From NCBI RefSeq assembly GCF_963677725.1, contig NZ_OY782507.1, positions 620,001-684,000 on the forward strand: 64,000 nt of DNA, written 5' to 3'. This document shows, piece after piece, positions 1-64,000 of this stretch (position 1 is the first letter of the stretch; the number at the start of each line of letters is the position of its first letter). The notes under the pieces were generated by a model. The model saw nothing but the letters and a program-made list of their open reading frames with translations. It did not search any database and had not been told where the DNA came from. A program made the translations under genes and the position numbers. Source of the stretch: an uncultured Cohaesibacter sp. (lineage in GTDB: Bacteria; Pseudomonadota; Alphaproteobacteria; Rhizobiales; Cohaesibacteraceae).

Positions 1-190
<190 letters not shown>

Positions 191-229
191 TCAGGGCGAT
201 TCGTGCAATCTTTGTGCCGAACGAAGCTG

Positions 230-970
230 TTAGTCTTCCAAGGTGAGATCACGGCGGACCGCATCGATGAAATTCTGCCGCAGACCGGGGGCATTTTTGT
301 CAGCCGGACCATAGATGTGCTTTTCGAGAAAAAAGCCGCTTAACCGGAAACCTTGGGCAATTTCGTCAAAGGCGAGACGGTTGGATGCCGCTTGCCCACG
401 CAGGAAAGCCGGCAGGGGTAGCATGCGGTCATGATAGGGCGCGCCCGCCTCCCGGCAGACCGCCCTGCCCGATTTGGGCGAGACATAGATGAGATCATCC
501 GTCACCCCGCTTGCGGCGCATTTGTCCAGCGACAGGCCGTAACCAAGCTCGGACAACAAAGCCAGCTCGTAGCGGACCATCAACTCGCCCGCCACGTCGC
601 CTTCCCTGAATTCATCGACGATCACTTCGAGTGCCTGAAAGAGATAGGGGTGCGGATCGCGTTCGGGCAACAGGCGGGTGAGATCTGCAATGAACTGGAT
701 GCCGTAGGTGCCCATCGGTTTGGCCATCAGGGCGGCGGCTCGTGAGGTGGTCAGCTCAATTGCGAATTGGCCCACATGATTTTCCAACCGCGCGCGCCAA
801 GTGACTGAGAGCCCATTGCCCGGCTGAAGCACCGGCTGAAGCCGCTTGGAACGGCCGCCGCGCACCAGCCCCAGATGCCGACCATGGGTGCGCGTCATCA
901 CTTCCAGCAAAACCGAGGTTTCGCCATGCTTGCGCGTTCCCAAAATGATTGCCTCGTCGGTCCATTCCAT
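230..970 (-). CDS. recO: DNA repair protein RecO
   Basis: RecO loads RecA onto SSB-coated single-stranded DNA in the RecFOR recombination-repair pathway. The 246-residue protein begins MEWTDEAIILGTRKHGETS, the typical RecO start that opens the N-terminal OB fold, followed by LEVMTRTHGRHLGLVRGG. A helical C-terminal half follows. An in-frame start 15 codons upstream gives an extra stretch (MPSLSFCLKSAQSRP) not expected in the family, so the ATG at 968-970 is chosen. The gene lies between era and parC on the same strand. It is separated from era by about 270 bases of hairpin-rich DNA, where tighter packing would be usual. Confidence 0.93.
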   Translation of the reverse strand: MEWTDEAIILGTRKHGETSVLLEVMTRTHGRHLGLVRGGRSKRLQPVLQPGNGLSVTWRARLENHVGQFAIELTTSRAAALMAKPMGTYGIQFIADLTRLLPERDPHPYLFQALEVIVDEFREGDVAGELMVRYELALLSELGYGLSLDKCAASGVTDDLIYVSPKSGRAVCREAGAPYHDRMLPLPAFLRGQAASNRLAFDEIAQGFRLSGFFLEKHIYGPADKNAPGLRQNFIDAVRRDLTLED

Positions 971-1037
971 GGGGCGACTTTGGGCTGATTTGAGACAAAA
1001 GGAAAGAGAGGGCAAGCGTTTTCAAAGCGGCATATTT

Positions 1038-1228
1038 GGCAGGTGCCGCACGCTGTAGGTGTTTTCTTTGAAAACACCTGCCGCTGAGAGGACGGCAGGT
1101 GTGGCAACATCGCTATGCGTTTGGCTTTGCCAAACGCTTGGCTCTCGGTGTTTCTTCGAAACACCTGCCGCTGAAGGACCCGTGTGTGCGGCACCTTCGC
1201 TGTGCGTTTGGCTTTGCCAAACGCTTGG
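1038..1228. repeat. Duplicated two-hairpin repeat between era and recO
   Basis: Two adjacent copies of a unit of about 83 bases are visible, at roughly 1058-1141 and 1147-1228. Each copy holds a first hairpin (1058-1079 with GGTGTTTTC/GAAAACACC arms; 1147-1165 with GGTGTTTC/GAAACACC arms), a linker, and a second hairpin with identical arms GCGTTTGGC/GCCAAACGC and a TTT loop (1117-1137 and 1204-1224). The linkers are diverged copies of each other, and a third partial linker lies at 1038-1055. A further GCCAAACGC at 1229-1237 runs into the era stop codon. None of the hairpins is followed by a T run on the coding strand, so they look more like palindromic repeats or RNA-processing structures than terminators. 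Confidence 0.85.
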
Positions 1229-1236
1229 GCCAAACG

Positions 1237-2172
1237 CTAGACGGGGAAATCGATGCCCATTTCGCGGTAGCGTTCCGGATCGTCGACCCAGCGTTCGCGG
1301 ACCTTAACGAAGAGAAACAGGTGAACCTTGGTCTCCAAGAGTTCCTGCAATTCTTCGCGGGCGGCCATGGAGATCGCCTTGATCGACTTGCCCCCCTTGC
1401 CCAACACAATCATTTTCTGATTGCCGCGTTCGACATAGATGACCTGCTCGATGCGCACCGAACCATCATCTTTCTGCTCCCATTTCTCCGTCTCGACGGT
1501 GGAGGAATAAGGCAGCTCCTGATGGAGGCGCAGGAAAACCTTTTCGCGCGTGATTTCAGAAGCCAGCTGGCGCATGGGCAAATCCGAAATCATGTCTTCA
1601 GGATAGAGCCATGGGCCTTTTGGCATTTGATCGGCGAAATAGTCGAGCAAATCTTCTGTATGGTCGCCATTGAGCGCCGAGACCATGAAGGTTTGATCGA
1701 AGGGCACCGCATCATTGATCTTTTGGGCCAGCGCCAACAAGCTGTCGCGCTTGACCAGATCAATCTTGTTGAGGATCAGCACTCTAGGCAGCTTGATATC
1801 TTCAAGGCGCTCGAGGATTTTCTCGATCTGCTCGGTGACACCTTTACGGGCATCGACAATCAGGCCGATGCAGTCCGCATCCTTGGCGCCCCCCCAAGCG
1901 GTGTTGACCATGGCGGTCTCAAGGCGACGTTTGGGCGCAAAGATACCCGGCGTGTCAACAAAGATGACCTGCTTGTCGTCTTTCAACGCAATGCCACGGA
2001 TCAGCGAACGGGTCGTCTGCACCTTGTGGGTGACGATGGAGACCTTGGAGCCGACAATCTTGTTGACCAAGGTCGACTTGCCCGCATTCGGGGCGCCGAT
2101 CAGGGCGACATAGCCGCATTTGGTCGTCATTTCGGGCAGATCGCCCGGCAGTTGAGAGGATGTATCTGACAT
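1237..2172 (-). CDS. era: GTPase Era
   Basis: Era is an essential GTPase that binds the 3' end of 16S rRNA and helps mature the 30S ribosomal subunit. The 311-residue protein has the P-loop GAPNAGKS at residues 26-33, the G3 motif DTPG, the G4 motif NKID, and a C-terminal KH domain containing VLGKGGKSIKAIS that binds RNA. The start MSDTSSQLPG gives a short N-terminal tail before the G domain. It follows rnc by 31 bases on the same strand, as in most alphaproteobacteria, so the two are probably co-transcribed. RNase III and Era act on the same rRNA. Confidence 0.97.
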   Translation of the reverse strand: MSDTSSQLPGDLPEMTTKCGYVALIGAPNAGKSTLVNKIVGSKVSIVTHKVQTTRSLIRGIALKDDKQVIFVDTPGIFAPKRRLETAMVNTAWGGAKDADCIGLIVDARKGVTEQIEKILERLEDIKLPRVLILNKIDLVKRDSLLALAQKINDAVPFDQTFMVSALNGDHTEDLLDYFADQMPKGPWLYPEDMISDLPMRQLASEITREKVFLRLHQELPYSSTVETEKWEQKDDGSVRIEQVIYVERGNQKMIVLGKGGKSIKAISMAAREELQELLETKVHLFLFVKVRERWVDDPERYREMGIDFPV

Positions 2173-2203
2173 GGATGTCCTTTGTTGAGGTAATCGGGAC
2201 CGA

Positions 2204-2911
2204 TCAACCTTGATCAGTGTCCCACTGTCCTTCTCTAATTAAAATAGTGCGAGCAGCATCTTGCTCGGCAATGCGTTTGGAGGAGCCTTTGCCGGTGGCG
2301 CTTTTCATGCCCGGCACATCCACCCGCAAGGTGAATTCGGGGGCATGGTCAGGGCCAGTGCGTTCAACCATCTTGTAGGTGGGAGGCGGCAATTTCTTGC
2401 CCTGCACCCATTCCTGCAAGGTGGTTTTGGCGTCACGCAACGGGCCGCTCCAATCCAGCATGCGCCTCTTCCAGTAGCGGGAGACGAAATCACGCGCCGG
2501 GTCAAACCCTCCGTCAAGGAAGATGGCACCGATGATGGCTTCGCAAACATCGCCAAGGATGGCGTCCTTTCTGCGTCCGCCAGCCTGCGCTTCTCCCTCG
2601 CCGAGGCGGATGAAGGGACCGATACCGATTTCTCTGGCAATGTCAGCGCAGGTTTCATTGCGCACCAGACCATTGAACCGACGGGCCAATTCTCCTTCAT
2701 CAGCCTTGGGGAAGGCATGCAACAGCATATCAGCGATGGTTACCGCCAAGACGCGGTCACCAAGAAATTCGTGACGTTGGTAGGTTTCCTCCACCTGAAG
2801 TTTTGGAGATGCAACCAGACTCGTATGGCTAAGGGCCTTGTCCAGATGGTTCTTGTCACGAAATTGGTAGCCGAGGAGCTCTTCGAGCTGTCCGACATCT
2901 TTCTTTCGCAT
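2204..2911 (-). CDS. rnc: Ribonuclease III
   Basis: RNase III cleaves double-stranded RNA, including the rRNA precursor. The 235-residue protein has the signature HEFLGDRVL at residues 47-55 and DVCEAIIGAIFLDGG from residue 121. D52, D121 and E124 keep the spacing of the E. coli catalytic residues D45, D114 and E117. A double-stranded RNA-binding domain fills the last 70 residues (KTTLQEWVQ, GKGSSKRIAEQDAA). It sits upstream of era. A terminator lies between lepB and this gene, so rnc-era may have its own promoter in the 145 bases before the start. Confidence 0.97.
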   Translation of the reverse strand: MRKKDVGQLEELLGYQFRDKNHLDKALSHTSLVASPKLQVEETYQRHEFLGDRVLAVTIADMLLHAFPKADEGELARRFNGLVRNETCADIAREIGIGPFIRLGEGEAQAGGRRKDAILGDVCEAIIGAIFLDGGFDPARDFVSRYWKRRMLDWSGPLRDAKTTLQEWVQGKKLPPPTYKMVERTGPDHAPEFTLRVDVPGMKSATGKGSSKRIAEQDAARTILIREGQWDTDQG

Positions 2912-3054
2912 GGATTTTTCCAGTTTCTGTCAGCGTTGAGGAGGTCTTGCATTGTGCCGTACTCTGACGCAAACAACAATGCCGCGCAGATTGTCTACGC
3001 GGCACGCCTGCTTTTCAGAGTTTGAGCTGTTGTATCATTTTTTGCCGCGGGGTC

Positions 3055-3085
3055 AATAAAAAGTGTTAGCCGTCACTAACACTTT
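3055..3085 (-). terminator. Intrinsic terminator after lepB
   Basis: A perfect 10-bp stem, AAAGTGTTAG (3060-3069) and CTAACACTTT (3076-3085), with a 6-base loop is followed on the minus strand by TTATT. It lies about 40 bases past the lepB stop and separates lepB from rnc. Confidence 0.75.
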
Positions 3086-3126
3086 AAAATTGCACATTCG
3101 GTTCTTACCCCATTTCAACAGCAAAA

Positions 3127-3876
3127 TCAGAGGCCTGTGAACCAACGGTCCCAGCGCGCAGCGCTTGGCCATTTCCAGACTTGCCACGGGGCGCTGCCCT
3201 GTTCGATTGAGAAGAAGATCACCTGAGCCTTACCAATCAAGTTTTCATAAGGCACGTAGCCAACCGAACTCAGCACGCGGCTGTCAGAGGAATTGTCCCG
3301 ATTGTCGCCCATCATGAAATAATGGCCTTTTGGCACTTCATAAACGGAGGTGTTGTCGAGATAGTTGTTTGGCCGGATGTCCAGCGTATCGTAGCTAACA
3401 CCATTGGGCAGGGTTTCGCGATAGCGCATAACGCGGCTTTTTCGACCCTGGCTGTCTGTCTCGATGAAATCTTCAACCCGCTCGCGTTTGACTGCAGACC
3501 CATTGATATAGAGCTGGCCGTCGATCATCTGGATCTTGTCGCCGGGCAAGCCGATGACGCGTTTGATATAGTCGGTGCTATTGTCGCGTGGCAGTTTGAA
3601 AACAACCACATCCCCGCGCTCTGGTTCGCTCCCCATGATCCGGCCGGAGAAAAGCGGCAGACCGAACGGAATGGAATAGCGGCTATAGCCGTAGCTATAT
3701 TTCGAGACGAAGAGATAGTCGCCAACGAGCAAAGTCGACTTCATCGAACCCGATGGAATGGAAAAAGGCTGGAATAGAAGCGTGCGGACGACGAGCGCCA
3801 GCAACAGTGCCTGAATAATAACCTTGATGGTATCACCCAGGCCGCTATCGGTTTCTTTCATGCTTTCGTCAGACAC
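3127..3876 (-). CDS. lepB: Signal peptidase I
   Basis: This membrane serine protease removes signal peptides from exported proteins. A transmembrane segment (VIIQALLLALVVRTLLF) is followed by SIPSGSM, which holds the catalytic serine. The lysine box YIKRVIGLPGD and the late motif MGDNRDNSSDSR complete the family pattern. An ATG exists 54 codons upstream, but those residues (rich in Arg, Asp and Glu, no domain) are unlike any LepB. I prefer the GTG whose first base is 3876, which gives VSDESMKETDSG and has GAGAAG upstream; the ATG at 3859-3861 is the other candidate. The gene follows acpS and DUF2062 in a common rhizobial order. Confidence 0.94.
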   Translation of the reverse strand: MSDESMKETDSGLGDTIKVIIQALLLALVVRTLLFQPFSIPSGSMKSTLLVGDYLFVSKYSYGYSRYSIPFGLPLFSGRIMGSEPERGDVVVFKLPRDNSTDYIKRVIGLPGDKIQMIDGQLYINGSAVKRERVEDFIETDSQGRKSRVMRYRETLPNGVSYDTLDIRPNNYLDNTSVYEVPKGHYFMMGDNRDNSSDSRVLSSVGYVPYENLIGKAQVIFFSIEQGSAPWQVWKWPSAARWDRWFTGL

Positions 3877-4143
3877 GTCACTTCTCTTTTCTACTTGTCT
3901 TCCTACCATCGGTCGCGCATTGGCACCCTCCGGTCGAGCCATCATTTCGGGCCAATATGTGGCGGAATCTTCGCCTGTTTGGCCAATGTCATTTTTGTCA
4001 TAGCGAGCCAGAGTGCCGTTGACAATCTTCAACTTCACTGAAGCGCAAAGTCACGGTCTGTTGTGAATATTGTGAGGCAAATGGCGCGCAGAAGGCGCTT
4101 TTCCTCAGGTAATTGTCACAATCTGCCCGAAATCGGGGCCTGC

Positions 4144-4545
4144 TCACAGGATCGGGTTGGCGGAAATGATCACATAGGCCTGCGCGAGAGGGTGCTCATC
4201 GGTGATGGTGAGGTCGATTTGCGGCTCATAGCCTTCCGGGATCATTGACAGCAACCGCTCATGGGCACCGCCGGTCAGCACCATGGTCGGTTTGCCCGAG
4301 GACAGGTTGGAAACACCCATATCCTTCCAGTAGACCCCATGGGAAAGCCCGGTGCCAAGTGCCTTGGAACAGGCTTCCTTGGCTGCAAATCGCTTGGCAT
4401 AGGATGCGGCCCGTTGGGCTTTGCGCTCTGAGCGGGCAATTTCCTTATCGGTAAAGATGCGTTGAATGAACCGGTCGCCAAAGCGCTCCAGAGACCGCTC
4501 GATGCGACGGATATCAATCAGATCATTGCCTGTACCGATAATCAT
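4144..4545 (-). CDS. acpS: Holo-[acyl-carrier-protein] synthase
   Basis: AcpS transfers the 4'-phosphopantetheine group from CoA to apo-acyl carrier protein, switching on fatty-acid synthesis. The 133-residue protein shows [13 protein letters not shown] at the N terminus and [15 protein letters not shown] near residue 52. D8 and E57 correspond to the magnesium-binding D9 and E58 of the E. coli enzyme. The length is normal for the family. It lies between lepB and the DUF2062 gene on the same strand. The pdxJ gene often found beside acpS is not here. Confidence 0.96.
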
Positions 4546-4621
4546 GAAGACCTCTTGTGGCCTCTATTCGGCCATCCAGTGCTTGGGCAATCCGGGCGGT
4601 TGGCCCGTCCCATGGCGCATC

Positions 4622-5230
4622 CTAAGCAGATTGCGTCGTGGAATGCTTGCCGTCATGCTCCGCAATCGCCTTGCGCCAGCGACCCGCCTCATAGGCGCGC
4701 CGGGCAAGCATGGCCTTGCGGCGGTTTTGATAGGCAAGGGCTGCCTTGCGCGTGAAGTAATAGAAGATGAGGGCAAATACCAAACCAACCGGAACAGCAC
4801 CAACAGCCATCACTTCAATGGTCGGCCAGATCGACGAGAAGGATTCGGTCAATAGATCATGCTTGAGGGTGCTCAATTGGCCATGGATGGCATCCTTGCC
4901 AAGCAAGAAACAACCGGTGGTGTAGGTCGCCCCCCAAATGAAGGGAAACGTGATCGGATTGCCGACGCCGGTTCCAATTGCGGCAGCAAGCATGTTGCCG
5001 CCAATGAGGAAGGCAATGGCCCAACTGATGATAAAATGAAATCCAAGGAAGGGTGTGAAGGATGTGAAGACCCCGGCAGCAACACCGGCCGCGATCATAT
5101 AGGGAGACCCAGACAGACGCAGAATACGTTTGACGAAATATTTTCCCGACCGCATCCAGTTCCGGCGCGGCCAAAAAAAGATCCGCACGCGTTCGGCGAA
5201 AGATGGCTTGTCTCTGCGGCCAAATAGCAC
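4622..5230 (-). CDS. DUF2062 membrane protein
   Basis: This 202-residue protein belongs to the DUF2062 family, recognised by RLSGSPYMIAAGVAAGVFTSF and the following TPFLGFHF, and by GNPITFPFIWG. Two or three hydrophobic segments (about 45-65, 72-95 and 135-160) indicate an inner-membrane protein. The C terminus is basic and cytoplasmic in character. The function of the family is not known to me. It conventionally lies between rsh and acpS in Rhizobiales, and that order is kept here. A gap of about 250 bases separates it from rsh, where some relatives carry pyrE. Confidence 0.88.
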   Translation of the reverse strand: MLFGRRDKPSFAERVRIFFWPRRNWMRSGKYFVKRILRLSGSPYMIAAGVAAGVFTSFTPFLGFHFIISWAIAFLIGGNMLAAAIGTGVGNPITFPFIWGATYTTGCFLLGKDAIHGQLSTLKHDLLTESFSSIWPTIEVMAVGAVPVGLVFALIFYYFTRKAALAYQNRRKAMLARRAYEAGRWRKAIAEHDGKHSTTQSA

Positions 5231-5484
5231 TGTTTCTAATCCTCACCCAATGGTTGGCCCCAAAGGGCCCACAGGTCGATACTTATAGTCCGAACCGGGA
5301 CTTTTTCCAGTATGGTTTTGGTATCATAATAGGTAATCGCAAATTTTTTCCTGACAAGGGAATGCATATTCACATTGATGAGACGCGCCTGTGGGTCAAG
5401 CAGGTGTCTCATATGGTCATTTATTGCTCAATATCAGGCATTGCTCAATTTCAGACGCGATTTCGCTTTTATTGCTACCGATCA

Positions 5485-7743
5485 TCAGTTGGAACGCGCT
5501 GCGTGGGAAACGCTTTTCTTGGCACGGATCTGCTCGATGATTCGGTTGAGATGATTGAGATTCCAGACCGATAGATCGATGATCATTTCAAAGAAGTCGC
5601 TAACCTTGTGTTCCATCTTGATATTTTCGATGTTGCCGTCATTCTCGCCTATGATTGTGGCAATTTCACCAAGGGTGCCCGGTTCATTGATCATGCTGAC
5701 TTCAATTCTGGCCGGGAAGCGATCGGAATTTTCTTCATCAATATCCCAACGGACGTCAAGCCAGCGTTCCGGACTGTCGTCAAACTGGCTGAGCGCCGGG
5801 CTATGGATCGGGTAGATGGTCACCCCCTGCCCCGGATTGAGAATACCGACAATCCGGTCACCGGGCACAGCGCCGCCGTCCGGGTCGAACTGAACAGGCA
5901 GATTGCCAGACAGACCACGAATGGGGATCGAGGCCTCCTCTTCTTGCGAAGCCTTATCGGGATCACGCCGTACACTAGAACCGGGGATGCGAAATTTCAT
6001 GGCATTGGCATGCTTGAGGCCAAACCAGCCTTCGCTCCGATCGCCATTGTCCGCTCGCAGCCCCCCAGAGGAAGTGGCGCGCTGATCCTGATAATCCGGG
6101 AAGACCGCTTCAATCACCGTGCGGGATTGCAACTCTCCGCGGCCAACGGCCGCCAGCACATCGCCAACACCCAGATACCCCAAGCGGGACAAAGCCAGTT
6201 TAATCTGATCTTCGTTATAGTCCTGATCCGCGCGCTTGAAGGCATTGCGCAGGATCTGTTCGCCAAGCCCGGCATATTGGGCGCGGACAGCCGATCTTGT
6301 GGAGCGCCGGATTGCAGCGCGCGCCTTGCCGGTCACCACAATGCTTTCCCAAGCGGCGGGCGGTGTCTGGGCTTTTGACGTGATGATTTCGACCTCGTCA
6401 CCATTGGCCAACTCGGTCACCAACGGCATTATGGCCCCATTGATCTTGCAGCCTACACAGGTATTGCCAATGCCCGTATGGACTGCATAGGCAAAGTCGA
6501 TGGGGATCGCGCCACGTGGCAAGGCGATCAGGCGGCCTTTGGGCGTGAAACAGAAGACCTGATCCTGAAACAGCTCAAGCTTGGTATGTTCGAGAAACTC
6601 TTCTGCTGTGTCTCCCGATGACAAGAGCTCAACCGTATGCCTCAGCCAGGCATAGGCATTGCTGTCACGGGCAAGCTTTGACAGGGAGCGCCCGCCCTTG
6701 GTCTTGCCTGTGATATCCTTGTAGAGCGCATGGGCCGCAACACCATATTCGGCGAACTGATGCATTTCGTGGGTGCGAATCTGAAGCTCGACCCTCTGGC
6801 GACCGGGGCCAATCACCGTGGTGTGGATGGAGCGATAATCATTCGGTTTCGGCGTTGAGATATAGTCCTTGAAGCGCCCCGGAACGGTTGGCCAGAAGGT
6901 ATGAACAATGCCAAGTGCTTGATAACAGGATTCAATATCTGGCACCAACACCCGGAAAGCATAGATGTCGGAAAGCTGCTCAAAGCCGATTGATTGACGC
7001 TGCATCTTGCGGAAAATCGAATAGGCTTTTTTCTCGCGACCGGACACGCGGGCAACCATCCCCTTCTCTTCGAAGGTGCGTTGCAGATCGCCACCAATTT
7101 CCTCGATGAGGGTCTGGTTGCGCTCTCGCATGTCGTCGAGCTTTTCCGAAATCGCTTCATAGGCTTCTGGATTGACATATTTGAAGGACAGGCCTTCCAG
7201 TTCCTCACGAATATCCTGCATGCCCATGCGTTCGGCCAGCGGCGCATAGATATCAATGGTTTCCTGCGCGATGCGGTGGCGTTTATGCTCGGGGACAAAA
7301 TGCAGGGTGCGCATATTGTGCAGGCGATCAGCCAGCTTGACGATCAGAACACGCACGTCATCGGAAATGGCCAGCAGCAATTTGCGCAGGTTTTCCGCCT
7401 GCTTGGTGCGTTTTGAAACCAGATCGAGCTGGGCGATCTTGGTCAGACCTTCCACCAGCTTGCCGATTTCCTCACCGAACAAATGATCAAGCTCTGCGCG
7501 GGTGGCGTCGGTGTCTTCGAGCGTGTCATGCAACAGGCCGACCGCGATGGTGCCATCGTCCAGACGCAAATCTGTCAAAATGCCAGCCACTTCAAGCGGA
7601 TGCAGAAAATACGGATCACCGGAGGCACGCTTTTGCGATCCATGTTTTTGCATGGAATAGACATAGGCCTTGTTCAGCAAAGCCTCATCAGCGTTTGGAT
7701 TGTAGCTTGAAACACGTTCCACAAGCTCATACTGACGCATCAT
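5485..7743 (-). CDS. rsh: Bifunctional (p)ppGpp synthetase/hydrolase (RSH, stringent response)
   Basis: This 752-residue protein makes and degrades the alarmone (p)ppGpp. The N-terminal HD hydrolase domain has FLHPLEVAGIL and the HD pair H72-D73 in LLHDTLEDTDA, so hydrolysis should be intact. A synthetase domain follows, with RFKDYISTPKPNDYRSIHT and VELQIRT. Next come a TGS domain (VFCFTPKGRLIALPRGA) and a C-terminal ACT domain (EVSMINEPGTLGEIATIIGE). Alphaproteobacteria usually have this single RSH enzyme, often annotated relA or spoT. The start may be Met1 or Met2 three bases later. It lies downstream of rpoZ on the same strand; omega is a ppGpp-binding partner in RNA polymerase, which makes the pairing sensible. 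Confidence 0.96.
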   Translation of the reverse strand: MMRQYELVERVSSYNPNADEALLNKAYVYSMQKHGSQKRASGDPYFLHPLEVAGILTDLRLDDGTIAVGLLHDTLEDTDATRAELDHLFGEEIGKLVEGLTKIAQLDLVSKRTKQAENLRKLLLAISDDVRVLIVKLADRLHNMRTLHFVPEHKRHRIAQETIDIYAPLAERMGMQDIREELEGLSFKYVNPEAYEAISEKLDDMRERNQTLIEEIGGDLQRTFEEKGMVARVSGREKKAYSIFRKMQRQSIGFEQLSDIYAFRVLVPDIESCYQALGIVHTFWPTVPGRFKDYISTPKPNDYRSIHTTVIGPGRQRVELQIRTHEMHQFAEYGVAAHALYKDITGKTKGGRSLSKLARDSNAYAWLRHTVELLSSGDTAEEFLEHTKLELFQDQVFCFTPKGRLIALPRGAIPIDFAYAVHTGIGNTCVGCKINGAIMPLVTELANGDEVEIITSKAQTPPAAWESIVVTGKARAAIRRSTRSAVRAQYAGLGEQILRNAFKRADQDYNEDQIKLALSRLGYLGVGDVLAAVGRGELQSRTVIEAVFPDYQDQRATSSGGLRADNGDRSEGWFGLKHANAMKFRIPGSSVRRDPDKASQEEEASIPIRGLSGNLPVQFDPDGGAVPGDRIVGILNPGQGVTIYPIHSPALSQFDDSPERWLDVRWDIDEENSDRFPARIEVSMINEPGTLGEIATIIGENDGNIENIKMEHKVSDFFEMIIDLSVWNLNHLNRIIEQIRAKKSVSHAARSN

Positions 7744-7965
7744 GGTCGAAATTGGTCCTGACTGTCTGATTATCCGAAATCGGAAAAAGCGGAAGAATCC
7801 GTCTCACCGCATTAGGCGGGAGCATCCGTTCACAATAGGTGAAAGGCCACAAAAAAGGCAAGCGGCTTGATACCTATCCATTGGCGCTTCTTTCGGTGCA
7901 GACCTCTCGTGGTTTCTCGGATCGATCCACGGAACGCAAGGCAGAAACAAAGGCGCGGTCCCAAC

Positions 7966-7996
7966 AAAAAAAGCGATCCAGGTGGACCGCTTTTTT
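7966..7996 (-). terminator. Intrinsic terminator after rpoZ
   Basis: On the minus strand the stem AAAAAAGCGGTCCA pairs with TGGATCGCTTTTTT (one G-T pair) around a 2-base loop and is followed by a run of seven T. It lies just past the rpoZ stop, so rsh probably depends on a promoter in 7744-7965. Confidence 0.85.
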
Positions 7997-8020
7997 AAAA
8001 TTTTTCGATGATAACCAGCC

Positions 8021-8425
8021 TTAGTCGTCGGTGCGATCTGGCGGCACGAGGCTTTCAAGGCCACGCAGCAGTTCTTCTTCGGACATCTGGTCGAACACGA
8101 CTTCGCTCTTTGGTTCGGAGAGAACGTCATCATATTCGGTGGTCGCAGCATCATCAGCGGTGATCATCTGGACTTCTTCAGTCTCAGGCTCATCCACTTC
8201 AACATATTTCTGCAGGGAGTGAATGAGATCTTCCTTCAAGTCACCCGGGGATACGGTCTCATCTGCGATTTCGCGCAGGGCCACAACCGGGTTCTTGTCG
8301 TTGTCGCGATCAAGCGTAATGGAAGATCCGCTTGAAATCATGCGAGCGCGATGGCTGGACAGCAGCACAAGTTCAAAACGATTTTCAACTTTATCTACGC
8401 AGTCCTCAACGGTCACGCGTGCCAT
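8021..8425 (-). CDS. rpoZ: RNA polymerase omega subunit
   Basis: Omega helps RNA polymerase assembly and carries part of a ppGpp site in proteobacteria. The 134-residue protein begins [20 protein letters not shown] and continues [13 protein letters not shown], the family core, with [14 protein letters not shown] completing the conserved domain by residue 60. The remaining 70 residues are acidic (many Glu and Asp) as in other alphaproteobacterial omegas. A good ribosome site, AGGAGA, lies just before the ATG. It is divergent from the NYN gene and upstream of rsh. Confidence 0.96.
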
Positions 8426-8798
8426 AGACTATCTCCTGATTGGGGGGATTCGTTCCTCTCAATAAAGGCAAATGGGTCCATTGACAAGAGAGGCGTAGCA
8501 GAATTTGCCATTTTGTTTATGGTTTTTTATCGCCGAGGGGAAGCGTTTCTGATATTATATCTGAAAAAGATGTCGTTTTTGCGCTTATTGTCAAATTCTT
8601 GATAGTTATCAGTTGCAGTTCCCTATAAGGTATGAATCGATTTAATTTCTTGTGATTGCGCCATTAGAATGTCTCAAAACATAGTGGTTTGGAATTATTT
8701 GATTTATTTAAATGGCAATTGCCGCCATTTATACTTCAATGCCATTTATTCCCGCACGGAATTAAATCCAATGAGAACCAGCATAAGAAGGAAAGTCC
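8426..8798. other. AT-rich divergent intergenic region rpoZ / NYN gene
   Basis: These 373 bases separate two divergent genes and must hold both promoters. The half nearest the NYN gene (8500-8770) is strikingly AT-rich compared with flanking genes. I see no RNA gene or convincing open frame. A plausible ribosome site (AAGGAAAG at 8788-8795) serves the GTG start at 8799. Confidence 0.6.
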
Positions 8799-9386
8799 GT
8801 GTTTGATCCTCGCGAAAAGGTTGCGCTCTTTATAGATGGAGCCAATCTATATGCAACAACAAAGACACTTGGTTTCGATATCGACTATAAGCGTCTCTTG
8901 AAGGAATTCCGTGGCAAAGGCTATTTGCTGCGAACCTACTATTATACAGCACTGGCTGAAGATCAGGAATATTCTTCCATTCGTCCTTTGATCGATTGGC
9001 TCGACTATAACGGCTATCATGTGGTCACCAAGCCGACAAAGGAATTCACAGATTCCACCGGTCGCCGCAAGATCAAAGGCAACATGGATATCGAACTGAC
9101 CATCGATGCGATGGAACTGGTCGAGTATGTTGATCACTTTGTGATCTTTTCCGGCGATGGTGATTTCCGCAAACTGGTCGAAGCGCTACAGCGGCGTGGC
9201 CGCAAGGTCAGTGTGGTATCCACCATGTCGACTCAACCGCCAATGATTGCCGACGAGTTGCGTCGTCAGGCTGACCATTTTATCGACCTTGCCCACATTG
9301 CGGACCGCATTGGTCGGGAAAGTGGCGAACGCCAACAGCGTGCGCCGGTTGAAGACGATTACGAAGATCAGGATTTCGAAGATTGA
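8799..9386 (+). CDS. NYN (LabA-like, PIN-fold) domain protein
   Basis: The 195-residue protein starts MFDPREKVALFIDGANLY. The IDGANLY motif, IDYKRLLKEFRG, KGNMDIELTIDAM and FSGDGDFRKLVEALQRRG are hallmarks of NYN/LabA proteins. These have a PIN-like nuclease fold with clustered acidic residues (the D of IDGAN, the D of NMDIELTID and the D pair of SGDGDF are all present). A predicted RNase role is known for the fold, but the target here is unknown. The tail (residues 175-195) is very acidic. Translation appears to start at GTG. It is divergent from rpoZ, a neighbourhood that recurs in Rhizobiales. Confidence 0.9.
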   Translation: MFDPREKVALFIDGANLYATTKTLGFDIDYKRLLKEFRGKGYLLRTYYYTALAEDQEYSSIRPLIDWLDYNGYHVVTKPTKEFTDSTGRRKIKGNMDIELTIDAMELVEYVDHFVIFSGDGDFRKLVEALQRRGRKVSVVSTMSTQPPMIADELRRQADHFIDLAHIADRIGRESGERQQRAPVEDDYEDQDFED

Positions 9387-9424
9387 TATCCCCAATCAGT
9401 CTTTGACGCCATTTCTTCAATAAC

Positions 9425-9453
9425 AAAAGCCCGGCCGAAAGCCGGGCTTTTTT
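9425..9453 (+). terminator. Intrinsic terminator after NYN gene
   Basis: AAAAGCCCGGC (9425-9435) pairs with GCCGGGCTTTT (9441-9451) and ends in six T. It lies 38 bases past the stop. Confidence 0.9.
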
Positions 9454-9554
9454 CATTGTTCTACAAAATCAATCAAAAAGGGATGCGATAGTCGATCGAC
9501 ATTTGATCGAACCGCCCTCTCCTTTTGCGCTCATCCTTTCGCGCGCTGTCAGGA

Positions 9555-10601
9555 TCAGATGCCAGTGCGCTCGAGAAGGTTCAGCCAGTTTTTGTAAGCA
9601 ATCTTTTCAACCAACGCCTCACCAAATCCGCGCACGCGCATCTGGTCGATCAGTTTCTGATTGAGTGACACATCGCAGACGACATCCGGCACCATGGCAC
9701 CGTCATAGTCCGAGCCGAGACCGACCCCATCTTCTCCCAGCTTTTCAACCAAATAGGCAAGATGATCGACCATCAGGTCGAGGGACACATCACGGCTGAC
9801 CTTTTGGCCGTCAGCCCTCAGAAAACCAACCGCATAATTGAGACCAACCAAGCCCTTGCTCTCAGCGATGGCATCAAGCTGCTTGTCGGTGAGGTTGCGG
9901 CGACTCTGGGACAATTTATGGACGTTCGAATGGGATGCCACCAATGGTTTTTCGGTCAGCTTTTGTATGTCCCAAAAGCCTTTTTCATTTAGATGGGACA
10001 TGTCAATCATCACGCCGAGCTGGTTGCAACAGCGCACCAGCTCCTTGCCAAGGTCAGTCAGGCCGGGGCCATGATCCGGGGAACCGGGAAAGTCAAATGG
10101 CACGCCACTGCCGAAGATATTGTCGCGGCTCCAAACCGGACCGATGGAGCGAAGACCTGCGGCATAGAAGGTTTCAAGCGCATTGAAATTCGGCCCGATG
10201 GCCTCGGCCCCCTCGATGTGAAGCACCAATGCCAGAACCTCATCGGCCATCGCCTGCCTGATGTCACTTGTTGACCGACAGATACGCACTTTTCCGGCAG
10301 AGGCCCGCTCCAGCCGGTTGGCCTCGGCAATCATGCCCAAGGTCCAGTCAACCGCGTCCGCTGCACCAACCTGCTTTTGGCGGGCGGCAGGGTCAGCCTT
10401 TTCCGCCTCGCTGAGGTTCGGCGGCACATACATGGCAAACAGACCGCCTGCCAGATGACCTTTTTTCGCCTTTTTCAAATCGATTTGCAGGCTGGGGTGG
10501 CCTTCTACGAAGGAAATGGGCGCGCCAGACCGACGGGCCATTTCAAGCCTAAGCAACGTATCATTGTGACCGTCAAATACGGGTATTGCTGGCTTGGACA
10601 T
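9555..10601 (-). CDS. Membrane dipeptidase, peptidase family M19
   Basis: M19 enzymes are dizinc dipeptidases related to renal dipeptidase; many hydrolyse dipeptides containing D-residues. The 348-residue protein has the metal motif VFDGHNDTLLR at residues 8-18 (H and D ligands), VLHIEGAEAIG (bridging glutamate), MIDMSHLNEKGFWDI and VASHSNVHKLSQSRRNLTD (histidine ligands), all in the expected order. There is no signal peptide, so it is probably cytoplasmic. It is last in a minus-strand cluster with a glutamine amidotransferase and the amino-acid exporter AzlCD, suggesting a role in handling peptides or amino acids. Confidence 0.93.
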   Translation of the reverse strand: MSKPAIPVFDGHNDTLLRLEMARRSGAPISFVEGHPSLQIDLKKAKKGHLAGGLFAMYVPPNLSEAEKADPAARQKQVGAADAVDWTLGMIAEANRLERASAGKVRICRSTSDIRQAMADEVLALVLHIEGAEAIGPNFNALETFYAAGLRSIGPVWSRDNIFGSGVPFDFPGSPDHGPGLTDLGKELVRCCNQLGVMIDMSHLNEKGFWDIQKLTEKPLVASHSNVHKLSQSRRNLTDKQLDAIAESKGLVGLNYAVGFLRADGQKVSRDVSLDLMVDHLAYLVEKLGEDGVGLGSDYDGAMVPDVVCDVSLNQKLIDQMRVRGFGEALVEKIAYKNWLNLLERTGI

Positions 10602-10647
10602 GGCTAACTCCTTTGTTGTTCTTGTGTGGCCAAAGTCTCATTGGAAA

Positions 10648-11376
10648 TCAGGCCTTGGCCGTCTTCATGAAATTAACGACCCATCGCGCCACCAGTTGAT
10701 CGTCCACCGGATCAGTCACCTGCTTGGCGGCTTTATCGGCGTCCTCATCATTCATCGAGACGCCGCGGCGATTTTCGATCAGAAAGGAGATGAAATCAGC
10801 GGGCAGCTCGGGATGCAACTGCATCGAAAGGCCAGATTTGCCATAGAGCAGCATGCCGTTGGGGCAGAAATCACTGCCGGCAATCCGCTTTGCCCCTTCG
10901 GGCAGTTCGATCACCTGATCCTGATGGGAGGCTTGGAGGGCAAATTGACTGGCTTCCCCGTCCATCCAGTCCGGTCGCTCCTCACCGTCAAGGTAAAGGT
11001 TGTAGCCATTGACCGCCATGCCCCACTTTCCATTGGCTTCCTTTGCGACCGTACCGCCCAAGGCTTGCGCCATGATCTGGTGGCCAAAGCAAATGCCAAC
11101 CATCGGAATGCCTGCGGCCAGCGTGGTTCTGATGAAGTCTTCCAGCGCCAGCATCCAGGGCAAACGGTCATAGGCACTCTCTGGCGCTCCGGTCACCAGC
11201 CATGCATCGCAGGCATCTGGTTTTGGCGGCATGTCGCCTTGAAACACGTTGAAGGTTTCAAATGTCAGGCGGGCGTCTTCTGGCGTCAGCAACTCGGCAA
11301 ACATGGAGGGCAAGTCGCCGTAACGCGCTGCGAGGTCTTCTTTCAAGGCAGAGGTCGCCAAAATTCCAATTTTCAT
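10648..11376 (-). CDS. Class I glutamine amidotransferase (GuaA N-domain-like)
   Basis: This stand-alone class I glutamine amidotransferase has 242 residues. The nucleophile elbow GICFGHQ holds C96, and H188 and E190 in LSMQLHPELPADF complete the triad, so it should be active. Similar proteins are often annotated as GMP synthase-like, but no ATP-pyrophosphatase domain is present, so GMP synthesis is unlikely. Some relatives hydrolyse gamma-glutamyl amides; the substrate cannot be told here. It lies 46 bases upstream of the M19 dipeptidase and downstream of azlCD, probably in one operon. Confidence 0.88.
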   Translation of the reverse strand: MKIGILATSALKEDLAARYGDLPSMFAELLTPEDARLTFETFNVFQGDMPPKPDACDAWLVTGAPESAYDRLPWMLALEDFIRTTLAAGIPMVGICFGHQIMAQALGGTVAKEANGKWGMAVNGYNLYLDGEERPDWMDGEASQFALQASHQDQVIELPEGAKRIAGSDFCPNGMLLYGKSGLSMQLHPELPADFISFLIENRRGVSMNDEDADKAAKQVTDPVDDQLVARWVVNFMKTAKA

Positions 11377-11415
11377 TCCTTGAAACCCTGTTTCATTGCA
11401 AATCAGGCGGCGATC

Positions 11416-11715
11416 CTAGCCATTGAAGTGACGCAAGACAATAAGAAGCGCGGTGCCGACCATCACCGTTGGTAACAAAGACATGCGCATGCCCGCAATC
11501 ACCGCAGCAACAAAGGCGAGCCACTCATTGGGTCCACCATTGATAACAGCTGGGGCAACCAGGGTTGTCAGGACAGCGGCAGGCACTGCATCAAGCCCGG
11601 CCTGAACACGCGGATGAATGGTTTCAAAGCGTGAGAGAACCAAGTAACCGCCGATGCGGGTCATGAAGGTGACGATGGCGCCGCCGATAATGATGAGAAG
11701 GGTGCTCGAAATCAT
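11416..11715 (-). CDS. azlD: AzlD family branched-chain amino acid exporter subunit
   Basis: A 99-residue protein with about three hydrophobic segments (5-25, 42-60, 65-98) and the AzlD-type pattern MTRIGGYLV and LDAVPAAVLTTLVAPAV. AzlD is the small partner of AzlC; together they export branched-chain amino acids or analogues across the inner membrane. The start overlaps the end of azlC by four bases, typical of translational coupling. Confidence 0.9.
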   Translation of the reverse strand: MISSTLLIIIGGAIVTFMTRIGGYLVLSRFETIHPRVQAGLDAVPAAVLTTLVAPAVINGGPNEWLAFVAAVIAGMRMSLLPTVMVGTALLIVLRHFNG

Positions 11716-12509
11716 GCCTGTCCCTCTTCATTTTTTGGGGCGGCGAGATCAACGCGGTCGGTCGAAGGATCAAGCGTTTGCGGTTTGGCGCGTCCCGAAG
11801 GCGAGAAAAAGGCAGCTAGCAGCACGCCAGCAATTGCGCCCACAGAGACATGCCAAGGAGACCCGATGGTCTTGCTGGCGATGATCGAAGCAGAAGCGGA
11901 GACGACAACAACCGGCAACCAGAATGACCGGCGACGGAAGCCCAACACCAAGCCCATGAAATAGATTGGCAAGATGAAATCGATACCCCAGCGATAGGAA
12001 TCCTGCAAAAAGTTGCCGAAGATTGCCCCAAGGAATGTCAACAGGTTCCAAGCCAGATAGGTCGGGATCACCAGTCCCAGATACCAGGCAAACTGGACAT
12101 CTTCGCCCTTCTCCGAGCGCTGTTCCGCTTCAGCAAAGGACGGATCGATCAGGAAGAAGTAGCCGACAATCTGCTTTGGCCAAGACCATTTGGCGAAATG
12201 GTGGCCGATGGCAGCAGAATAAAGGATATGCCGGAAATTGACCGCAAAGATCGACAGCACAATGATCCAGCCGGGAATATGCTGTCCAAACAGCTCAAGG
12301 CCAACCAACTGGCTGGCCCCGGCAAAGATAATCAAACTCATGAAGACTGCGTCGAAAACAGTCAAACCGTTCTCGACGGCCAAGGCGCCGAACAATGCCC
12401 CGAAGGGCCCTGCGGTGAGAATGATCGGGACAGAGCGCGCCGCTCCTGCAAGAAACAGGCGCGAGGGCGTCATACTGTCATCTGGGAGTCGTTTTGCACA
12501 CATATACAC
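11712..12509 (-). CDS. azlC: AzlC family branched-chain amino acid exporter subunit
   Basis: The protein has six or more hydrophobic segments and the AzlC core AGPFGALFGALAVENGLT, IIFAGASQLVGLELFG and FRHILYSAAIGHHF. With AzlD it forms an amino-acid exporter. The C terminus is a hydrophilic tail of about 35 residues. The start is uncertain: upstream frame positions give MYMCAKRLPDDS before MTPSRLFLAGAARSVP. The ATG at 12471-12473 (Met13) would match most family members better, but no clear ribosome site decides it. It is first in the azlC-azlD-amidotransferase-dipeptidase cluster. Confidence 0.9.
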   Translation of the reverse strand: MYMCAKRLPDDSMTPSRLFLAGAARSVPIILTAGPFGALFGALAVENGLTVFDAVFMSLIIFAGASQLVGLELFGQHIPGWIIVLSIFAVNFRHILYSAAIGHHFAKWSWPKQIVGYFFLIDPSFAEAEQRSEKGEDVQFAWYLGLVIPTYLAWNLLTFLGAIFGNFLQDSYRWGIDFILPIYFMGLVLGFRRRSFWLPVVVVSASASIIASKTIGSPWHVSVGAIAGVLLAAFFSPSGRAKPQTLDPSTDRVDLAAPKNEEGQA

Positions 12510-12640
12510 GTTATAGACGGGCGGAACCTATCCGTCTTATAAATAGATTTTGAATTTTCATCAATAAATTTGATCAATTACCCTTAGGCGATACCATGCT
12601 TTGCAGCCAACAGAAGCAAAAGCTGGAAGGATAGCCAAGC

Positions 12641-13093
12641 TCAGCGCAGCTTGCCTTCGATGACATAGCCAAGAATGCGCACGACCTGCTCAGGCGTTTT
12701 GGTGACAGCAAGGGCGGCTGCGTCGACTTCTTTCAAGGCGTGCTGATGTTCGTCATTATGCATGATGATGATTGGCTTGCCCATCGCGGCGGCATAGCCT
12801 GCATCAAAGGCAGCATTCCACTGGCGGTATTTTTCACCAAAGCGGACGACGACAATGTCGGCAGCCTCAATCAGGGTACGGGTGCGGATGGCATTCATTT
12901 GCGCGCCCTTGTGATCATGCCAGAATTTGCTCTCTTCGGCTCCGAGGATCTCGACCCCGCAATCGTCAGAGGCCCCGTGGTCGGTCACGGGGGCGGAAAA
13001 GGTGACTGGCAGATCGAGCGCTTTCGCTCCAGTTTCGATTTCCTCGCGCCAGTTGGTGTGAATTTCTCCTGACAGATAGACAGACCAATTCAT
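12641..13093 (-). CDS. YtoQ family protein
   Basis: The 150-residue protein begins MNWSVYLSGEIHTNWREEIE, the recognisable start of the YtoQ family. It continues with DDCGVEILGAEESKFWHDHKG and VVVRFGEKYRQWNAAFDAGY. The fold resembles nucleoside 2-deoxyribosyltransferase-like proteins, but I know of no proven function. An upstream in-frame start adds 15 residues; the ATG at 13091-13093 is chosen because AAGGGGAG lies eight bases before it. Neighbours (azlC and a MerR regulator) give no clear hint. Confidence 0.88.
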   Translation of the reverse strand: MNWSVYLSGEIHTNWREEIETGAKALDLPVTFSAPVTDHGASDDCGVEILGAEESKFWHDHKGAQMNAIRTRTLIEAADIVVVRFGEKYRQWNAAFDAGYAAAMGKPIIIMHNDEHQHALKEVDAAALAVTKTPEQVVRILGYVIEGKLR

Positions 13094-13167
13094 CTTGCCA
13101 CTCCCCTTGAGCCATTTTCGTTGCGATCTGGCCTCCAAGGGCCCTTCTGACAGGTCTTCTATAGACG

Positions 13168-13578
13168 TCAGTGCTCACTCAGGCAATGGCTGTGATCGGC
13201 AAGGCTTTCGATGACGGAGCACTGGGAATTGCAGTGTTCGTGACATTCGAGCATGCGTCCGAGTTCGGATTCCAGCCGCTGGAGTTTGCCAATGCGTTGC
13301 TGCACATCATTCAAATGGTCCTGAACGATGGCTGTTGCCATACGGCAGGCTTTGGAGTCCTGCTGGCTCAAATGCAGAAGCGAGCGGATATCATCAAGCG
13401 AAAAACCCAGATCACGGGCGTGCTTGATAAAGACCAGTCGTTTCAGGCCCTCTGTTTCATAGCGCCGCTGGTTGCCCTCGCTCCGGTCTGATGGCGCCAT
13501 CAGACCGATTTGTTCGTAGTAGCGGATGGTTGGCACCTTGACGCCGCTTGATTTGGACAATTCACCGATTGAGAACAT
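13168..13578 (-). CDS. MerR family heavy-metal-responsive regulator
   Basis: The 136-residue protein begins MFSIGELSKSSGVKVPTIRY and continues YEQIGLMAPSDRSEGNQRRY, a standard MerR winged helix-turn-helix. A dimerisation helix covers residues 80-112. The metal site is rich: C78, C112, C116, C120 and C132 plus H113, H115, H129, H131 and H136. C78, C112 and C120 sit near the ligands of CadR/PbrR-type sensors (Cd, Pb, Zn). It is divergent from a metal cation transporter, and a MerR-type promoter lies between them, so it should activate that gene when metal binds. Confidence 0.93.
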   Translation of the reverse strand: MFSIGELSKSSGVKVPTIRYYEQIGLMAPSDRSEGNQRRYETEGLKRLVFIKHARDLGFSLDDIRSLLHLSQQDSKACRMATAIVQDHLNDVQQRIGKLQRLESELGRMLECHEHCNSQCSVIESLADHSHCLSEH

Positions 13579-13593
13579 TGTGTCTTTTCTCTC

Positions 13594-13624
13594 TTGAAGC
13601 TCTAGTCACTAGAGCAATTATAGT
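13594..13624 (+). promoter_or_regulatory. MerR-type promoter/operator for the cation transporter
   Basis: A -35 box TTGAAG (13594-13599) and a -10 box TATAGT (13619-13624) are separated by 19 bases, the overlong spacer that defines MerR-activated promoters. Centred in the spacer is a perfect dyad, GCTCTAGT-C-ACTAGAGC (13599-13615). This strongly predicts activation of the gene at 13683 by the divergent MerR protein, and autoregulation. Confidence 0.9.
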
Positions 13625-13682
13625 CATGTCTAGCGATAGAAATCCAGCTCCTGCACAAGGAGCCAGTTAGAAAGGCCGACCG

Positions 13683-14405
13683 ATGAGTAGCTGTTGCTCC
13701 CAACCATCCCAGCAATCCCCCGCCTCCTCTTGCTGTGGCAACACCAAGGAGTCTCATCACGAGCATCATCATGGAGAGAGTCATGCGTCAGCCTGTGGTT
13801 GCTCGGGCAATCCGGTGTTTGACGGGATGGATCAGCGCTACAAGACGATTCTCTGGACAGTGATTGCGCTGAATGGCGGCATGTTTGTCATTGAATTGAT
13901 GGCAGGCAAGTTGGCAGGGTCACAAGCCTTGCAGGCGGATGCGCTGGATTTCCTCGGAGACAGTCTGACCTATGGCATGAGCCTCGCCGTGATTGGGCTA
14001 AGCTTGAGGGTCCGCGCAACGGCGGCGATGGTCAAGGGCATCAGCTTGCTGCTGATGGGACTTTGGGTGTTTGGTACGACGCTTTATCAAGTGATGTTTC
14101 TTGAGATTCCTCAAGCGGAAGTCATGGGCGTGATTGGCATAATGGCCCTGGCAACCAATCTTGGTTCCGTGTTGCTGCTGCGCCGTTACAAGGATGGGGA
14201 CGCCAATGTCCGTTCGGTCTGGCTGTGCTCGCGCAATGATGCGATTGGCAATGTGGCCGTCATGGGGGCCAGCCTGATGGTGTTCTTCACCAACTCCGCA
14301 TGGCCCGACATTCTTGTTGCCATTGCCATGGCTGGCCTGTTTCTTCGCTCTGCGCAATTGATCCTGGTTCAGTCACGGCGGGAATATCGCCAAAGCCACG
14401 CCTGA
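13683..14405 (+). CDS. Metal cation transporter, cation diffusion facilitator-like
   Basis: A 240-residue membrane protein with a Cys/His-rich cytoplasmic N terminus (SSCCSQ, SCCGNTKESHHEHHHGESH, CGCSG) and about six transmembrane segments. The intramembrane sites LQADALDFLGDSLTYG and CSRNDAIGN replace the two HxxxD pairs of classical CDF proteins. This marks a divergent but widespread subfamily annotated as a Co/Zn/Cd exporter. Control by the MerR promoter upstream supports metal efflux. No cytoplasmic C-terminal ferredoxin-like domain is evident; the chain stops soon after the last helix. Confidence 0.88.
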   Translation: MSSCCSQPSQQSPASSCCGNTKESHHEHHHGESHASACGCSGNPVFDGMDQRYKTILWTVIALNGGMFVIELMAGKLAGSQALQADALDFLGDSLTYGMSLAVIGLSLRVRATAAMVKGISLLLMGLWVFGTTLYQVMFLEIPQAEVMGVIGIMALATNLGSVLLLRRYKDGDANVRSVWLCSRNDAIGNVAVMGASLMVFFTNSAWPDILVAIAMAGLFLRSAQLILVQSRREYRQSHA

Positions 14406-14527
14406 ATCGGGCTATATGGACTTGCGCAACGCCCATTTCCCTGGTTCTCGCTTTTGTCGATCCGTGATACCCTAACCCACAAATTTCTAATCATCTTTTG
14501 AATTTGCTTGGCTTATTGGGGGGTTCC

Positions 14528-15106
14528 ATGCGTTGTTTTTACTCGTTACTGGCCAGTCTGTTTCTGGCACTCAATATTCTTGGTGCAAGCGCTTCTTATG
14601 CTGCGGATCAGTCCGAACGCCTCAAGGAGGTCGACGCCTTGATCAGTTCCGGCCAACCGAAGGCGGCCTATGGGCTTCTGAATGAGGTCGTTGATGATTA
14701 TTGGCAGAAGATGCCAATGTTTGTACGCAAGGCCACTTTCGCGACCAACATTACCGGCTATGGCACCTTCTCTGAGCGGGCTCCGATCTTCAAAGTCAAT
14801 GAGCCACAGGTCATCTATCTCGAACCAATTGGCTTTGGCTATGGCAAACGGGACGACGGACAAATCTTTGCCGCCTGGGCTGTCGATTATAAATTGTCAG
14901 ATCCGCAAGGAAAGAGCCTCTTTGAGCGGGCCGACTTCCTTAATGTCGATGTGCCCCTCGGCCTGCATAATCGGGAAATCCATTTAACGCTGACGATCAA
15001 TCTGACCGGCCTTAAACCGGGCAATTATATTTCCCATTATGATCTGAGGGACAAGAATTCCGAAAAGCGGACCAGTTTCTCCCTGCCCTTTGAGGTGGTC
15101 GAATAA
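14528..15106 (+). CDS. Secreted protein of unknown function
   Basis: The 192-residue protein begins with a clear signal peptide (MRCFYSLLASLFLALNILG then ASASYA before the likely cut). The mature part has a short helical stretch (ERLKEVDALISSGQPKAAY) followed by a beta-rich domain (VIYLEPIGFGYGKRDDGQI, FAAWAVDYKLSDPQGKSLF, HLTLTINLTGLKPGNY). No cysteine motif or lipobox is seen in the mature region. I do not recognise the family. An upstream ATG would add ten residues; the chosen ATG has GGGGGG just before it and starts the signal peptide cleanly. Confidence 0.8.
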   Translation: MRCFYSLLASLFLALNILGASASYAADQSERLKEVDALISSGQPKAAYGLLNEVVDDYWQKMPMFVRKATFATNITGYGTFSERAPIFKVNEPQVIYLEPIGFGYGKRDDGQIFAAWAVDYKLSDPQGKSLFERADFLNVDVPLGLHNREIHLTLTINLTGLKPGNYISHYDLRDKNSEKRTSFSLPFEVVE

Positions 15107-15112
15107 TGAAAA

Positions 15113-15137
15113 GGGCGTCTCCGATTGGAAGACGCCC
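15113..15137 (+). terminator. Terminator-like hairpin
   Basis: GGGCGTCT (15113-15120) pairs with AGACGCCC (15130-15137) a few bases past the stop at 15106; only a weak T run (CTTTT at 15142-15146) follows. It lies between two convergent genes. Confidence 0.6.
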
Positions 15138-15166
15138 TAAGCTTTTCCAGTATACATAGATCGCGC

Positions 15167-15496
15167 CTATTTGATTGTTGGCCTGATACTTGCCGTCTGG
15201 ATGTTCTTTGGCACTTTATTGTGGTTATGCTGGGCAACTTCGTAGCCCATTTCAGACATTTTGGTATGAAGCTGATCGACAACCATTTTGCTGCCATTGG
15301 CCACCACACCGACTGATCCAGCCACGAGCAAGCAATAAAGGCCAAGCTGCATGCCGCTTCTCTGGATCGACCGAATGGGATCCATACCGGCAATATGCCT
15401 CTTGGCCTTGATGACAAGTTCGCTGGCCAATGTAGAAGACGCATTTTTGAAAACATCGATGTTGATGGGTTTTGCACGTACCTGATTGATTTTCAT
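15167..15496 (-). CDS. Hypothetical single-pass membrane protein
   Basis: A 109-residue reading frame begins MKINQVRAKPINIDVFKNAS, with GGGGACAG a few bases upstream as a ribosome site. It has one hydrophobic segment (LGLYCLLVAGSVGVVANGS, about residues 51-69). A basic region precedes the segment and a polar His/Asn-containing tail follows. No family is recognised. Other frames overlap here, but this one has the best start context and amino-acid make-up. It faces the secreted-protein gene convergently. Confidence 0.6.
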   Translation of the reverse strand: MKINQVRAKPINIDVFKNASSTLASELVIKAKRHIAGMDPIRSIQRSGMQLGLYCLLVAGSVGVVANGSKMVVDQLHTKMSEMGYEVAQHNHNKVPKNIQTASIRPTIK

Positions 15497-15793
15497 CTGT
15501 CTGTCCCCGCCTGAATACTACCTGTTTTATTTTGTTTCATCCATTAAACGCGCTGACCGTGCATAAGGTTCAAATTTTTAGGTCAGAATGAAGGATAAAT
15601 TCTCTGCGGGGAGTAAATGTAGGCCCGAATACTGCTCGTCTTACGCGTATTCCTGGCAACAGGGTTTTCAAAATATGAACATGCAGGTGTTCGTCATGAA
15701 GAGGAAGCCGACTATTTGCAATCGACAGAAAACGGTCATGTTCACCGTCGAGATCGGCATGCAGCCTCTGGATGGATCATGGACACAGCACGC
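15497..15793. other. Intergenic region without recognised gene
   Basis: About 300 bases between two minus-strand genes. A short plus-strand frame (15588-15797) has a poor composition and no family resemblance, so it is not called. The promoter of the gene ending at 15167 should lie in the left part. Confidence 0.5.
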
Positions 15794-16099
15794 CTAATAG
15801 ATCTGATCGTCATCATCTTTGGGCAGCATCATCACGGCCATTCCCATCGCAACACTGCAAATGGTGATCAACAAGCCAAAGAACAAAAGAGCCATCGGAA
15901 TGATCGGCTCTTCGCTGCCAAAGATCAGATCCTGCAATCCTGCGGCATTGGTCAGGATCAACCCGGTAAAGATAATGACGGTTGCCACCAGCCCGATGAT
16001 CCAGTTGATCGCCAAGAGGCGCATCAGTGGATCGTGAATGATCCCCTTGATGCCTTTTTCCAACCGCCGCTCTGGCGGCACGAGATCCTTGATCGGCAT
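15794..16099 (-). CDS. Hypothetical two-helix membrane protein
   Basis: The 101-residue protein begins MPIKDLVPPERRLEKGIKG and has two clear transmembrane segments (INWIIGLVATVIIFTGLIL and IPMALLFFGLLITICSVAM), with a very acidic end (DDDDQIY). I do not recognise the family. An in-frame ATG 23 codons upstream exists. The ATG at 16097-16099 is preferred because AGGGAG lies about eight bases ahead and the extra residues look unlike coding sequence. It stands alone between the hypothetical gene and the PadR region. Confidence 0.65.
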   Translation of the reverse strand: MPIKDLVPPERRLEKGIKGIIHDPLMRLLAINWIIGLVATVIIFTGLILTNAAGLQDLIFGSEEPIIPMALLFFGLLITICSVAMGMAVMMLPKDDDDQIY

Positions 16100-16207
16100 A
16101 AATCCGCTCCCTGGGGCAAGCCTGTATGGTGTCACTGCTAATAGTCGCTGCTTCTCAGCGACAATCAAGCATTTACCCTGAGGCGCTTTGACGCATACCT
16201 GTCATGC

Positions 16208-16232
16208 ATATATCGCATCGATATATGCGATA
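16208..16232. promoter_or_regulatory. Overlapping dyads upstream of padR gene
   Basis: Two overlapping inverted repeats are seen: ATATATCG-CAT-CGATATAT (16208-16226) and TATCGCAT-N6-ATGCGATA (16211-16232). They lie about 105 bases before the PadR start in AT-rich DNA. PadR regulators often bind palindromes at their own promoter, so this is a reasonable operator candidate; binding is inferred. Confidence 0.6.
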
Positions 16233-16336
16233 GACAAATATATCAAACGAGCATATATTGACCCTGAATATAGTAATAAACCCTATTTCCTTATTGAGGA
16301 ATACGATTTTTTTCAGGATTGAGATCAGGATCATCC

Positions 16337-16945
16337 ATGAATGTACGCAGCATCTGCCTTGCCATTCTCTTTTGTGGCGACAAGACCGGTTATGACATCC
16401 GCAAAGCCTCAACTGAAGGCAGTTTCAGTTTTTTCGTCGAGGCGAGCTATGGATCGATCTATCCGGCGCTCAACCGTCTCGAAGCAGAAGGGTTGGTGAC
16501 CTGTCAGCATGAAGCGCAGGATGGCAAACCGGCGCGCAAGGTCTATTCCATCACCGATGCCGGACGGGCATCTTTGCTGGTTGAACTGATGCAGCCACAT
16601 AAACCTGATATCTTTCGATCGGAATTTCTCATGATCTCACTCTTTGCGGGTCTCATGAAACCCAAAGATGTCGAGGTCGCAGTCGAACGCCAGATCAAAC
16701 AACTGGAAGAAGAGATAGAACAGATCGAAGCCTGCTCACCCGATGAAAGCAAGCACGAGGACTGTCATCTGGACGGAGAGCAGGCTCAAATCTTTCAGAA
16801 TGCGGGAATGTGGGCCCAAAATTACGGACGATCTTGTGTTGAAGCGGCGATTGACTATCTAAAGGTTCATGGTGTGGAGCTTGTGGCACTGGCAGAGGAA
16901 GGTCAGGCCACAAATTTGGTCTCAAGCGAACAACAGGCAAGCTAA
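16337..16945 (+). CDS. PadR family transcriptional regulator
   Basis: The 202-residue protein has the PadR winged-helix domain (NVRSICLAILFCGDKTGYDI, SYGSIYPALNRLEAEGLVTC, KPARKVYSITDAGRASL) and a C-terminal helical dimerisation domain with the coiled-coil-like stretch KQLEEEIEQIEACS. It fits the larger PadR group that controls membrane exporters. The start is the ATG at 16337; an upstream frame start adds only six residues and lacks a better ribosome site. It lies 90 bases before an RND adaptor/pump pair on the same strand, so it probably represses that operon and itself. Confidence 0.93.
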   Translation: MNVRSICLAILFCGDKTGYDIRKASTEGSFSFFVEASYGSIYPALNRLEAEGLVTCQHEAQDGKPARKVYSITDAGRASLLVELMQPHKPDIFRSEFLMISLFAGLMKPKDVEVAVERQIKQLEEEIEQIEACSPDESKHEDCHLDGEQAQIFQNAGMWAQNYGRSCVEAAIDYLKVHGVELVALAEEGQATNLVSSEQQAS

Positions 16946-17033
16946 TTTCAGCTGCGGGCAACTTTGTCCGCGGATCCCTATTCTATTGTGTGACGACACT
17001 TTTCACTAAGTGACATGAACGAGGATAACTCTT

Positions 17034-18188
17034 ATGGCATTGCGTCTCAAAGGCTCCTACGGCCTTGCCCTCTTGTTCACGACGGGCATCGTTGGCTGGA
17101 TGGCAACCGGGCAAGCCGTATTCAGCGGACAGGAAAGCGATCAGGCAACCCCTCCCCCGGCCGAACGCGCCAAGACGGTTGAGAGTCAAGCGGTGCGCGT
17201 GGCTGTCAGGGAACTGGTCGAGCAGGATCGTCAATCGATCCTCAATATTCGTGGCCGGACAGAAGCTGATACCAAAGTGTCCGTGCGATCGGAAACCACC
17301 GCAATTGTACGCGAGCGGTTCGTCAGCAAAGGCCAAGACGTCAAAAAAGGCGACCTGCTCTGCAAACTTGATGAAGGCTCGCGGGTGGCCAGTGCTGCCC
17401 GCGCAGAGGCTGCTCTGGCGCAGGCAGATTTTGATCTCAAGGCCAGGGAAACCCTTGCGCAAAAAGGCTTTGCCGCCAAAACACAGATTGCGGCCCTCAA
17501 AGCCCAGAGAGACGCGGCCTTGGCCGTTGTCAAGGAAGCGAATCTTGAGCTGGACCGGATCAACATCACCGCACCCATCGATGGTGTTGTGCAGGGACGA
17601 CTGGCCGAAGTTGGCGATCAGTTGAAGGCGGGCGACATTTGTGCCCAGCTGATGAATCCCAACCCCATGCTCGTCGTCGGTCAGGTTTCTGAGCGCGAAG
17701 TGCAATTGATCAAGACGGGTACGAAGGCCAATGTGTCTCTGGTGACAGGTGAGGAACTGGAAGGCACCGTTCGCTATGTGAGCACAACGTCGGACAGTGA
17801 AACGCGGACTTTCCTTGTGGAAGTGGAAATTCCGAACCCCAATGGCACAGTGCGTGATGGTGTGACAGCCGTCGCCAAGCTGGCCCTGCCACCGGTTAAG
17901 GTGCATCAGATGAGCCCGGCCCATTTGACCTTGTCGGACAAGGGGGAAGTGGGCGTGATGCTGGTTACCGACGGGGTGGCAAAGTTCACGCCGGTCAATA
18001 TCATCGCCATTGACAATGACGGGGTATGGTTGAACGGTTTGCCAAAGAAAGCCAAGGTCATCACCGTTGGTCAGGAATATGTCCTGTCAGGCCAGCCGGT
18101 CGAGGCGGTCGATGAGAAGGCCTATCAAACCTCCCAAGCGTCTGAGGCCGCCAAATCTGAGGCAATGATGAAAGGTGAAGGGCAATGA
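17034..18188 (+). CDS. RND efflux periplasmic adaptor subunit (membrane fusion protein)
   Basis: The 384-residue protein has an N-terminal membrane segment (YGLALLFTTGIVGWMATG), the lipoyl/barrel-sandwich half motif GRTEADTKVSVRSETTAIV, and an alpha-hairpin rich in Ala and Lys (residues 115-175). The second lipoyl half INITAPIDGVVQGRLAEVGD follows, then beta-barrel and membrane-proximal domains. It bridges the inner-membrane RND pump to an outer-membrane channel. Its stop overlaps the start of the pump gene by four bases. No outer-membrane factor gene is next to it, so a channel encoded elsewhere would be needed. Confidence 0.94.
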   Translation: MALRLKGSYGLALLFTTGIVGWMATGQAVFSGQESDQATPPPAERAKTVESQAVRVAVRELVEQDRQSILNIRGRTEADTKVSVRSETTAIVRERFVSKGQDVKKGDLLCKLDEGSRVASAARAEAALAQADFDLKARETLAQKGFAAKTQIAALKAQRDAALAVVKEANLELDRINITAPIDGVVQGRLAEVGDQLKAGDICAQLMNPNPMLVVGQVSEREVQLIKTGTKANVSLVTGEELEGTVRYVSTTSDSETRTFLVEVEIPNPNGTVRDGVTAVAKLALPPVKVHQMSPAHLTLSDKGEVGVMLVTDGVAKFTPVNIIAIDNDGVWLNGLPKKAKVITVGQEYVLSGQPVEAVDEKAYQTSQASEAAKSEAMMKGEGQ

Positions 18189-21100
18189 ACGGCATTCTCG
18201 ACACCATTCTCAGGGCGCGACGCACGGTCCTGACCTTGATGGTCGTTCTGGTGGCGGCCGGGATCGTCAGCTATATCAACATTCCCAAGGAATCGAACCC
18301 GGATATTGATATTCCGGTTCTCTATATCTCCATCACCCAGCCGGGCATCTCGCCCGAGGATGCATCGCGCCTGCTGGTCAAACCGATGGAAAACAAGCTT
18401 CGGGCAATCGAAGGCGTCAAGGAAATGACTGCCGTCGCGTCGGAAAGCCATGCCTCCATCATTCTCGAATTTGATGCAGGGTTCGACAAGGAAACGGCGC
18501 TCGCCGATGTCCGCGACAAGGTGGATCAGGGTCAGGCAGAGTTGCCTGCAGACGCAGAAGAGCCAACGATCAACGAGATCAACTTCTCGCTTCAGCCCAC
18601 CATCTATGTGACCCTGTCCGGTGATGTGCCAGAGCGCACGCTCTATCGCCATGCCAAGAAGCTGCAGGATCGCATAGAAGGCATTCCAACAGTGCTGGAA
18701 GCCGATCTTTCCGGCCATCGGGAGGAATTGCTGGAGGTCGAAATCGACCTCTTGAAGCTTGAATCCTACAATGTCACCCAGACAGAATTGATCAATGCGG
18801 TATCGCTGAACAACCGGCTGGTGCCGGCGGGTTTCCTCGATAACGGTCTGGGACGCTTCAACCTGAAAGTCCCAGGTCTGATTGAATCGGCCAAAGACGT
18901 CTTTTCCATTCCGATCAAGCAGAATGGAGAAGGTGTGGTAACGCTTGGCGATATCGCCAGCATCAAGCGGACCTTCAAGGATGCCGAGCGCATCACCCGC
19001 GTCAATGGCAAGGCCGCGATTTCGATCGAGGTGAAGAAACGTCTGGGCACCAACATCATTGAACATAATGATGCAGTCCGGGCGGCCGTGGCGGATGAAA
19101 TGGCCAGTTGGAACCCGGCAATCAAGGTTCGCTTTCTGCTGGATGAAGCCAAGCCGATCCATGAAATCCTCGGCTCGCTGCAATCCTCCATCATGACCGC
19201 AATTGCCTTGGTGATGATGCTGGTGTTGGCCGCGCTCGGTTTCCGTTCGGCGATCCTGATCGGCATCGCGATCCCGACCTCCTTCATGATCGGCTTTCTC
19301 ATCCTGTCGATGATCGGCATGACGGTGAATATGATGGTCATGTTCGGGCTGGTGCTGACGGTGGGCATGCTGGTGGATGGGGCCATCGTGATCGTGGAAT
19401 ATGCTGACCGCAAGGTGGCGGAAGGCATGTCGCGGCAGGAAGCCTATATCCGGGCGGCCAAGCTGATGTTCTGGCCGATCACATCCTCCACCGCAACGAC
19501 ATTGGCAGCCTTCCTGCCGATGTTGCTATGGCCCGGCGTGTCTGGCGAATTCATGAGTTACCTGCCGATCATGGTGATCATCGTGCTGACCTCGGCACTG
19601 CTGACCGCAATGGTGTTCCTGCCGGTGACAGGCAGTTTTCTCGGGCGCAAAAGCGCATCGAAAGAAGAAATGGAAAATGCCGCCCATTTGTCCGGCGGTC
19701 AGCACTTTGACCCCAAGGGCGTAACCGGCCTGACGGGGATCTATGCGCGCGTTCTGCATGCCTTGACCGCTCATCCTATCGGCAACCTTGCGACCATCGC
19801 TGCGGTGATCATCGCCTGTGGCGTCATTGTCGTCAGTTTTGGCAAGCATAATGCGGGGGTTGAATTCTTCGTTGATGAAGAGCCACGCATTGCCATGGTC
19901 TATGTCTCTGCACGGGGCAACATGAGCGCGCTGGAAAGCCGGGCACTGGTCAAGGCGGTTGAAGATCAGGTCTTGCAGGTCAAGGGCATCCGCGACGTGG
20001 TGACCAACTCTGCTCCTTCGGGCGTCAGTGCAGGTGGCTCGATGGGGGATATTGGCGGCAATGATGCCAGGCCATCGGACGCCATTGGCACGATCAATAT
20101 GGAACTTGATGATTTCTGCTGCCGTCGTCCGGCCGCCGAGATCTTTGAGGAAATCCGCAATCGGACCGCAAGCATTCCCGGTATCAAGGTGTCCGTGCAC
20201 AAGGTTGAAGGCGGCCCGCCGACAGGCAAGGACGTCAATTTGCAGATCACCTCGGTCAATTATGATCAGGTATCCAAGATTACCAGCATCGTCCGCAATC
20301 ATTTCAACTCTGTGGGTGGCCTGATCGAAATTGAGGATAGCCGCCCCCTGCCCGGCATTGAATGGGAGCTGGATATCGACCGCGAAGAAGCCGGTCGCTA
20401 CAACGCCACCATTGCGCCTGTCGGGGCCATGGTTCAGCTCGTCACCAATGGGGTGTTGATCGGGAAATATCGTCCAGACGATTCCGATGATGAGGTGGAG
20501 ATCCGGGTGCGGTTGCCGGAAGATCAGCGGTCCATCAACCAGTTGGATCAGTTGAAGCTCCCAACCCCTAACGGCCAGGTGCCAATCAGCAACTTTGTTG
20601 AATTGAAAGCCAAACCGAAGGTTTCCTCTATCACTCGCAAGGACGGTTTCTTTGCGATGAATGTCAAGGCAACGGTGGTTAAGGAGAATGGGGTAACGGT
20701 CGATCAGAAGGTGAAGGAGCTGAATGGTTGGCTTGATGCGCAGAAATGGCCAGATGGCGTAAGCTTCAAGTTCCGCGGAGCTGACGAAGAGCAGGCTAAG
20801 TCGCAGTCTTTCCTCGGTAAGGCTGCTCTGGGCGCGCTGTTCATCATGGCGATCATTCTGATCACCCAGTTCAACAGCTTCTATCAGACCTTCCTAACCC
20901 TCTCCACGGTGGTTCTGTCCGTCATGGGTGTGCTTTTGGGCATGATCATTACAGGGCAGAAATTCTCGATCATCATGTCGGGCACCGGGGTTGTCGCTTT
21001 GGCGGGGATTGTGGTCAACAACGCAATCGTTCTGATCGACACCTACAATCGCTTCCGCTCTGAAGGGGTGGATGTGGTCGAGGCGATCGTCAAGACCTCG

Positions 21101-21538
21101 TCCCAGCGGATCCGTCCGATCCTGTTGACGACAATCACCACCATTGCGGGCCTTGTGCCAATGGCGACTGCGATCAATTTCGACTTCTTCAACCGGATCA
21201 TTTCGGTCGGCTCGATTACCGCCGCATGGTGGGTGCAGCTGTCAACCGCCGTCATTTCGGGTCTGGCATTCTCAACCCTTCTGACGCTGGTTTTGATCCC
21301 TGTGCTGCTGGCCTTCCCATCGGTCACGCTGAAGCCCTTCTTCAGGAAGCTGGCGCGGCTCGTCGGGTTGCGAAAGGCACGCAAGGGAAAGAAGCAAGAG
21401 CCATCGCTTGACGAGAATTCGACCGAAGGGGCATCCGATCTGGCAGCCAAGAATAAAGGCACTCTGGTTGCGCTCAAGCCGCGCAAAAAGAAAGAAGACC
21501 CATCCGGTCCAGCCGAGTTACCTCACGCTGCCGAGTAA
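18185..21538 (+). CDS. RND efflux pump permease (AcrB/HAE family)
   Basis: The 1117-residue inner-membrane pump has twelve predicted transmembrane helices in two repeats with large periplasmic loops. Family motifs include NIPKESNPDIDIPVLYIS, GISPEDASRLLVKPMENKL and the proton-relay helix VGMLVDGAIVIVEYADRKV (paired acidic residues, with V-D-G-A for the usual D-D-A). The second-half segment VVALAGIVVNNAIVLIDTYN is also present. The chain is longer than AcrB (about 1050) owing to a charged C-terminal tail of about 75 residues (rich in Lys, Glu and Pro). Substrates cannot be read from sequence. It forms an operon with the adaptor, under the PadR gene. Confidence 0.95.
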   Translation: MNGILDTILRARRTVLTLMVVLVAAGIVSYINIPKESNPDIDIPVLYISITQPGISPEDASRLLVKPMENKLRAIEGVKEMTAVASESHASIILEFDAGFDKETALADVRDKVDQGQAELPADAEEPTINEINFSLQPTIYVTLSGDVPERTLYRHAKKLQDRIEGIPTVLEADLSGHREELLEVEIDLLKLESYNVTQTELINAVSLNNRLVPAGFLDNGLGRFNLKVPGLIESAKDVFSIPIKQNGEGVVTLGDIASIKRTFKDAERITRVNGKAAISIEVKKRLGTNIIEHNDAVRAAVADEMASWNPAIKVRFLLDEAKPIHEILGSLQSSIMTAIALVMMLVLAALGFRSAILIGIAIPTSFMIGFLILSMIGMTVNMMVMFGLVLTVGMLVDGAIVIVEYADRKVAEGMSRQEAYIRAAKLMFWPITSSTATTLAAFLPMLLWPGVSGEFMSYLPIMVIIVLTSALLTAMVFLPVTGSFLGRKSASKEEMENAAHLSGGQHFDPKGVTGLTGIYARVLHALTAHPIGNLATIAAVIIACGVIVVSFGKHNAGVEFFVDEEPRIAMVYVSARGNMSALESRALVKAVEDQVLQVKGIRDVVTNSAPSGVSAGGSMGDIGGNDARPSDAIGTINMELDDFCCRRPAAEIFEEIRNRTASIPGIKVSVHKVEGGPPTGKDVNLQITSVNYDQVSKITSIVRNHFNSVGGLIEIEDSRPLPGIEWELDIDREEAGRYNATIAPVGAMVQLVTNGVLIGKYRPDDSDDEVEIRVRLPEDQRSINQLDQLKLPTPNGQVPISNFVELKAKPKVSSITRKDGFFAMNVKATVVKENGVTVDQKVKELNGWLDAQKWPDGVSFKFRGADEEQAKSQSFLGKAALGALFIMAIILITQFNSFYQTFLTLSTVVLSVMGVLLGMIITGQKFSIIMSGTGVVALAGIVVNNAIVLIDTYNRFRSEGVDVVEAIVKTSSQRIRPILLTTITTIAGLVPMATAINFDFFNRIISVGSITAAWWVQLSTAVISGLAFSTLLTLVLIPVLLAFPSVTLKPFFRKLARLVGLRKARKGKKQEPSLDENSTEGASDLAAKNKGTLVALKPRKKKEDPSGPAELPHAAE

Positions 21539-21600
21539 ACGCCATTTCTCAGTATGGTAAAGCATTCTCGCGAACGGGTGTTTCGAAGGATTGCTCTAGC

Positions 21601-21639
21601 AAAAAAAGAGGGCTCGCCGATCCATTCGGCGGGCCCTTT
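21601..21639. terminator. Bidirectional terminator between RND operon and pssA
   Basis: GGGCTCGCCGA (21610-21620) pairs with TCGGCGGGCCC (21626-21636) with one G-T pair. TTT follows on the plus strand and seven T on the minus strand, serving both convergent genes. Confidence 0.85.
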
Positions 21640-21670
21640 GTCATTGCGCTTTGCTGACCTGTCAGATCAC

Positions 21671-22555
21671 CTATTCATTGGATTTCTTTGCCTGTAGGTC
21701 CGCCTCGGTTTCAATTTCGTTGTCATCCAGTTCCCCGGCAACCATCATACGGTTCTTGCGATGCCAGGAGCGTCGGGCAAAGGGAATGGAGACAAGATAG
21801 CCAAACACGATCACCAAGAGGCTTTCCCAGGGATAGGAAAAGAGGATTGCCACAGCTGCAACAAAGCCCCCCATCAGCGGCAGGACATAGGCGCGGTTGA
21901 TGCGCAAGCCGACGGTCTTGCCGGAATAGGTCGGCAGCGAAGAGACGACTAGCATCGCGATCAACAGCGTATAGAGCATGACGATCAGTGCCAGCTCATC
22001 ATGATGCGGCATCCCTGCCAGCTCCAGATAAATCGGGGCCAACACAGCCAAAGCGCCAGCAGGTGCAGGCACACCGACGAAAAAGTCCTTCTGCCAGGCA
22101 GGCTTGTTTTTGTCGTCGAGCGCCACGTTAAACCGGGCCAGACGCAAGATCATCGCGATGGCGAACAGCAAAGACGCAATCCAGCCAATCGAGGGAATGG
22201 CATGCAGGATCCAGACATGAAGGATGAGCGCGGGCGCGACACCAAAATTGACAAAATCGGTCAACGAATCCAGCTCGGCCCCGAAGCGTGAGGTTCCCTT
22301 GAGCATCCGCGCAACGCGGCCATCGACCCCATCTAGAAAAGCTGCGGCAGCAATGGCGATCATGGCCAGTTCGAACCGTCCCTCGATGGCCATTCGCACA
22401 CCGGTCAGACCGGAGCAGAGCGCCATCAATGTCACCAGATTGGGCGCCAGCAGACGAAAAGGGACAGCCTTGAAGCGGCTCTTTGGTTCATCCTCATCTG
22501 GATCGAAGCTTTGAAACGGATTGGTGATGCCGTGATCCGAATTGTCTTGCGTCAT
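21671..22555 (-). CDS. pssA: CDP-diacylglycerol--serine O-phosphatidyltransferase
   Basis: This enzyme joins CDP-diacylglycerol and serine to make phosphatidylserine, which Psd then decarboxylates to phosphatidylethanolamine. The CDP-alcohol phosphotransferase motif is complete: D78-G-x2-A-R, then G92, D96 and D100, within LDGVDGRVARMLKGTSRFG and the following residues. About eight hydrophobic segments place it in the inner membrane. The 294-residue length and internal motif fit the type II (Bacillus/rhizobial) PssA and not the E. coli type. It follows psd by 39 bases on the same strand. Confidence 0.95.
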   Translation of the reverse strand: MTQDNSDHGITNPFQSFDPDEDEPKSRFKAVPFRLLAPNLVTLMALCSGLTGVRMAIEGRFELAMIAIAAAAFLDGVDGRVARMLKGTSRFGAELDSLTDFVNFGVAPALILHVWILHAIPSIGWIASLLFAIAMILRLARFNVALDDKNKPAWQKDFFVGVPAPAGALAVLAPIYLELAGMPHHDELALIVMLYTLLIAMLVVSSLPTYSGKTVGLRINRAYVLPLMGGFVAAVAILFSYPWESLLVIVFGYLVSIPFARRSWHRKNRMMVAGELDDNEIETEADLQAKKSNE

Positions 22556-22594
22556 GTCCCTGTTCCCTATCGGGGTGTCTGTCTTAAGCTAGGC

Positions 22595-23296
22595 TTATTG
22601 GGTGATATGCGCCTTGGCTGGCAACTGCTCGCCTTCTAGATTGGCCAGAATGGTTTCCCCGGCAATCATGGTCTGGCCAACAATCACCGACGGGATGATG
22701 TGCGCAGGCATATAAACATCAACACGGCTACCGAAGCGGATCAGACCAAAGCGTTCCCCCACGCCGAGTTCGTCCTCCGGCTTGGACCAGCAAACGATGC
22801 GGCGGGCGATCAGGCCGGCAATCTGGGTGACGCCGATTGGGCCATAGGCACTGTCGATGATCAGGCTGTTGCGTTCATTGTCTTCACTGGCCTTATCAAG
22901 CTCGGCATTGAGGAACTTGCCCGGCTTGTAAGCAACGGCGCGAATTTTGCCCGGCACAGGAGCACGGTTCACATGGACGTTGAAGACATTCATGAAGACC
23001 GAAACACGCATCATTGGCTCTTGCGAGAGATCGAGCTCTGGTGGAGGCGTGGCAAGGCCAACACTTGACACCATGCCGTCGGCAGGTGAAATGACCAGCC
23101 CCTGCTCCACAGGCGTGACGCGTTCTGGATTGCGGAAGAAATAGGCGCACCACAGGGTGATGAAGGAGCCAATCCAGAAGAGAGGCGAGAAGAACCAGCC
23201 AAGCACGCAGGACGCAAGCGCAAACAGAGCGATGAAGGGATAGCCTTCAGGATGGATCGGAACCACGCTTTTCTTGATGGAGTCAATGATGGTCAT
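22595..23296 (-). CDS. psd: Phosphatidylserine decarboxylase proenzyme
   Basis: Psd converts phosphatidylserine to phosphatidylethanolamine using a pyruvoyl group formed by self-cleavage. The 233-residue protein is the short form found in alphaproteobacteria. The N terminus has two hydrophobic stretches ([30 protein letters not shown]), then [31 protein letters not shown] and the cleavage motif [11 protein letters not shown], where cleavage between G189 and S190 would create the pyruvoyl group. It is first of a two-gene operon with pssA. Confidence 0.95.
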
Positions 23297-23483
23297 GAAG
23301 ACAAGCCTTTTTGTTGGGTGCGGTCGGTCCGACGCTCCAGACCTGACTCAAGCCTCTATCCCGAGACGTGCGCCGCCAATTCTTTGAAATTCTGTTGCAC
23401 GCTTTTAGCGAATGTTTTCCCATTCGCCAAGGCTCAAAGCGCTGACTAGGCGCAACGGACGCAGAACCAGCCCAAAAGCCAAC

Positions 23484-23508
23484 AAAAAGGGCCCCAAAAT
23501 CGGGGCCC
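23484..23508 (-). terminator. Intrinsic terminator after gamma-glutamylcyclotransferase gene
   Basis: On the minus strand GGGCCCC and GGGGCCC arms (23489-23508) flank a six-base loop and are followed by five T. It lies about 50 bases past the stop at 23556. Confidence 0.85.
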
Positions 23509-23555
23509 AAGGGATAATCGTTGTGAAACAGGTGCGTCAAAGACGGATGGATTGC

Positions 23556-24194
23556 TCAAGGCAAGGGAACCAGAGGCGCGCCGCTCTGTTTGAGATAATG
23601 ATCGATCATTTCCTGTTCCTCGAAGCTCAAGGTGACGGATCGCGGATAGAATGGACGGTCGCGATCCTGCACAATCGGCGTGTGCCATCCATCGGTTTCC
23701 TCGATAAACCGCGCAGCGCCCTGTTCGCCGAACTTGTCCAGAAAGCCCTGCATCACCGCATCTACATAGGACTGAAGGATCGGATAGTCAGGATCGGCAA
23801 CCTCGGTATGTGGGGCATGACCGACATAAATATAGCAATCAATGCCCACAGGAAGCTCCTGTGTCCCAGCAAAATCGCGCAGGTCCAGTCTGACCCTGTC
23901 ATACATGGCCTCTCGCTCATCGACCTTGGGCAAATGATCCTTGCGATCAAAGATCAACAGGCCATCGCAATAGCTTTCAGCGCTCGCTGTAACCGACAGG
24001 GCCGCCACGCCGCCAAAGCCGAAAGCACGACGCTCGGCGCTGGATGTCCAGATCGACCAGCGACGGCGATAGCCTTTCAGACGTCCGGCAAAGCCGAAGC
24101 TTTCCGAATTGCGCGTTGCATCATTGACCAGTGAGCCATAGCCAAAATAGCCGACCCATTGTTCGGGATTTTCTCTTACCTGTTCGAGCGTCAC
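23556..24194 (-). CDS. Gamma-glutamylcyclotransferase-fold protein
   Basis: The 212-residue protein shows the fold signature WVGYFGYGSLVND near the N terminus, GFAGRLKGYRRRWSIW, and an acidic catalytic candidate in KVDEREAMYDRVRLD. The family releases 5-oxoproline from gamma-glutamyl compounds; ChaC members act on glutathione. It is the third gene after gor and a GNAT protein on one strand, which suggests glutathione turnover, but the substrate is inferred. The GTG start (first base 24194) is chosen because AGGACAG precedes it; a TTG start 18 codons upstream would overlap the preceding gene. Confidence 0.8.
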   Translation of the reverse strand: MTLEQVRENPEQWVGYFGYGSLVNDATRNSESFGFAGRLKGYRRRWSIWTSSAERRAFGFGGVAALSVTASAESYCDGLLIFDRKDHLPKVDEREAMYDRVRLDLRDFAGTQELPVGIDCYIYVGHAPHTEVADPDYPILQSYVDAVMQGFLDKFGEQGAARFIEETDGWHTPIVQDRDRPFYPRSVTLSFEEQEMIDHYLKQSGAPLVPLP

Positions 24195-24237
24195 GTTTAT
24201 TCTGTCCTGATGTTGGATAAGTGAGGCACGGCTTTGG

Positions 24238-24768
24238 TCAGCTCTCAAGCCTCAGTTGCATGGTTATTTTCTCAAGTCTTTGTTGGAGCGCGGTATCAAG
24301 GTCCACATCGCGGCTCAGCTCTTGCATGCCTTCTTTGCGATAAAAAGCCAAGGCCCTTTGATTGCCGACCAAGACTTTCAAGGTGAGACAATCGCAGCCC
24401 GCAGTCCTTGCCCGCGCCTTGGCATCGGCCATCATGTGCGAAGCAATGCTCTTTTCCAGATACGCCTTTCCATGCCACTCAGGATCCAGCCAGAGGTCAG
24501 TCAGATCGCCGATTTCATGCTCGAGACAGTAAAATCCAAGCACCTGACCGCCGAGATCGGCAATCATCAAGTCGGCCTCATGTTCCTTGGCTTGCGTCAA
24601 ATGCGAAAGCAGGAACGTGCGAAAAAGCTGTTCGATATGCGGAATTTCTAAAGGACCATAGCCATCGAGCAGCGGCAGGATCGCATGGCACCAGGCGCCG
24701 AGCCCGCATCGGGTTGCGGGCTCGACGTCATTGGCTTTGATCGGGCGGATGGTGAGACGATCAGGCAT
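24238..24768 (-). CDS. GNAT family N-acetyltransferase
   Basis: The 176-residue protein has a GNAT fold: LTIRPIKANDVEPATRCG at the start, DLMIADLGGQVLGFYCLEHE, a weak acetyl-CoA loop around DPEWHGKAYLEKSIASHMM, and DCLTLKVLVGNQRALAFYRK, a typical motif B ending with KEGM. The acceptor substrate is unknown. Its start overlaps the gor stop by eight bases, so the two are translationally linked. Confidence 0.88.
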   Translation of the reverse strand: MPDRLTIRPIKANDVEPATRCGLGAWCHAILPLLDGYGPLEIPHIEQLFRTFLLSHLTQAKEHEADLMIADLGGQVLGFYCLEHEIGDLTDLWLDPEWHGKAYLEKSIASHMMADAKARARTAGCDCLTLKVLVGNQRALAFYRKEGMQELSRDVDLDTALQQRLEKITMQLRLES

Positions 24769-26140
24769 CCTTGCGAATACGCTTGGACGGCTCTTTCATG
24801 GTGACCAGCTCTTCCGCTGCGGTTGGGTGGACGGCCATGGTGGCATCAAAATCAGCCTTGGTTGCGCCCATCTTCACGGCGATACCCAGAAGCTGGGACA
24901 TTTCGCCGGAATCCGGCCCAAGAACGTGACAGCCAAGAACCTTTTCACTGTCAGCATCGACAATCAGTTTCATCAGCATTTTCTCATCATTGCCCGCCAA
25001 TGTATTTTTCATGGGACGGAATTTTGCGAGATAGATGTCGAGATTGTCGAAGGCTTCGACCGCTTCAGCTTCGGTCAGGCCGACAGTGCCGATTTCTGGC
25101 TGGGTGAAAACCGCGGTCGGGATATTCTCATAATCAACCACTGTGGGGTTGTTGTTGAACAGGGTCTCAGCCAGCGCAGCACCTTCGCGGATGGCCACCG
25201 GGGTCAGGTTGACCCGGTTGGTGACGTCGCCCACCGCATAAATATTGTCGATATTGGTGCGGTTCTGATCATCCACCTTGATGGCGCCTTTGTCATCAAG
25301 CTCAACGCCAACGGTTTCCAGCCCCAGCCCCTTGGTGTAAGGCGAGCGACCAATGCCGGACAGGATTTGATCAACCACCATTGTCTCACCCTGTTTGGTG
25401 GTGACATGAAGGCCGTCTGCCTTTTTCTCGACGGATGCCAAAATATCATGGAGGATGATGCGGACACCCCGCCGTTCCATTTCTTCATGCAGGGTGGCGC
25501 GGACATCATCATCAAAGCCGCGCAGGATTTCTTCGCCGCGATAAAGCACGGTTGTCTCTGTGCCAAGGCCATTGAAGATACCGGCAAATTCCAGTGCGAT
25601 ATAGCCGCCACCGGTGACCAGCACCCGCTTTGGCTGCTCTTCAAGATGGAAGACCTCATTGGAGGTAATGAGATGCTCAACGCCGGGCAGGTCCTGCGGC
25701 AAGTTGGGCACGCCACCGGTCGCAATCAGAATGGTGCGGGCCGTGACAGAGCGATCCTCACCGGTCAACCGGATCCGATGCGGCGCTTCCAACTCGGCGC
25801 GGGACTGGATGATCTCGACATTGTGCCGTTCGAGATTTTTAATATAGAGGCCATTGAGGCGATCAATCTCGGCGTCCTTGCGTTCAATCAGCGTTTTCCA
25901 GTCAAACTGGCTCTCGCCAACCGTCCAGCCAAAGCCTGCGGCATCTTCAAATTCGTGGGAAAATTTCGAGGCATAGACCATCAGTTTCTTGGGCACACAG
26001 CCACGGATCACGCAAGTGCCGCCGACACGATATTCCTCGGCAATCGCCACTTTGGCACCATAGGTGGCCGCCATGCGGGCGGCCCGGACACCGCCTGAGC
26101 CTGCGCCAATTACGAACAGGTCATAATCAAATTCATCCAT
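24761..26140 (-). CDS. gor: Glutathione-disulfide reductase
   Basis: This flavoenzyme reduces glutathione disulfide with NADPH. The chain begins MDEFDYDLFVIGAGSGGVR (FAD-binding GxGxxG) and has the redox-active disulfide GGTCVIRGCVPKK. The second nucleotide site VLVTGGGYIALEFAGIF follows, then NIYAVGDVTNRVNLTPVA and the dimer-interface HPTAAEELVTM with the catalytic His-Glu. The 459-residue length is normal. An upstream ATG adds 13 charged residues; the ATG at 26138-26140 matches the family. The gene lies downstream of rpiA and DUF2059, a recurrent order in Rhizobiales, and upstream of GNAT and cyclotransferase genes. Confidence 0.95.
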   Translation of the reverse strand: MDEFDYDLFVIGAGSGGVRAARMAATYGAKVAIAEEYRVGGTCVIRGCVPKKLMVYASKFSHEFEDAAGFGWTVGESQFDWKTLIERKDAEIDRLNGLYIKNLERHNVEIIQSRAELEAPHRIRLTGEDRSVTARTILIATGGVPNLPQDLPGVEHLITSNEVFHLEEQPKRVLVTGGGYIALEFAGIFNGLGTETTVLYRGEEILRGFDDDVRATLHEEMERRGVRIILHDILASVEKKADGLHVTTKQGETMVVDQILSGIGRSPYTKGLGLETVGVELDDKGAIKVDDQNRTNIDNIYAVGDVTNRVNLTPVAIREGAALAETLFNNNPTVVDYENIPTAVFTQPEIGTVGLTEAEAVEAFDNLDIYLAKFRPMKNTLAGNDEKMLMKLIVDADSEKVLGCHVLGPDSGEMSQLLGIAVKMGATKADFDATMAVHPTAAEELVTMKEPSKRIRKDA

Positions 26141-26347
26141 TTTCGCCTCTTTCTTCTTCCCGACAGCGTCAAGAACCATTCATTGCAAGGGCAAGCCATC
26201 CTGCATTTTTGTCTCAAACATAAGCTGTCCCAAACATAAGCAGCAGAGCCAGGAATGAAAGCCCCCTTCCCCTAGCGCAGCCATGGAAGCTGCTAACAAA
26301 TGATCACTTATCCGCGACTTTGTTAGCGAGAGCAGACTTGCCGACAC

Positions 26348-26380
26348 AAAAAAGCGCCCCCAGCATGCACTGGAGGCGCC
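26348..26380 (-). terminator. Intrinsic terminator after DUF2059 gene
   Basis: On the minus strand GGCGCCTCCAG pairs with CTGGGGGCGC around a TGCATG loop and is followed by six T. It sits just past the stop at 26406 and isolates gor from the genes upstream. Confidence 0.88.
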
Positions 26381-26405
26381 AAAGCTTTCGGGTGCGCAAG
26401 CCTGT

Positions 26406-26915
26406 TTACTTGAACTTGTAGCCCTTGGCATTCAGTTCCTTGATGGCTTCAGCAACGATCACCTGCGTCCGTTCCTTGGAATAGGCCTGAATATTACCGA
26501 TCATTTCACCAAGAATACGAGGCTGATAGGACGCAAATTTCTGGCCGGCATCTGTTTTGAAGAAGGCCAGAACATCTTTCAACTCGTCCTCTTTGAGGTA
26601 GCGCGCCCAGGCAACAGCGGCGTTTGCGACCATAGTCTTGCGATCGCCTTTGTAATTTTCCGCAATCTTGTCGACAACTTCGTAGATGTCTTTTTCCGCA
26701 TTCGGATTCTGCCGAACCAACCAGATTTTGGAATTCTTGACGATCAGATCCAGCTGTTTTTCAAACTCTGGCATAGTGCCGGCTTGCTCCACAACATCGA
26801 TCGCTGCCTGAAGGTGCGTGTCTTTGGCATTCGCATCCTGCGCAAAGGCTGGCAAAGCCAAACAAACGCTCATAGCAGCGCCAGCACAGATAGACGCGAT
26901 CATGGTCTTTTTCAT
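26406..26915 (-). CDS. DUF2059 secreted protein
   Basis: The 169-residue protein begins with a signal peptide (MKKTMIASICAGAAMSVCLA then LPAFAQ). The mature part is helical, with AGTMPEFEKQLDLIVKNSKI, EDELKDVLAFFKTDAGQKFA and the ensuing SYQPRILGEM. The stretch FxTxxGQKxA is the usual mark of DUF2059. It is probably periplasmic, and no enzymatic role is known to me. It lies between rpiA and gor, where many Rhizobiales carry it. Confidence 0.9.
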   Translation of the reverse strand: MKKTMIASICAGAAMSVCLALPAFAQDANAKDTHLQAAIDVVEQAGTMPEFEKQLDLIVKNSKIWLVRQNPNAEKDIYEVVDKIAENYKGDRKTMVANAAVAWARYLKEDELKDVLAFFKTDAGQKFASYQPRILGEMIGNIQAYSKERTQVIVAEAIKELNAKGYKFK

Positions 26916-26981
26916 GGTTCAAATCCTCTTAAAGGTCTCGAATGTCTCTATATCTCTAGGGTGACGCCCTATAGAGGGCGT

Positions 26982-27680
26982 CTAAGCTCGTGGCTTGAAA
27001 ACTTCAATTCCGTCATCGCTTGCAACAACTGCGGTCGTGGCGATGCCGATAAACAGGCCAGTTTCCACCACACCGGGGATGGCCCGTAATGCCATATCAA
27101 GGCCATCTACATCGGAAATGCGGCCAAAAGTGGCATCAAGGATGAAATGCTGACCATCAGTGAGATAATTTTCACCGTCTTCGGTCTTGCGCACGGAGAT
27201 TTCGCCCTGCATCCCAAAGCGGGCGCAGACATTCTGAACAGCCAGTTTCGTTGCAGCCAACCCGAACGGCATCACTTCGATGGGCAGAGGAAAGGCCCCG
27301 AGGCACTCGACGATTTTTGACTTGTGCGCAATGACAACCATGTCCTTGGACGCTTTGGCGACAATTTTTTCACGCAGCAAAGCGCCGCCGCCGCCCTTGA
27401 TCAAGCGCAGTTGCGGATCAATTTCATCGGCGCCGTCGACGGTGAGGTCCAGTTCGGGGGTTTCATCCAGAGTGGTCAGCGGCACGCCGACTTCGCGGCA
27501 AAGGCTGGCGGTTTCCTCGGACGTTGGCACGCCGATCACGGTCAGGCCATTGGCCACCTTTTCCCCCAGCAACCGGATGAAATGAACTGCGGTCGAACCT
27601 GTGCCGATTCCGAGTTTCATATTGTCTTTTACATAATCGAGCGCTGCCGCTGCGGCTTGACGTTTCAGATCTTCACTCAT
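26982..27680 (-). CDS. rpiA: Ribose-5-phosphate isomerase A
   Basis: RpiA interconverts ribose 5-phosphate and ribulose 5-phosphate in the pentose phosphate pathway. The 232-residue protein has [38 protein letters not shown] and [15 protein letters not shown], including the catalytic acid and lysine regions. The ATG at 27678-27680 is preferred over one 12 codons upstream because AGGGAAGAG precedes it. A second, unrelated-fold isomerase of the RpiB type is also present at 34468, so this is the housekeeping enzyme. Confidence 0.95.
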
Positions 27681-28075
27681 GGTGATGCTCTTCCCTGCTG
27701 ACCCTATTTGCCTCAATGATCCTGTTCAAGCCAACCCTGTCCTGACGTTCGGCGGATGGCATCAAACGCTGTCATCGGGGGTTCGGGCTATGATCCCCTC
27801 TTGTTCGCCAAGCTCTTAGCATGGTGTTTGCCCTTGTAAAAGGGTTGAGAGACAGAAAGCGCCATTGTTCCCTGTGGCCAATCGTACAAGCCATGCAAGT
27901 CAAAGCCACTTGTCCCATTCGCTTGCGCGCTGGACACCAAGATTGATCCCTTTGGATGCTTGGGGTAAAGGAGAGAGACCCAAGGCCAAGCGGGCTGATT
28001 TGCTGTTCAGGCCGGTCGGGGCTTCACCCATCAGGATCGCCCCAGATCCACCCATTCTTGTGTTGAGCGTGTCCC
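27681..28075. other. Divergent intergenic region rpiA / gph
   Basis: These 395 bases hold the promoters of two divergent genes. I see no RNA gene or credible small protein; the short open frames here lack ribosome sites and family resemblance. Confidence 0.5.
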
Positions 28076-28798
28076 ATGCCAAACAGTCAGACCACTCATA
28101 AGCCCAGTCATCAGCCCAGTCATCACACAGGCCATCGGTTTTCGTGCATCCTGTTTGATCTGGACGGTACACTTGTCGATACCGCACCGGACCTCATTGG
28201 GGCGCTCAATTATGTGCTGGGCCTGCATGACCTTGGCTCGGTGCCCGATGACCATATTCGGTCTCATGTGGGGCATGGGGCAATTGCGACCTTAAAGCGC
28301 GGGTTCGCCTATCATGATAGAGCGGTTGACGAGGATTTTCTCAAATCCTGTCATCAACCGTTTCTCGATCATTACATCGCCAATATCAGCGCCATGAGCC
28401 GTCCTTATGCGGGAGCGGAGTCCCTGATCCGGTCGATGGCTGATGACGGTTTGCGGTTGGGTGTTTGCACCAACAAGAAAGAACAGATGTCCTTGCAGCT
28501 GTTGCGCGCGTTGGGATTGGCGGAGCTGTTCCATGCCATTTGCGGCGCGGACTCGGTCGCCAATCACAAACCGCATCCAGAGCATATTTTGCACACCATA
28601 GAGGCGGCTGGTGGTGATGTTTCTGCAAGCGTGATGATTGGTGACACACAAACCGATGTCGATGCGGCGCGTGCGGCGGGCATCCCGGTGGTTCTGTTCA
28701 GTCACGGCTATACGCCCATACCGGTTGAGACGCTGGGAGCAGATTTGGTGATTGATCACTTCGATGCCCTGCCTGATGCGTTGGCCAGGTTATCTTAG
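28076..28798 (+). CDS. gph: HAD-family phosphoglycolate phosphatase-like hydrolase
   Basis: The 240-residue protein has the HAD nucleophile motif CILFDLDGTLVDTAPDL, the cap domain helices, motif II GVCTNKK, the lysine in NHKPHPEHIL and motif IV MIGDTQTDVDAARAAG. It matches phosphoglycolate phosphatase, which clears 2-phosphoglycolate, although HAD substrates are hard to predict. It is divergent from rpiA, as gph and rpiA are commonly neighbours in Rhizobiales. The N terminus has an odd His/Ser-rich lead (THKPSHQPSHHTGH) partly made by a 12-base tandem repeat at 28101-28124. Confidence 0.88.
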   Translation: MPNSQTTHKPSHQPSHHTGHRFSCILFDLDGTLVDTAPDLIGALNYVLGLHDLGSVPDDHIRSHVGHGAIATLKRGFAYHDRAVDEDFLKSCHQPFLDHYIANISAMSRPYAGAESLIRSMADDGLRLGVCTNKKEQMSLQLLRALGLAELFHAICGADSVANHKPHPEHILHTIEAAGGDVSASVMIGDTQTDVDAARAAGIPVVLFSHGYTPIPVETLGADLVIDHFDALPDALARLS

Positions 28799-29039
28799 CC
28801 GATTGTCGCTCACTTAAATTTTCATTTCATATGAAATCAATTAATGGATGAGGATTTTTTCAGCAAATCTTTCTTTACCATCGTTTTTAAGACGCTGGTC
28901 ACCACAAACTCATTTTGTCGGCTTTTCAGACCCTTATGCGGATTTGTGAATGAGGAATCACAAATTCTTTTTAACCAATTTTCAGCGACACTGAGCGCTA
29001 CCCGAACGGGTCTCGATGCGAAAAATTGAGAGAGGTCCC

Positions 29040-29369
29040 ATGCGCATAGTCAAGACGATTGGTTCAAAATTCTGGTTCAAAATGCTGCTGGCTTACAGCG
29101 CCTGCATTTTTATCCATTCATATCAGGCAGCCGCTTTTCCAACTGTGAAGGCACCACAAACTGCCTTTGAATCAAGCGCGCCATCCCGGCCTGCCAGCGG
29201 TCTCTCATCTGAGACCCAAGCGACTGGAGCGGTGCATTTGGCAGCCATGCGTGTGGAAATTGGTCAGCAGGTTCAACTGTTCGATGGCGAATATGTGTGT
29301 GAACTGGAAGTGCGTATGCCGTTTGCCACCGCTCCCATGGATCAGAATGCTGTAGCCGTTTCGAACTAA
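29040..29369 (+). CDS. Small secreted protein of unknown function
   Basis: A 109-residue frame starts MRIVKTIGSKFWFKMLLAYS with a signal-peptide-like hydrophobic stretch ending near HSYQAAAFP. The middle is Ser/Ala/Pro-rich (SSAPSRPASGLSSE). A short folded-looking end follows (IGQQVQLFDGEYVCELEVRM). No family is recognised. The ATG at 29040, preceded by GAGAGG, is chosen over one eight codons upstream. It faces the GntR gene convergently. Confidence 0.6.
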   Translation: MRIVKTIGSKFWFKMLLAYSACIFIHSYQAAAFPTVKAPQTAFESSAPSRPASGLSSETQATGAVHLAAMRVEIGQQVQLFDGEYVCELEVRMPFATAPMDQNAVAVSN

Positions 29370-29381
29370 TCAGAAGAGATT

Positions 29382-30041
29382 TCAGACATTCCCATCCTTG
29401 GCGGCGAGGGTTTTTAGAAGCTGCTCTTTGACATGATTAATGTGATCACTGAGCAGAGCCACCGCCACTTTCACATTCTTGCTGCGCGCGGCATCAACAA
29501 TCGCCTGATGCTCTTTATGGGCGCGCTCCTGACTGTCTTCGGTAAGGGTGATCTGCAGGCGTACATAGCGATCAATATTGTCGTGGACGCGGCGCAGGAT
29601 CTTCATCGTTGCAGGCTTTTGAGCAGGTGTGTAGAGGGTTTCGTGAAACTGCCAGTTCAAACTCCCCCACTCCTCAATCATCGCATCGTTACGCATAGAC
29701 CCGATTAGCTTTTCCGCCGCATCCAGATGGCTCTCATCGATATGCTTGATGGCATGTTCGAACATCCAGCTTTCAAGCATGATGCGCACTTCGAACAATT
29801 CGGCAATCTCGGATGGCTCAAGCCGGGAGACTTCCGCCCCCTTGTGAGACACAAGCGTTATAAGCCCCTCAGCTTCCAGCTGGCGCAAGGCTTCGCGCAC
29901 CGGAATACGGCTGACACCCAGCTCGGTCGCTATGGCTTCCTGCCTCACCTGTTCCCCTTCACGCAATTGTCCAGACATGATGCGTTTGCGCAGTTCATCT
30001 GCAACAATACTGGTGGTGGTGCGTCGAAGAATTTGAGGCAT
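29382..30041 (-). CDS. GntR family (FCD subfamily) transcriptional regulator
   Basis: The 219-residue protein has the GntR winged helix (IVADELRKRIMSGQLREGEQ, ELGVSRIPVREALRQLEAEG, LVSHKGAEVSRL) and the all-helical FCD ligand domain with metal-binding pattern residues (NWQFHETLY, HQAIVDAARSKN and HINHVKEQLL). FCD regulators often sense organic acids or sugars. Its target is unknown. The nearest candidates are its own promoter and the downstream pentose-phosphate cluster, but a 530-base gap separates them. Confidence 0.93.
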   Translation of the reverse strand: MPQILRRTTTSIVADELRKRIMSGQLREGEQVRQEAIATELGVSRIPVREALRQLEAEGLITLVSHKGAEVSRLEPSEIAELFEVRIMLESWMFEHAIKHIDESHLDAAEKLIGSMRNDAMIEEWGSLNWQFHETLYTPAQKPATMKILRRVHDNIDRYVRLQITLTEDSQERAHKEHQAIVDAARSKNVKVAVALLSDHINHVKEQLLKTLAAKDGNV

Positions 30042-30568
30042 TGTGTCTTGCGATCCGACTATGGTTTTGCATCAAAGCGGCCCCGATCTTCGGCTTCTAT
30101 TGTGATGTTGAAGCAGTGATCAATCCGCATAGGCTCTTTATAATCGTGATATCATATACAATATTCGGTTTGCCGCAACAGCAGAGCCCGTTAAGCCATT
30201 GAATTGCTGGATGCAAGTCGGGATAACCTGACAATGACGCAGTCAAGTCCTATCGGGGAAGGCTGAGGAGGATGCGCACTTCTTTGCAATGACGTGATAT
30301 TCGGCATTTCTTCGCGAAAAAAGAAAAGGCGTCAAAACCTGACAAGGCCTTCTTTGGACCAGCCCCCACTGCCCACAAACCCGACAGGAATTGATGCAAG
30401 GGGTGCGAGCCGCGTGCAGAATATACGGCCAAGTCCAATCAGAAAAAGTATATTGGATGCAATTCTGACTTTCCATAAGCGTCATGCGTCAACCGCAGAG
30501 TGCTGGAAGGAATGATAAAGGCGGCACAGAGGCCGCCTTTCCAACGCATTGATTGTAAGCGTCTCAAC
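30042..30568. other. Long intergenic region between GntR and transaldolase genes
   Basis: These 527 bases hold the GntR promoter and the 3' side of the transaldolase gene. An AT-rich block at 30140-30165, containing the palindrome TGATATCA and ATACAATATT, could be an FCD-regulator operator. Short frames on both strands at 30243-30515 look non-coding. No RNA gene is recognised. Confidence 0.5.
30517..30540 (-). terminator. Terminator-like hairpin after transaldolase
   Basis: Arms AAAGGCGGC (30517-30525) and GCCGCCTTT (30532-30540) lie about 30 bases past the transaldolase stop. On the minus strand the tail is TTTATCATT, so the T run is weak. Confidence 0.65.
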
Positions 30569-31222
30569 TTAGAGAATGGTCTGACCGGTGGATGCCCAAT
30601 CCTTGGCAAACTGGTCAAGACCTTTATCGGTCAGCACATGGTTTGCCAGCGCCTTGATGACGGCTGGTGGGATGGTCGCAACATCAGCACCCGCCAAAGC
30701 AGCATCTTTGACATGGTTGGCGGTCCGAACAGATGCAGCGAGAATTTCGGTTTTGAAATCATAATTGTCATAGATCTGACGGATGTCGCTAATCAATTCC
30801 ATGCCTTCGATATTGAGGTCGTCGAGGCGACCAACGAAGGGGCTGATAAAGGTCGCGCCGGCTTTGGCGGCAAGCAGAGCCTGATTGGCGCTAAAGCACA
30901 AGGTGACGTTGGTTTTGATGCCTTTCTTGGTGAAGTAGCGACAAGCCTTGAGGCCGTCGAGCGTCAATGGCAACTTGATCACCACATTGTCGGCAATTGC
31001 AGCCAGATGGTTGCCTTCCGCAATCATGCCATCATAATTGAGCGCAGCGACTTCAGCAGAGACCGGCCCTTCAACCAAGGCGCAGATTTCTGCAATCACT
31101 TCCTTGAAGTCTCGCCCAGATTTGGCGATCAGCGACGGGTTGGTGGTCACACCATCAAGCAGCCCGTACTCATTGAGTTCGCGGATATCTTCAATAATGG
31201 CGGTATCGACAAAAAATTTCAT
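30569..31222 (-). CDS. tal: Small transaldolase (TalC/FSA-like)
   Basis: The 217-residue protein is a single-domain transaldolase/fructose-6-phosphate aldolase. It begins [20 protein letters not shown] and shows [14 protein letters not shown]. The Schiff-base lysine K83 lies in [12 protein letters not shown], and [20 protein letters not shown] and [11 protein letters not shown] follow. Such proteins in alphaproteobacteria usually act as transaldolases linking erythrose 4-phosphate and sedoheptulose 7-phosphate to triose and fructose phosphates. It is in line with a phosphatase and transketolase upstream on the same strand. Confidence 0.92.
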
Positions 31223-31353
31223 TTCTCATTCCTCCGATAAGCATCTCACGGGCGCAAACTTGCTGGTGCTCTGCCAATTGGTGAGGACCCTGATGCGCAA
31301 GCGAGCATGCGGTTGATTTTCTTGACATCTGCCAAAGGATCGGCAGATCTTGC

Positions 31354-32010
31354 TTAGTGAAGCTGCGCCAGCGTGCGGGTGATCAGGCCGGGCAGTTCGT
31401 CATAATGGCTAAAGGTCGCGGTGTGGGGCATTTCCTCAATGGCATGCTTGCGGTAGCCCTCTGTATATAGCAGAAAAGGCACCCCTGCCCGGCGAGCCGT
31501 TTCGGCATCGACCTCGCTGTCACCGACATAAAGGCAAACGTCATTGCCAAGCGCATCAAAGGTGGCGAGCAATGGCGCCGGATCGGGCTTGTGGACCGGC
31601 AGGCTGTCGCCTCCCAAGATGGAGTCAAAATGCGGATCCAGCTTCAAATGGCGCAGCACGGACAGGCACGGACTTATCGGCTTGTTGGTGCAGATGCCAA
31701 GCTTGTGGCCGTCTTGTGCCAGTTGGTCCAGAGCCTTGCGGACACCGGGATAAGGCTCGGTGCGATGAACGGCTCCGTCATAGAGCGCGCGAAAATTGGC
31801 CAGCAATCTTTCATGCTCGCTTTGGGGAATCCCTGAGGCTTCGCACATGCGCTGAACAAATGTGGGTGTGCCGCTGCCAAGAAAGGCACTGACTTGCGCC
31901 AATGACACGGGATGCTTGCCTTCATCTGCCAGCACCTTGTTGGCAACCTCTTGCAAGTCCGGAGCGCTATCGATCAACGTTCCATCTAGATCAAACACGA
32001 TCTGGGCCAT
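31354..32010 (-). CDS. HAD-family phosphoglycolate phosphatase-like hydrolase (second copy)
   Basis: The 218-residue protein has VFDLDGTLIDSAPDLQEVAN, motif II LGICTNKP, HKPDPAPLLATFDALG and LYVGDSEVDAETARRAG, all standard for the Gph group. It is a paralogue of the protein encoded at 28076 but clearly diverged, so the two need not share a substrate. It lies between transketolase and transaldolase, as Gph (CbbZ) does in some pentose-phosphate or Calvin-type gene sets. No RuBisCO gene is in the window. Confidence 0.88.
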   Translation of the reverse strand: MAQIVFDLDGTLIDSAPDLQEVANKVLADEGKHPVSLAQVSAFLGSGTPTFVQRMCEASGIPQSEHERLLANFRALYDGAVHRTEPYPGVRKALDQLAQDGHKLGICTNKPISPCLSVLRHLKLDPHFDSILGGDSLPVHKPDPAPLLATFDALGNDVCLYVGDSEVDAETARRAGVPFLLYTEGYRKHAIEEMPHTATFSHYDELPGLITRTLAQLH

Positions 32011-32110
32011 GTCCCAGTCCTTTCAGTTCCAAAAAATTTGTCTCAAGACGGTTATGTCTTGAGACTGGCGGCGGGCAGGCCTGCCTGAACTGCCCGCCGC
32101 TTGGACAGCC

Positions 32111-34120
32111 TCATTTGCCGCAGAGCATGCGGGCGCGGGCAATGATCGCGTCAGCCGTAATGCCGAACTCCTCATAGAGGCGCTCTGCTGGAGCCGATGC
32201 CCCAAAGCTGTCCATGCCAATCACATTCTCTTCGCACGCCACATAACGGGTCCAGCCGAACTTGCTGGCGGCCTCTATGGCAATGCGCGGGGCATCGCCC
32301 AGAACTTCGTCACGATAGCTTTGCGGCTGAGCATCAAACAATTCCCAGCAAGGCATGGAGACAACTGCCACGCTGAGCCCATCTGCATGGAGTTTTTCAG
32401 CGGCCTCTACCGCCAGCATTAATTCCGTGCCGGTGCCGATCAGTGTGACGTCACGTCCCTCACCCAGTTGGCGCAAGACATACGCACCTTTGGCTGTGAG
32501 ATTTTCCTCGCCAGCTTCCAGACGCAGCTGTGGCACGCCCTGGCGCGACAGAGCCATCAAGGACGGAACCTTGCGTGAGCGGATGGCGATATCCCAGCAT
32601 TCAAGGGTTTCCATCGCGTCGCAAGGGCGGAAGACCTGAAGGTTTGGAATGACCCGCAAGCTTGCCATATGTTCGACAGGCTGGTGGGTTGGTCCATCTT
32701 CGCCCAGACCGATGCTGTCATGGGTCATGACATAAATCGTCCCGATGCCCATCAGCGCCGACAGACGAATGGCATTGCGCGCATAGTCACTGAAGACAAG
32801 GAAAGTGCCGCCGTAAGGAATGAATCCGCCATGCAAGGACATTCCATTCATGGCCGCTGACATGCCGAATTCACGCACGCCATAGCCGATATATCGGCCC
32901 GGCACTTCGCGGGTAAACTGGCTATCAACCGCTGGCACGCGGGTGAGGTTTGACCCTGTCAAATCCGCCGATCCGCCAACCATTTCGGGCAAGGATCCCG
33001 CCAGCGCATCAAGCGCCATTTGTGAAGCTTTACGGGTGGCCACTTTGGCCGGATTGGCAAAGAGCTCTGCGCGGGCAGACGCCAAGGCCGCCTCATAGGC
33101 TTTCGGCAGGTCGGCCGATTGACGGCGGGTGAACTCAGCTGCTTGCGGATGGGCCTTCAATGCCGCTTCCCAAGCCTTGCGCGCCGATTGACCTTTGGCG
33201 CCGATGGCGCGCCAGTCCTTGGCAAGATTGGATGGAATTTCAAATGGGTCTGCGGTCCAGCCAAGGGCCTGTTTGGCCGCGACCCCTTCTTCTGCTCCGA
33301 GTGGTGCACCATGGGCACCAGCGGTGCCAGCACGATTTGGCGAGCCAAAACCGATGACGGTTTTCATGGCGATCATCGAAGGCTTGTCCGTTGCGGCTTT
33401 AGCAGCTTTGAGGGCTGCATCAACAGCATTGGCGTCATGGCCATCGCAGGATTGCACATGCCAACCGCAGGCCTTGAAGCGACAGGGAATGTCCTCAGAG
33501 AAGGAAATTGAGGTTGGCCCGTCAATGGTGATGTCGTTGTCATCATACAGCACAATCAGCTTGCCAAGACCCAAATGGCCCGCAAGGCTTATGGCTTCCT
33601 GACCGATGCCTTCTTGCAGACAACCGTCGCCGAGCATGACATAGGTGTTATGATCGACCAGACCGGGGAATTCCTCGGCCAGCAAACGCTCGGACATTGC
33701 CATACCGACAGCCATGGCAATGCCCTGCCCCAGCGGACCCGTGGTGGTTTCAATGCCTTGAGCATGACCATATTCCGGGTGCCCTGCAGTCTTGGAACCC
33801 CATTGGCGGAAATTGCGGATTTCCTCGATGGTCATGTCTTCATAACCGGTCAGATGCAGCAGCGAATAGAGCATCATGGATGCATGGCCATTCGAGAGCA
33901 CAAAGCGATCCCGATCGGGCCAATCCGGTCGGGATGCGTCAAATTTCAAATGATTGCGGAACAATACGGTCGCCGCATCTGCCATGCCCATCGGTGCGCC
34001 GGGGTGGCCCGAATTGGCTTCATTGACGGCGTCAATCGAAAGGGCGCGAATGCAGTTGGCGAGAGCGAAAATCTCGGGAGCCAGTTTTTCTTTACTGGCA
34101 ATGAATGGGTCACTGATCAT
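32111..34120 (-). CDS. tkt: Transketolase
   Basis: This 669-residue thiamine-diphosphate enzyme moves two-carbon units between sugar phosphates and uses erythrose 4-phosphate as acceptor. The N-terminal half has [51 protein letters not shown] and [11 protein letters not shown] (thiamine-pyrophosphate binding). The middle domain has [30 protein letters not shown] and [20 protein letters not shown]-terminal domain follows. It heads the tkt-gph-tal direction of transcription. It diverges from rpiB across a region packed with TGTGAT/ATCACA half-sites, suggesting joint control with the sugar genes. Confidence 0.96.
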
Positions 34121-34467
34121 TACACTGTCCTCCTATGGCCCCTACCTACACCAAACATCACATAATCACAATCAATAATCACAAAATCTGGAATTTTTTG
34201 TGATTTTAATGCACAGAAACCCTCAAAATCACATTGAAATAACAAATTTCATGTTGTTTTTGTGATGTTTCAGCGTTAAAAGAGGAATAAGCTGGTCACC
34301 CTGAGGACATATCTGATGCCATCCTCCCAGAAAACCCATCGGAAAACACCCGCAGGGAGCAGCACCAAAGACCTGCCGGTCATCGATCGGTGCCATGTTC
34401 AGGTTCAGCATATTTGGACCGATTGATTTGGACCCTCAGGGTCAATGTCTCAGGGAAGGAAGCCATC
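34121..34467. other. Divergent intergenic region tkt / rpiB
   Basis: These 347 bases contain both promoters and the half-site cluster described separately. A purine-rich GGGAAGGAAG at 34452-34461 gives rpiB a strong ribosome site. No open frame here is credible. Confidence 0.7.
34157..34266. promoter_or_regulatory. Cluster of six ATCACA/TGTGAT half-sites
   Basis: ATCACA occurs at 34157-34162, 34165-34170, 34178-34183 and 34228-34233, and its complement TGTGAT at 34199-34204 and 34261-34266. The third and fourth form a perfect 10-bp inverted repeat, AATCACAAAA-N9-TTTTGTGATT (34177-34205). Such repeated half-sites upstream of divergent sugar genes are typical of DeoR-type or similar operators. 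The DeoR protein encoded nearby is one candidate binder; a CRP-like factor is less likely, because the spacing is not the CRP 6-base one. Confidence 0.7.
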
Positions 34468-34923
34468 ATGAAAATTGCAGTTGCAGGCGACAGCGCAGGC
34501 GAAGGCCTCGCAAAGATTGTAGCGGACCATCTCAAGGATACTTACGAGGTTTCCGAGATTTCGCGCACCGAAGACGGGCCGGACAGTTTTTACGCCAACC
34601 TGTCTGACCGGGTGGCCTCCCAGGTTATTGACGGCACCTATGATCGCGCCATTCTGATTTGCGGCACAGGTATTGGTGTCTGCATTGCGGCCAACAAGGT
34701 GCCGGGCATTCGCGCCGCCCTCACCCATGACACCTATTCGGCAGAACGCGCCGCCCTGTCCAACAATGCGCAGATCATCACAATGGGTGCACGCGTGGTG
34801 GGCACCGAAGTTGCCAAGACCATCGCTGACACCTTCCTGCGCGAAAGCTTTGATCCAGAAGGCCGTTCCGCTGGCAACGTTGCAGCAATCGACGCGGTCG
34901 ACGCAAAATATAATAAGGCTTGA
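34468..34923 (+). CDS. rpiB: RpiB-type sugar-phosphate isomerase (EryI-like)
   Basis: The 151-residue protein begins [20 protein letters not shown] and has [40 protein letters not shown] and [14 protein letters not shown], the RpiB/LacAB family pattern with the catalytic cysteine in GVCIAANK. The variant start (AGDSAGEG for the usual DHAGFELK) is that of the RpiB copy tied to erythritol loci (EryI), which forms D-erythrose 4-phosphate from a tetrulose phosphate. An upstream start (34390) is rejected because the ATG at 34468 has GGGAAGGAAG before it. It points toward tpiA convergently. Confidence 0.92.
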
Positions 34924-35188
34924 GGGCTTTTTGCTTGCTGACCACCACGAGATCAAAACGGGGCTCATCTCTCCCGTCTGGCAACAGACAGCCCCACCCT
35001 ATCTCTTGTGAGAATGCCGCTGGATTGAGCAGAGCCATAGCGGTTGCCCACTGGTCGGAGACGTGATTTCTATCACGCAGCAAAGGCTTCAAGTCAAAGG
35101 AACGCCGCATCAACCTAAGGGGGCTGATGCGGCGTTTTTTGTCGCCAAGCAGTTCACAAAGGCGCGGATCACCCGCGCCTTTCTTGCT

Positions 35189-35965
35189 TTATGTGTCGAG
35201 TTTGGCAGCGCACTTGGCCAGAATGTCGAGATAGCCTTCGACATTCCATGCGGAGCGGCCAATGAAAAGGCCGTCGATATTGGGGCAACTGATCAGCTCT
35301 TCGCAATTGCCCGGATTGACCGAGCCGCCATAAAGGCACAGAGGGCGATAACCCAACATTTCTTCGGCCACATCAAGGATTTCAGCCTGTCGCGCATCGG
35401 CATAGTCGGCGCTTGCCGGGATGCCATTCTCCCCGATTGCCCAGACCGGCTCATAGGCCAACAGGATCGTCGCCTTTTTCTGATCGCCACTGAGCTTGCC
35501 CAAAGCACCACGCACTTCCTCGGCCAGCACGTCAGCTGCCTTGCCGGCTTCCTTATCGGCCAGAGTTTCGCCAATACAGATGAGCGGGGTCAGACCATGA
35601 CGGACAGCGGCTTCAGCTTTCAAGCCTACGGTTTCATTGGTTTCGCCGAAAAACTCACGTCGCTCCGAATGCCCCAGCTCGACCAGATCGAGATTGCAGT
35701 CGGTCAGCATCAAGGGGGAGACTTCCCCCGTCCAGGCCCCGGCATCGTCCCAATGCATATTCTGCGCACCCACCTTGACCGAGCTATCGGCCAGCAAGGA
35801 CTTGACTTCACGCACAGCGGTGAAAGGCGGAATGACAAAGCGCTGGATACGGGGATCGCGGCTGACATCCGCCGCCTTCAGACCTTGAGCAAAGGTGACG
35901 GCTTCGGCCAGCGTTTTGTTCATTTTCCAACTTGTGCCGATCCAGAAACGGGGGGTGGTTGTCAT
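35189..35965 (-). CDS. tpiA2: Triose-phosphate isomerase paralogue TpiA2 (EryH-like)
   Basis: The 258-residue TIM-barrel protein has the triose-phosphate isomerase catalytic set: the lysine in IGTSWKMNKTLAEA, the histidine in VELGHSERREFFGE and the glutamate in LLAYEPVWAIGENG, plus the phosphate loop LYGGSVNPGN. The GTSWKMNK form, against GNWKMNG in housekeeping TpiA, is typical of the TpiA2/EryH copy of rhizobial and Brucella erythritol loci, which isomerises tetrulose phosphates. It begins three bases after the DeoR gene ends, so the two form an operon, as eryR-tpiB do in Sinorhizobium. Confidence 0.92.
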   Translation of the reverse strand: MTTTPRFWIGTSWKMNKTLAEAVTFAQGLKAADVSRDPRIQRFVIPPFTAVREVKSLLADSSVKVGAQNMHWDDAGAWTGEVSPLMLTDCNLDLVELGHSERREFFGETNETVGLKAEAAVRHGLTPLICIGETLADKEAGKAADVLAEEVRGALGKLSGDQKKATILLAYEPVWAIGENGIPASADYADARQAEILDVAEEMLGYRPLCLYGGSVNPGNCEELISCPNIDGLFIGRSAWNVEGYLDILAKCAAKLDT

Positions 35966-35968
35966 GGG

Positions 35969-36733
35969 TTAAGTCCTTGCAACAGTGAGTGTTAATCCCG
36001 CATTCTTCAGCTCTTCAGACACGTTGTTATCAGGTTCGTTGTCGGTGATGATCCAGTCAAAACTCTTGAGATCAGAGAGGACATGAAGGGCTGTTCGATT
36101 GAAGCGGGAATGGTTTACCAGCAGACATTTGCGGGTGGCAGCTTGCATCATTGCCTGCTTGGCCCGCACAATATTGTCATCCATATGAAATGCCTGCAGC
36201 CCCGAAACAGCCGGTGCAGAAATGAAAGCAACATCAGCCCGTAACCGCTGAAGGGTTTCTTCGGTCACAACACCACAATAGGCGTTGAATTTGGCTGAAT
36301 AGATTCCTCCCAGAACCAACAATGTGATGCCGACCTCGCCCAGCAAGGCGCTGATAATGGCCTGATTGTTGGTTATGACGGTGAGAGGTCGTTTTTGGCT
36401 GAGCATTGAGCCCAGAACCGCCGACATGGAGCCGTCATTGATCATTACGGTCATGCCCGGTTCGATCAATTTGAGCGCCTCTGCGGCCATACGTTTCTTG
36501 GCATCGGCATCCTGCCGGGCGCGAATGCGAAAATCGCTCTCGAACTGGTTGCCAGCGTCAGCTGTCGCCCCGCCACGGACCTTCCTTAAAACGCCGCCCT
36601 GTTCGAGCTCGTCCAGATCCCGGTGAATGGTCATTTTCGACACGCCGAATCTCTGGGCAAGGTCATCGATATCGACAGCCCTGTGCTCCACGAGGAGATC
36701 CATGATGAATTGTCTACGGTCTTCGCCTCTCAC
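35969..36733 (-). CDS. DeoR family transcriptional regulator (EryR-like)
   Basis: The 254-residue protein has the DeoR helix-turn-helix (VDIDDLAQRFGVSKMTIHRD then LDELEQGGVLRKVRGGA). The C-terminal sugar-phosphate sensor domain follows (MTVMINDGSMSAVLGSM, LTVITNNQAII, LLVLGGIYSAKFNAYCG). I choose the GTG whose first base is 36733, because GGAGGTG lies five bases upstream and the residues after it match family starts. An ATG 22 codons upstream overlaps the operator-like repeat and has no ribosome site. It should respond to a sugar phosphate and control tpiA2 and perhaps the neighbouring ery remnants, rpiB and tkt. Confidence 0.92.
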   Translation of the reverse strand: MRGEDRRQFIMDLLVEHRAVDIDDLAQRFGVSKMTIHRDLDELEQGGVLRKVRGGATADAGNQFESDFRIRARQDADAKKRMAAEALKLIEPGMTVMINDGSMSAVLGSMLSQKRPLTVITNNQAIISALLGEVGITLLVLGGIYSAKFNAYCGVVTEETLQRLRADVAFISAPAVSGLQAFHMDDNIVRAKQAMMQAATRKCLLVNHSRFNRTALHVLSDLKSFDWIITDNEPDNNVSEELKNAGLTLTVART

Positions 36734-36782
36734 GCGACACCTCCACGTCCGGCATTTCAGCGGACCCTTAATTTGTAACATG

Positions 36783-36825
36783 AAATATCTCAATTTCAAT
36801 TAATTTATGTTATTTTGAGATATTT
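36783..36825. promoter_or_regulatory. 11-bp inverted repeat upstream of the DeoR gene
   Basis: AAATATCTCAA (36783-36793) and TTGAGATATTT (36815-36825) are perfect inverted repeats 21 bases apart, about three helical turns centre to centre. They lie 50-90 bases before the GTG start. DeoR proteins bind spaced repeats of this kind, so this is a candidate autoregulatory operator. Its half-site differs from the ATCACA cluster at tkt/rpiB. Confidence 0.75.
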
Positions 36826-37198
36826 ATACGTGATAATTTCCTAAAAATCTGTCACTTCATCACAGCTCTCCGAGTTGCTGCGAGGCAGCGACGGCCCCGT
36901 CTCAACATGGGTGCACAGCAAACACGATAGCCAGAGCATTGATGCATTTCAGTGGGGCAGCATAAGGGGCAAAATCGCAGCAGAATAGTCTCTAAGCAGG
37001 AAAACCCACTATAGATCAATGAAGTGTTGCCAAAGAGCAAGGGCTTCCCCACCACTCCGAGCGCCGGTCAGAAGGTGAGACTGTTGGTGGCAGCGCAGCG
37101 CGGCAGACATTGCGGCTGAGCGGAAGCTTTGGAGATGACAAAGCCCGTCAATCACCCGTTCGCGATTGGGACATAGCCGGAGCGATGAGGTGTGATCG
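36826..37198. other. Region without recognised gene downstream of broken eryB
   Basis: In complete ery loci eryC and eryD follow eryB; I find no recognisable part of either here. One minus-strand frame (to about 37019) is open for some 80 codons but its translation resembles no family I know. It may be decayed coding DNA. Confidence 0.5.
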
Positions 37199-38206
37199 TC
37201 ACCCGGTGCTTTCTGCCAACTCACTAATGACATTATGGATCTCGGATTGAATTTGGATTTCGCTCCAGCCAAGTTCACCCCCGCAAATCTGGGCGATATA
37301 TTCAAGCGCAGAGCTGGTTAGCGCACCATTGACCCCGATCAGGGTTCGGCGTACCAGAATGTTCATCACATGCTGAACGGCTTCGTTGCGGACTATCCAA
37401 CTGATTTCAACATCGGAATGGCCATCCGTCCCCTCGATCAGCCGATAGCCTGCTGACTCGTCGGCGAGGATCAGGCTGGCGGTCGTGCCGTAGCGCTCCA
37501 GCAATTGCGCAACCCGTGCTTCGCTGACCTTGTGCAAAGCCACCAAGCGTTTCAACCATACGGCCTTCTCCGCGTCTGTCTGCGGATAGATAGCCCCGCC
37601 GCCGATTGGCACCGAGCGGGTCGACAGTCTTCTCTCATGTTGCAGTTCGCCAAGGAGCTGATCACAGACTTCTTCGGCAAATCCTCGGAAGGTCGTCCAT
37701 TTGCCACCAACGAGGGATATCACCGGATATGGTCGTTGTTCATCTGGTGCCTGCCGTGGGGTGGAGTGATCACGGCTTACCAAACCAGCGGCCGTGTTGT
37801 CTGCGGCTGGCAAAGGCCGGATGCCGGAATAGCAATAGACAATCTGGCTGCGATGAATCTTCAGGTCGGGTAGCAAACCTGCAAGGCTTTCAAGGAAATA
37901 ATCGATCTCCTCGTCTTCGCAGCGTACTTTATCGGGATCATCGGCGAAAATGTCGGTTGAACCGACCAAGGCGCGGCCGTGATAATCAAACACCAGACAG
38001 ACACGGCCATCATCGGCTTCGTAATAGACCATCAGGCCCTTGAGCGCCGCCACCAGATCGGGACTATCAATGATGATGTGCGAGCCCTTGGTGCCGCCGA
38101 TCAGCTTGGTTTGAAGCCCCAGAAGCCCGTTAACCCGATCAATCCATGGCCCTGCGGCATTGACGACGATTTTGGGCCTATAGTCCGCCTTAGTTCCATT
38201 CCCCAT
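37199..38206 (-). pseudogene. eryB: 5'-truncated GlpD-like dehydrogenase (EryB remnant)
   Basis: The open frame encodes about 330 residues matching the C-terminal two thirds of GlpD-type FAD dehydrogenases: PKIVVNAAGPWIDRVNGLLG, LVGSTDIFADDPDKVRCEDE, YCYSGIRPLP, ISLVGGKWTTFRGFAEEV and the helical C-terminal domain. About 170 N-terminal residues are missing, including the FAD-binding GxGxxG, so it cannot be functional. The sequence joins directly to an interior point of a sugar-kinase gene near 38190. The kinase-then-dehydrogenase order and the DeoR/TpiA2/RpiB neighbours identify it as eryB, which oxidises erythritol 4-phosphate. The natural C terminus appears intact. Confidence 0.82.
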
Positions 38207-39145
38207 GCTGCCGGTTCCTCGACATCTAAGACAGAGACCGGCATGCGGAGGACATCGGCAAAGAGCTAGGCATAGACCGGGCTGCGCGATATCCCTCCGG
38301 TCAGGCGGGCAATGGCAGGGGCAAATCCGTCACGCAAGGCATCGCAGTGAAGCCGATGATTGAAGGCTATGCCTTCCATCAGGGCACGCAACACGTCCCC
38401 ACGCTGGTGCCAGCCATGCAGCCCCAGAAAGCCGCCGGAACTACCCGGCCCATAGCGAGAGTCAAACAGGTAGGGATGGAAAAGTATGACATTGTTTGCC
38501 GCGCGCGCAGCCTCCAACTCCCCAGCAATCACCGCATGGAAAGCATCCCCGTAATGCTCTTTTTCCTGTTGGCGAAAATTGTCCAGAAACCAGTCATAAT
38601 TGGCCGCAGAAGCGGGCGATATAACCATATTGCCACTCCCCTCGCCTCAACCCATTGCGGCAGAGCCAGCGTGGATCGATCTTGGGCTGTCTGGATACGG
38701 TCTCGTTGATGGAATAAGTACCGGCAACGATTGCCACCGTCCCTTCGCCATAGCCGCCGGAGCCAAGGGCGGACGCGGTGACATCATACAAGCCAGCCAC
38801 GACGGGCGTTCCCTCGGCAAGGCCAGTCAAGGATGTGGCTTGGGCCGTTACATGACCAATGATCTGGTCGGGAAGTGCGATTTTAGGCAGTGCATCAGAC
38901 TGGCTTTCCAGCCCGTAAAGACCAAGGATATCCAGGTCATAATCCTGACTTGAGGGATTGGTGAAAGAGATGCTGGCTTCGGTTAGATCGGTCCCAACCG
39001 TGCCGGTGAGGAAAAAGCGCAGTCAATCTCTACAGGCAATCACGCTGCCGATCTGCGCAAAGCGCTCGGGCTGGTGCTTGCGGATCTAGGCGAGTAGCAC
39101 CGCAGAGGCCGACAAATGCGGACATTGCCCGGTCATTGCCAAAGA
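38190..39145 (-). pseudogene. eryA: Decayed FGGY-family sugar kinase (EryA remnant)
   Basis: Reading the minus strand and passing over lesions gives FGGY kinase sequence: PHLSASAVLLA, IRKHQPERFAQIGSVIACRD, LRFFLTGTVGTDLTEASISF, GTPVVAGLYDVTASALGSGG, VAIVAGTYSINETV, VISPASAANYDWFLDNF, FLGLHGWHQRGDVLRALMEG, LTGGISRSPVYA and LFADVLRMPVSVLDVEEPAA. Lesions: TAG at 39086-39088 and TGA at 39023-39025 (both where Trp is expected), a frameshift near 38632-38636 consistent with loss of two bases, TAG at 38266-38268 (expected Gln), a missing N terminus of about 100 residues, and a lost C terminus at the eryB fusion. It would have phosphorylated erythritol. Confidence 0.82.
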
Positions 39146-39146
39146 T

Positions 39147-39173
39147 AAAAAGCCACCGCTCAACGGTGGCTTT
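39147..39173 (-). terminator. Intrinsic terminator after fumC
   Basis: On the minus strand AAAGCCACCG pairs with CGGTGGCTTT around a five-base loop, followed by TTTTTAT. It sits 20 bases past the fumC stop and directly against the truncated eryA remnant. Confidence 0.88.
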
Positions 39174-39194
39174 GTCTTTTTCACGCTGAGAGTC

Positions 39195-40586
39195 TTATTG
39201 CGGGGCAATCATTCTTTCTGGCCGCACAAGTTTGTCGTAATCCTCTTCCTTGACAAATCCGAGCTTCACGGCCTCTTCCTTGAGGGTCGTGCCATTTTTG
39301 TGCGCAGTCTTGGCAATGGTGGTGGCATTGTCATAGCCAATATGCGGGGCCAGAGCGGTGACCAGCATGAGCGACCGGCCCATCAGATCTGCAATCTGTT
39401 CTTCATTGGCCTTGATGCCAACGACGCATTTATCAGTGAAGCTTCTGCTGGCATCGCTCAACAGGCGAATGGATTGCAGGACATTGAAAATGATGACGGG
39501 TTTGAAGACATTCAGCTCGAAATGCCCTTGTGAGCCAGCAATCGACACAGTGGTGTTGTTGCCCATAACTTGCGTGCAAACCATGGTCATGGCTTCACAC
39601 TGGGTCGGATTGACTTTACCGGGCATGATTGATGATCCGGGTTCGTTTTCAGGCAGGGAAATTTCACCCAAACCAGAGCGCGGGCCAGAACCGAGCAGAC
39701 GAATGTCGCTGGCGATCTTGAACAGGCTCACCGCAACATTGTTCAGCGCTCCATGTGCCTCGACCATGGCATCATGGGTGGCAAGGGCTTCGAACTTGTT
39801 TGGCGCCGTTGCGAATGGCAAATCGGTATAGTCGGCCACTTCTTCAGCAAATTTCTCGGCGAACCCGATTTTGGCATTGATGCCGGTGCCGACAGCTGTG
39901 CCGCCTTGCGCCAGATCATACAAAGCAGGCAACGTGTCACGCACCCGCCGAATGCTGTTGCGGACCATGGCGACATAGCCGGAAAATTCCTGTCCAAGTG
40001 TCAACGGGGTCGCATCCTGCAAGTGGGTACGGCCAATCTTGATGATGTCCTTGAAGGCTTCCGATTTCTCTTCCAGAGCAATAGCCAGATCATCCAGAGC
40101 CGGAATCAGGCTTTTGTTGATCTCTTCAGCCGTGGCGATGTGCATTGCGGTGGGGAATGTGTCGTTGGAAGACTGGCTGCGATTGCAATGGTCGTTTGGA
40201 TGAACAGGATCCTTTGACCCCAGAATGCCGCCTAGCAGCTCAATCGCGCGATTGGAAATCACTTCATTGGCATTCATGTTGGATTGAGTGCCTGAACCGG
40301 TTTGCCAGACCGACAAGGGAAAGTGTGCATTCAGTTTGCCTTGTGCCACTTCGCTCGATGCCGTCACGATGGCGTCCCCAATGGTGGGGTCGATATTCTC
40401 AAGCGCCAGATTGGCCCGGGCGGCGGAGCGCTTGATGATGCCCAGCGCGCGAACAAGCGGCGCGGCCATCTTCTCCTCACCGATTGGAAAATTGATTAGG
40501 GACCGAGCGGTTTGGGCTCCGTAATATTTGTCTGCAGGAACCTCAAGTGGACCAAAAGAATCGGTCTCCACACGCACATTGCTCAT
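39195..40586 (-). CDS. fumC: Fumarate hydratase class II
   Basis: FumC is the iron-free, oxygen-stable fumarase of the citric acid cycle, converting fumarate to malate. The 463-residue protein has [58 protein letters not shown], the helix [20 protein letters not shown] and the superfamily signature [16 protein letters not shown]. It is complete. It lies close to a gene for the unrelated iron-sulfur class I fumarase, giving the cell both types. Confidence 0.97.
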
Positions 40587-40763
40587 ATTTTTCTCCCGTC
40601 ATGACTATTGGACATGACTATAAATAGGCTTCAAAAGAAGCAGGTTGGTTTTCTTTGGACTCTCTGTAGTCGGTCCAGTCAAAAGAGTTCGGTCCCGCCC
40701 TTACATGTGTGGTCGATCTGAGCGACGTCAAGTGTCTGCCCCCAATAGCTTTTCATGCTTGAA

Positions 40764-40796
40764 AAAATAAAGGCCACCCCCTGGGAGATGGCCTTC
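40764..40796 (-). terminator. Intrinsic terminator after DsrE-family gene
   Basis: On the minus strand AAGGCCATCTC pairs with GGGGTGGCCTT (one wobble) and is followed by TATTTTTTC. It separates the DsrE gene from fumC. Confidence 0.8.
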
Positions 40797-40828
40797 TAAA
40801 AAGTCGCAGTATATTTAGCTAGCAATCA

Positions 40829-41203
40829 TCACGTAAGCTGCAGGCTGCCCTTGGCCCCCATCAGCATCGGGATCACCTCTTCTGCCGAAATCACCTGCAT
40901 GCGTTCGTCGATTTCATCCTCGGATACGCCGTTGTGAACCATGCAGGCCTTGCAAACCAGAATTTGACCGCCCTGTTTGAAAAACGCCTCCTGAAGCGGC
41001 TGTGCAGGCTGGAATGGGGCGCCGATATCGACCCCGTCAAGAGCGCCCTTCTTGGCAAGATGTACGGCATCCACCATCAACATGATGGTCGCACTGTGAC
41101 CTTGTTCGAGCGCTTGCACCCCCATTGTGTATGCAACGGTGATTTTATTAGGGTCATCTGCATTGCTGAAAAGCGTGCTTACATAATCTGTTTGCTTGGC
41201 CAT
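40829..41203 (-). CDS. DsrE-family sulfur-relay-like protein
   Basis: The 124-residue protein has a DsrE-like fold: STLFSNADDPNKITVAYTMG, SATIMLMVDAVHLAKKGAL, PLQEAFFKQGGQILVCKACM and the following VHNGVSEDEI. C84 and C87 (VCKACM) sit where DsrE/TusD proteins carry reactive cysteines. It may handle persulfide sulfur or act as a redox protein. No tus or dsr partners are nearby. It is divergent from the iron-sulfur fumarase gene, which could hint at a link to cluster repair or oxidative stress, but that is speculative. Confidence 0.85.
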   Translation of the reverse strand: MAKQTDYVSTLFSNADDPNKITVAYTMGVQALEQGHSATIMLMVDAVHLAKKGALDGVDIGAPFQPAQPLQEAFFKQGGQILVCKACMVHNGVSEDEIDERMQVISAEEVIPMLMGAKGSLQLT

Positions 41204-41559
41204 TGTCTTTCCTTATCGATAAAACGGGACTGATAAAAGCTGAGAGATACTCAAGGGATCCACCAGAGGAGAATTCTGGTATATTATATATTTCTTTTAT
41301 TCGAATATTTCAAGATAGCAAATTGCCATAAGTCTGTAGTCATCGTGTGTGGATAAATTCAGCCCAAATTCGGCGCAAGATTTCCCACAACAAGGACTTG
41401 AAATTCAGCCAGAAGCCTTGCACTCATTGTTTTTTCTGAATTTCCTTTGCATCAGGGTGATACCGATCAAAGACAACTCACCCGATTGATGCAATCAGAT
41501 CTCCATAATTTGGAAGCGGGTAGGCCACCCGTTATCGGAACTGCAAACAAGGACCGAAA
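41204..41559. other. Divergent intergenic region DsrE gene / class I fumarase
   Basis: These 356 bases hold two divergent promoters. The part at 41270-41330 is very AT-rich. I see no RNA gene or strong palindrome. The class I fumarase start at 41560 has AAGGACCG upstream as a ribosome site. Confidence 0.55.
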
Positions 41560-43176
41560 ATGAGCACTAAAGCATATAAGCTCTTTCCACTTGGGAAGGA
41601 TGAGACCCCTTACCGTAAATTGACGTCGGACCATGTGTCCGTTGAAACCTTCAAGGGCAAGGACGTCCTTATGGTCGAGGAAGAAGGCATTCGGTTGCTG
41701 ACCGAACAGGCCTTCATGGACATCAACCATTTGTTGCGTCCGGGCCATCTGGAACAGCTGAGCAAAATTCTCGATGACGAGGAAGCCACCAACAACGATA
41801 AATTCGTTGCCTACGACCTTCTGATGAACGCGAATATTTCCGCTTCCGGCATTTTGCCAATGTGCCAGGATACCGGCACAGGCATCGTCATGGGCAAGAA
41901 GGGATCGCATGTGCAAGTGATCGGTTCCGACGAAGGCGCGATCAGTCAGGGCGTCTTTGATGCCTATGACAAGAAAAACCTGCGCTACAGCCAGTTGGCT
42001 CCTCTGACCATGTTCGAGGAAAAGAACACCGCCAACAACTTGCCAGCCCAGATCGATATCTATGCCGAGGGTGAAGACGAGTACAAGTTCCTGTTCATTG
42101 CCAAGGGTGGCGGCTCGGCCAACAAGACCTTCCTTTATCAGGGCACCCCTGCTCTGCTGACCGAAGACCGGATGCTGGCCTTCCTTGAAGAAAAGATCAA
42201 AACGCTGGGGACTGCGGCCTGCCCTCCCTACCATCTGGCCATCACCATCGGCGGTCTGTCTGCCGAGTTGAACATGAAAACCACCAAGCTGGCCTCGACG
42301 CATTATTATGACACGCTGCCAACCAAAGGCTCTGAAACTGCGCATGCCTTCCGTGATCTTGAGATGGAAGAAAAGGTTCACAAGATGACCCAGCAAATGG
42401 GCATCGGCGCGCAGTTTGGCGGCAAATATTTCTGCCACGACGTACGGGTGATCCGCCTGCCGCGTCATGGTGCTTCCCTGCCAATTTCCATCGGCGTGTC
42501 CTGCTCCGCTGACCGTCAGTGCGTTGGCAAGATCACCAAGGACGGCATCTATCTTGAAGAGCTGGAAACCAATCCGGCGAAATATCTGCCTGACGTTGAT
42601 GGTGAGGAACTGGGCGGTGACGTGGTCAAGATCGACCTCAACAAGTCGATGACAGAGCAGCTCGCTCAGTTGACCAAACATCCAACCAAGACCCGCCTGT
42701 CCCTGACCGGCCCATTGATCGTGGCCCGCGACCTGGCCCATGCCAAGATCCGTGCGCGTCTTGAGGCTGGCGAAGAAATGCCGGAATACTTCAAGAACCA
42801 TCCGATCTATTATGCCGGTCCGGCCAAGACTCCGGAAGGGTATGCTTCCGGCTCCTTCGGCCCAACCACGGCTGGCCGCATGGACAGCTTTGTTGATCAG
42901 TTCCAGTCCTTCGGCGGCTCTATGATCATGCTGGCCAAAGGCAACCGCTCCAAGGCTGTCACCAATGCCTGTAAAGAGCATGGGGGCTTTTATCTTGGCT
43001 CTATCGGTGGTCCGGCTGCCCGTCTGGCTCAGGATTGCATCAAGAAAGTTGAATGCGTTGAATATCCAGAGCTCGGCATGGAAGCCGTCTGGCGTATTGA
43101 AGTGGAAGATTTCCCCGCCTTCATCGTGGTGGATGACAAAGGCAACGATTTCTTCGCTGAACTGAATTTGGGTTAA
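41560..43176 (+). CDS. fumA: Fumarate hydratase class I, iron-sulfur type
   Basis: This 538-residue enzyme is the single-chain class I fumarase that uses a [4Fe-4S] cluster. C102 ([11 protein letters not shown]), C221 ([10 protein letters not shown]) and C315 (GVSCSADRQ) have the same spacing as the cluster cysteines C105, C224 and C318 of E. coli FumA. N-terminal alpha and C-terminal beta domains are both present, the latter with [20 protein letters not shown] and [20 protein letters not shown]. It is divergent from the DsrE-like gene and 1 kb from fumC. Class I fumarases are oxygen sensitive, so the pair may be used under different oxygen or iron conditions. Confidence 0.96.
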
Positions 43177-43210
43177 GTCCAGACCATTCGGTCAGATCAC
43201 CAATGAATTG

Positions 43211-43237
43211 AAAAACCCGGCTTAAGCCGGGTTTTTT
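43211..43237 (+). terminator. Intrinsic terminator after class I fumarase gene
   Basis: AAAAACCCGGC and GCCGGGTTTTT form a perfect stem around TTAA, followed by a T run. It lies between convergent genes and could work in both directions. Confidence 0.92.
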
Positions 43238-43310
43238 GTTATAAATGAATCTCTTATCCGAATTCATTAAAGTCTTGATTCACCTTTAATGCGCAGTCCT
43301 GCGCGACAGA

Positions 43311-44627
43311 TCAGAAGCGGAGACGCAGGGCGATATTGCCCGAATGGTAGCGCTCGAAGCGATTGAAGGCCCCGTGATAGCTCGCAGAGACAGCAAGCTT
43401 CTGATCGAAATTGACCATCAAGGACGCATAGAGATTGAAGAGATCAAGAGGCGGTTTTGTACCGACATATTGATAGCTGACGCCCTGATCGGTGGAGATG
43501 CGGTTGGCATTTTCAAGCTCACCAAAGCGATGGCCCCAATAGCCGCCAATGGTCGGCACGATGGAGCTTTTGTCGAGCAAAATAACCGAGGAGAGGTTCA
43601 CGCCAAGCTTGGACGAGCCCGTGAAAATCGTATTCTTGGCGGTTATGATCGAGGCGGAGCTGTTGCCCTGTTCAACCACTTCAGCCTGCTTGAGCCAATT
43701 GAGATCCACGCCCGCCAGAGGCTGGATCATCAAACGCCCGGCATTCAATCGAAAGCCTGTTTCAAAGGCGGCATTGATACGACGGTTGGTGAATTTTGAC
43801 GAGAAGTCCCGCAAGTCGCCCCTACCGTTGATATCGACAGTTCGGCTGGCGCTGTTCTTTTCCCAGCTGTGGGTCGCCAGACCATCGAGATACCACTTGC
43901 CCACTTCAAGGGTGCCTGTCCCCCCGACTTTCCAAGCGGTGACGTCGAGCTCGTTGTTATTCTCGTGAATGTCGACGGAAATGTCTGAAACCGAACCGAG
44001 CAAGCCAAAGCGCAGATATTCATTCGAGTAGAGATCCGTGCCGGCCATGATTCCGCTGGCCTGAACACGGATGCTCGCCAACTGCGCCGTTGCATCCTTG
44101 TTGCCCAAGGTGCCGAGTAGCTTGATCCAGACCGCTTTTTCGAGCGGGGGCGCAGAGCCATAATCGAGCGGCGCCTCTTCACCACTCATGGCATTGAGCT
44201 TCTCGATTGCCTCATTTTTTTTGCTTGAAGGCGCATAATGCAATGCTGCCGATCCAATGCTGACGCGTTGGGTTGGTGTCAACATCGCAGCGCTGACGCC
44301 ACTGCTGCCAGAGGCGGCTGCAGCGCTTGCAGATGACGCGCTGCCGCTCGAAGACTTGCCATTGGCAGACACTTCGCCCACCTGCGTCTGATAGGCCCAG
44401 AAAGCGCTTGGTATGCGATTGCACAAAAAGGGGCGATAACTGGCCTTGTAAATATACTGGAAATATTCCGGCAGGTCGCAAGAATTGCTGCATTGCGGGT
44501 GGTAGTTCGGATCACCTTTGATTGTGCTGCACGAACTGACTTGTTGCGCCGCTGCCTCACTGGGCATGAGGGAAAGGGAACCAAAAAGCAGGACGGCTCC
44601 GAGCAGCAGTTTGGCAATTCCGTTCAT
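43311..44627 (-). CDS. Autotransporter-domain outer membrane protein
   Basis: The 438-residue protein begins with a signal peptide (MNGIAKLLLGAVLLFGSLSL ... SEAAA). A short cysteine-containing region follows (five Cys: CSTIKGD..., CSNSCDLPEYF, FLCNR), then a low-complexity Ser/Ala/Gly linker (residues about 92-115). A C-terminal stretch of about 260 residues has alternating beta pattern and ends in the aromatic RLRF. The end resembles an autotransporter beta-barrel, e.g. FNLYASLMVNFDQKLAVSAS. There is no long passenger, so it may be a stand-alone barrel with a small surface domain. The ATG at 44625-44627 is preferred to a TTG two codons upstream. Confidence 0.78.
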   Translation of the reverse strand: MNGIAKLLLGAVLLFGSLSLMPSEAAAQQVSSCSTIKGDPNYHPQCSNSCDLPEYFQYIYKASYRPFLCNRIPSAFWAYQTQVGEVSANGKSSSGSASSASAAAASGSSGVSAAMLTPTQRVSIGSAALHYAPSSKKNEAIEKLNAMSGEEAPLDYGSAPPLEKAVWIKLLGTLGNKDATAQLASIRVQASGIMAGTDLYSNEYLRFGLLGSVSDISVDIHENNNELDVTAWKVGGTGTLEVGKWYLDGLATHSWEKNSASRTVDINGRGDLRDFSSKFTNRRINAAFETGFRLNAGRLMIQPLAGVDLNWLKQAEVVEQGNSSASIITAKNTIFTGSSKLGVNLSSVILLDKSSIVPTIGGYWGHRFGELENANRISTDQGVSYQYVGTKPPLDLFNLYASLMVNFDQKLAVSASYHGAFNRFERYHSGNIALRLRF

Positions 44628-45256
44628 TATCAATCAACCTTCACAGATCCGGCACCATGCGACCCCAAACGGATCGCGCGCCAGACCGCCAATCAAGCTA
44701 ATATGCACCCGCTGAAGCCCTTAGCATTTTTTTTATACTCTCGACTAGATGCGTTTGAACAAAACACCGGTGAAACCGGTCAATTTGACTGTGTTGCGCT
44801 TCTTAATGTCTCCATTATTTGCTGGATCAAGCCGGTTGCACAGCCCACGTCTGAAAAACTGATTGCAAACCACGCCGACATACTTTCATAACATTGTAAG
44901 TTGACTGCTTCGCTGCCATCATCAACCTGGATTATTGATTCGACACTCTCATTTGTTGCACCTTAGAAACCATCTACTAAAAGGTGATCAATAGTCATTT
45001 TTCGGGATATGGAGCAGGTAAGTGACCTTGGGAAGAGTCCCAACTGTTGCGAAATCGACACATCGCGCATTTGCTTTGTCTCAAAAACGCAATTGTGAAC
45101 GCAAACCAGCCAAAAAGCTCTTGCAACGATCACCCTTTCTTAGGAAAGATCCTGACAAAATCATCGCAATTTTTTCGTAGGCCGAACTTCAAGTCGCAAG
45201 GACCTTGCAGATACTGAAGACCGGTCGAACCTTTCGATAAGTTCGGGGCAAACTTA
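44628..45256. other. Long divergent intergenic region without recognised gene
   Basis: About 630 bases lie between the autotransporter-like gene and the L,D-transpeptidase gene. Two palindromic ACCGGT boxes (44768-44773 and 44777-44782) are three bases apart; significance unknown. I found no tRNA-like cloverleaf, terminator or convincing small protein. Both promoters must lie here. Confidence 0.5.
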
Positions 45257-45859
45257 ATGCGCAAACTATTATCCTTCGCCGCAGGCATGATTCTGGGTCT
45301 CACTGTTGCCGTCACAGGCGCTCAGGCATCCAAATATTTTGACATGGCGACCAACTCCTGGAAAGAAGTCCAAGGGTCGGTTCGTGGTGGTCGCTCGCCG
45401 ATCAAACGCAGCACTGTCAGCTATGACGGACCCTTTGCAAATTCTCCAAAAGGGACCATTATCGTCAACACCAAAGAGCGTCGCCTGTATTTGCTTATTG
45501 GCAAAGGCAAAGCCGTTAAGTATGGCATCGGCGTTGGTCGTCCGGGCTTCCAGTGGACCGGCACCCATCGTGTGAGCCGCAAAGCGGAATGGCCGGGCTG
45601 GACCCCTCCTCCTGCCATGCGCAAGCGTGTTCCCAACCTGCCGTCCTATATGGAAGGTGGACCAAACAACCCGCTTGGTGCGCGTGCCATGTATATCGGT
45701 TCGACCATCTACCGCATTCATGGCTCCAATGAGCCTTGGTCCATCGGTCAGGCCGTCTCTTCGGGCTGCATCCGTCTGGCCAACGAAGACGTGATCGACC
45801 TTTATGAACGCGTGCGTGTTGGTGCCCGTGTTCATGTGATCCAGGCCAACCAGAAATAA
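45257..45859 (+). CDS. L,D-transpeptidase (YkuD domain), periplasmic
   Basis: The 200-residue protein has a signal peptide (MRKLLSFAAGMILGLTVAVT then GAQA) and a YkuD domain: GTIIVNTKERRLYLLIGKGK, VGRPGFQWTGTHRVSRKAEW and the active-site region IYRIHGSNEPWSIGQAVSSG followed by C171-IRLANED, with H155 and C171 as catalytic residues. Such enzymes make 3-3 peptidoglycan cross-links or attach outer-membrane proteins to peptidoglycan, common in Rhizobiales. No binding domain such as LysM is present. It stands alone with its own terminator. Confidence 0.94.
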   Translation: MRKLLSFAAGMILGLTVAVTGAQASKYFDMATNSWKEVQGSVRGGRSPIKRSTVSYDGPFANSPKGTIIVNTKERRLYLLIGKGKAVKYGIGVGRPGFQWTGTHRVSRKAEWPGWTPPPAMRKRVPNLPSYMEGGPNNPLGARAMYIGSTIYRIHGSNEPWSIGQAVSSGCIRLANEDVIDLYERVRVGARVHVIQANQK

Positions 45860-45882
45860 GTCTGGTCTTTTCAGACACGAGA

Positions 45883-45909
45883 AAGCCGGTTCTTTGAACC
45901 GGCTTTTTT
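45883..45909 (+). terminator. Intrinsic terminator after L,D-transpeptidase gene
   Basis: AAGCCGGTTC (45883-45892) pairs with GAACCGGCTT (45896-45905), loop TTT, followed by T residues. It lies between convergent genes. Confidence 0.92.
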
Positions 45910-45930
45910 CGTTCCACCGCTTGTGTGCAG

Positions 45931-46287
45931 TCAGTCGCGGCTGAGGCCCTTTTCCTCAAGCGCCTGCAAATACGCATTCCAGATCGTATCCTGTTCCCGA
46001 CCGGATTTAAGAAAATAGTCCCAGCTGAAATACCCCGTGTCATGAAGGTCAGTGAAAGAGATCCGCACGGCATAATTGCCAACCGGTTCGATTTTCATGA
46101 TCTCGACTTCACGCTTGCCGCCGATGGTCTTTCGTTCCTGTTCGCTATGTCCCTGCACTTCAGCACTGGGGGATGTGACCCGCAGGAATTCTGCAGAGAA
46201 GCGATAGCTTTCTGCATTATCAAATGAAACAGTGAGGGTCTTCTTGTCTTCAGACAGGCGCAATTCGGTCGGCCATGGGTTGGTCAT
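45931..46287 (-). CDS. DUF971 domain protein
   Basis: The 118-residue protein is a stand-alone DUF971 (gamma-butyrobetaine hydroxylase N-terminal-like) domain: WPTELRLSEDKKTLTVSFDN, YRFSAEFLRVTSPSAEVQGH and VGNYAVRISFTDLHDTGYFS followed by WDYF. The domain is often found alone or with Fe-S carriers such as Mrp; its job is uncertain. Much longer upstream extension is possible but lacks domain character, so the ATG at 46285-46287 is used. It is divergent from moaA, a common pairing in alphaproteobacteria. An Mrp gene lies 4 kb away. Confidence 0.88.
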   Translation of the reverse strand: MTNPWPTELRLSEDKKTLTVSFDNAESYRFSAEFLRVTSPSAEVQGHSEQERKTIGGKREVEIMKIEPVGNYAVRISFTDLHDTGYFSWDYFLKSGREQDTIWNAYLQALEEKGLSRD

Positions 46288-46584
46288 GAGAAGATCTCTT
46301 CTTTTGTGGATCCCGCAGCAAATCCTGCTTGGTGATCCGATATAGTGGCTTGGTTGGCTTTGAGCGCAGCGTTTGTCAATCGTTGGTGCAGCTCTTGACT
46401 TATGCGACGCGCAGGCCCCGATCAAGGCAGTTGGCATGATTTCAGAGCACATGCTGTCTTCACACCTTTGTCAAGTCGCCGCCCAAAACTTGCCCTCAGA
46501 GCAGCATTGACTAACCCTGACCCTGCACCATATCCTGCATATGGAATTATACTGAGAAAACCAGCGTTTAAAGAGAGTGACCAA

Positions 46585-47610
46585 ATGCCGTATAATGAGC
46601 CGACACAGGCAAACGCTTCATTGATCGATCCGTTCGGGCGTCATGTGAGCTATTTGCGCGTATCGGTCACTGACCGATGTGACTTCCGTTGCTTCTATTG
46701 CATGGCGGAGAATATGCATTTCTTGCCCAAGAAGGACGTTCTCAGTCTCGAAGAGCTGGACCGGCTCTGCTCGGCCTTCGTCTCGCTTGGGGTCAAACGC
46801 CTGCGGATGACCGGCGGAGAGCCTTTGGTACGCAAAGATATCATGACCCTGTTCCGCTCCCTTTCGCGCCATCTCAATAGTGGTGATCTGGATGAACTCA
46901 CGATCACCACAAATGGCTCGCAGTTGAAGCGCTATGCGTCAGAGCTGGCCTCGCTTGGGATCAAACGGATCAATGTGTCACTTGACAGTCTGCGCGAAGA
47001 CCGCTTCAGGGAGATCACCCGTTGGGGACGTTTTGATCAGGTCATGGATGGCATTGATGCTGCGCTTGCGGCCGGGATCAAGCTGAAGCTTAATGCGGTT
47101 GCCTTGAGCGGTGTGAATGACGATGAATTTGACGAGATGATCCGGTTTTGCCACGGGCGCAATATGGATCTGACATTCATTGAAACCATGCCCATGGGCG
47201 AGATAGACTTTGAACGCCTGGATATGTATTTGCCACTGTCTCAGTTGAAGAAAGATCTCGCTCAAAGCTGGACGCTGGAGCCTTCTGCGCACAAGACAGG
47301 CGGTCCTGCCAGTTACATGACGGTCAAGGAAACCGGCGGACGGATTGGCTTTATCACGCCTATGACCCATAATTTCTGCGAGAGCTGCAACCGGGTCCGC
47401 GTCACATGCACCGGTACACTCTATATGTGCCTTGGTCAGGAAGACGCGGCGGATCTGCGCGCACCCCTTCGCGCATCGGAAAGCGACGCTCTGTTGAAAG
47501 ACGCAATCCTTGCCGCAATTGATCGAAAACCCAAAGGCCATGATTTTGTCATTGACAGGGACAACAATCGCCCTTCTATTGGCAGGCACATGTCTATTAC
47601 CGGTGGCTAG
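46585..47610 (+). CDS. moaA: GTP 3',8-cyclase, molybdenum cofactor biosynthesis
   Basis: MoaA is a radical-SAM enzyme that with MoaC converts GTP to cyclic pyranopterin monophosphate, the first step of molybdenum cofactor synthesis. The 341-residue protein has the radical-SAM cluster motif C32-x3-C36-x2-C39 ([11 protein letters not shown]), [12 protein letters not shown], a second cluster motif [15 protein letters not shown], and the C-terminal GG (SITGG) needed for activity. The ATG at 46585 is preceded by AAGAGAG; a frame start 61 codons upstream runs into the divergent promoter region and is rejected. mobA and mobB lie 5 kb downstream. Confidence 0.95.
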
Positions 47611-47677
47611 ATATTCAAGCATGTAACGCTTGGTCTGCTGCGTTGTCACCTCCCCGAAACAATCAAGGTTCGACCCC

Positions 47678-48652
47678 ATGACTACCGCGCCGCAAGGAAC
47701 GGTCGCAACGCGCGTTGATGCGACTGCGATCCGAGCCGACAAGGGCAATCTGTATGGCATCATGATCATGCAGATTGCGATTCTTTTCTTTGTGACCAAC
47801 GATTTGCTGACCAAAATGGGAGGCGAAACGCTCTCGACCGGTCAGGTCGTGGTGGTTCGCGGCATTGTGGCACTCACCTTGCTGGCTTGCATGTTGGTCT
47901 GGACGAAGGAATTCACGCGCCTGAGAGCGGCTTTGCATCCGACCATCCTGCTGCGTGCCGCATGTGAGACCGTTGCAGCCCTGTTGTTTCTGACCGCGCT
48001 TGTGCATTTGCCGTTGGCCAATATCGGTGCAATCATGTTGACGATTCCGCTGGCGTCGACGGCAGCGGCTGCGATTTTCTTTGGTGAGAAAGTGGGGATC
48101 CGTCGCTGGAGTGCCATCATGGTGGGCTTTGCAGGCGTGATGGCTATTGTCCGCCCCGGTCTTGAGGGTTTCACTTTCTATTCGCTGTTTGCCCTGGGTG
48201 CGGTTGTGGGGGCCACGGCCCGTGACCTGATCACGCGCCGAATTCCGGTCGGGGCACCTTTGTGGGGCGTGACATTCATCACCATGCTGATGTCCACCAT
48301 CGGCGGCGGCCTGTTGAACCTGACCGAAACCTGGGAACCTGTTTCAACTGCCAGCATGCTGATGCTGGCACTGGCTGCGGTGTTCCTGACCATCGGCCAA
48401 TATGCCATCGTGATCGCGATGAATAACGGAGAAATCTCGGTTGTTTCTTCCTTCCGCTACATCTCGATGCCGATTTCGCTCTTTTATGGTTATGTGTTCT
48501 ACAAAGACATTCCAGACCTGCAAACATGGATTGGTATCGGCCTCATTCTCATGACTGGCATCTATACGGTTTTCAGGGAGCGCACTGTTGCACGCATGCG
48601 CAGGAAAGCAGAAGCGGAAGCCGCGGCCGCCAGACGCAATCAGACCGCCTGA
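47678..48652 (+). CDS. EamA/DMT-family transporter
   Basis: A 324-residue integral membrane protein with ten predicted helices in two EamA repeats. Typical pieces are FVTNDLLTKMGGETLSTGQV, LTALVHLPLANIGAIMLTIP, FFGEKVGIRRWSAIMVGFAG and VSSFRYISMPISLFYGYVFY. The cytoplasmic tail is rich in Arg, Lys and Ala. Such carriers export or import small metabolites, and the substrate is unknown. The ATG at 47678 is chosen over a start 16 codons upstream. It follows moaA by 67 bases on the same strand, but a functional tie is not evident. Confidence 0.9.
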   Translation: MTTAPQGTVATRVDATAIRADKGNLYGIMIMQIAILFFVTNDLLTKMGGETLSTGQVVVVRGIVALTLLACMLVWTKEFTRLRAALHPTILLRAACETVAALLFLTALVHLPLANIGAIMLTIPLASTAAAAIFFGEKVGIRRWSAIMVGFAGVMAIVRPGLEGFTFYSLFALGAVVGATARDLITRRIPVGAPLWGVTFITMLMSTIGGGLLNLTETWEPVSTASMLMLALAAVFLTIGQYAIVIAMNNGEISVVSSFRYISMPISLFYGYVFYKDIPDLQTWIGIGLILMTGIYTVFRERTVARMRRKAEAEAAAARRNQTA

Positions 48653-48866
48653 TCCTGTTTTGTTGACCTTCTGCAGTGCAGGCCTTCTAGATCACCAGAT
48701 ACAAAAAATGCTCTGATATCTTGGCATATCCGTGCAGCAATGATACATCCTTAGGGAACTAGGGCCGCCTAGCCCGTTAATTTCTTCGCGTCCCCCTACC
48801 TTCTTTCGGCCTGCCGGTCCGTATCGACCGGTTGCTGGACAGTTATTTTTTTAAAGTGGTTTGTCT

Positions 48867-50087
48867 ATGAGTCTTGCGACGCCAACCATGCGTGCGCCCT
48901 CTGGTGCATTTTTGCCTTCCCTCGCCATTCTGGTTGCGGTCACCGCCGTCAATCCAATGGCAGTCAATATCTATGTGCCTTCCATGCCCGGTGTTCAGGC
49001 GCATTTTGCTGCCCCTGCAACAATGGTTCAGTTGACCCTTTCGCTCGGACTGGTCGGCACAGCCGTCACCCAGCCGATCATTGGGCCCCTGTCTGATCAG
49101 TTTGGGCGCAGGCCCATTTTGCTCGGCGGATTGCTGATCGCTGCAATAGCGTCCTTCCTTGGGGCCTTTTCGGGGTCTCTTGAAATGCTGATTGTTTGGC
49201 GGATCATTCAGGTCGCGAGCGGCGCGGCGGGGTTGGTGCTGGGTCGAGCGATTGTGCGCGATATCAGAAAGCCTTCTGAGGCTGCCAGCATGCTTGGCTA
49301 TGTCACCATGGGCATGGCGATGGCACCAATGGTCGCGCCAATCATTGGCGGTTTCCTTGATGATCTGGCCTCTTGGCGTGCTGGTTTCGTCTTTGCCGGC
49401 GTCATGACCGTGATCGCCGTTGTCTGGGCTTGGTATGCTCTACCCGAGACCAACAAGCATTTGGGGCAGGCATCGAGCTTGCGGGCGATGCTGGCTGACT
49501 ATCGCGCCCTGCTGGGCCTTCGCAGTTTCTGGATCTATACCCTCATCAGTGCCTTTACGGTCGGCACCTTTTTTTCCTTTTTGGGTGGCGCGCCCTATGT
49601 CAGTCAGAATCTGTTTCATCTGACGCCAACCCATTATGGTCTATATTTTGGGTTGGTGGCCATCGGTTATAGTCTGGGTAATTTCCTGTCAGGGCGCTAT
49701 GCCTCACAACTTGGTCTTTACAGGATGATCCTGTTTGGCTGCCTTTTGACGCTGGCATCATCCGTTGCGGTCGTCGTGCTCTGTCTGTTCGGACTTGAAG
49801 GTCCGGCCTATTTATTCGGCGCCACCTTTTTCCTCGGCATTGGCAATGGCCTCGTGATGCCAAGTGCCAGCGTTGGGGTGGTCAGTGTGTTGCCTCGCCT
49901 TGCAGGCAGTGCGTCCGGGCTGTCTGGCTCGATCATGACGTTGATCAGTGCAGGCTTTAGCTACATCGTCGCCTTCATGCTGACCGACAGCGTGCTGCCG
50001 ATGGGGCTGCTAATGTGTTTCACGGCCCTCGTCGCACTGTTCTTCAGTTTCCGGGTCAAGTCGATCATGTTTGTCGAAGCCGATTAA
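48867..50087 (+). CDS. MFS drug-resistance transporter, Bcr/CflA family
   Basis: The 406-residue protein has twelve predicted helices, the MFS motif A GPLSDQFGRRPILLGG, the motif-C-like region YVTMGMAMAPMVAPIIGGFL and the Bcr/CflA opening VNPMAVNIYVPSMPGVQAHF. Members export bicyclomycin, chloramphenicol-like or sulfonamide compounds and sometimes cysteine. The ATG at 48867 is used; a TTG two codons upstream is the only alternative. It is convergent with the mrp gene. Confidence 0.92.
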   Translation: MSLATPTMRAPSGAFLPSLAILVAVTAVNPMAVNIYVPSMPGVQAHFAAPATMVQLTLSLGLVGTAVTQPIIGPLSDQFGRRPILLGGLLIAAIASFLGAFSGSLEMLIVWRIIQVASGAAGLVLGRAIVRDIRKPSEAASMLGYVTMGMAMAPMVAPIIGGFLDDLASWRAGFVFAGVMTVIAVVWAWYALPETNKHLGQASSLRAMLADYRALLGLRSFWIYTLISAFTVGTFFSFLGGAPYVSQNLFHLTPTHYGLYFGLVAIGYSLGNFLSGRYASQLGLYRMILFGCLLTLASSVAVVVLCLFGLEGPAYLFGATFFLGIGNGLVMPSASVGVVSVLPRLAGSASGLSGSIMTLISAGFSYIVAFMLTDSVLPMGLLMCFTALVALFFSFRVKSIMFVEAD

Positions 50088-50101
50088 AGCCCAAATGACA
50101 T

Positions 50102-50129
50102 AAAAAAGGAGCCTGATGGCTCCTTTTTC
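50102..50129. terminator. Bidirectional terminator between MFS and mrp genes
   Basis: AAAAAGGAGCC (50103-50113) pairs with GGCTCCTTTTT (50118-50128) around a TGAT loop. A runs and T runs on both sides serve convergent genes. Confidence 0.92.
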
Positions 50130-50152
50130 TTGTTGCTCTTTTTGTTCTTGGC

Positions 50153-51313
50153 CTATTCGAAAACAATCTTGGGCGCTGACTTGCCTGTTTTTTGCAGCAT
50201 ATTGGCAATGGATTGAGCGAGATTGAGATAAATGGCTGTGTGATCGCTGTCTGGCTCGGTCGCCACAATCGGCTTGCCGCTATCGGCCCGCTCACGGATA
50301 TCGATATGCAGGGGCACTTCACCCAAAAATGGCACATTGATATCGGCGGCCGTCTCGCGTGCGCCACCATGGCCGAAAATCTCGTGTCGTTCGCCGCAAT
50401 TGGGGCATTGGAAATAGCTCATATTCTCAATAAGGCCAAGAATCGGGATCTGCACCTTCTCAAACATCGCAATGCCTTTTCTTGCGTCGAGCAGAGCGAG
50501 ATCCTGAGGCGTGGAAATGATGACGGAGCCTGACAGGGGCACCTGTTGGGCCATGGTCAGCTGGATGTCACCCGTGCCCGGAGGCATATCGACGACCAAC
50601 ACATCCAGCTCGCCATTGATGTTCCACGCCACATCGCGCAGCATCTGGGTCAAGGCAGAGACGACCATCGGGCCGCGCCAGATCATCGGAGTGTCTTCCT
50701 CAACCAGAAAACCAATCGACATGGCAACAATGCCATAGGCTTCCATCGGTTTGAGGGTTCGGGTGCCTTCGATCATTTCGGGCTTGTCCGTGATGCCAAG
50801 CAAGCGCGGAATGGATGGGCCGTAAATGTCGGCGTCCAGAATGCCGACCTTCAGGCCGTTGGCTTTCAGCCCAAGCGCCAGATTGACCGCTGAGGTGGAT
50901 TTGCCAACCCCACCCTTGGCGGAGGAGACGGCAACGATATGGCGCACCCCTTCAACATGAATCCGTGCACCGCCACCTTGTGGGCGTTGTTTGGGTTGTT
51001 GGGCGGGTTTTGGCTGCTGCGCCGCAGATGCCGAGCCAGGCTTGCGTTCCGCGGTCAAGGCAACCATCGCCTTTTCCACGCCCGGCATGGCCAAAACTGA
51101 CCGTTCTGCCTGTTGGCGCACCGGCTCCATCGCCTCGGCCTTGTCGGCTTCGACATTGAGCGAAAAGATCACCGATCCGTCCTTGATGAAAATCTCCGAG
51201 ACCATCTCGGCGGAAACCAGATCCTTGCTCCCGTCGGCGAGCTTGATCTCTTTGAGGGTCGCCAGAATGGCGTCTTTGCTCAGGGATGGGTCTTTCTTGT
51301 TTTTCCAAAACAC
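50153..51313 (-). CDS. mrp: Mrp/ApbC family iron-sulfur cluster carrier ATPase
   Basis: This P-loop ATPase carries and inserts Fe-S clusters. An N-terminal DUF59/MIP18-like domain (SKDAILATLKEIKLADGSKD, EIFIKDGSVIFSLNVEADKA) is followed by a Pro/Gln-rich linker. The ATPase domain then shows AVSSAKGGVGKSTSAVNLAL, ILDADIYGPSIPRLLG and VVDMPPGTGDIQLTM, with the cluster-binding pair CPNC in ENMSYFQCPNCGERHEIFG. The start is uncertain: a GTG with first base 51313 gives VFWKNKKDPSLSKD, while an upstream TTG adds 13 residues. It neighbours molybdenum cofactor genes, which need Fe-S enzymes such as MoaA. Confidence 0.92.
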   Translation of the reverse strand: MFWKNKKDPSLSKDAILATLKEIKLADGSKDLVSAEMVSEIFIKDGSVIFSLNVEADKAEAMEPVRQQAERSVLAMPGVEKAMVALTAERKPGSASAAQQPKPAQQPKQRPQGGGARIHVEGVRHIVAVSSAKGGVGKSTSAVNLALGLKANGLKVGILDADIYGPSIPRLLGITDKPEMIEGTRTLKPMEAYGIVAMSIGFLVEEDTPMIWRGPMVVSALTQMLRDVAWNINGELDVLVVDMPPGTGDIQLTMAQQVPLSGSVIISTPQDLALLDARKGIAMFEKVQIPILGLIENMSYFQCPNCGERHEIFGHGGARETAADINVPFLGEVPLHIDIRERADSGKPIVATEPDSDHTAIYLNLAQSIANMLQKTGKSAPKIVFE

Positions 51314-51589
51314 GTGCGGTGGCCTTTTTGTTCGAAGGATGGGGCCGCGCAAAGCGGTAGCCCCGGTCGTGGATCCTGTCGTCCCTATCGCTCATAGCTG
51401 GCGCTTTCCATGCCGTAGGTCAAGGCGAGATGGGCGATTTGTCGCTGCCGCTCACAGGCTCGGGTCACTTTCATGACATTCTGGCAGGACTTCAAGCTGA
51501 GCCTCAAGGGAAGGCTTGATTATAGTCACAAGGTTTGCAAAGACAAACAGTCAGGCTGAAAGGCCAAGCCCCGGCGGAAGGATAAATGG

Positions 51590-52336
51590 ATGACACGCGA
51601 AAAGGAACGGCTTGAAGCGTTGGATCGCAAAGCGATGGATCTGGTCGGACAGTTGGCGGCCTTTGACGGCGATCCCGCTCTGGCACGCAATCGCTGGGCG
51701 CACAGAACCCTTGGGGTCGTGCTGGCAGGTGGCAAATCCTCCCGAATGGGTGGAGAGGACAAGGCATTGATCGAGATAGGCGGCGAGACCATGTTGGCCC
51801 GCTGCGCGAAACGCCTTCAGCCTCAGGTGGGCAAGGTCGTGGTCAGCGGCCATGATGGTGAGCGTCGCTTTGGCGCTGAATGGGCGGTGATTCCCGATCT
51901 GTTGGCCGACCATGCCGGTCCCCTTTCAGGGATCCTGTCTGCCATGCGTTGGGCTGAGGCGAATGCCCCGGAGTTTTTTTGGATCGCCTCGGTTGCGGTG
52001 GATACGCCTTTCTTTCCTGACACGCTTGTAGACCGTTTCATCATGGCAATGGGCGGACCGGATCCTTCGATTGTGCTGGCGCAGTCCGGCGAGCGGGTGC
52101 ATCCGACTTTTGGGCTCTGGCCGATTGCTCTGGCGGATGATCTGGAGGCCTTTCTTGCATCTGGCGAACGCAAGACCCGCCTCTGGGCGGAAAGCAAGGC
52201 TTGCAGCCACGCGCATTTTTCAGGTTTTGTCATTGACGAGATCGAGATCGACCCATTCTTCAATGTCAATAAAGCAGACGATGTTCCCGTGGCCGAGGCG
52301 ATTGCGTCGGGCCTCAAGGATCAGGCACAAGGATAA
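51590..52336 (+). CDS. mobA: Molybdenum cofactor guanylyltransferase
   Basis: MobA links GMP to molybdopterin to form the MGD cofactor used by DMSO-reductase-family enzymes. The nucleotidyltransferase motif LGVVLAGGKSSRMGGEDKAL, VVSGHDGERRFGAEWAVIPD and DHAGPLSGILSAMRWA are clear, with VDTPFFP as the metal site and VNKADD near the end. About 40 residues precede the first strand, longer than usual in MobA, and the ATG at 51590 has a GGAAGG ribosome site. mobB follows after five bases. Confidence 0.92.
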   Translation: MTREKERLEALDRKAMDLVGQLAAFDGDPALARNRWAHRTLGVVLAGGKSSRMGGEDKALIEIGGETMLARCAKRLQPQVGKVVVSGHDGERRFGAEWAVIPDLLADHAGPLSGILSAMRWAEANAPEFFWIASVAVDTPFFPDTLVDRFIMAMGGPDPSIVLAQSGERVHPTFGLWPIALADDLEAFLASGERKTRLWAESKACSHAHFSGFVIDEIEIDPFFNVNKADDVPVAEAIASGLKDQAQG

Positions 52337-52341
52337 AAGCA

Positions 52342-52929
52342 ATGACAAAAGAGGATCAACTTGTTGGCACCCATGGCGCGCCGTTTGTCTGGCACGGACA
52401 CAAGGTGTTCGGGGTCACCGGCTGGAAGAATTCCGGCAAGACCACCCTTGTCACCCGCCTGATTGAAAATCTCAGCGCCCGTGGTTACCGCATTTCATCG
52501 GTCAAGCATGCCCATCATGCCTGCGATATCGACAAGCCCGGCACCGACAGTTTTCGCCATCGCGAGGCTGGCTCCCATGAAGTGGCTCTGGTGGCGGCAG
52601 GTTCGCGCTGGGCTTTCATGCATGAATGCCGGGATGCGGAGGATGAAGAACCGTTTCTTGAAGACATCCTGCCTCACTTTGCCCCATGCGATCTGGTGAT
52701 GGTTGAAGGCTACAAGAAAGAGCCCTTCCCCAAGATTGAAGTGCGCCGCGCTGACGCCAAAGACCAGACCCCGCTTTCACCGGATGAAGATGCCATCGTC
52801 GCCATTGCCTGCGATGCGGTGGGCGCTGTGGCCAATCCGCATAATTTGCCGGAATTTGATCTGGATAACGTGCGTGAAATTGCGGATTTCATTATCAACA
52901 AGATGCAGTTGGGGCCGATTGGCAAATAG
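52342..52929 (+). CDS. mobB: Molybdopterin-guanine dinucleotide biosynthesis adaptor protein
   Basis: MobB is a GTP-binding partner of MobA. The 195-residue protein has the P-loop FGVTGWKNSGKTTLVTRLIE, SVKHAHHACDIDKPGTDSFR, GSRWAFMHECRDAEDE and VMVEGYKKEPFPKIEVRR, all characteristic. It begins five bases after mobA ends, so the two are co-translated. Confidence 0.94.
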   Translation: MTKEDQLVGTHGAPFVWHGHKVFGVTGWKNSGKTTLVTRLIENLSARGYRISSVKHAHHACDIDKPGTDSFRHREAGSHEVALVAAGSRWAFMHECRDAEDEEPFLEDILPHFAPCDLVMVEGYKKEPFPKIEVRRADAKDQTPLSPDEDAIVAIACDAVGAVANPHNLPEFDLDNVREIADFIINKMQLGPIGK

Positions 52930-53174
52930 ACGGATCAGGCCGTCAATCTGAGCAAATTGCCAAGTTCCACCATAAATATGTCAAATCTGACCGATAGACC
53001 GACCTGCAAATCGCCAGATTGCTTGTCAAATAGGCAATTTTGGTCAATGAGAGGGCAGCGCGAGACCGTGCGTCACCACATAGGCAGGAGCGCCTCAGAG
53101 CGCTTTTCGCCTGCCCACGCTTTCGCAATCTGCCTGACCTGACTGGTCGAACCCAAAATCGGGATTCTAAGATA

Positions 53175-53951
53175 ATGAAAATCACAAAAACCATCCTTGC
53201 TGCAGCTTCCCTGCTCGCCGCTGCAACCCTGTCCGCTCAGGCGGATGAGCCAATCCGCATCGGTATCGACGGCGCTTACCCTCCCTTCAACCAGTTGACC
53301 TCTGATGGCAAGCTGGTCGGCTTTGACGTTGACATCACCAATGCCATTTGCGCCGAAATGAAGGTTGAGTGCAAATTCGTCATGCAGGATTGGGACGGCA
53401 TGATCCCGGCTGTCATGGCTGGCAAGATCGACGCCATTGTTGCCTCCATGTCGATCACCGAAGATCGCCTGAAAAAGGTTGATTTCTCTGAGAAATATTA
53501 CAACACGCCAGCGGCGATCGCAGTGCTGAAAGACAGCAAGTTGAAAGGCGATAGCCTTGACGAACTCAAAGGCCTGTCGATCGGTGCTCAGGTCTCCACC
53601 ACCCATGCTGACTTTGCCGAGAAGAAAATCCCCGACATCGACCTGCGGCTTTATCCAACGTCAGACGAATATAAGCTCGATCTGGAATCGGGTCGTCTGG
53701 ACGGTGTCGTGGATGACATCGTTGTTCTGTCCGAATGGGTGAAGTCCGAGGAAGGCGCTTGCTGCAAAATCCTGATGCCAATCAAGCCAATACCGGAAAT
53801 TCACGGCAATGGCGCAGGCATCGCGGTTAAGAAAGGCAACAAAGAGCTGGCTGACAAATTCAGCGCTGCCATTGCTGCCCTGCGTGCCAACGGAAAATAT
53901 CAGGAAATCAACGCCAAATATTTCGACTTTGACGTCTATGGCGGCGAATAA
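53175..53951 (+). CDS. Polar amino acid ABC transporter, periplasmic binding protein (first copy)
   Basis: The 258-residue protein has a signal peptide (MKITKTILAAASLLAAATLS then AQA) and a family 3 solute-binding domain: RIGIDGAYPPFNQLTSDGKL, GFDVDITNAICAEMKVECKF, WDGMIPAVMAGKIDAIVASM and SITEDRLKKVDFSEKYYNTP. It is of the lysine/arginine/ornithine/histidine type. A vicinal GACCKI cysteine pair is shared with the next binding protein, and the two are roughly two-thirds identical by eye. A strong terminator follows, so this copy is probably an independent unit. The ATG at 53175 starts the signal peptide. Confidence 0.93.
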   Translation: MKITKTILAAASLLAAATLSAQADEPIRIGIDGAYPPFNQLTSDGKLVGFDVDITNAICAEMKVECKFVMQDWDGMIPAVMAGKIDAIVASMSITEDRLKKVDFSEKYYNTPAAIAVLKDSKLKGDSLDELKGLSIGAQVSTTHADFAEKKIPDIDLRLYPTSDEYKLDLESGRLDGVVDDIVVLSEWVKSEEGACCKILMPIKPIPEIHGNGAGIAVKKGNKELADKFSAAIAALRANGKYQEINAKYFDFDVYGGE

Positions 53952-53964
53952 CTGAAGACACCAG

Positions 53965-53994
53965 AACCGGGTATCTCTTGATACCCGGTTTTTT
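53965..53994 (+). terminator. Intrinsic terminator after first binding-protein gene
   Basis: AACCGGGTATC (53965-53975) pairs with GATACCCGGTT (53980-53990), loop TCTT, followed by four more T. Confidence 0.92.
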
Positions 53995-54412
53995 GTATCC
54001 AAAAACAGAATCTCATCCTACGAAACCCCCGAAACTCGTAGATATTCGGAGCCTAAGTGTCGCACCAAATTGCCCAAAGAATGAGCAATCTGACACCTTT
54101 TTGATCAGTCTTGGCGAATTGACGGATCATCCCTTTCACTGTCCTTGGACCCTATTCCGCACATCGTTCCGAAACGCCCAAATTGCACGCATTTTTCTTC
54201 CGAAATTTTGGGGAAAATGAATGGATTTCGACAGTGAAACGAATTTTGACGCATTGCCTGTTGTCAACTTGCCGAAAATAGTGGGAATATGCTGCTCACG
54301 CGGGCAAGCCGCGCAAAGATAGGAACCTGTAACAGGTCCAGATCGTGCCGACCATCATGCCTAATTTGTCATGATGAGATCGCACGAAGCATGAGGCAAG
54401 AGGGAGAAACCA
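53995..54412. other. Intergenic region between the two binding-protein genes
   Basis: These 418 bases must carry the promoter for the second binding protein and permeases. A strong ribosome site AGAGGGAG (54399-54406) precedes the ATG at 54413. I see no RNA gene or clear operator. Confidence 0.55.
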
Positions 54413-55186
54413 ATGCGTCTCTTGAAGAAAATCGCAATCACCGCAGCAGTTGTCATGTTCGCTGCCGGTGGCGCACAGGCTGCAGACAAAGTCCGTATCG
54501 GCACCGAGGGTGCCTATCCTCCATTCAACACGCTCACCGCTGATGGCAAGCTGGTCGGTTTCGATATCGATATGGCAAACGCCCTGTGTGAGGAAATGAA
54601 AGTCGAATGCGAGTTTGTTATTCAGGATTGGGATGGCATGATCCCTGCTCTGATCGCCAACAAGTTCGACGCGATCATCGCTTCCATGTCGATCACCCCT
54701 GATCGTCTGAAGAAGGTCGACTTCTCCAAAAAGTACTATAACACCCCGCCAGCTCTGGCTGTGGCCAAGGATTCCAAGCTGAAAGATGCTTCAGCAGAAT
54801 CGCTCAAAGGCGCATTGATCGGCGCTCAGTCGTCCACCACGCACTCGGAATATGCCGAGAAAAAGCTCGATGGCATCAAGCTGAAACTGTATCCGACTGC
54901 TGACGAATACAAGCTCGATTTGCAGGCAGGCCGTCTTGACGCTGTTATCGATGACATCATCGTTCTGACCGACTGGCTGAAATCCGATGATGGTGCATGC
55001 TGCAAGATCCTTACCCCTCTGAAATCTGATCCAAAAATCAATGGTGAGGGTGCAGGCATCGCGGTTCGCAAGGGCGATACCGAGTTGGCAGACAAATTCT
55101 CTGCAGCGATTGCGGCAATCCGTGCAAATGGCAAATACAAAGAAATCAACGACAAGTATTTCCCATTTGACGTTTATGGCGACTGA
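54413..55186 (+). CDS. Polar amino acid ABC transporter, periplasmic binding protein (second copy)
   Basis: The 257-residue protein has a signal peptide (MRLLKKIAITAAVVMFAAGG then AQAA) and the same family 3 domain: RIGTEGAYPPFNTLTADGKL, GFDIDMANALCEEMKVECEF, WDGMIPALIANKFDAIIASM and SITPDRLKKVDFSKKYYNTP. It is a paralogue of the protein encoded just upstream and most likely arose by tandem duplication. It heads an operon with two permeases; a GC-rich hairpin separates it from them, which would let the binding protein be made in excess, as in other such operons. Confidence 0.94.
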   Translation: MRLLKKIAITAAVVMFAAGGAQAADKVRIGTEGAYPPFNTLTADGKLVGFDIDMANALCEEMKVECEFVIQDWDGMIPALIANKFDAIIASMSITPDRLKKVDFSKKYYNTPPALAVAKDSKLKDASAESLKGALIGAQSSTTHSEYAEKKLDGIKLKLYPTADEYKLDLQAGRLDAVIDDIIVLTDWLKSDDGACCKILTPLKSDPKINGEGAGIAVRKGDTELADKFSAAIAAIRANGKYKEINDKYFPFDVYGD

Positions 55187-55209
55187 TTGGAGCCATTTCC
55201 GATCATTCC

Positions 55210-55235
55210 GCCCGGCGGCTTGCCGCCGGGCTTTT
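55210..55235 (+). terminator. Intra-operon hairpin between binding protein and permease genes
   Basis: GCCCGGCGGC (55210-55219) pairs with GCCGCCGGGC (55222-55231) and is followed by TTTT then AATTG. It has terminator form but sits only 24 bases before the permease start, so partial read-through or 3'-end protection of the binding-protein mRNA is likely. Confidence 0.82.
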
Positions 55236-55254
55236 AATTGTAGGTAAGCAGTAG

Positions 55255-55965
55255 ATGACGGACTATCTAACGCTTTTGTCCTTCGGTCCAACAGGCTGGG
55301 GAGACGAGATAGCATCGGGGATCTGGATCACGGTTTCTTTGGGTTTGGCGACCCTGCCCTTCGGCCTGATGTTTGGGTTTCTTCTCGCCATGGGCATCAA
55401 TGCCAAAGAACCTACGGTTAGAAATTCAGCCAAGATCTTCACGACAATTTTTCGTGGCCTGCCAGAACTCCTGACCCTATTCATCGTCTATTATGGTGGT
55501 CAAATCCTCATCAATCTGCTGTTCCAGAAAGTCTTTGGCGTTCAGGTCGAAGTGAACAGCTTCATTGCCGGGATGATTGCTTTGTCTTTCGTCTTTGCAT
55601 CCTATTCGAGTGAAGTTTTCCTCTCCGCCTTCAAGGGTATCAATCAGGGCCAGTATGAAGGGGCCAACGCGCTGGGCTTGTCATGGTTCAAAACCATGCG
55701 TCTGGTGATCCTGCCGCAATTGATCAAGCTGGCGCTTCCCGGACTGTCGAACCTGTGGCTGATTTTGCTCAAGGAAACCTCGCTGGTCTCGGTTATTGGT
55801 CTGGCCGACACGATGCGCCAGACCGGGCTTGCAGCGCGCAACACCAAGGAAGCCTTCCTGTTTTTCACGCTGGCTTGTATCATCTATCTGGTGCTGACCT
55901 TCCTGTCCTCCATCGGTCTTGAAAAAATCGAGAAACGCGTGCGTCGCGGAGAGGTGCGGTCATGA
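55255..55965 (+). CDS. Amino acid ABC transporter permease (HisQ/ArtQ type)
   Basis: The 236-residue protein has about five transmembrane helices. It carries the polar amino-acid permease signatures TTIFRGLPELLTLFIVYYGG and the EAA-loop region GINQGQYEGANALGLSWFKT, followed by MRLVILPQLIKLALPGLSNL. It pairs with the next permease, whose start overlaps its stop by four bases. The EAA loop would contact an ATPase that is not encoded nearby. Confidence 0.93.
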   Translation: MTDYLTLLSFGPTGWGDEIASGIWITVSLGLATLPFGLMFGFLLAMGINAKEPTVRNSAKIFTTIFRGLPELLTLFIVYYGGQILINLLFQKVFGVQVEVNSFIAGMIALSFVFASYSSEVFLSAFKGINQGQYEGANALGLSWFKTMRLVILPQLIKLALPGLSNLWLILLKETSLVSVIGLADTMRQTGLAARNTKEAFLFFTLACIIYLVLTFLSSIGLEKIEKRVRRGEVRS

Positions 55966-56816
55966 AGAGCCAAGCCTATATCGCCCCGAGCATGCTTGAA
56001 GGCCGCCCCCGTCCGGCGGATGTGCGCGGTGATTTGATCACCTGGTCGCGCTCCATCGGTTTGTTCTTCCTTATTGCCTGGATCCTGTTTTTCGTTGGCA
56101 TAATCTGGTTCCTCTATACGTCCTATGACCCGGATTATGTGTCCCGCTATGCGCCGAAATATATCAAAGGCTTCCGGACGACGCTGGAACTGGTCATCAG
56201 CTCGCTCATTCTGGGGGGCATTCTGTCCCTGCCGCTGGCCTATGGCCGGATGACCAAAAACAAGCTGCTGAACAAGATTTCCTTTGGCTACATCTATTTC
56301 TTCCGCGGCACGCCTTTGCTGGCGCAGTTGTTCCTGCTCTATTATGGCTTTGGCCAGTTCCGTCATTTCTGGCAAGACATCAATATGTGGTGGCTGTTCC
56401 GAGACAGCTGGTCGATTGCTCTTTTGTCTTTCACGCTGAACACTGCGGCCTATCAGGCAGAGATTTTGCGTGGAGCGGTGATGAATGTGCCGCGCGGCCA
56501 GATCGAAGGGGCGATGAGCCTTGGATTGCCCAGACTCGTCACCTTCTTCAAGGTCACCCTGCCGCAGGCACTGATTGTTGCCTTGCGCCCTTACGGCAAC
56601 GAGATCATCCTGATGGTCAAGGGCTCGGCTGTGGTGTCGATTATTTCAGTCTATGACCTGATGGGCGAAACCCGTCGCGCCTTCTCCCAGACCTATGATT
56701 TTCAGGCCTATATCTATGCCGCGATCTTCTATCTTCTCTTTGTCGAAGTCATGCGGCGGCTGTGGGATATTCTGGAGCATCGCCTGACCCGGCATTTACG
56801 ACGTGACGGCGACTAG
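55962..56816 (+). CDS. Amino acid ABC transporter permease (HisM/ArtM type)
   Basis: The 284-residue protein has a hydrophilic N-terminal lead of about 30 residues, then five or six helices. The signatures are GYIYFFRGTPLLAQLFLLYY and the EAA loop NVPRGQIEGAMSLGLPRLVT, followed by FFKVTLPQALIVALRPYGNE. It forms a heterodimer with the preceding permease. It is the last gene of the operon: the next gene is glyS, and no ABC ATPase is found on either side within the window. Confidence 0.93.
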   Translation: MKSQAYIAPSMLEGRPRPADVRGDLITWSRSIGLFFLIAWILFFVGIIWFLYTSYDPDYVSRYAPKYIKGFRTTLELVISSLILGGILSLPLAYGRMTKNKLLNKISFGYIYFFRGTPLLAQLFLLYYGFGQFRHFWQDINMWWLFRDSWSIALLSFTLNTAAYQAEILRGAVMNVPRGQIEGAMSLGLPRLVTFFKVTLPQALIVALRPYGNEIILMVKGSAVVSIISVYDLMGETRRAFSQTYDFQAYIYAAIFYLLFVEVMRRLWDILEHRLTRHLRRDGD

Positions 56817-56960
56817 GCTCCGTTCACAGCGGGTGCAACATTTTGGGGGCGTCATGCCCCCTCTTTTGTCAGAATGCCATTTTATCAGTGACTTTTGACC
56901 GGCATCTTGCTAGAGCAAACACCCGAAACACTTCCTTTTCTTTTCGAATTCGAGACGACC

Positions 56961-59033
56961 ATGCCAGACCTTCTGCTTGAGCTTTTTTCCGAAGAAATCC
57001 CGGCCCGGATGCAACGCCGCGCTGCCGAAGATTTGAAAAAACTGATCACCGGGGGTCTGGTGGATGCCGGTTTGACCTATGAGGGTGCGCGCGCCTATGC
57101 CACCCCGCGCCGTTTGGCTCTCAATATTGTCGGCCTGAGTGCGGCTTCCCCGGATATTTCCGAGGAGCGCAAGGGCCCACGCGTCGGGGCGCCTGAAAAG
57201 GCGCTCGAAGGCTTCCTGCGCGGTGCAGGGCTCTCATCCATTGATGAGGCGAGCATTCAGTCCGATCCGAAAAAAGGCGATTTCTATGTCGCCGTGATCA
57301 ACAAGCCGGGCCGCAAGGCCGAGGCCATCATCACCGATCTGGTGCCAGACGTGGTGCGCAAATTCCCATGGCCAAAGAGCCAGAAATGGGGTCAGGCGGG
57401 CGAAGGCGCCCTGCGCTGGGTTCGCCCGTTGCATTCGATCCTCTGCAGTCTCGCGGTTGATGGCGATGTGTCCGAGGTGATCCATTTCTCGATTGAAGGC
57501 ATCGAAAGCGGCAACAGCACCCAGGGCCACCGCTTCCATGGGCGTGAGAGCTTTACGGTCAAGCGGTTTGACGATTATGAAGCGGGCCTTAAAGAGCGTA
57601 AGGTCATTCTTGATCTCGACGAGCGCAAGGAGATCATCTTCAACGACGCAAAGACGCTTGCCTTCGCGCAAGGACTGGAACTTGTTGAAGATGCGGGCCT
57701 GCTTGAAGAGGTGGCTGGCCTTGTGGAATGGCCAACAGTGCTGATGGGTTCCTTTGACGAGGTATTTCTTGATATGCCCGATGAGGTGATCCAGACCTCG
57801 ATCCGTGAGCATCAGAAGTGTTTCGTTCTGAAAGACGCCAAGACTGGCAAATTGTCGAACAAATTTATTCTGGTCTCCAACCTGATCGCGAGTGATGGTG
57901 GCGACACGATTGTCGCAGGGAACCAGAAAGTGGTCCGGGCGCGTCTGTCGGATGCCAAATTCTTCTGGGAAACCGATCTGAGAAATGGTCTTGAAGCCCG
58001 TCTTGGTCGCCTCGACAATATGGTCTTTCATGAAAAACTCGGCACCCAGAGCGAGCGGGTTTCCCGTCTTGTGGCCCTGTCGAAAGCTTTGGCACCTTTG
58101 GTTGGAGCGGATCCTGAGCTGGCGGCCCGTGCCGCGCATTTGGCCAAGGCCGATCTGGTCACCGACATGGTGTTTGAATTCCCGGAATTGCAGGGACTGA
58201 TGGGCCGCTATTATGCCATTGCCCAGAACGAAGACCCATCCGTTGCTGAAGCCATCGAGCAGCATTACAAGCCGCAGGGGCCATCTGACGGCGTGCCGAC
58301 CAATCCGGTCTCCATCGCCGTTGCTCTGGCGGACAAGCTGGATCTGCTGACCGGTTTCTGGGCGATTGACGAGAAGCCAACCGGTTCGAAAGATCCGTTT
58401 GCCCTGCGTCGTGCGGCGCTTGGCGTGATCCGCATTCTTGAGACCAACCAGATCCGTCTGTCGCTTGAGGATATCTTCACCACAGCGCGTGAAGGCTTTG
58501 CGCAGTCGGAAGACTTGCTGTCCTTCTTTGCAGATCGCCTGAGCGTGCATCTAAAAGACAAAGGTGCCCGGCATGACCTCTTGGATGCGGTCTTTGCTCT
58601 TGGTGGTCAGGACGATATTCTGATGATTGCCAAACGCGTTGAAGCGCTTGGTTCGTTCCTTGCGAGCGATGACGGGGCCAACTTGCTGGCTGGATATCGC
58701 CGTGCTGCCAACATCCTGCGTGCTGAAGAGAAGAAATCCGGCGCGCGCTTTGACGGCCCCATCGAAGGGGCGCATTTGCACGAGGCGGAAGAGATTGCCT
58801 TGGCCAGTGCCATCGAAAAGGCCCGCGTGGCGGCAGAGGACGCCGTTGCTGCGGAGAATTTCGAAGCGGCCATGACGGCGCTTGCTACCTTGCGTGAACC
58901 AGTGGATGCCTTCTTTGAAAAGGTGCTGGTGAATGACGAGCGCGCGGAAGTGCGAACCAATCGCCTGCGGATGCTCACGCACATTCGCAACACCACGCTG
59001 ACGGTTGCCGATTTCTCGAAAATCGCCGGTTGA
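56961..59033 (+). CDS. glyS: Glycine--tRNA ligase beta subunit
   Basis: GlyS is the tRNA-binding subunit of the two-subunit bacterial glycyl-tRNA synthetase. The 690-residue protein begins [20 protein letters not shown] and has [53 protein letters not shown] and an HD-like domain region ([20 protein letters not shown]). A C-terminal anticodon-binding domain ends [20 protein letters not shown]. The ATG at 56961 is preferred over a frame start 22 codons upstream. The alpha subunit gene glyQ, usually just upstream in Rhizobiales, is not here; ABC permease genes occupy that place. Confidence 0.95.
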
Positions 59034-59130
59034 TCATACTGTTGAGAGGGTGGCTTGATGCCACCCTTTTCGTTTTGGCTGCCCTCCCCGCCACACAAGG
59101 GTCTGGCCGATAATTGTGGAGACTATATTT

Positions 59131-60003
59131 ATGGCAAAAGTTGCTTTTCTCGGTCTGGGCGTCATGGGCTATCCAATGGCTGCGCATCTGAAAAACAAAG
59201 GCGGCCACGAGGTCACCGTTTACAACCGCACCACGGCAAAGGCCGAGCAATGGGTTGCCGAGCATGGTGGCGCTTTTGCAGCGACTCCGGCAGAAGCGGC
59301 CAAAGGCGCGGACTTTGTTTTCTGCTGCGTTGGCAACGATAATGATTTGCGTGAGGTAACCATCGGCGATGATGGGGCTTTTGCAAGCATGGCGGAGGGT
59401 TCGACCTTCATCGACAACACCACGGCAAGTGCGCAAGTGGCGCGGGAATTGTATGAAGTGGCCCATGCGCAAGGCGTCGGCTTCATTGATGCCCCGGTTT
59501 CCGGCGGTCAGGCTGGCGCGGAAAACGGCGTGCTTACCGTCATGTGTGGCGGCGACGAGGCGGTGTTTGCCAAGGCCAAGCCTGTGATCGAATGCTATGC
59601 CCGCATGGTCGGCCTGATGGGGCCGGTAGGAGCGGGTCAGCTAACCAAAATGGTCAATCAGATCTGTATTGCCGGATTGGTTCAGGGACTGTCGGAAGGC
59701 GTGCATTTCGCCAAACAGGCCGGTCTTGATGTCGATGCGGTGGTCGATGTGATTTCCAAAGGGGCGGCTGGCTCCTGGCAAATGGAAAACCGCGCCTCCA
59801 ACATGGCCGCGGGCAAATTTGACTATGGCTTTGCGGTAGACTGGATGCGCAAGGACTTGTCCATCGTGCTGGATGAAGCCCGCGCCAACGGCGCTCACTT
59901 GCCGGTAACCTCGATCGTCGATCAATTCTACAGTCAAGTGCAGGCGCAGGGCGGCAATCGCTGGGATACGTCGTCTCTGATCACCCTGCTTGACAAGAAA
60001 TAA
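59131..60003 (+). CDS. NAD(P)-dependent beta-hydroxyacid dehydrogenase (3-hydroxyisobutyrate dehydrogenase family)
   Basis: The 290-residue protein has the Rossmann motif VAFLGLGVMGYPMAAHLKNK, the substrate-binding signature FIDAPVSGGQAGAENGVLTV and the catalytic lysine in GAGQLTKMVNQICIAG, followed by the all-helical dimer domain. Relatives act on 3-hydroxyisobutyrate, tartronate semialdehyde, glyoxylate or succinic semialdehyde; the substrate is not fixed by sequence. The ATG at 59131 is chosen over a GTG five codons upstream. The last 17 codons lie in a 103-base segment that is repeated just downstream. Confidence 0.93.
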   Translation: MAKVAFLGLGVMGYPMAAHLKNKGGHEVTVYNRTTAKAEQWVAEHGGAFAATPAEAAKGADFVFCCVGNDNDLREVTIGDDGAFASMAEGSTFIDNTTASAQVARELYEVAHAQGVGFIDAPVSGGQAGAENGVLTVMCGGDEAVFAKAKPVIECYARMVGLMGPVGAGQLTKMVNQICIAGLVQGLSEGVHFAKQAGLDVDAVVDVISKGAAGSWQMENRASNMAAGKFDYGFAVDWMRKDLSIVLDEARANGAHLPVTSIVDQFYSQVQAQGGNRWDTSSLITLLDKK

Positions 60004-60182
60004 GGCGGATGAGAATGCGTAGCCGCCCATTCATACTTGGACGATACGCTTTACTCGCTTCGCTCGTGCGTATCTTGTTGCGGCAATCGCTGGGATACGT
60101 CGTCTCTGATCACATTGCTTGAAAAGAAATAACGCGGATGAGAATGCGTAGTCGCCCATTCATACTTGGACGATACGCTTTA
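59951..60182. repeat. 103-base tandem duplication covering the 3' end of the dehydrogenase gene
   Basis: The segment 59951-60053 recurs at 60080-60182 with five mismatches and no gaps, a period of 129 bases. Copy one includes the last 17 codons and stop of the dehydrogenase plus 50 bases beyond. Copy two repeats them as a non-translated relic, including the stop codon. The 26-base spacer and its flanks form an inverted repeat, GATACGC (60043-60049) and GCGTATC (60068-60074). Confidence 0.95.
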
Positions 60183-60212
60183 GCATTTCACGCCAAGGCC
60201 TTGATATATAAG

Positions 60213-60249
60213 AAAACCCGCGCTCGGATAGCGCGGGTTTTTCTTTTTT
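60213..60249 (+). terminator. Intrinsic terminator after dehydrogenase gene
   Basis: AAAACCCGCGCT (60213-60224) pairs with AGCGCGGGTTTT (60230-60241), followed by TCTTTTTT. It lies after the duplicated segment and before the convergent Lrp gene. Confidence 0.9.
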
Positions 60250-60293
60250 GCTGAGGTTCCAGTCTTGTGTCGCAAGAAGGTCAGAGGAAGCGA

Positions 60294-60773
60294 TCAGCGT
60301 GATTCTTTTTCCGGCAGATAATTCAGCGGCAAGGCCGTCGTATATTTTATCTGTTCCATAGCAAATGTAGTGGAAATATCGCCCACTTCAATACGAGAGA
60401 TTAATTTTTTGTAAAAGGTGTCATAGGAATCGATGTCCGGCACCACCACGCGCAGCAGATAATCCACCTGTCCTGCCATACGATAGAACTCCACCACTTC
60501 TGGGAAATCGCGGATGACGTCGGCAAATCGTTTGAGCCAATCGGCAGAATGTTCGTTCGTGGTGACCGCCACAAAAGCCGTCACCTTGGCATTGACCTTT
60601 TCGGGATCAAGCAGCACCACGCGGCCCGTGATGACGCCCTCTTCTTCCATTTTCTGGATGCGGCGCCAACATGGGGTTGTTGACAGGCCGACACGGCGGC
60701 CTATCTCGGCCACAGGCATTGTGGCATCTTCCTGCAATATCTGAAGGATGCGGCGGTCCAACCGGTCCAGCAT
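60294..60773 (-). CDS. Lrp/AsnC family transcriptional regulator
   Basis: The 159-residue protein has the Lrp helix-turn-helix (MLDRLDRRILQILQEDATMP, VAEIGRRVGLSTTPCWRRIQ, KMEEEGVITGRVVLLDPEKV). The RAM/ACT-like effector domain follows (FPEVVEFYRMAGQVDYLLRV, DIDSYDTFYKKLISRIEVGD). Such proteins respond to amino acids. The ATG at 60771-60773 is preferred over a TTG five codons upstream. Its target is unknown; the transport genes upstream in the window are possible but not adjacent. Confidence 0.94.
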   Translation of the reverse strand: MLDRLDRRILQILQEDATMPVAEIGRRVGLSTTPCWRRIQKMEEEGVITGRVVLLDPEKVNAKVTAFVAVTTNEHSADWLKRFADVIRDFPEVVEFYRMAGQVDYLLRVVVPDIDSYDTFYKKLISRIEVGDISTTFAMEQIKYTTALPLNYLPEKESR

Positions 60774-60953
60774 GGAGTTTGTCCCCAATCAGCGCTCTTG
60801 ATCCGTGCGAAGTTCTACAAAGATCAGATGCAAAAAAATTCTTTTCATTGTGCTAAATATGAAATCTAGAGCAAGTCTATTCTATTTTCAAGCTCCACCT
60901 ATGGATGATATGCCTCACCTTTTTGTGAATACCATTAAATGTAGTAAATCATT

Positions 60954-61589
60954 TCATACGTTATCGGACAAAATCATCGATACTTCGGATCGTAACAGCG
61001 GCAAAATATCGGCCTCGAACCACTGATTTCGTTTCAGCCAGCCAGTATTTCGCCAGGAAGGATGCGGCAAGGGCAAATAGTTCGGGCGTCCACCTTCCTG
61101 CCAATAGGACGGGGCATTGCGGACGGTTTCGGTGAGGCTCCCGCGTCGCTGATCGCGCAGATGATAATGATGGGCATACTGCCCGATCACCAGAATCAAA
61201 CGGATTTGCGGCATGGCCGCAAAGACCTGATCATGCCAGTGATTGCGACATTCCTTGCGCGGCGGCAGATCGCCGCCTCTGCCATCATAACCGGGAAAGC
61301 AAAAACCCATCGGAACGATGGATATTCGGCTCTGATCGTAAAAGGTGTCCCGATCCACCCCCATCCAGTCTCGCAGGCGGTCTCCTGACGGATCATTGAA
61401 GGGAATGCCTGTCTGGTGAACACGGTTGCCGGGGGCCTGCCCTGCGATGCATATGCGCGCAGTCGAAGACAGTCGAACAACAGGGCGAGGCTCATGGGGC
61501 AAGGGCTTGCCATTGGGGTCATCGCGACAGAGGCGGCAAGCAGCTATCTTTTCGGCCAATATGTTAATGGCTTTCTCTTTGGATCTCAT
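60954..61589 (-). CDS. Uracil-DNA glycosylase family protein
   Basis: The 211-residue protein has a uracil-DNA glycosylase superfamily fold: ARICIAGQAPGNRVHQTGIP (motif I with GQAPG), FNDPSGDRLRDWMG, RLILVIGQYAHHYHL and the motif II region LPLPHPSWRNTGWLKRNQWF. N-terminal cysteines (AACRLCRDD) could be part of a cluster site, but only two are there and family 4 enzymes need four. It is probably a DNA-repair or related nucleotide-binding protein; the exact subfamily is uncertain. It ends near 60954 and stands alone between two regions of intergenic DNA. Confidence 0.85.
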   Translation of the reverse strand: MRSKEKAINILAEKIAACRLCRDDPNGKPLPHEPRPVVRLSSTARICIAGQAPGNRVHQTGIPFNDPSGDRLRDWMGVDRDTFYDQSRISIVPMGFCFPGYDGRGGDLPPRKECRNHWHDQVFAAMPQIRLILVIGQYAHHYHLRDQRRGSLTETVRNAPSYWQEGGRPNYLPLPHPSWRNTGWLKRNQWFEADILPLLRSEVSMILSDNV

Positions 61590-61805
61590 TTCATAACCGC
61601 CCTTGCACCAAGCTCAAGTTTTTACTGAAGGCCTCGATAGCACATCCGCCCCAAAGTGGCCGAAATCCGCCATCTACTGCGCCATATGCGCTTTTAATTT
61701 TTAAGGATTTTACCATTCATTAACCACCTTCATCAGCGGCTTTTTAAGACAAATTTGTAAGAATGCCGAGAGAATTGCAGCTTGTTGATTTAGAGGACGT
61801 CAACC

Positions 61806-63338
61806 ATGGCCGGTGTAACAGCCAGCAAACGGTCAAAAAAGGATGCCGAAGGCAACAGTGCACGGGCGGCTCGTCGGCGTGCGGTTTTGCGTACCGTGCA
61901 TGATGTCCGCGAGCAGCTGAACAGCGAAGGCGGCTATCGTCTTTCTTTCCGTCACGAATTGTTGATGATGTATGCGCAGAACCACACGTCTGCGCATATG
62001 GCTGTGCCAATGCTGTTGTTGACGGCCGGCGCAATCTCGACACTCTGGGCAGATCCTGTTCATTCCTTGCTCTGGGTTCTGGCGGCGTTGCTGGTGCACA
62101 GGATCATGTATCTGCTGGCGCGCCGGTTTGAACAACAACCGGCCGACGAAGTGGATCTGGCAAGTTGGAATAAGCGGTTTCTGGTCTGGGAAGCCGTGTC
62201 CGGGATCGTTTGGGCCAGTATTTTGGTCTTGCCCACAACCAAAGACCCTGCCTATCTGGCAGAATATCACTTCGCCATCATGCTGGTCGTGGTCGCCATG
62301 ACGACCATGTTGTCCTTCTCCATTCCCGCTGCGGTGTGGGTGGGTGCCTTGCCAATTTCGACCATCATCGTCTTCGAGGCATCGATCAATGTGGAGATGA
62401 TTGACACGACCCTTTCGTTGATGTCGATCGGGGCCATGCTCTTCTTTCTCAGCCTGTCCAAGCGGCTTTATTCTTCGACGCTGGCGATGCTGAACTTCCG
62501 AATGGAGAAAGATTTCCTGATCTCCGAATTGGAGCAGGCCAAGGCAGTGAGTGATGAATCAAGGCGTCAGGCAGAGGAAGCCAACACTGCCAAGAGCCGT
62601 TTCCTTGCGACCATGAGCCACGAATTGCGCACGCCGCTGAACGCGATCCTCGGCTTTTCAGAAATCATGCAAAATGAGGTTCTGGGGCCATTGCCCAATG
62701 AGAAATACAAGGAATATGTCGGCGACATTCATTCCTCAGGATCCCATTTGCTCAATCTGATCAACGAAATCCTCGATTTGTCACGCATTGAAGCGGGGCG
62801 CTACAAACTCAATGAAGAAGCCGTGACGCTGGCTTATGTCGCTGAAGATTGCGAGAATCTGCTCCGTCTGCGGGCCCGCGCGAAAGACATTACTATCAAG
62901 CTCGACATTCAGAATAGCCTGCCGAAGGTTTGGGCTGACGAACGGGCGATCCGCCAGATCACGCTTAATCTTCTGACGAATGCGGTGAAATTCACACCGA
63001 AAGGTGGGACCATCATCCTCTCCGTTCACAAAACCGAAGAAGGTGGCCAGTATATTGCTGTCGAAGACAATGGTCCGGGCATTCCCGAGGCGGAAATTTC
63101 AACTGTTCTGAGCGCTTTTGGCCAAGGGTCTGCCGCAATCCAGAGCGCAGAAGAAGGATCAGGCCTTGGCCTTTCCATCGTTCAGGCGTTGGTTGAAATG
63201 CATGATGGCAGCTTTGACCTGCAATCCGTTTTGCGCAAAGGCACCAAAGTGACGGCAACTTTCCCACCGACCCGCGTCATGGATGTCACGCCGTCAAAAA
63301 CCAAGCGCCCTCGTATTCAACTAAAGCGCACAGGCTAG
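61806..63338 (+). CDS. Membrane sensor histidine kinase
   Basis: The 510-residue protein has about six transmembrane helices (residues 65-220), a short coiled linker (MEKDFLISELEQAKAVSDES) and a HisKA domain with H272 in FLATMSHELRTPLNAILGFS. The HATPase domain shows NLLTNAVKFTPKGG (N box), VEDNGPGIPEAE (G1) and GSGLGLSIVQALVEMHDG (G2). The chain ends in a basic tail. The dimerisation-helix sequence resembles the PleC/DivJ/PdhS group of alphaproteobacteria, but the sensor region differs. No response regulator gene is adjacent, so its partner is elsewhere. The ATG at 61806 has GAGGACG upstream. Confidence 0.92.
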   Translation: MAGVTASKRSKKDAEGNSARAARRRAVLRTVHDVREQLNSEGGYRLSFRHELLMMYAQNHTSAHMAVPMLLLTAGAISTLWADPVHSLLWVLAALLVHRIMYLLARRFEQQPADEVDLASWNKRFLVWEAVSGIVWASILVLPTTKDPAYLAEYHFAIMLVVVAMTTMLSFSIPAAVWVGALPISTIIVFEASINVEMIDTTLSLMSIGAMLFFLSLSKRLYSSTLAMLNFRMEKDFLISELEQAKAVSDESRRQAEEANTAKSRFLATMSHELRTPLNAILGFSEIMQNEVLGPLPNEKYKEYVGDIHSSGSHLLNLINEILDLSRIEAGRYKLNEEAVTLAYVAEDCENLLRLRARAKDITIKLDIQNSLPKVWADERAIRQITLNLLTNAVKFTPKGGTIILSVHKTEEGGQYIAVEDNGPGIPEAEISTVLSAFGQGSAAIQSAEEGSGLGLSIVQALVEMHDGSFDLQSVLRKGTKVTATFPPTRVMDVTPSKTKRPRIQLKRTG

Positions 63339-63376
63339 GATTGGCAGCGTCCAAGCTCCAAACAGGTTTGCATATG

Positions 63377-63404
63377 AAAAAGCCGGGTCATTGCCCGGCT
63401 TTTT
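63377..63404. terminator. Bidirectional terminator between histidine kinase and cobT
   Basis: AAAAAGCCGGG (63377-63387) pairs with CCCGGCTTTTT (63394-63404) around a six-base loop; it serves convergent genes. Confidence 0.92.
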
Positions 63405-63439
63405 CATTGTGATGAATGGGCGCGAAGCGCTGCACCAAA

Positions 63440-64000
63440 TCAGACAGGCTCTGGTGCCTCTACGCCGGTCTGGTCAAAGGTCGCCATGCCGGTATGCAAG
63501 TTACAGGCGGTCTTGACGATATTGGCCGCAATGGCAGCACCGGTGCCCTCACCCAGACGCAAGCCAAGATCGAACAGTGCAGTCTTGCCCATCATGTTCA
63601 AGGCATTTCGGTGTGCGCCTTCCGCAGAGGCGTGGGAGAAGATGCAGTGATCAAGGGCAGTAGGATCAAGCTTGTAGAGCACCGCAACAGCTGCAGTGGT
63701 GTTGAAGCCATCAACGATCACCGGGATATTCTGGTAGCGCGCCGCAATCACGGCACCAACCATGGCAGCAAATTCGCGACCACCCAGGCGGCGCAGCACT
63801 TCGAGAGGCTTGTCGAGATAGTCTTTATGGGTTTCTAGCGCCTTATCGACCGCATCGATTTTGCGCTGGACACCTTCATTGTCGACACCTGACCCACGGC
63901 CAACCCAGTCTTCCCCGGTGCCGCCAAACAGACCCGCAAACAGGGCAGCAGAAATGGTGGTGTTGCCGATGCCCATTTCCCCAAGGCAGATGAGATCCGG
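63440..64000 (-). CDS. cobT: Nicotinate-nucleotide--dimethylbenzimidazole phosphoribosyltransferase, C-terminal part (cut by window edge)
   Basis: The frame is open to the window edge and encodes the C-terminal 186 residues of CobT, which activates dimethylbenzimidazole for the lower ligand of vitamin B12. Seen are LICLGEMGIGNTTISAALFA, VGRGSGVDNEGVQRKIDAVD, VLRRLGGREFAAMVGAVIAA, VDGFNTTAAVAVL, IFSHASAEGAHRNAL and LDLGLRLGEGTGAAIAA (read as FDLGLRLGEGTGAAIAA), a complete C terminus. The N-terminal half lies outside. It is convergent with the histidine kinase gene. Confidence 0.95.
   Translation of the reverse strand, partial: PDLICLGEMGIGNTTISAALFAGLFGGTGEDWVGRGSGVDNEGVQRKIDAVDKALETHKDYLDKPLEVLRRLGGREFAAMVGAVIAARYQNIPVIVDGFNTTAAVAVLYKLDPTALDHCIFSHASAEGAHRNALNMMGKTALFDLGLRLGEGTGAAIAANIVKTACNLHTGMATFDQTGVEAPEPV

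Follow-up and report, generated by a model that had tools for sequence, protein, structure and literature searches.

A decayed kinase-dehydrogenase pair marks the probable scar of an EryEFG-type erythritol locus in a Cohaesibacter genome

Erythritol loci with an EryEFG-type transporter, such as that of plasmid pRL12 of Rhizobium johnstonii 3841, are the described systems closest to the region reported here. Geddes et al. 2013 treat EryABCD, EryEFG, EryR, TpiB and RpiB, and the portion of their text available to us, figures aside, names no second kinase or GlpD-like gene (PMC3599248); another report, likewise available in part, lists ten ery genes from which the kin2-GlpD2 pair discussed below is absent (PMC10190533). 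The accessible parts of two mutant studies on R. leguminosarum 3841 describe impaired growth on mannitol of pRL12 tpiA and rpiB mutants (PMC5118466) and impairment in rhizospheres of eryB, eryR, tpiA2 and rpiB2 mutants (PMC11103875). Loss of such genes has a precedent in Brucella ovis, where, according to the part of the paper available, eryA, eryD, eryF and eryG are pseudogenes in place and the third cluster is intact (PMC2677664).

The window analysed here is a stretch of 64,000 nucleotides from an uncultured Cohaesibacter sp. On its minus strand, from 39142 to 37199, decayed FGGY kinase sequence passes into GlpD-like sequence. The features of the region, compared with G008, a genome of the same genus, and with pRL12, are the following.

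39195..40586, minus strand: fumC (class II fumarase), intact, 463 codons without a stop; 82% DNA identity to and collinear with G008; left border.
39142..39147, minus strand: scar 1, where 10,865 bp of G008 are absent.
38639..39142, minus strand: kin2 remnant piece A, 78% to residues 137-304 of G008 kin2, with stops at 39086-39088 and 39023-39025.
38631..38639, minus strand: frame change, net 2 bases fewer than in G008.
38201..38631, minus strand: kin2 remnant piece B, 77% to residues 308-450 of G008 kin2, with a stop at 38266-38268.
38199..38201, minus strand: scar 2, the joint between kinase and GlpD-like sequence, where 1,650 bp of G008 are absent.
37199..38206, minus strand: GlpD2 remnant, C-terminal, 335 codons open, 77% to residues 219-548 of G008 GlpD2.
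35969..36799, minus strand: eryR (DeoR family), intact, 95% to G008 and 70% to pRL12 eryR, dN/dS 0.046; first codon uncertain within the listed frame.
35189..35965, minus strand: tpiA2 (eryH type), intact, 82% to pRL12 tpiA, dN/dS 0.043.
34465..34923, plus strand: rpiB (eryI type), intact, facing tpiA2, 79% to pRL12, dN/dS 0.065.
32111..34120, minus strand: transketolase, intact, above the TIGR00232 cut-off and collinear with G008; right border.

The three in-frame stops of the kinase pieces are TAG (39086-39088), TGA (39023-39025) and TAG (38266-38268). A preliminary description of this DNA had reported all three on the minus strand and had taken the first two for Trp-to-stop changes; intact G008 reads TGG, TGG and CAA at these sites, so both Trp-to-stop changes hold and the third is a Gln-to-stop change. 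The frameshift it had placed near 38634 was recovered as the frame change between 38639 and 38631, and the abrupt passage from kinase to GlpD-like sequence placed near 38190 is real and enters another frame, with the joint about ten bases away: by blastn against G008, the last aligned kinase base is 38201 and the GlpD-like alignment begins at 38199. The GlpD2 piece is without the front 218 residues of G008 GlpD2, which presumably include the FAD-binding region. A terminator-like hairpin is visible by eye at scar 1, the scar lying behind it. The remnant shares 74% DNA identity with the intact G008 locus over 946 and 1,037 aligned bases, which places it beyond chance resemblance. With stops, a frame change and truncation relative to an intact relative, the pieces are, as judged from their sequence, pseudogene remnants that presumably yield no working product. 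The kinase half holds all four of the small lesions, a distribution not far from chance (about 0.05 by simple proportion). Lesions and joints alike are known here from the assembled contig sequence alone, so that sequencing or assembly error might account for stops, frame change and joints together; we consider this very unlikely, since six independent lesions stand inside 2 kb while the eight neighbour genes compared are all open and without stop codons, and the source genome (G000) is a single contig of 4,625,566 bases, 99.56% complete with 0.52% contamination.

When 61 genomes, the window's own included, were searched with the two pieces, the best match outside the own genome was G008 (77% and 78%), followed by a Bauldia genome, G034 (56% and 58%). 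For the GlpD piece, identity is highest to G008 GlpD2 (77%), followed by GlpD2 of Bauldia, Paracoccus and R. johnstonii (53-57%), whereas four EryB proteins share 26-29% with it and the organism's own GlpD 28%. For the kinase, identity to G008 kin2 is 78% in piece A and 77% in piece B, and three other kin2 proteins give 57-68%; four EryA proteins give 29-35%, and the organism's own EryA-like kinase 33% (A) and 27% (B). In the trees, each piece groups with its G008 partner (support 100/100, 100/99 and 100/97) inside a five-row kin2 or GlpD2 group (98/97, 97/100 and 99/99); the kinase trees were flagged for two long rows, GlpK and another own kinase, both lying outside the kin2 groups.

The preliminary description had named the pieces eryA and eryB, fused by one deletion. 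The neighbouring eryR-tpiA2-rpiB genes suit an erythritol locus, and eryA does adjoin eryB in known loci, yet the pieces are far closer to kin2 and GlpD2 than to the EryA and EryB proteins of the four genomes aligned, the trees set them apart from both, and eryB and eryA of G008 stand elsewhere in the locus on the other strand. We therefore reject the eryA/eryB identity, which we regard as exceedingly improbable. The resemblance that invited it is genuine, for kin2-GlpD2, like EryA-EryB, consists of an FGGY kinase followed by an FAD enzyme of the glycerol-3-phosphate dehydrogenase type; the two pairs differ in forming separate tree groups, and kin2 and EryA of G008 share only 26% identity over their alignment. 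The NCBIfam label of the GlpD piece, glycerol-3-phosphate dehydrogenase, a match that falls under the cut-off of the family, would fit a decayed glycerol pair (GlpK-GlpD). This reading was rejected as well and appears virtually impossible to us, because the own GlpD is intact at C1:557788 and only 28% identical to the piece, the own GlpK gives no match to piece A at E 10 and to piece B one of 29 residues with E 0.57, and the trees disagree. A kinase-dehydrogenase pair other than eryA-eryB thus gave the best matches, the result by which the preliminary description had said its reading would fall, and it was kin2-GlpD2, which adjoins the ery locus in relatives, rather than GlpK-GlpD. The decayed pair is, on identities and trees, best read as kin2 and GlpD2, accessory to the ery locus.

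The intact counterpart in G008 runs fumC, eryDCBA, EryEFG-type transporter, kin2, DeoR2, GlpD2, eryR, tpiA2, rpiB, tkt. The genes eryD, eryC, eryB and eryA lie on the opposite strand, the first gene of the ABC transporter is DUF2291-like, and kin2 and GlpD2 are 528 aa (as listed) and 565 aa long. By blastn, the window, taken in reverse strand, is collinear with G008 except for two gaps. The first, of 10,865 bp, starts behind fumC and comprises eryDCBA, the EryEFG-type transporter and the front of kin2, with borders at window 39147 (L049:4814 in G008) and window 39142 (L049:15680). The second, of 1,650 bp, comprises the end of kin2, DeoR2 and the front of GlpD2, with borders at window 38201 (L049:16623) and window 38199 (L049:18274). 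DNA identity beside the scars is 82%, both on the fumC side and on the eryR-to-fsa side, versus 74% for the two pieces. The G+C content of the block in G008, 0.557 versus 0.540 and 0.551 in the flanks, says nothing either way on a foreign origin.

Collinear DNA interrupted by two gaps argues that an erythritol locus was lost in the lineage of the window, and the protein-by-protein match of the G008 locus with the pRL12 erythritol locus supports the same reading: the region is very probably the scar of a lost EryEFG-type locus. The common ancestor with G008 would have carried the whole locus, which the window lineage would then have deleted, an ordinary kind of event. The remnant was thus joined by deletion as first proposed, although two deletions are seen relative to G008, and eryDCBA and the transporter are missing outright. 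Similarly, ancestral use of erythritol with loss of its first two steps holds as far as loss of the locus goes; eryA and eryB, however, are gone outright, and the decayed genes are the accessory pair. Deprived of the uptake, kinase, dehydrogenase and EryC steps, the organism would not use erythritol by the ery route. The intact regulator, tpiA2 and rpiB were correctly placed beside the remnant in the preliminary description, and would have been retained through another task in the genus.

Of the parts of an EryEFG-type locus, the window keeps the eryR-tpiA2-rpiB cluster; eryABCD is absent between fumC and the remnant, and the transporter is absent from the window, with short DNA matches alone elsewhere in the genome among the matches listed. 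The own genome was searched with EryA, EryB and EryC as proteins and with the G008 block as DNA. EryB matched the remnant, the intact GlpD (C1:557788) and, weakly, one short stretch, none of them a true EryB; EryC gave a single match of 25%; and the best of the block matches listed lies within glpD, 337 bases long and 71% identical. On the matches listed and at the sensitivity used, we accordingly rejected an intact ery block at another place in the own genome, and the intact locus that had been suggested as a check was found in G008. Among the 18 genomes of the genus, true EryB occurs only in G008, the next best match reaching at most 51%. An intact kinase 46% identical to G008 EryA lies at C1:3390691-3392220 (L077:5691-7217); the trees place it as sister to the four EryA proteins, and EryB and EryC gave no match within the 17 kb around it. 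An erythritol route may run through this kinase. Elsewhere in the genus, G003 (L052:7212-15986) and G009 (L053:7497-13898) carry a kinase and a GlpD-like enzyme that are more distant, 37-42% identical to kin2 and GlpD2, and that have a SorC-type regulator and ABC genes of their own; this may be another polyol locus.

Between the window and G008, the NG86 estimate of dN/dS is 0.103 for the GlpD piece; the kinase pieces give 0.108 and 0.120, whereas eight intact neighbours range from 0.021 to 0.070. These values are rough because dS is high: it runs from 1.25 to 1.61 in the pieces and from 0.56 to 1.25 in the neighbours. At columns where three outgroups agree, stops excluded, the window departs at 30 of 166 sites in GlpD2, 17 of 96 in piece A and 17 of 84 in piece B, and G008 at 28, 9 and 16 of the same sites, respectively. 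Together, dN/dS and outgroup-site counts suggest that most divergence of the pieces arose under constraint and that the loss came late relative to the split from G008, no years being derivable. The recent loss first proposed is upheld in this relative sense, the split being that from the nearest relative compared, with dN/dS of 0.10-0.12. The open 335-codon GlpD2 piece might alternatively still be made and kept for some use: it has neither stop nor frame change, its dN/dS is 0.103, and it departs at outgroup-invariant sites much as the intact GlpD2 of G008 does (30 vs 28). Late decay, however, predicts equal numbers for this piece, the plainly broken kinase pieces have dN/dS values of the same order, and the front of the protein is missing. 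We consider continued use of the piece very unlikely, and late decay of the whole pair remains our reading.

Retention of eryR, tpiA2 and rpiB need not reflect former erythritol use. Whereas true EryB occurs in one of the 18 genus genomes, 12 carry a second full TIM-type gene and a thirteenth has it in pieces; EryR at 82% or more occurs in 8 of the 18 and RpiB above the NCBIfam cut-off for D-erythrulose-4-phosphate isomerase in 6 of the 18, the own genome counted in both (the window RpiB scores 254.6 bits, cut-off 240). Occurring as they do without EryB, these genes probably serve another task in the genus, and the cluster is separable from erythritol use. The facing orientation of rpiB and tpiA2 (window 34465-35965) recurs in G008, G006 and G015. 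In G016, near the end of contig C8 (L064:454-2668), rpiB, tpiA2 and eryR match in several frames, which reflects either decay in a second lineage or poor contig-end sequence.

In rhizobia and related bacteria, the kin2-GlpD2 pair is associated with erythritol loci. When 249 genomes drawn evenly from the order were searched (limits E <=1e-165 for EryA and E <=1e-150 for GlpD2), EryA was found in 19 genomes and GlpD2 in 15, one being the window's own remnant. EryA accompanies GlpD2 in 13 of the 14 genomes with intact GlpD2, a single GlpD2 genome being without it; conversely, six genomes with EryA lack GlpD2 at the limits used. The two genes lie 3.5-9.2 kb apart, hence less than 10 kb, in 12 of the 13 genomes having both (12 of the 14 with intact GlpD2) and on different contigs in the other. 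The Fisher p for co-occurrence, 2e-16, overstates independence because the genomes are related. Of 579 confirmed loci, the best 80 were examined, a sample chosen by likeness with flanks limited to 10 kb: kin2 stands beside GlpD2 in every one, accompanied by an EryEFG-type transporter in 75 loci and by EryA in 68. Among 72,556 plasmid records, EryA occurs in 138 and GlpD2 in 111.

On pRL12 of R. johnstonii 3841 (L164:12501-16698), as in relatives, DeoR, kin2 and GlpD2 genes stand behind the EryEFG-type transporter genes, and on pRL12 kin2 and GlpD2 are flanked by the DeoR gene and fba; GlpD2, kin2 and DeoR of pRL12 should be pRL120197-pRL120199, a numbering inferred from gene order and tags. 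That EryEFG-type loci carry a second catabolic branch of DeoR, kin2 and the long GlpD2, handling another tetritol or pentitol taken up through EryEFG, is a reading about evenly balanced for and against. In such a branch, kin2 would phosphorylate and GlpD2 then oxidise a second polyol imported by the same transporter; gene order and protein family point, more weakly than for the loss itself, to another polyol as substrate. Compared with PDB sequences, G008 kin2 matches AI-2 kinase, xylulose kinase and glycerol kinases, and G008 GlpD2 matches glycerol-3-phosphate dehydrogenase/oxidase, neither giving a substrate hint. In the portions of the literature available, the pRL12019x tags appear just for the fba gene pRL120196 (the pair may stand in Yost et al. 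2006), and threitol with Rhizobium and erythritol leads to a yeast review alone; neither a name nor a substrate is assigned to the pair in these sources. In the window, kin2-GlpD2 and eryABCD were lost together. Beyond the corrected gene names and an erythritol locus lost in one species and kept in its relative, this pair lacking a name is the most useful by-product of the analysis.

Set against the pRL12 erythritol locus, the window shares intact eryR (70%), tpiA2 (82%) and rpiB (79%), and its lost part, as seen in G008, has the same eryDCBA, DUF2291-like gene, ABC transporter, kin2, DeoR and GlpD2; all 14 proteins compared (11 from G008 plus window EryR, TpiA2 and RpiB) match the pRL12 locus, from 42% (DeoR2) to 82%. 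It differs in having neither eryDCBA nor the transporter, in its broken kin2 and GlpD2, and in rpiB facing tpiA2, whereas pRL12 eryR, tpiA and rpiB share one direction; moreover, DeoR2 lies between kin2 and GlpD2 in G008 and the DeoR gene before kin2 in pRL12. As far as the available part of the Brucella ovis paper goes, both genomes have lost erythritol genes and kept the third cluster (regulator, tpiA and rpiB type) intact, but the window locus is mostly deleted and its readable remnant is kin2-GlpD2 (PMC2677664).
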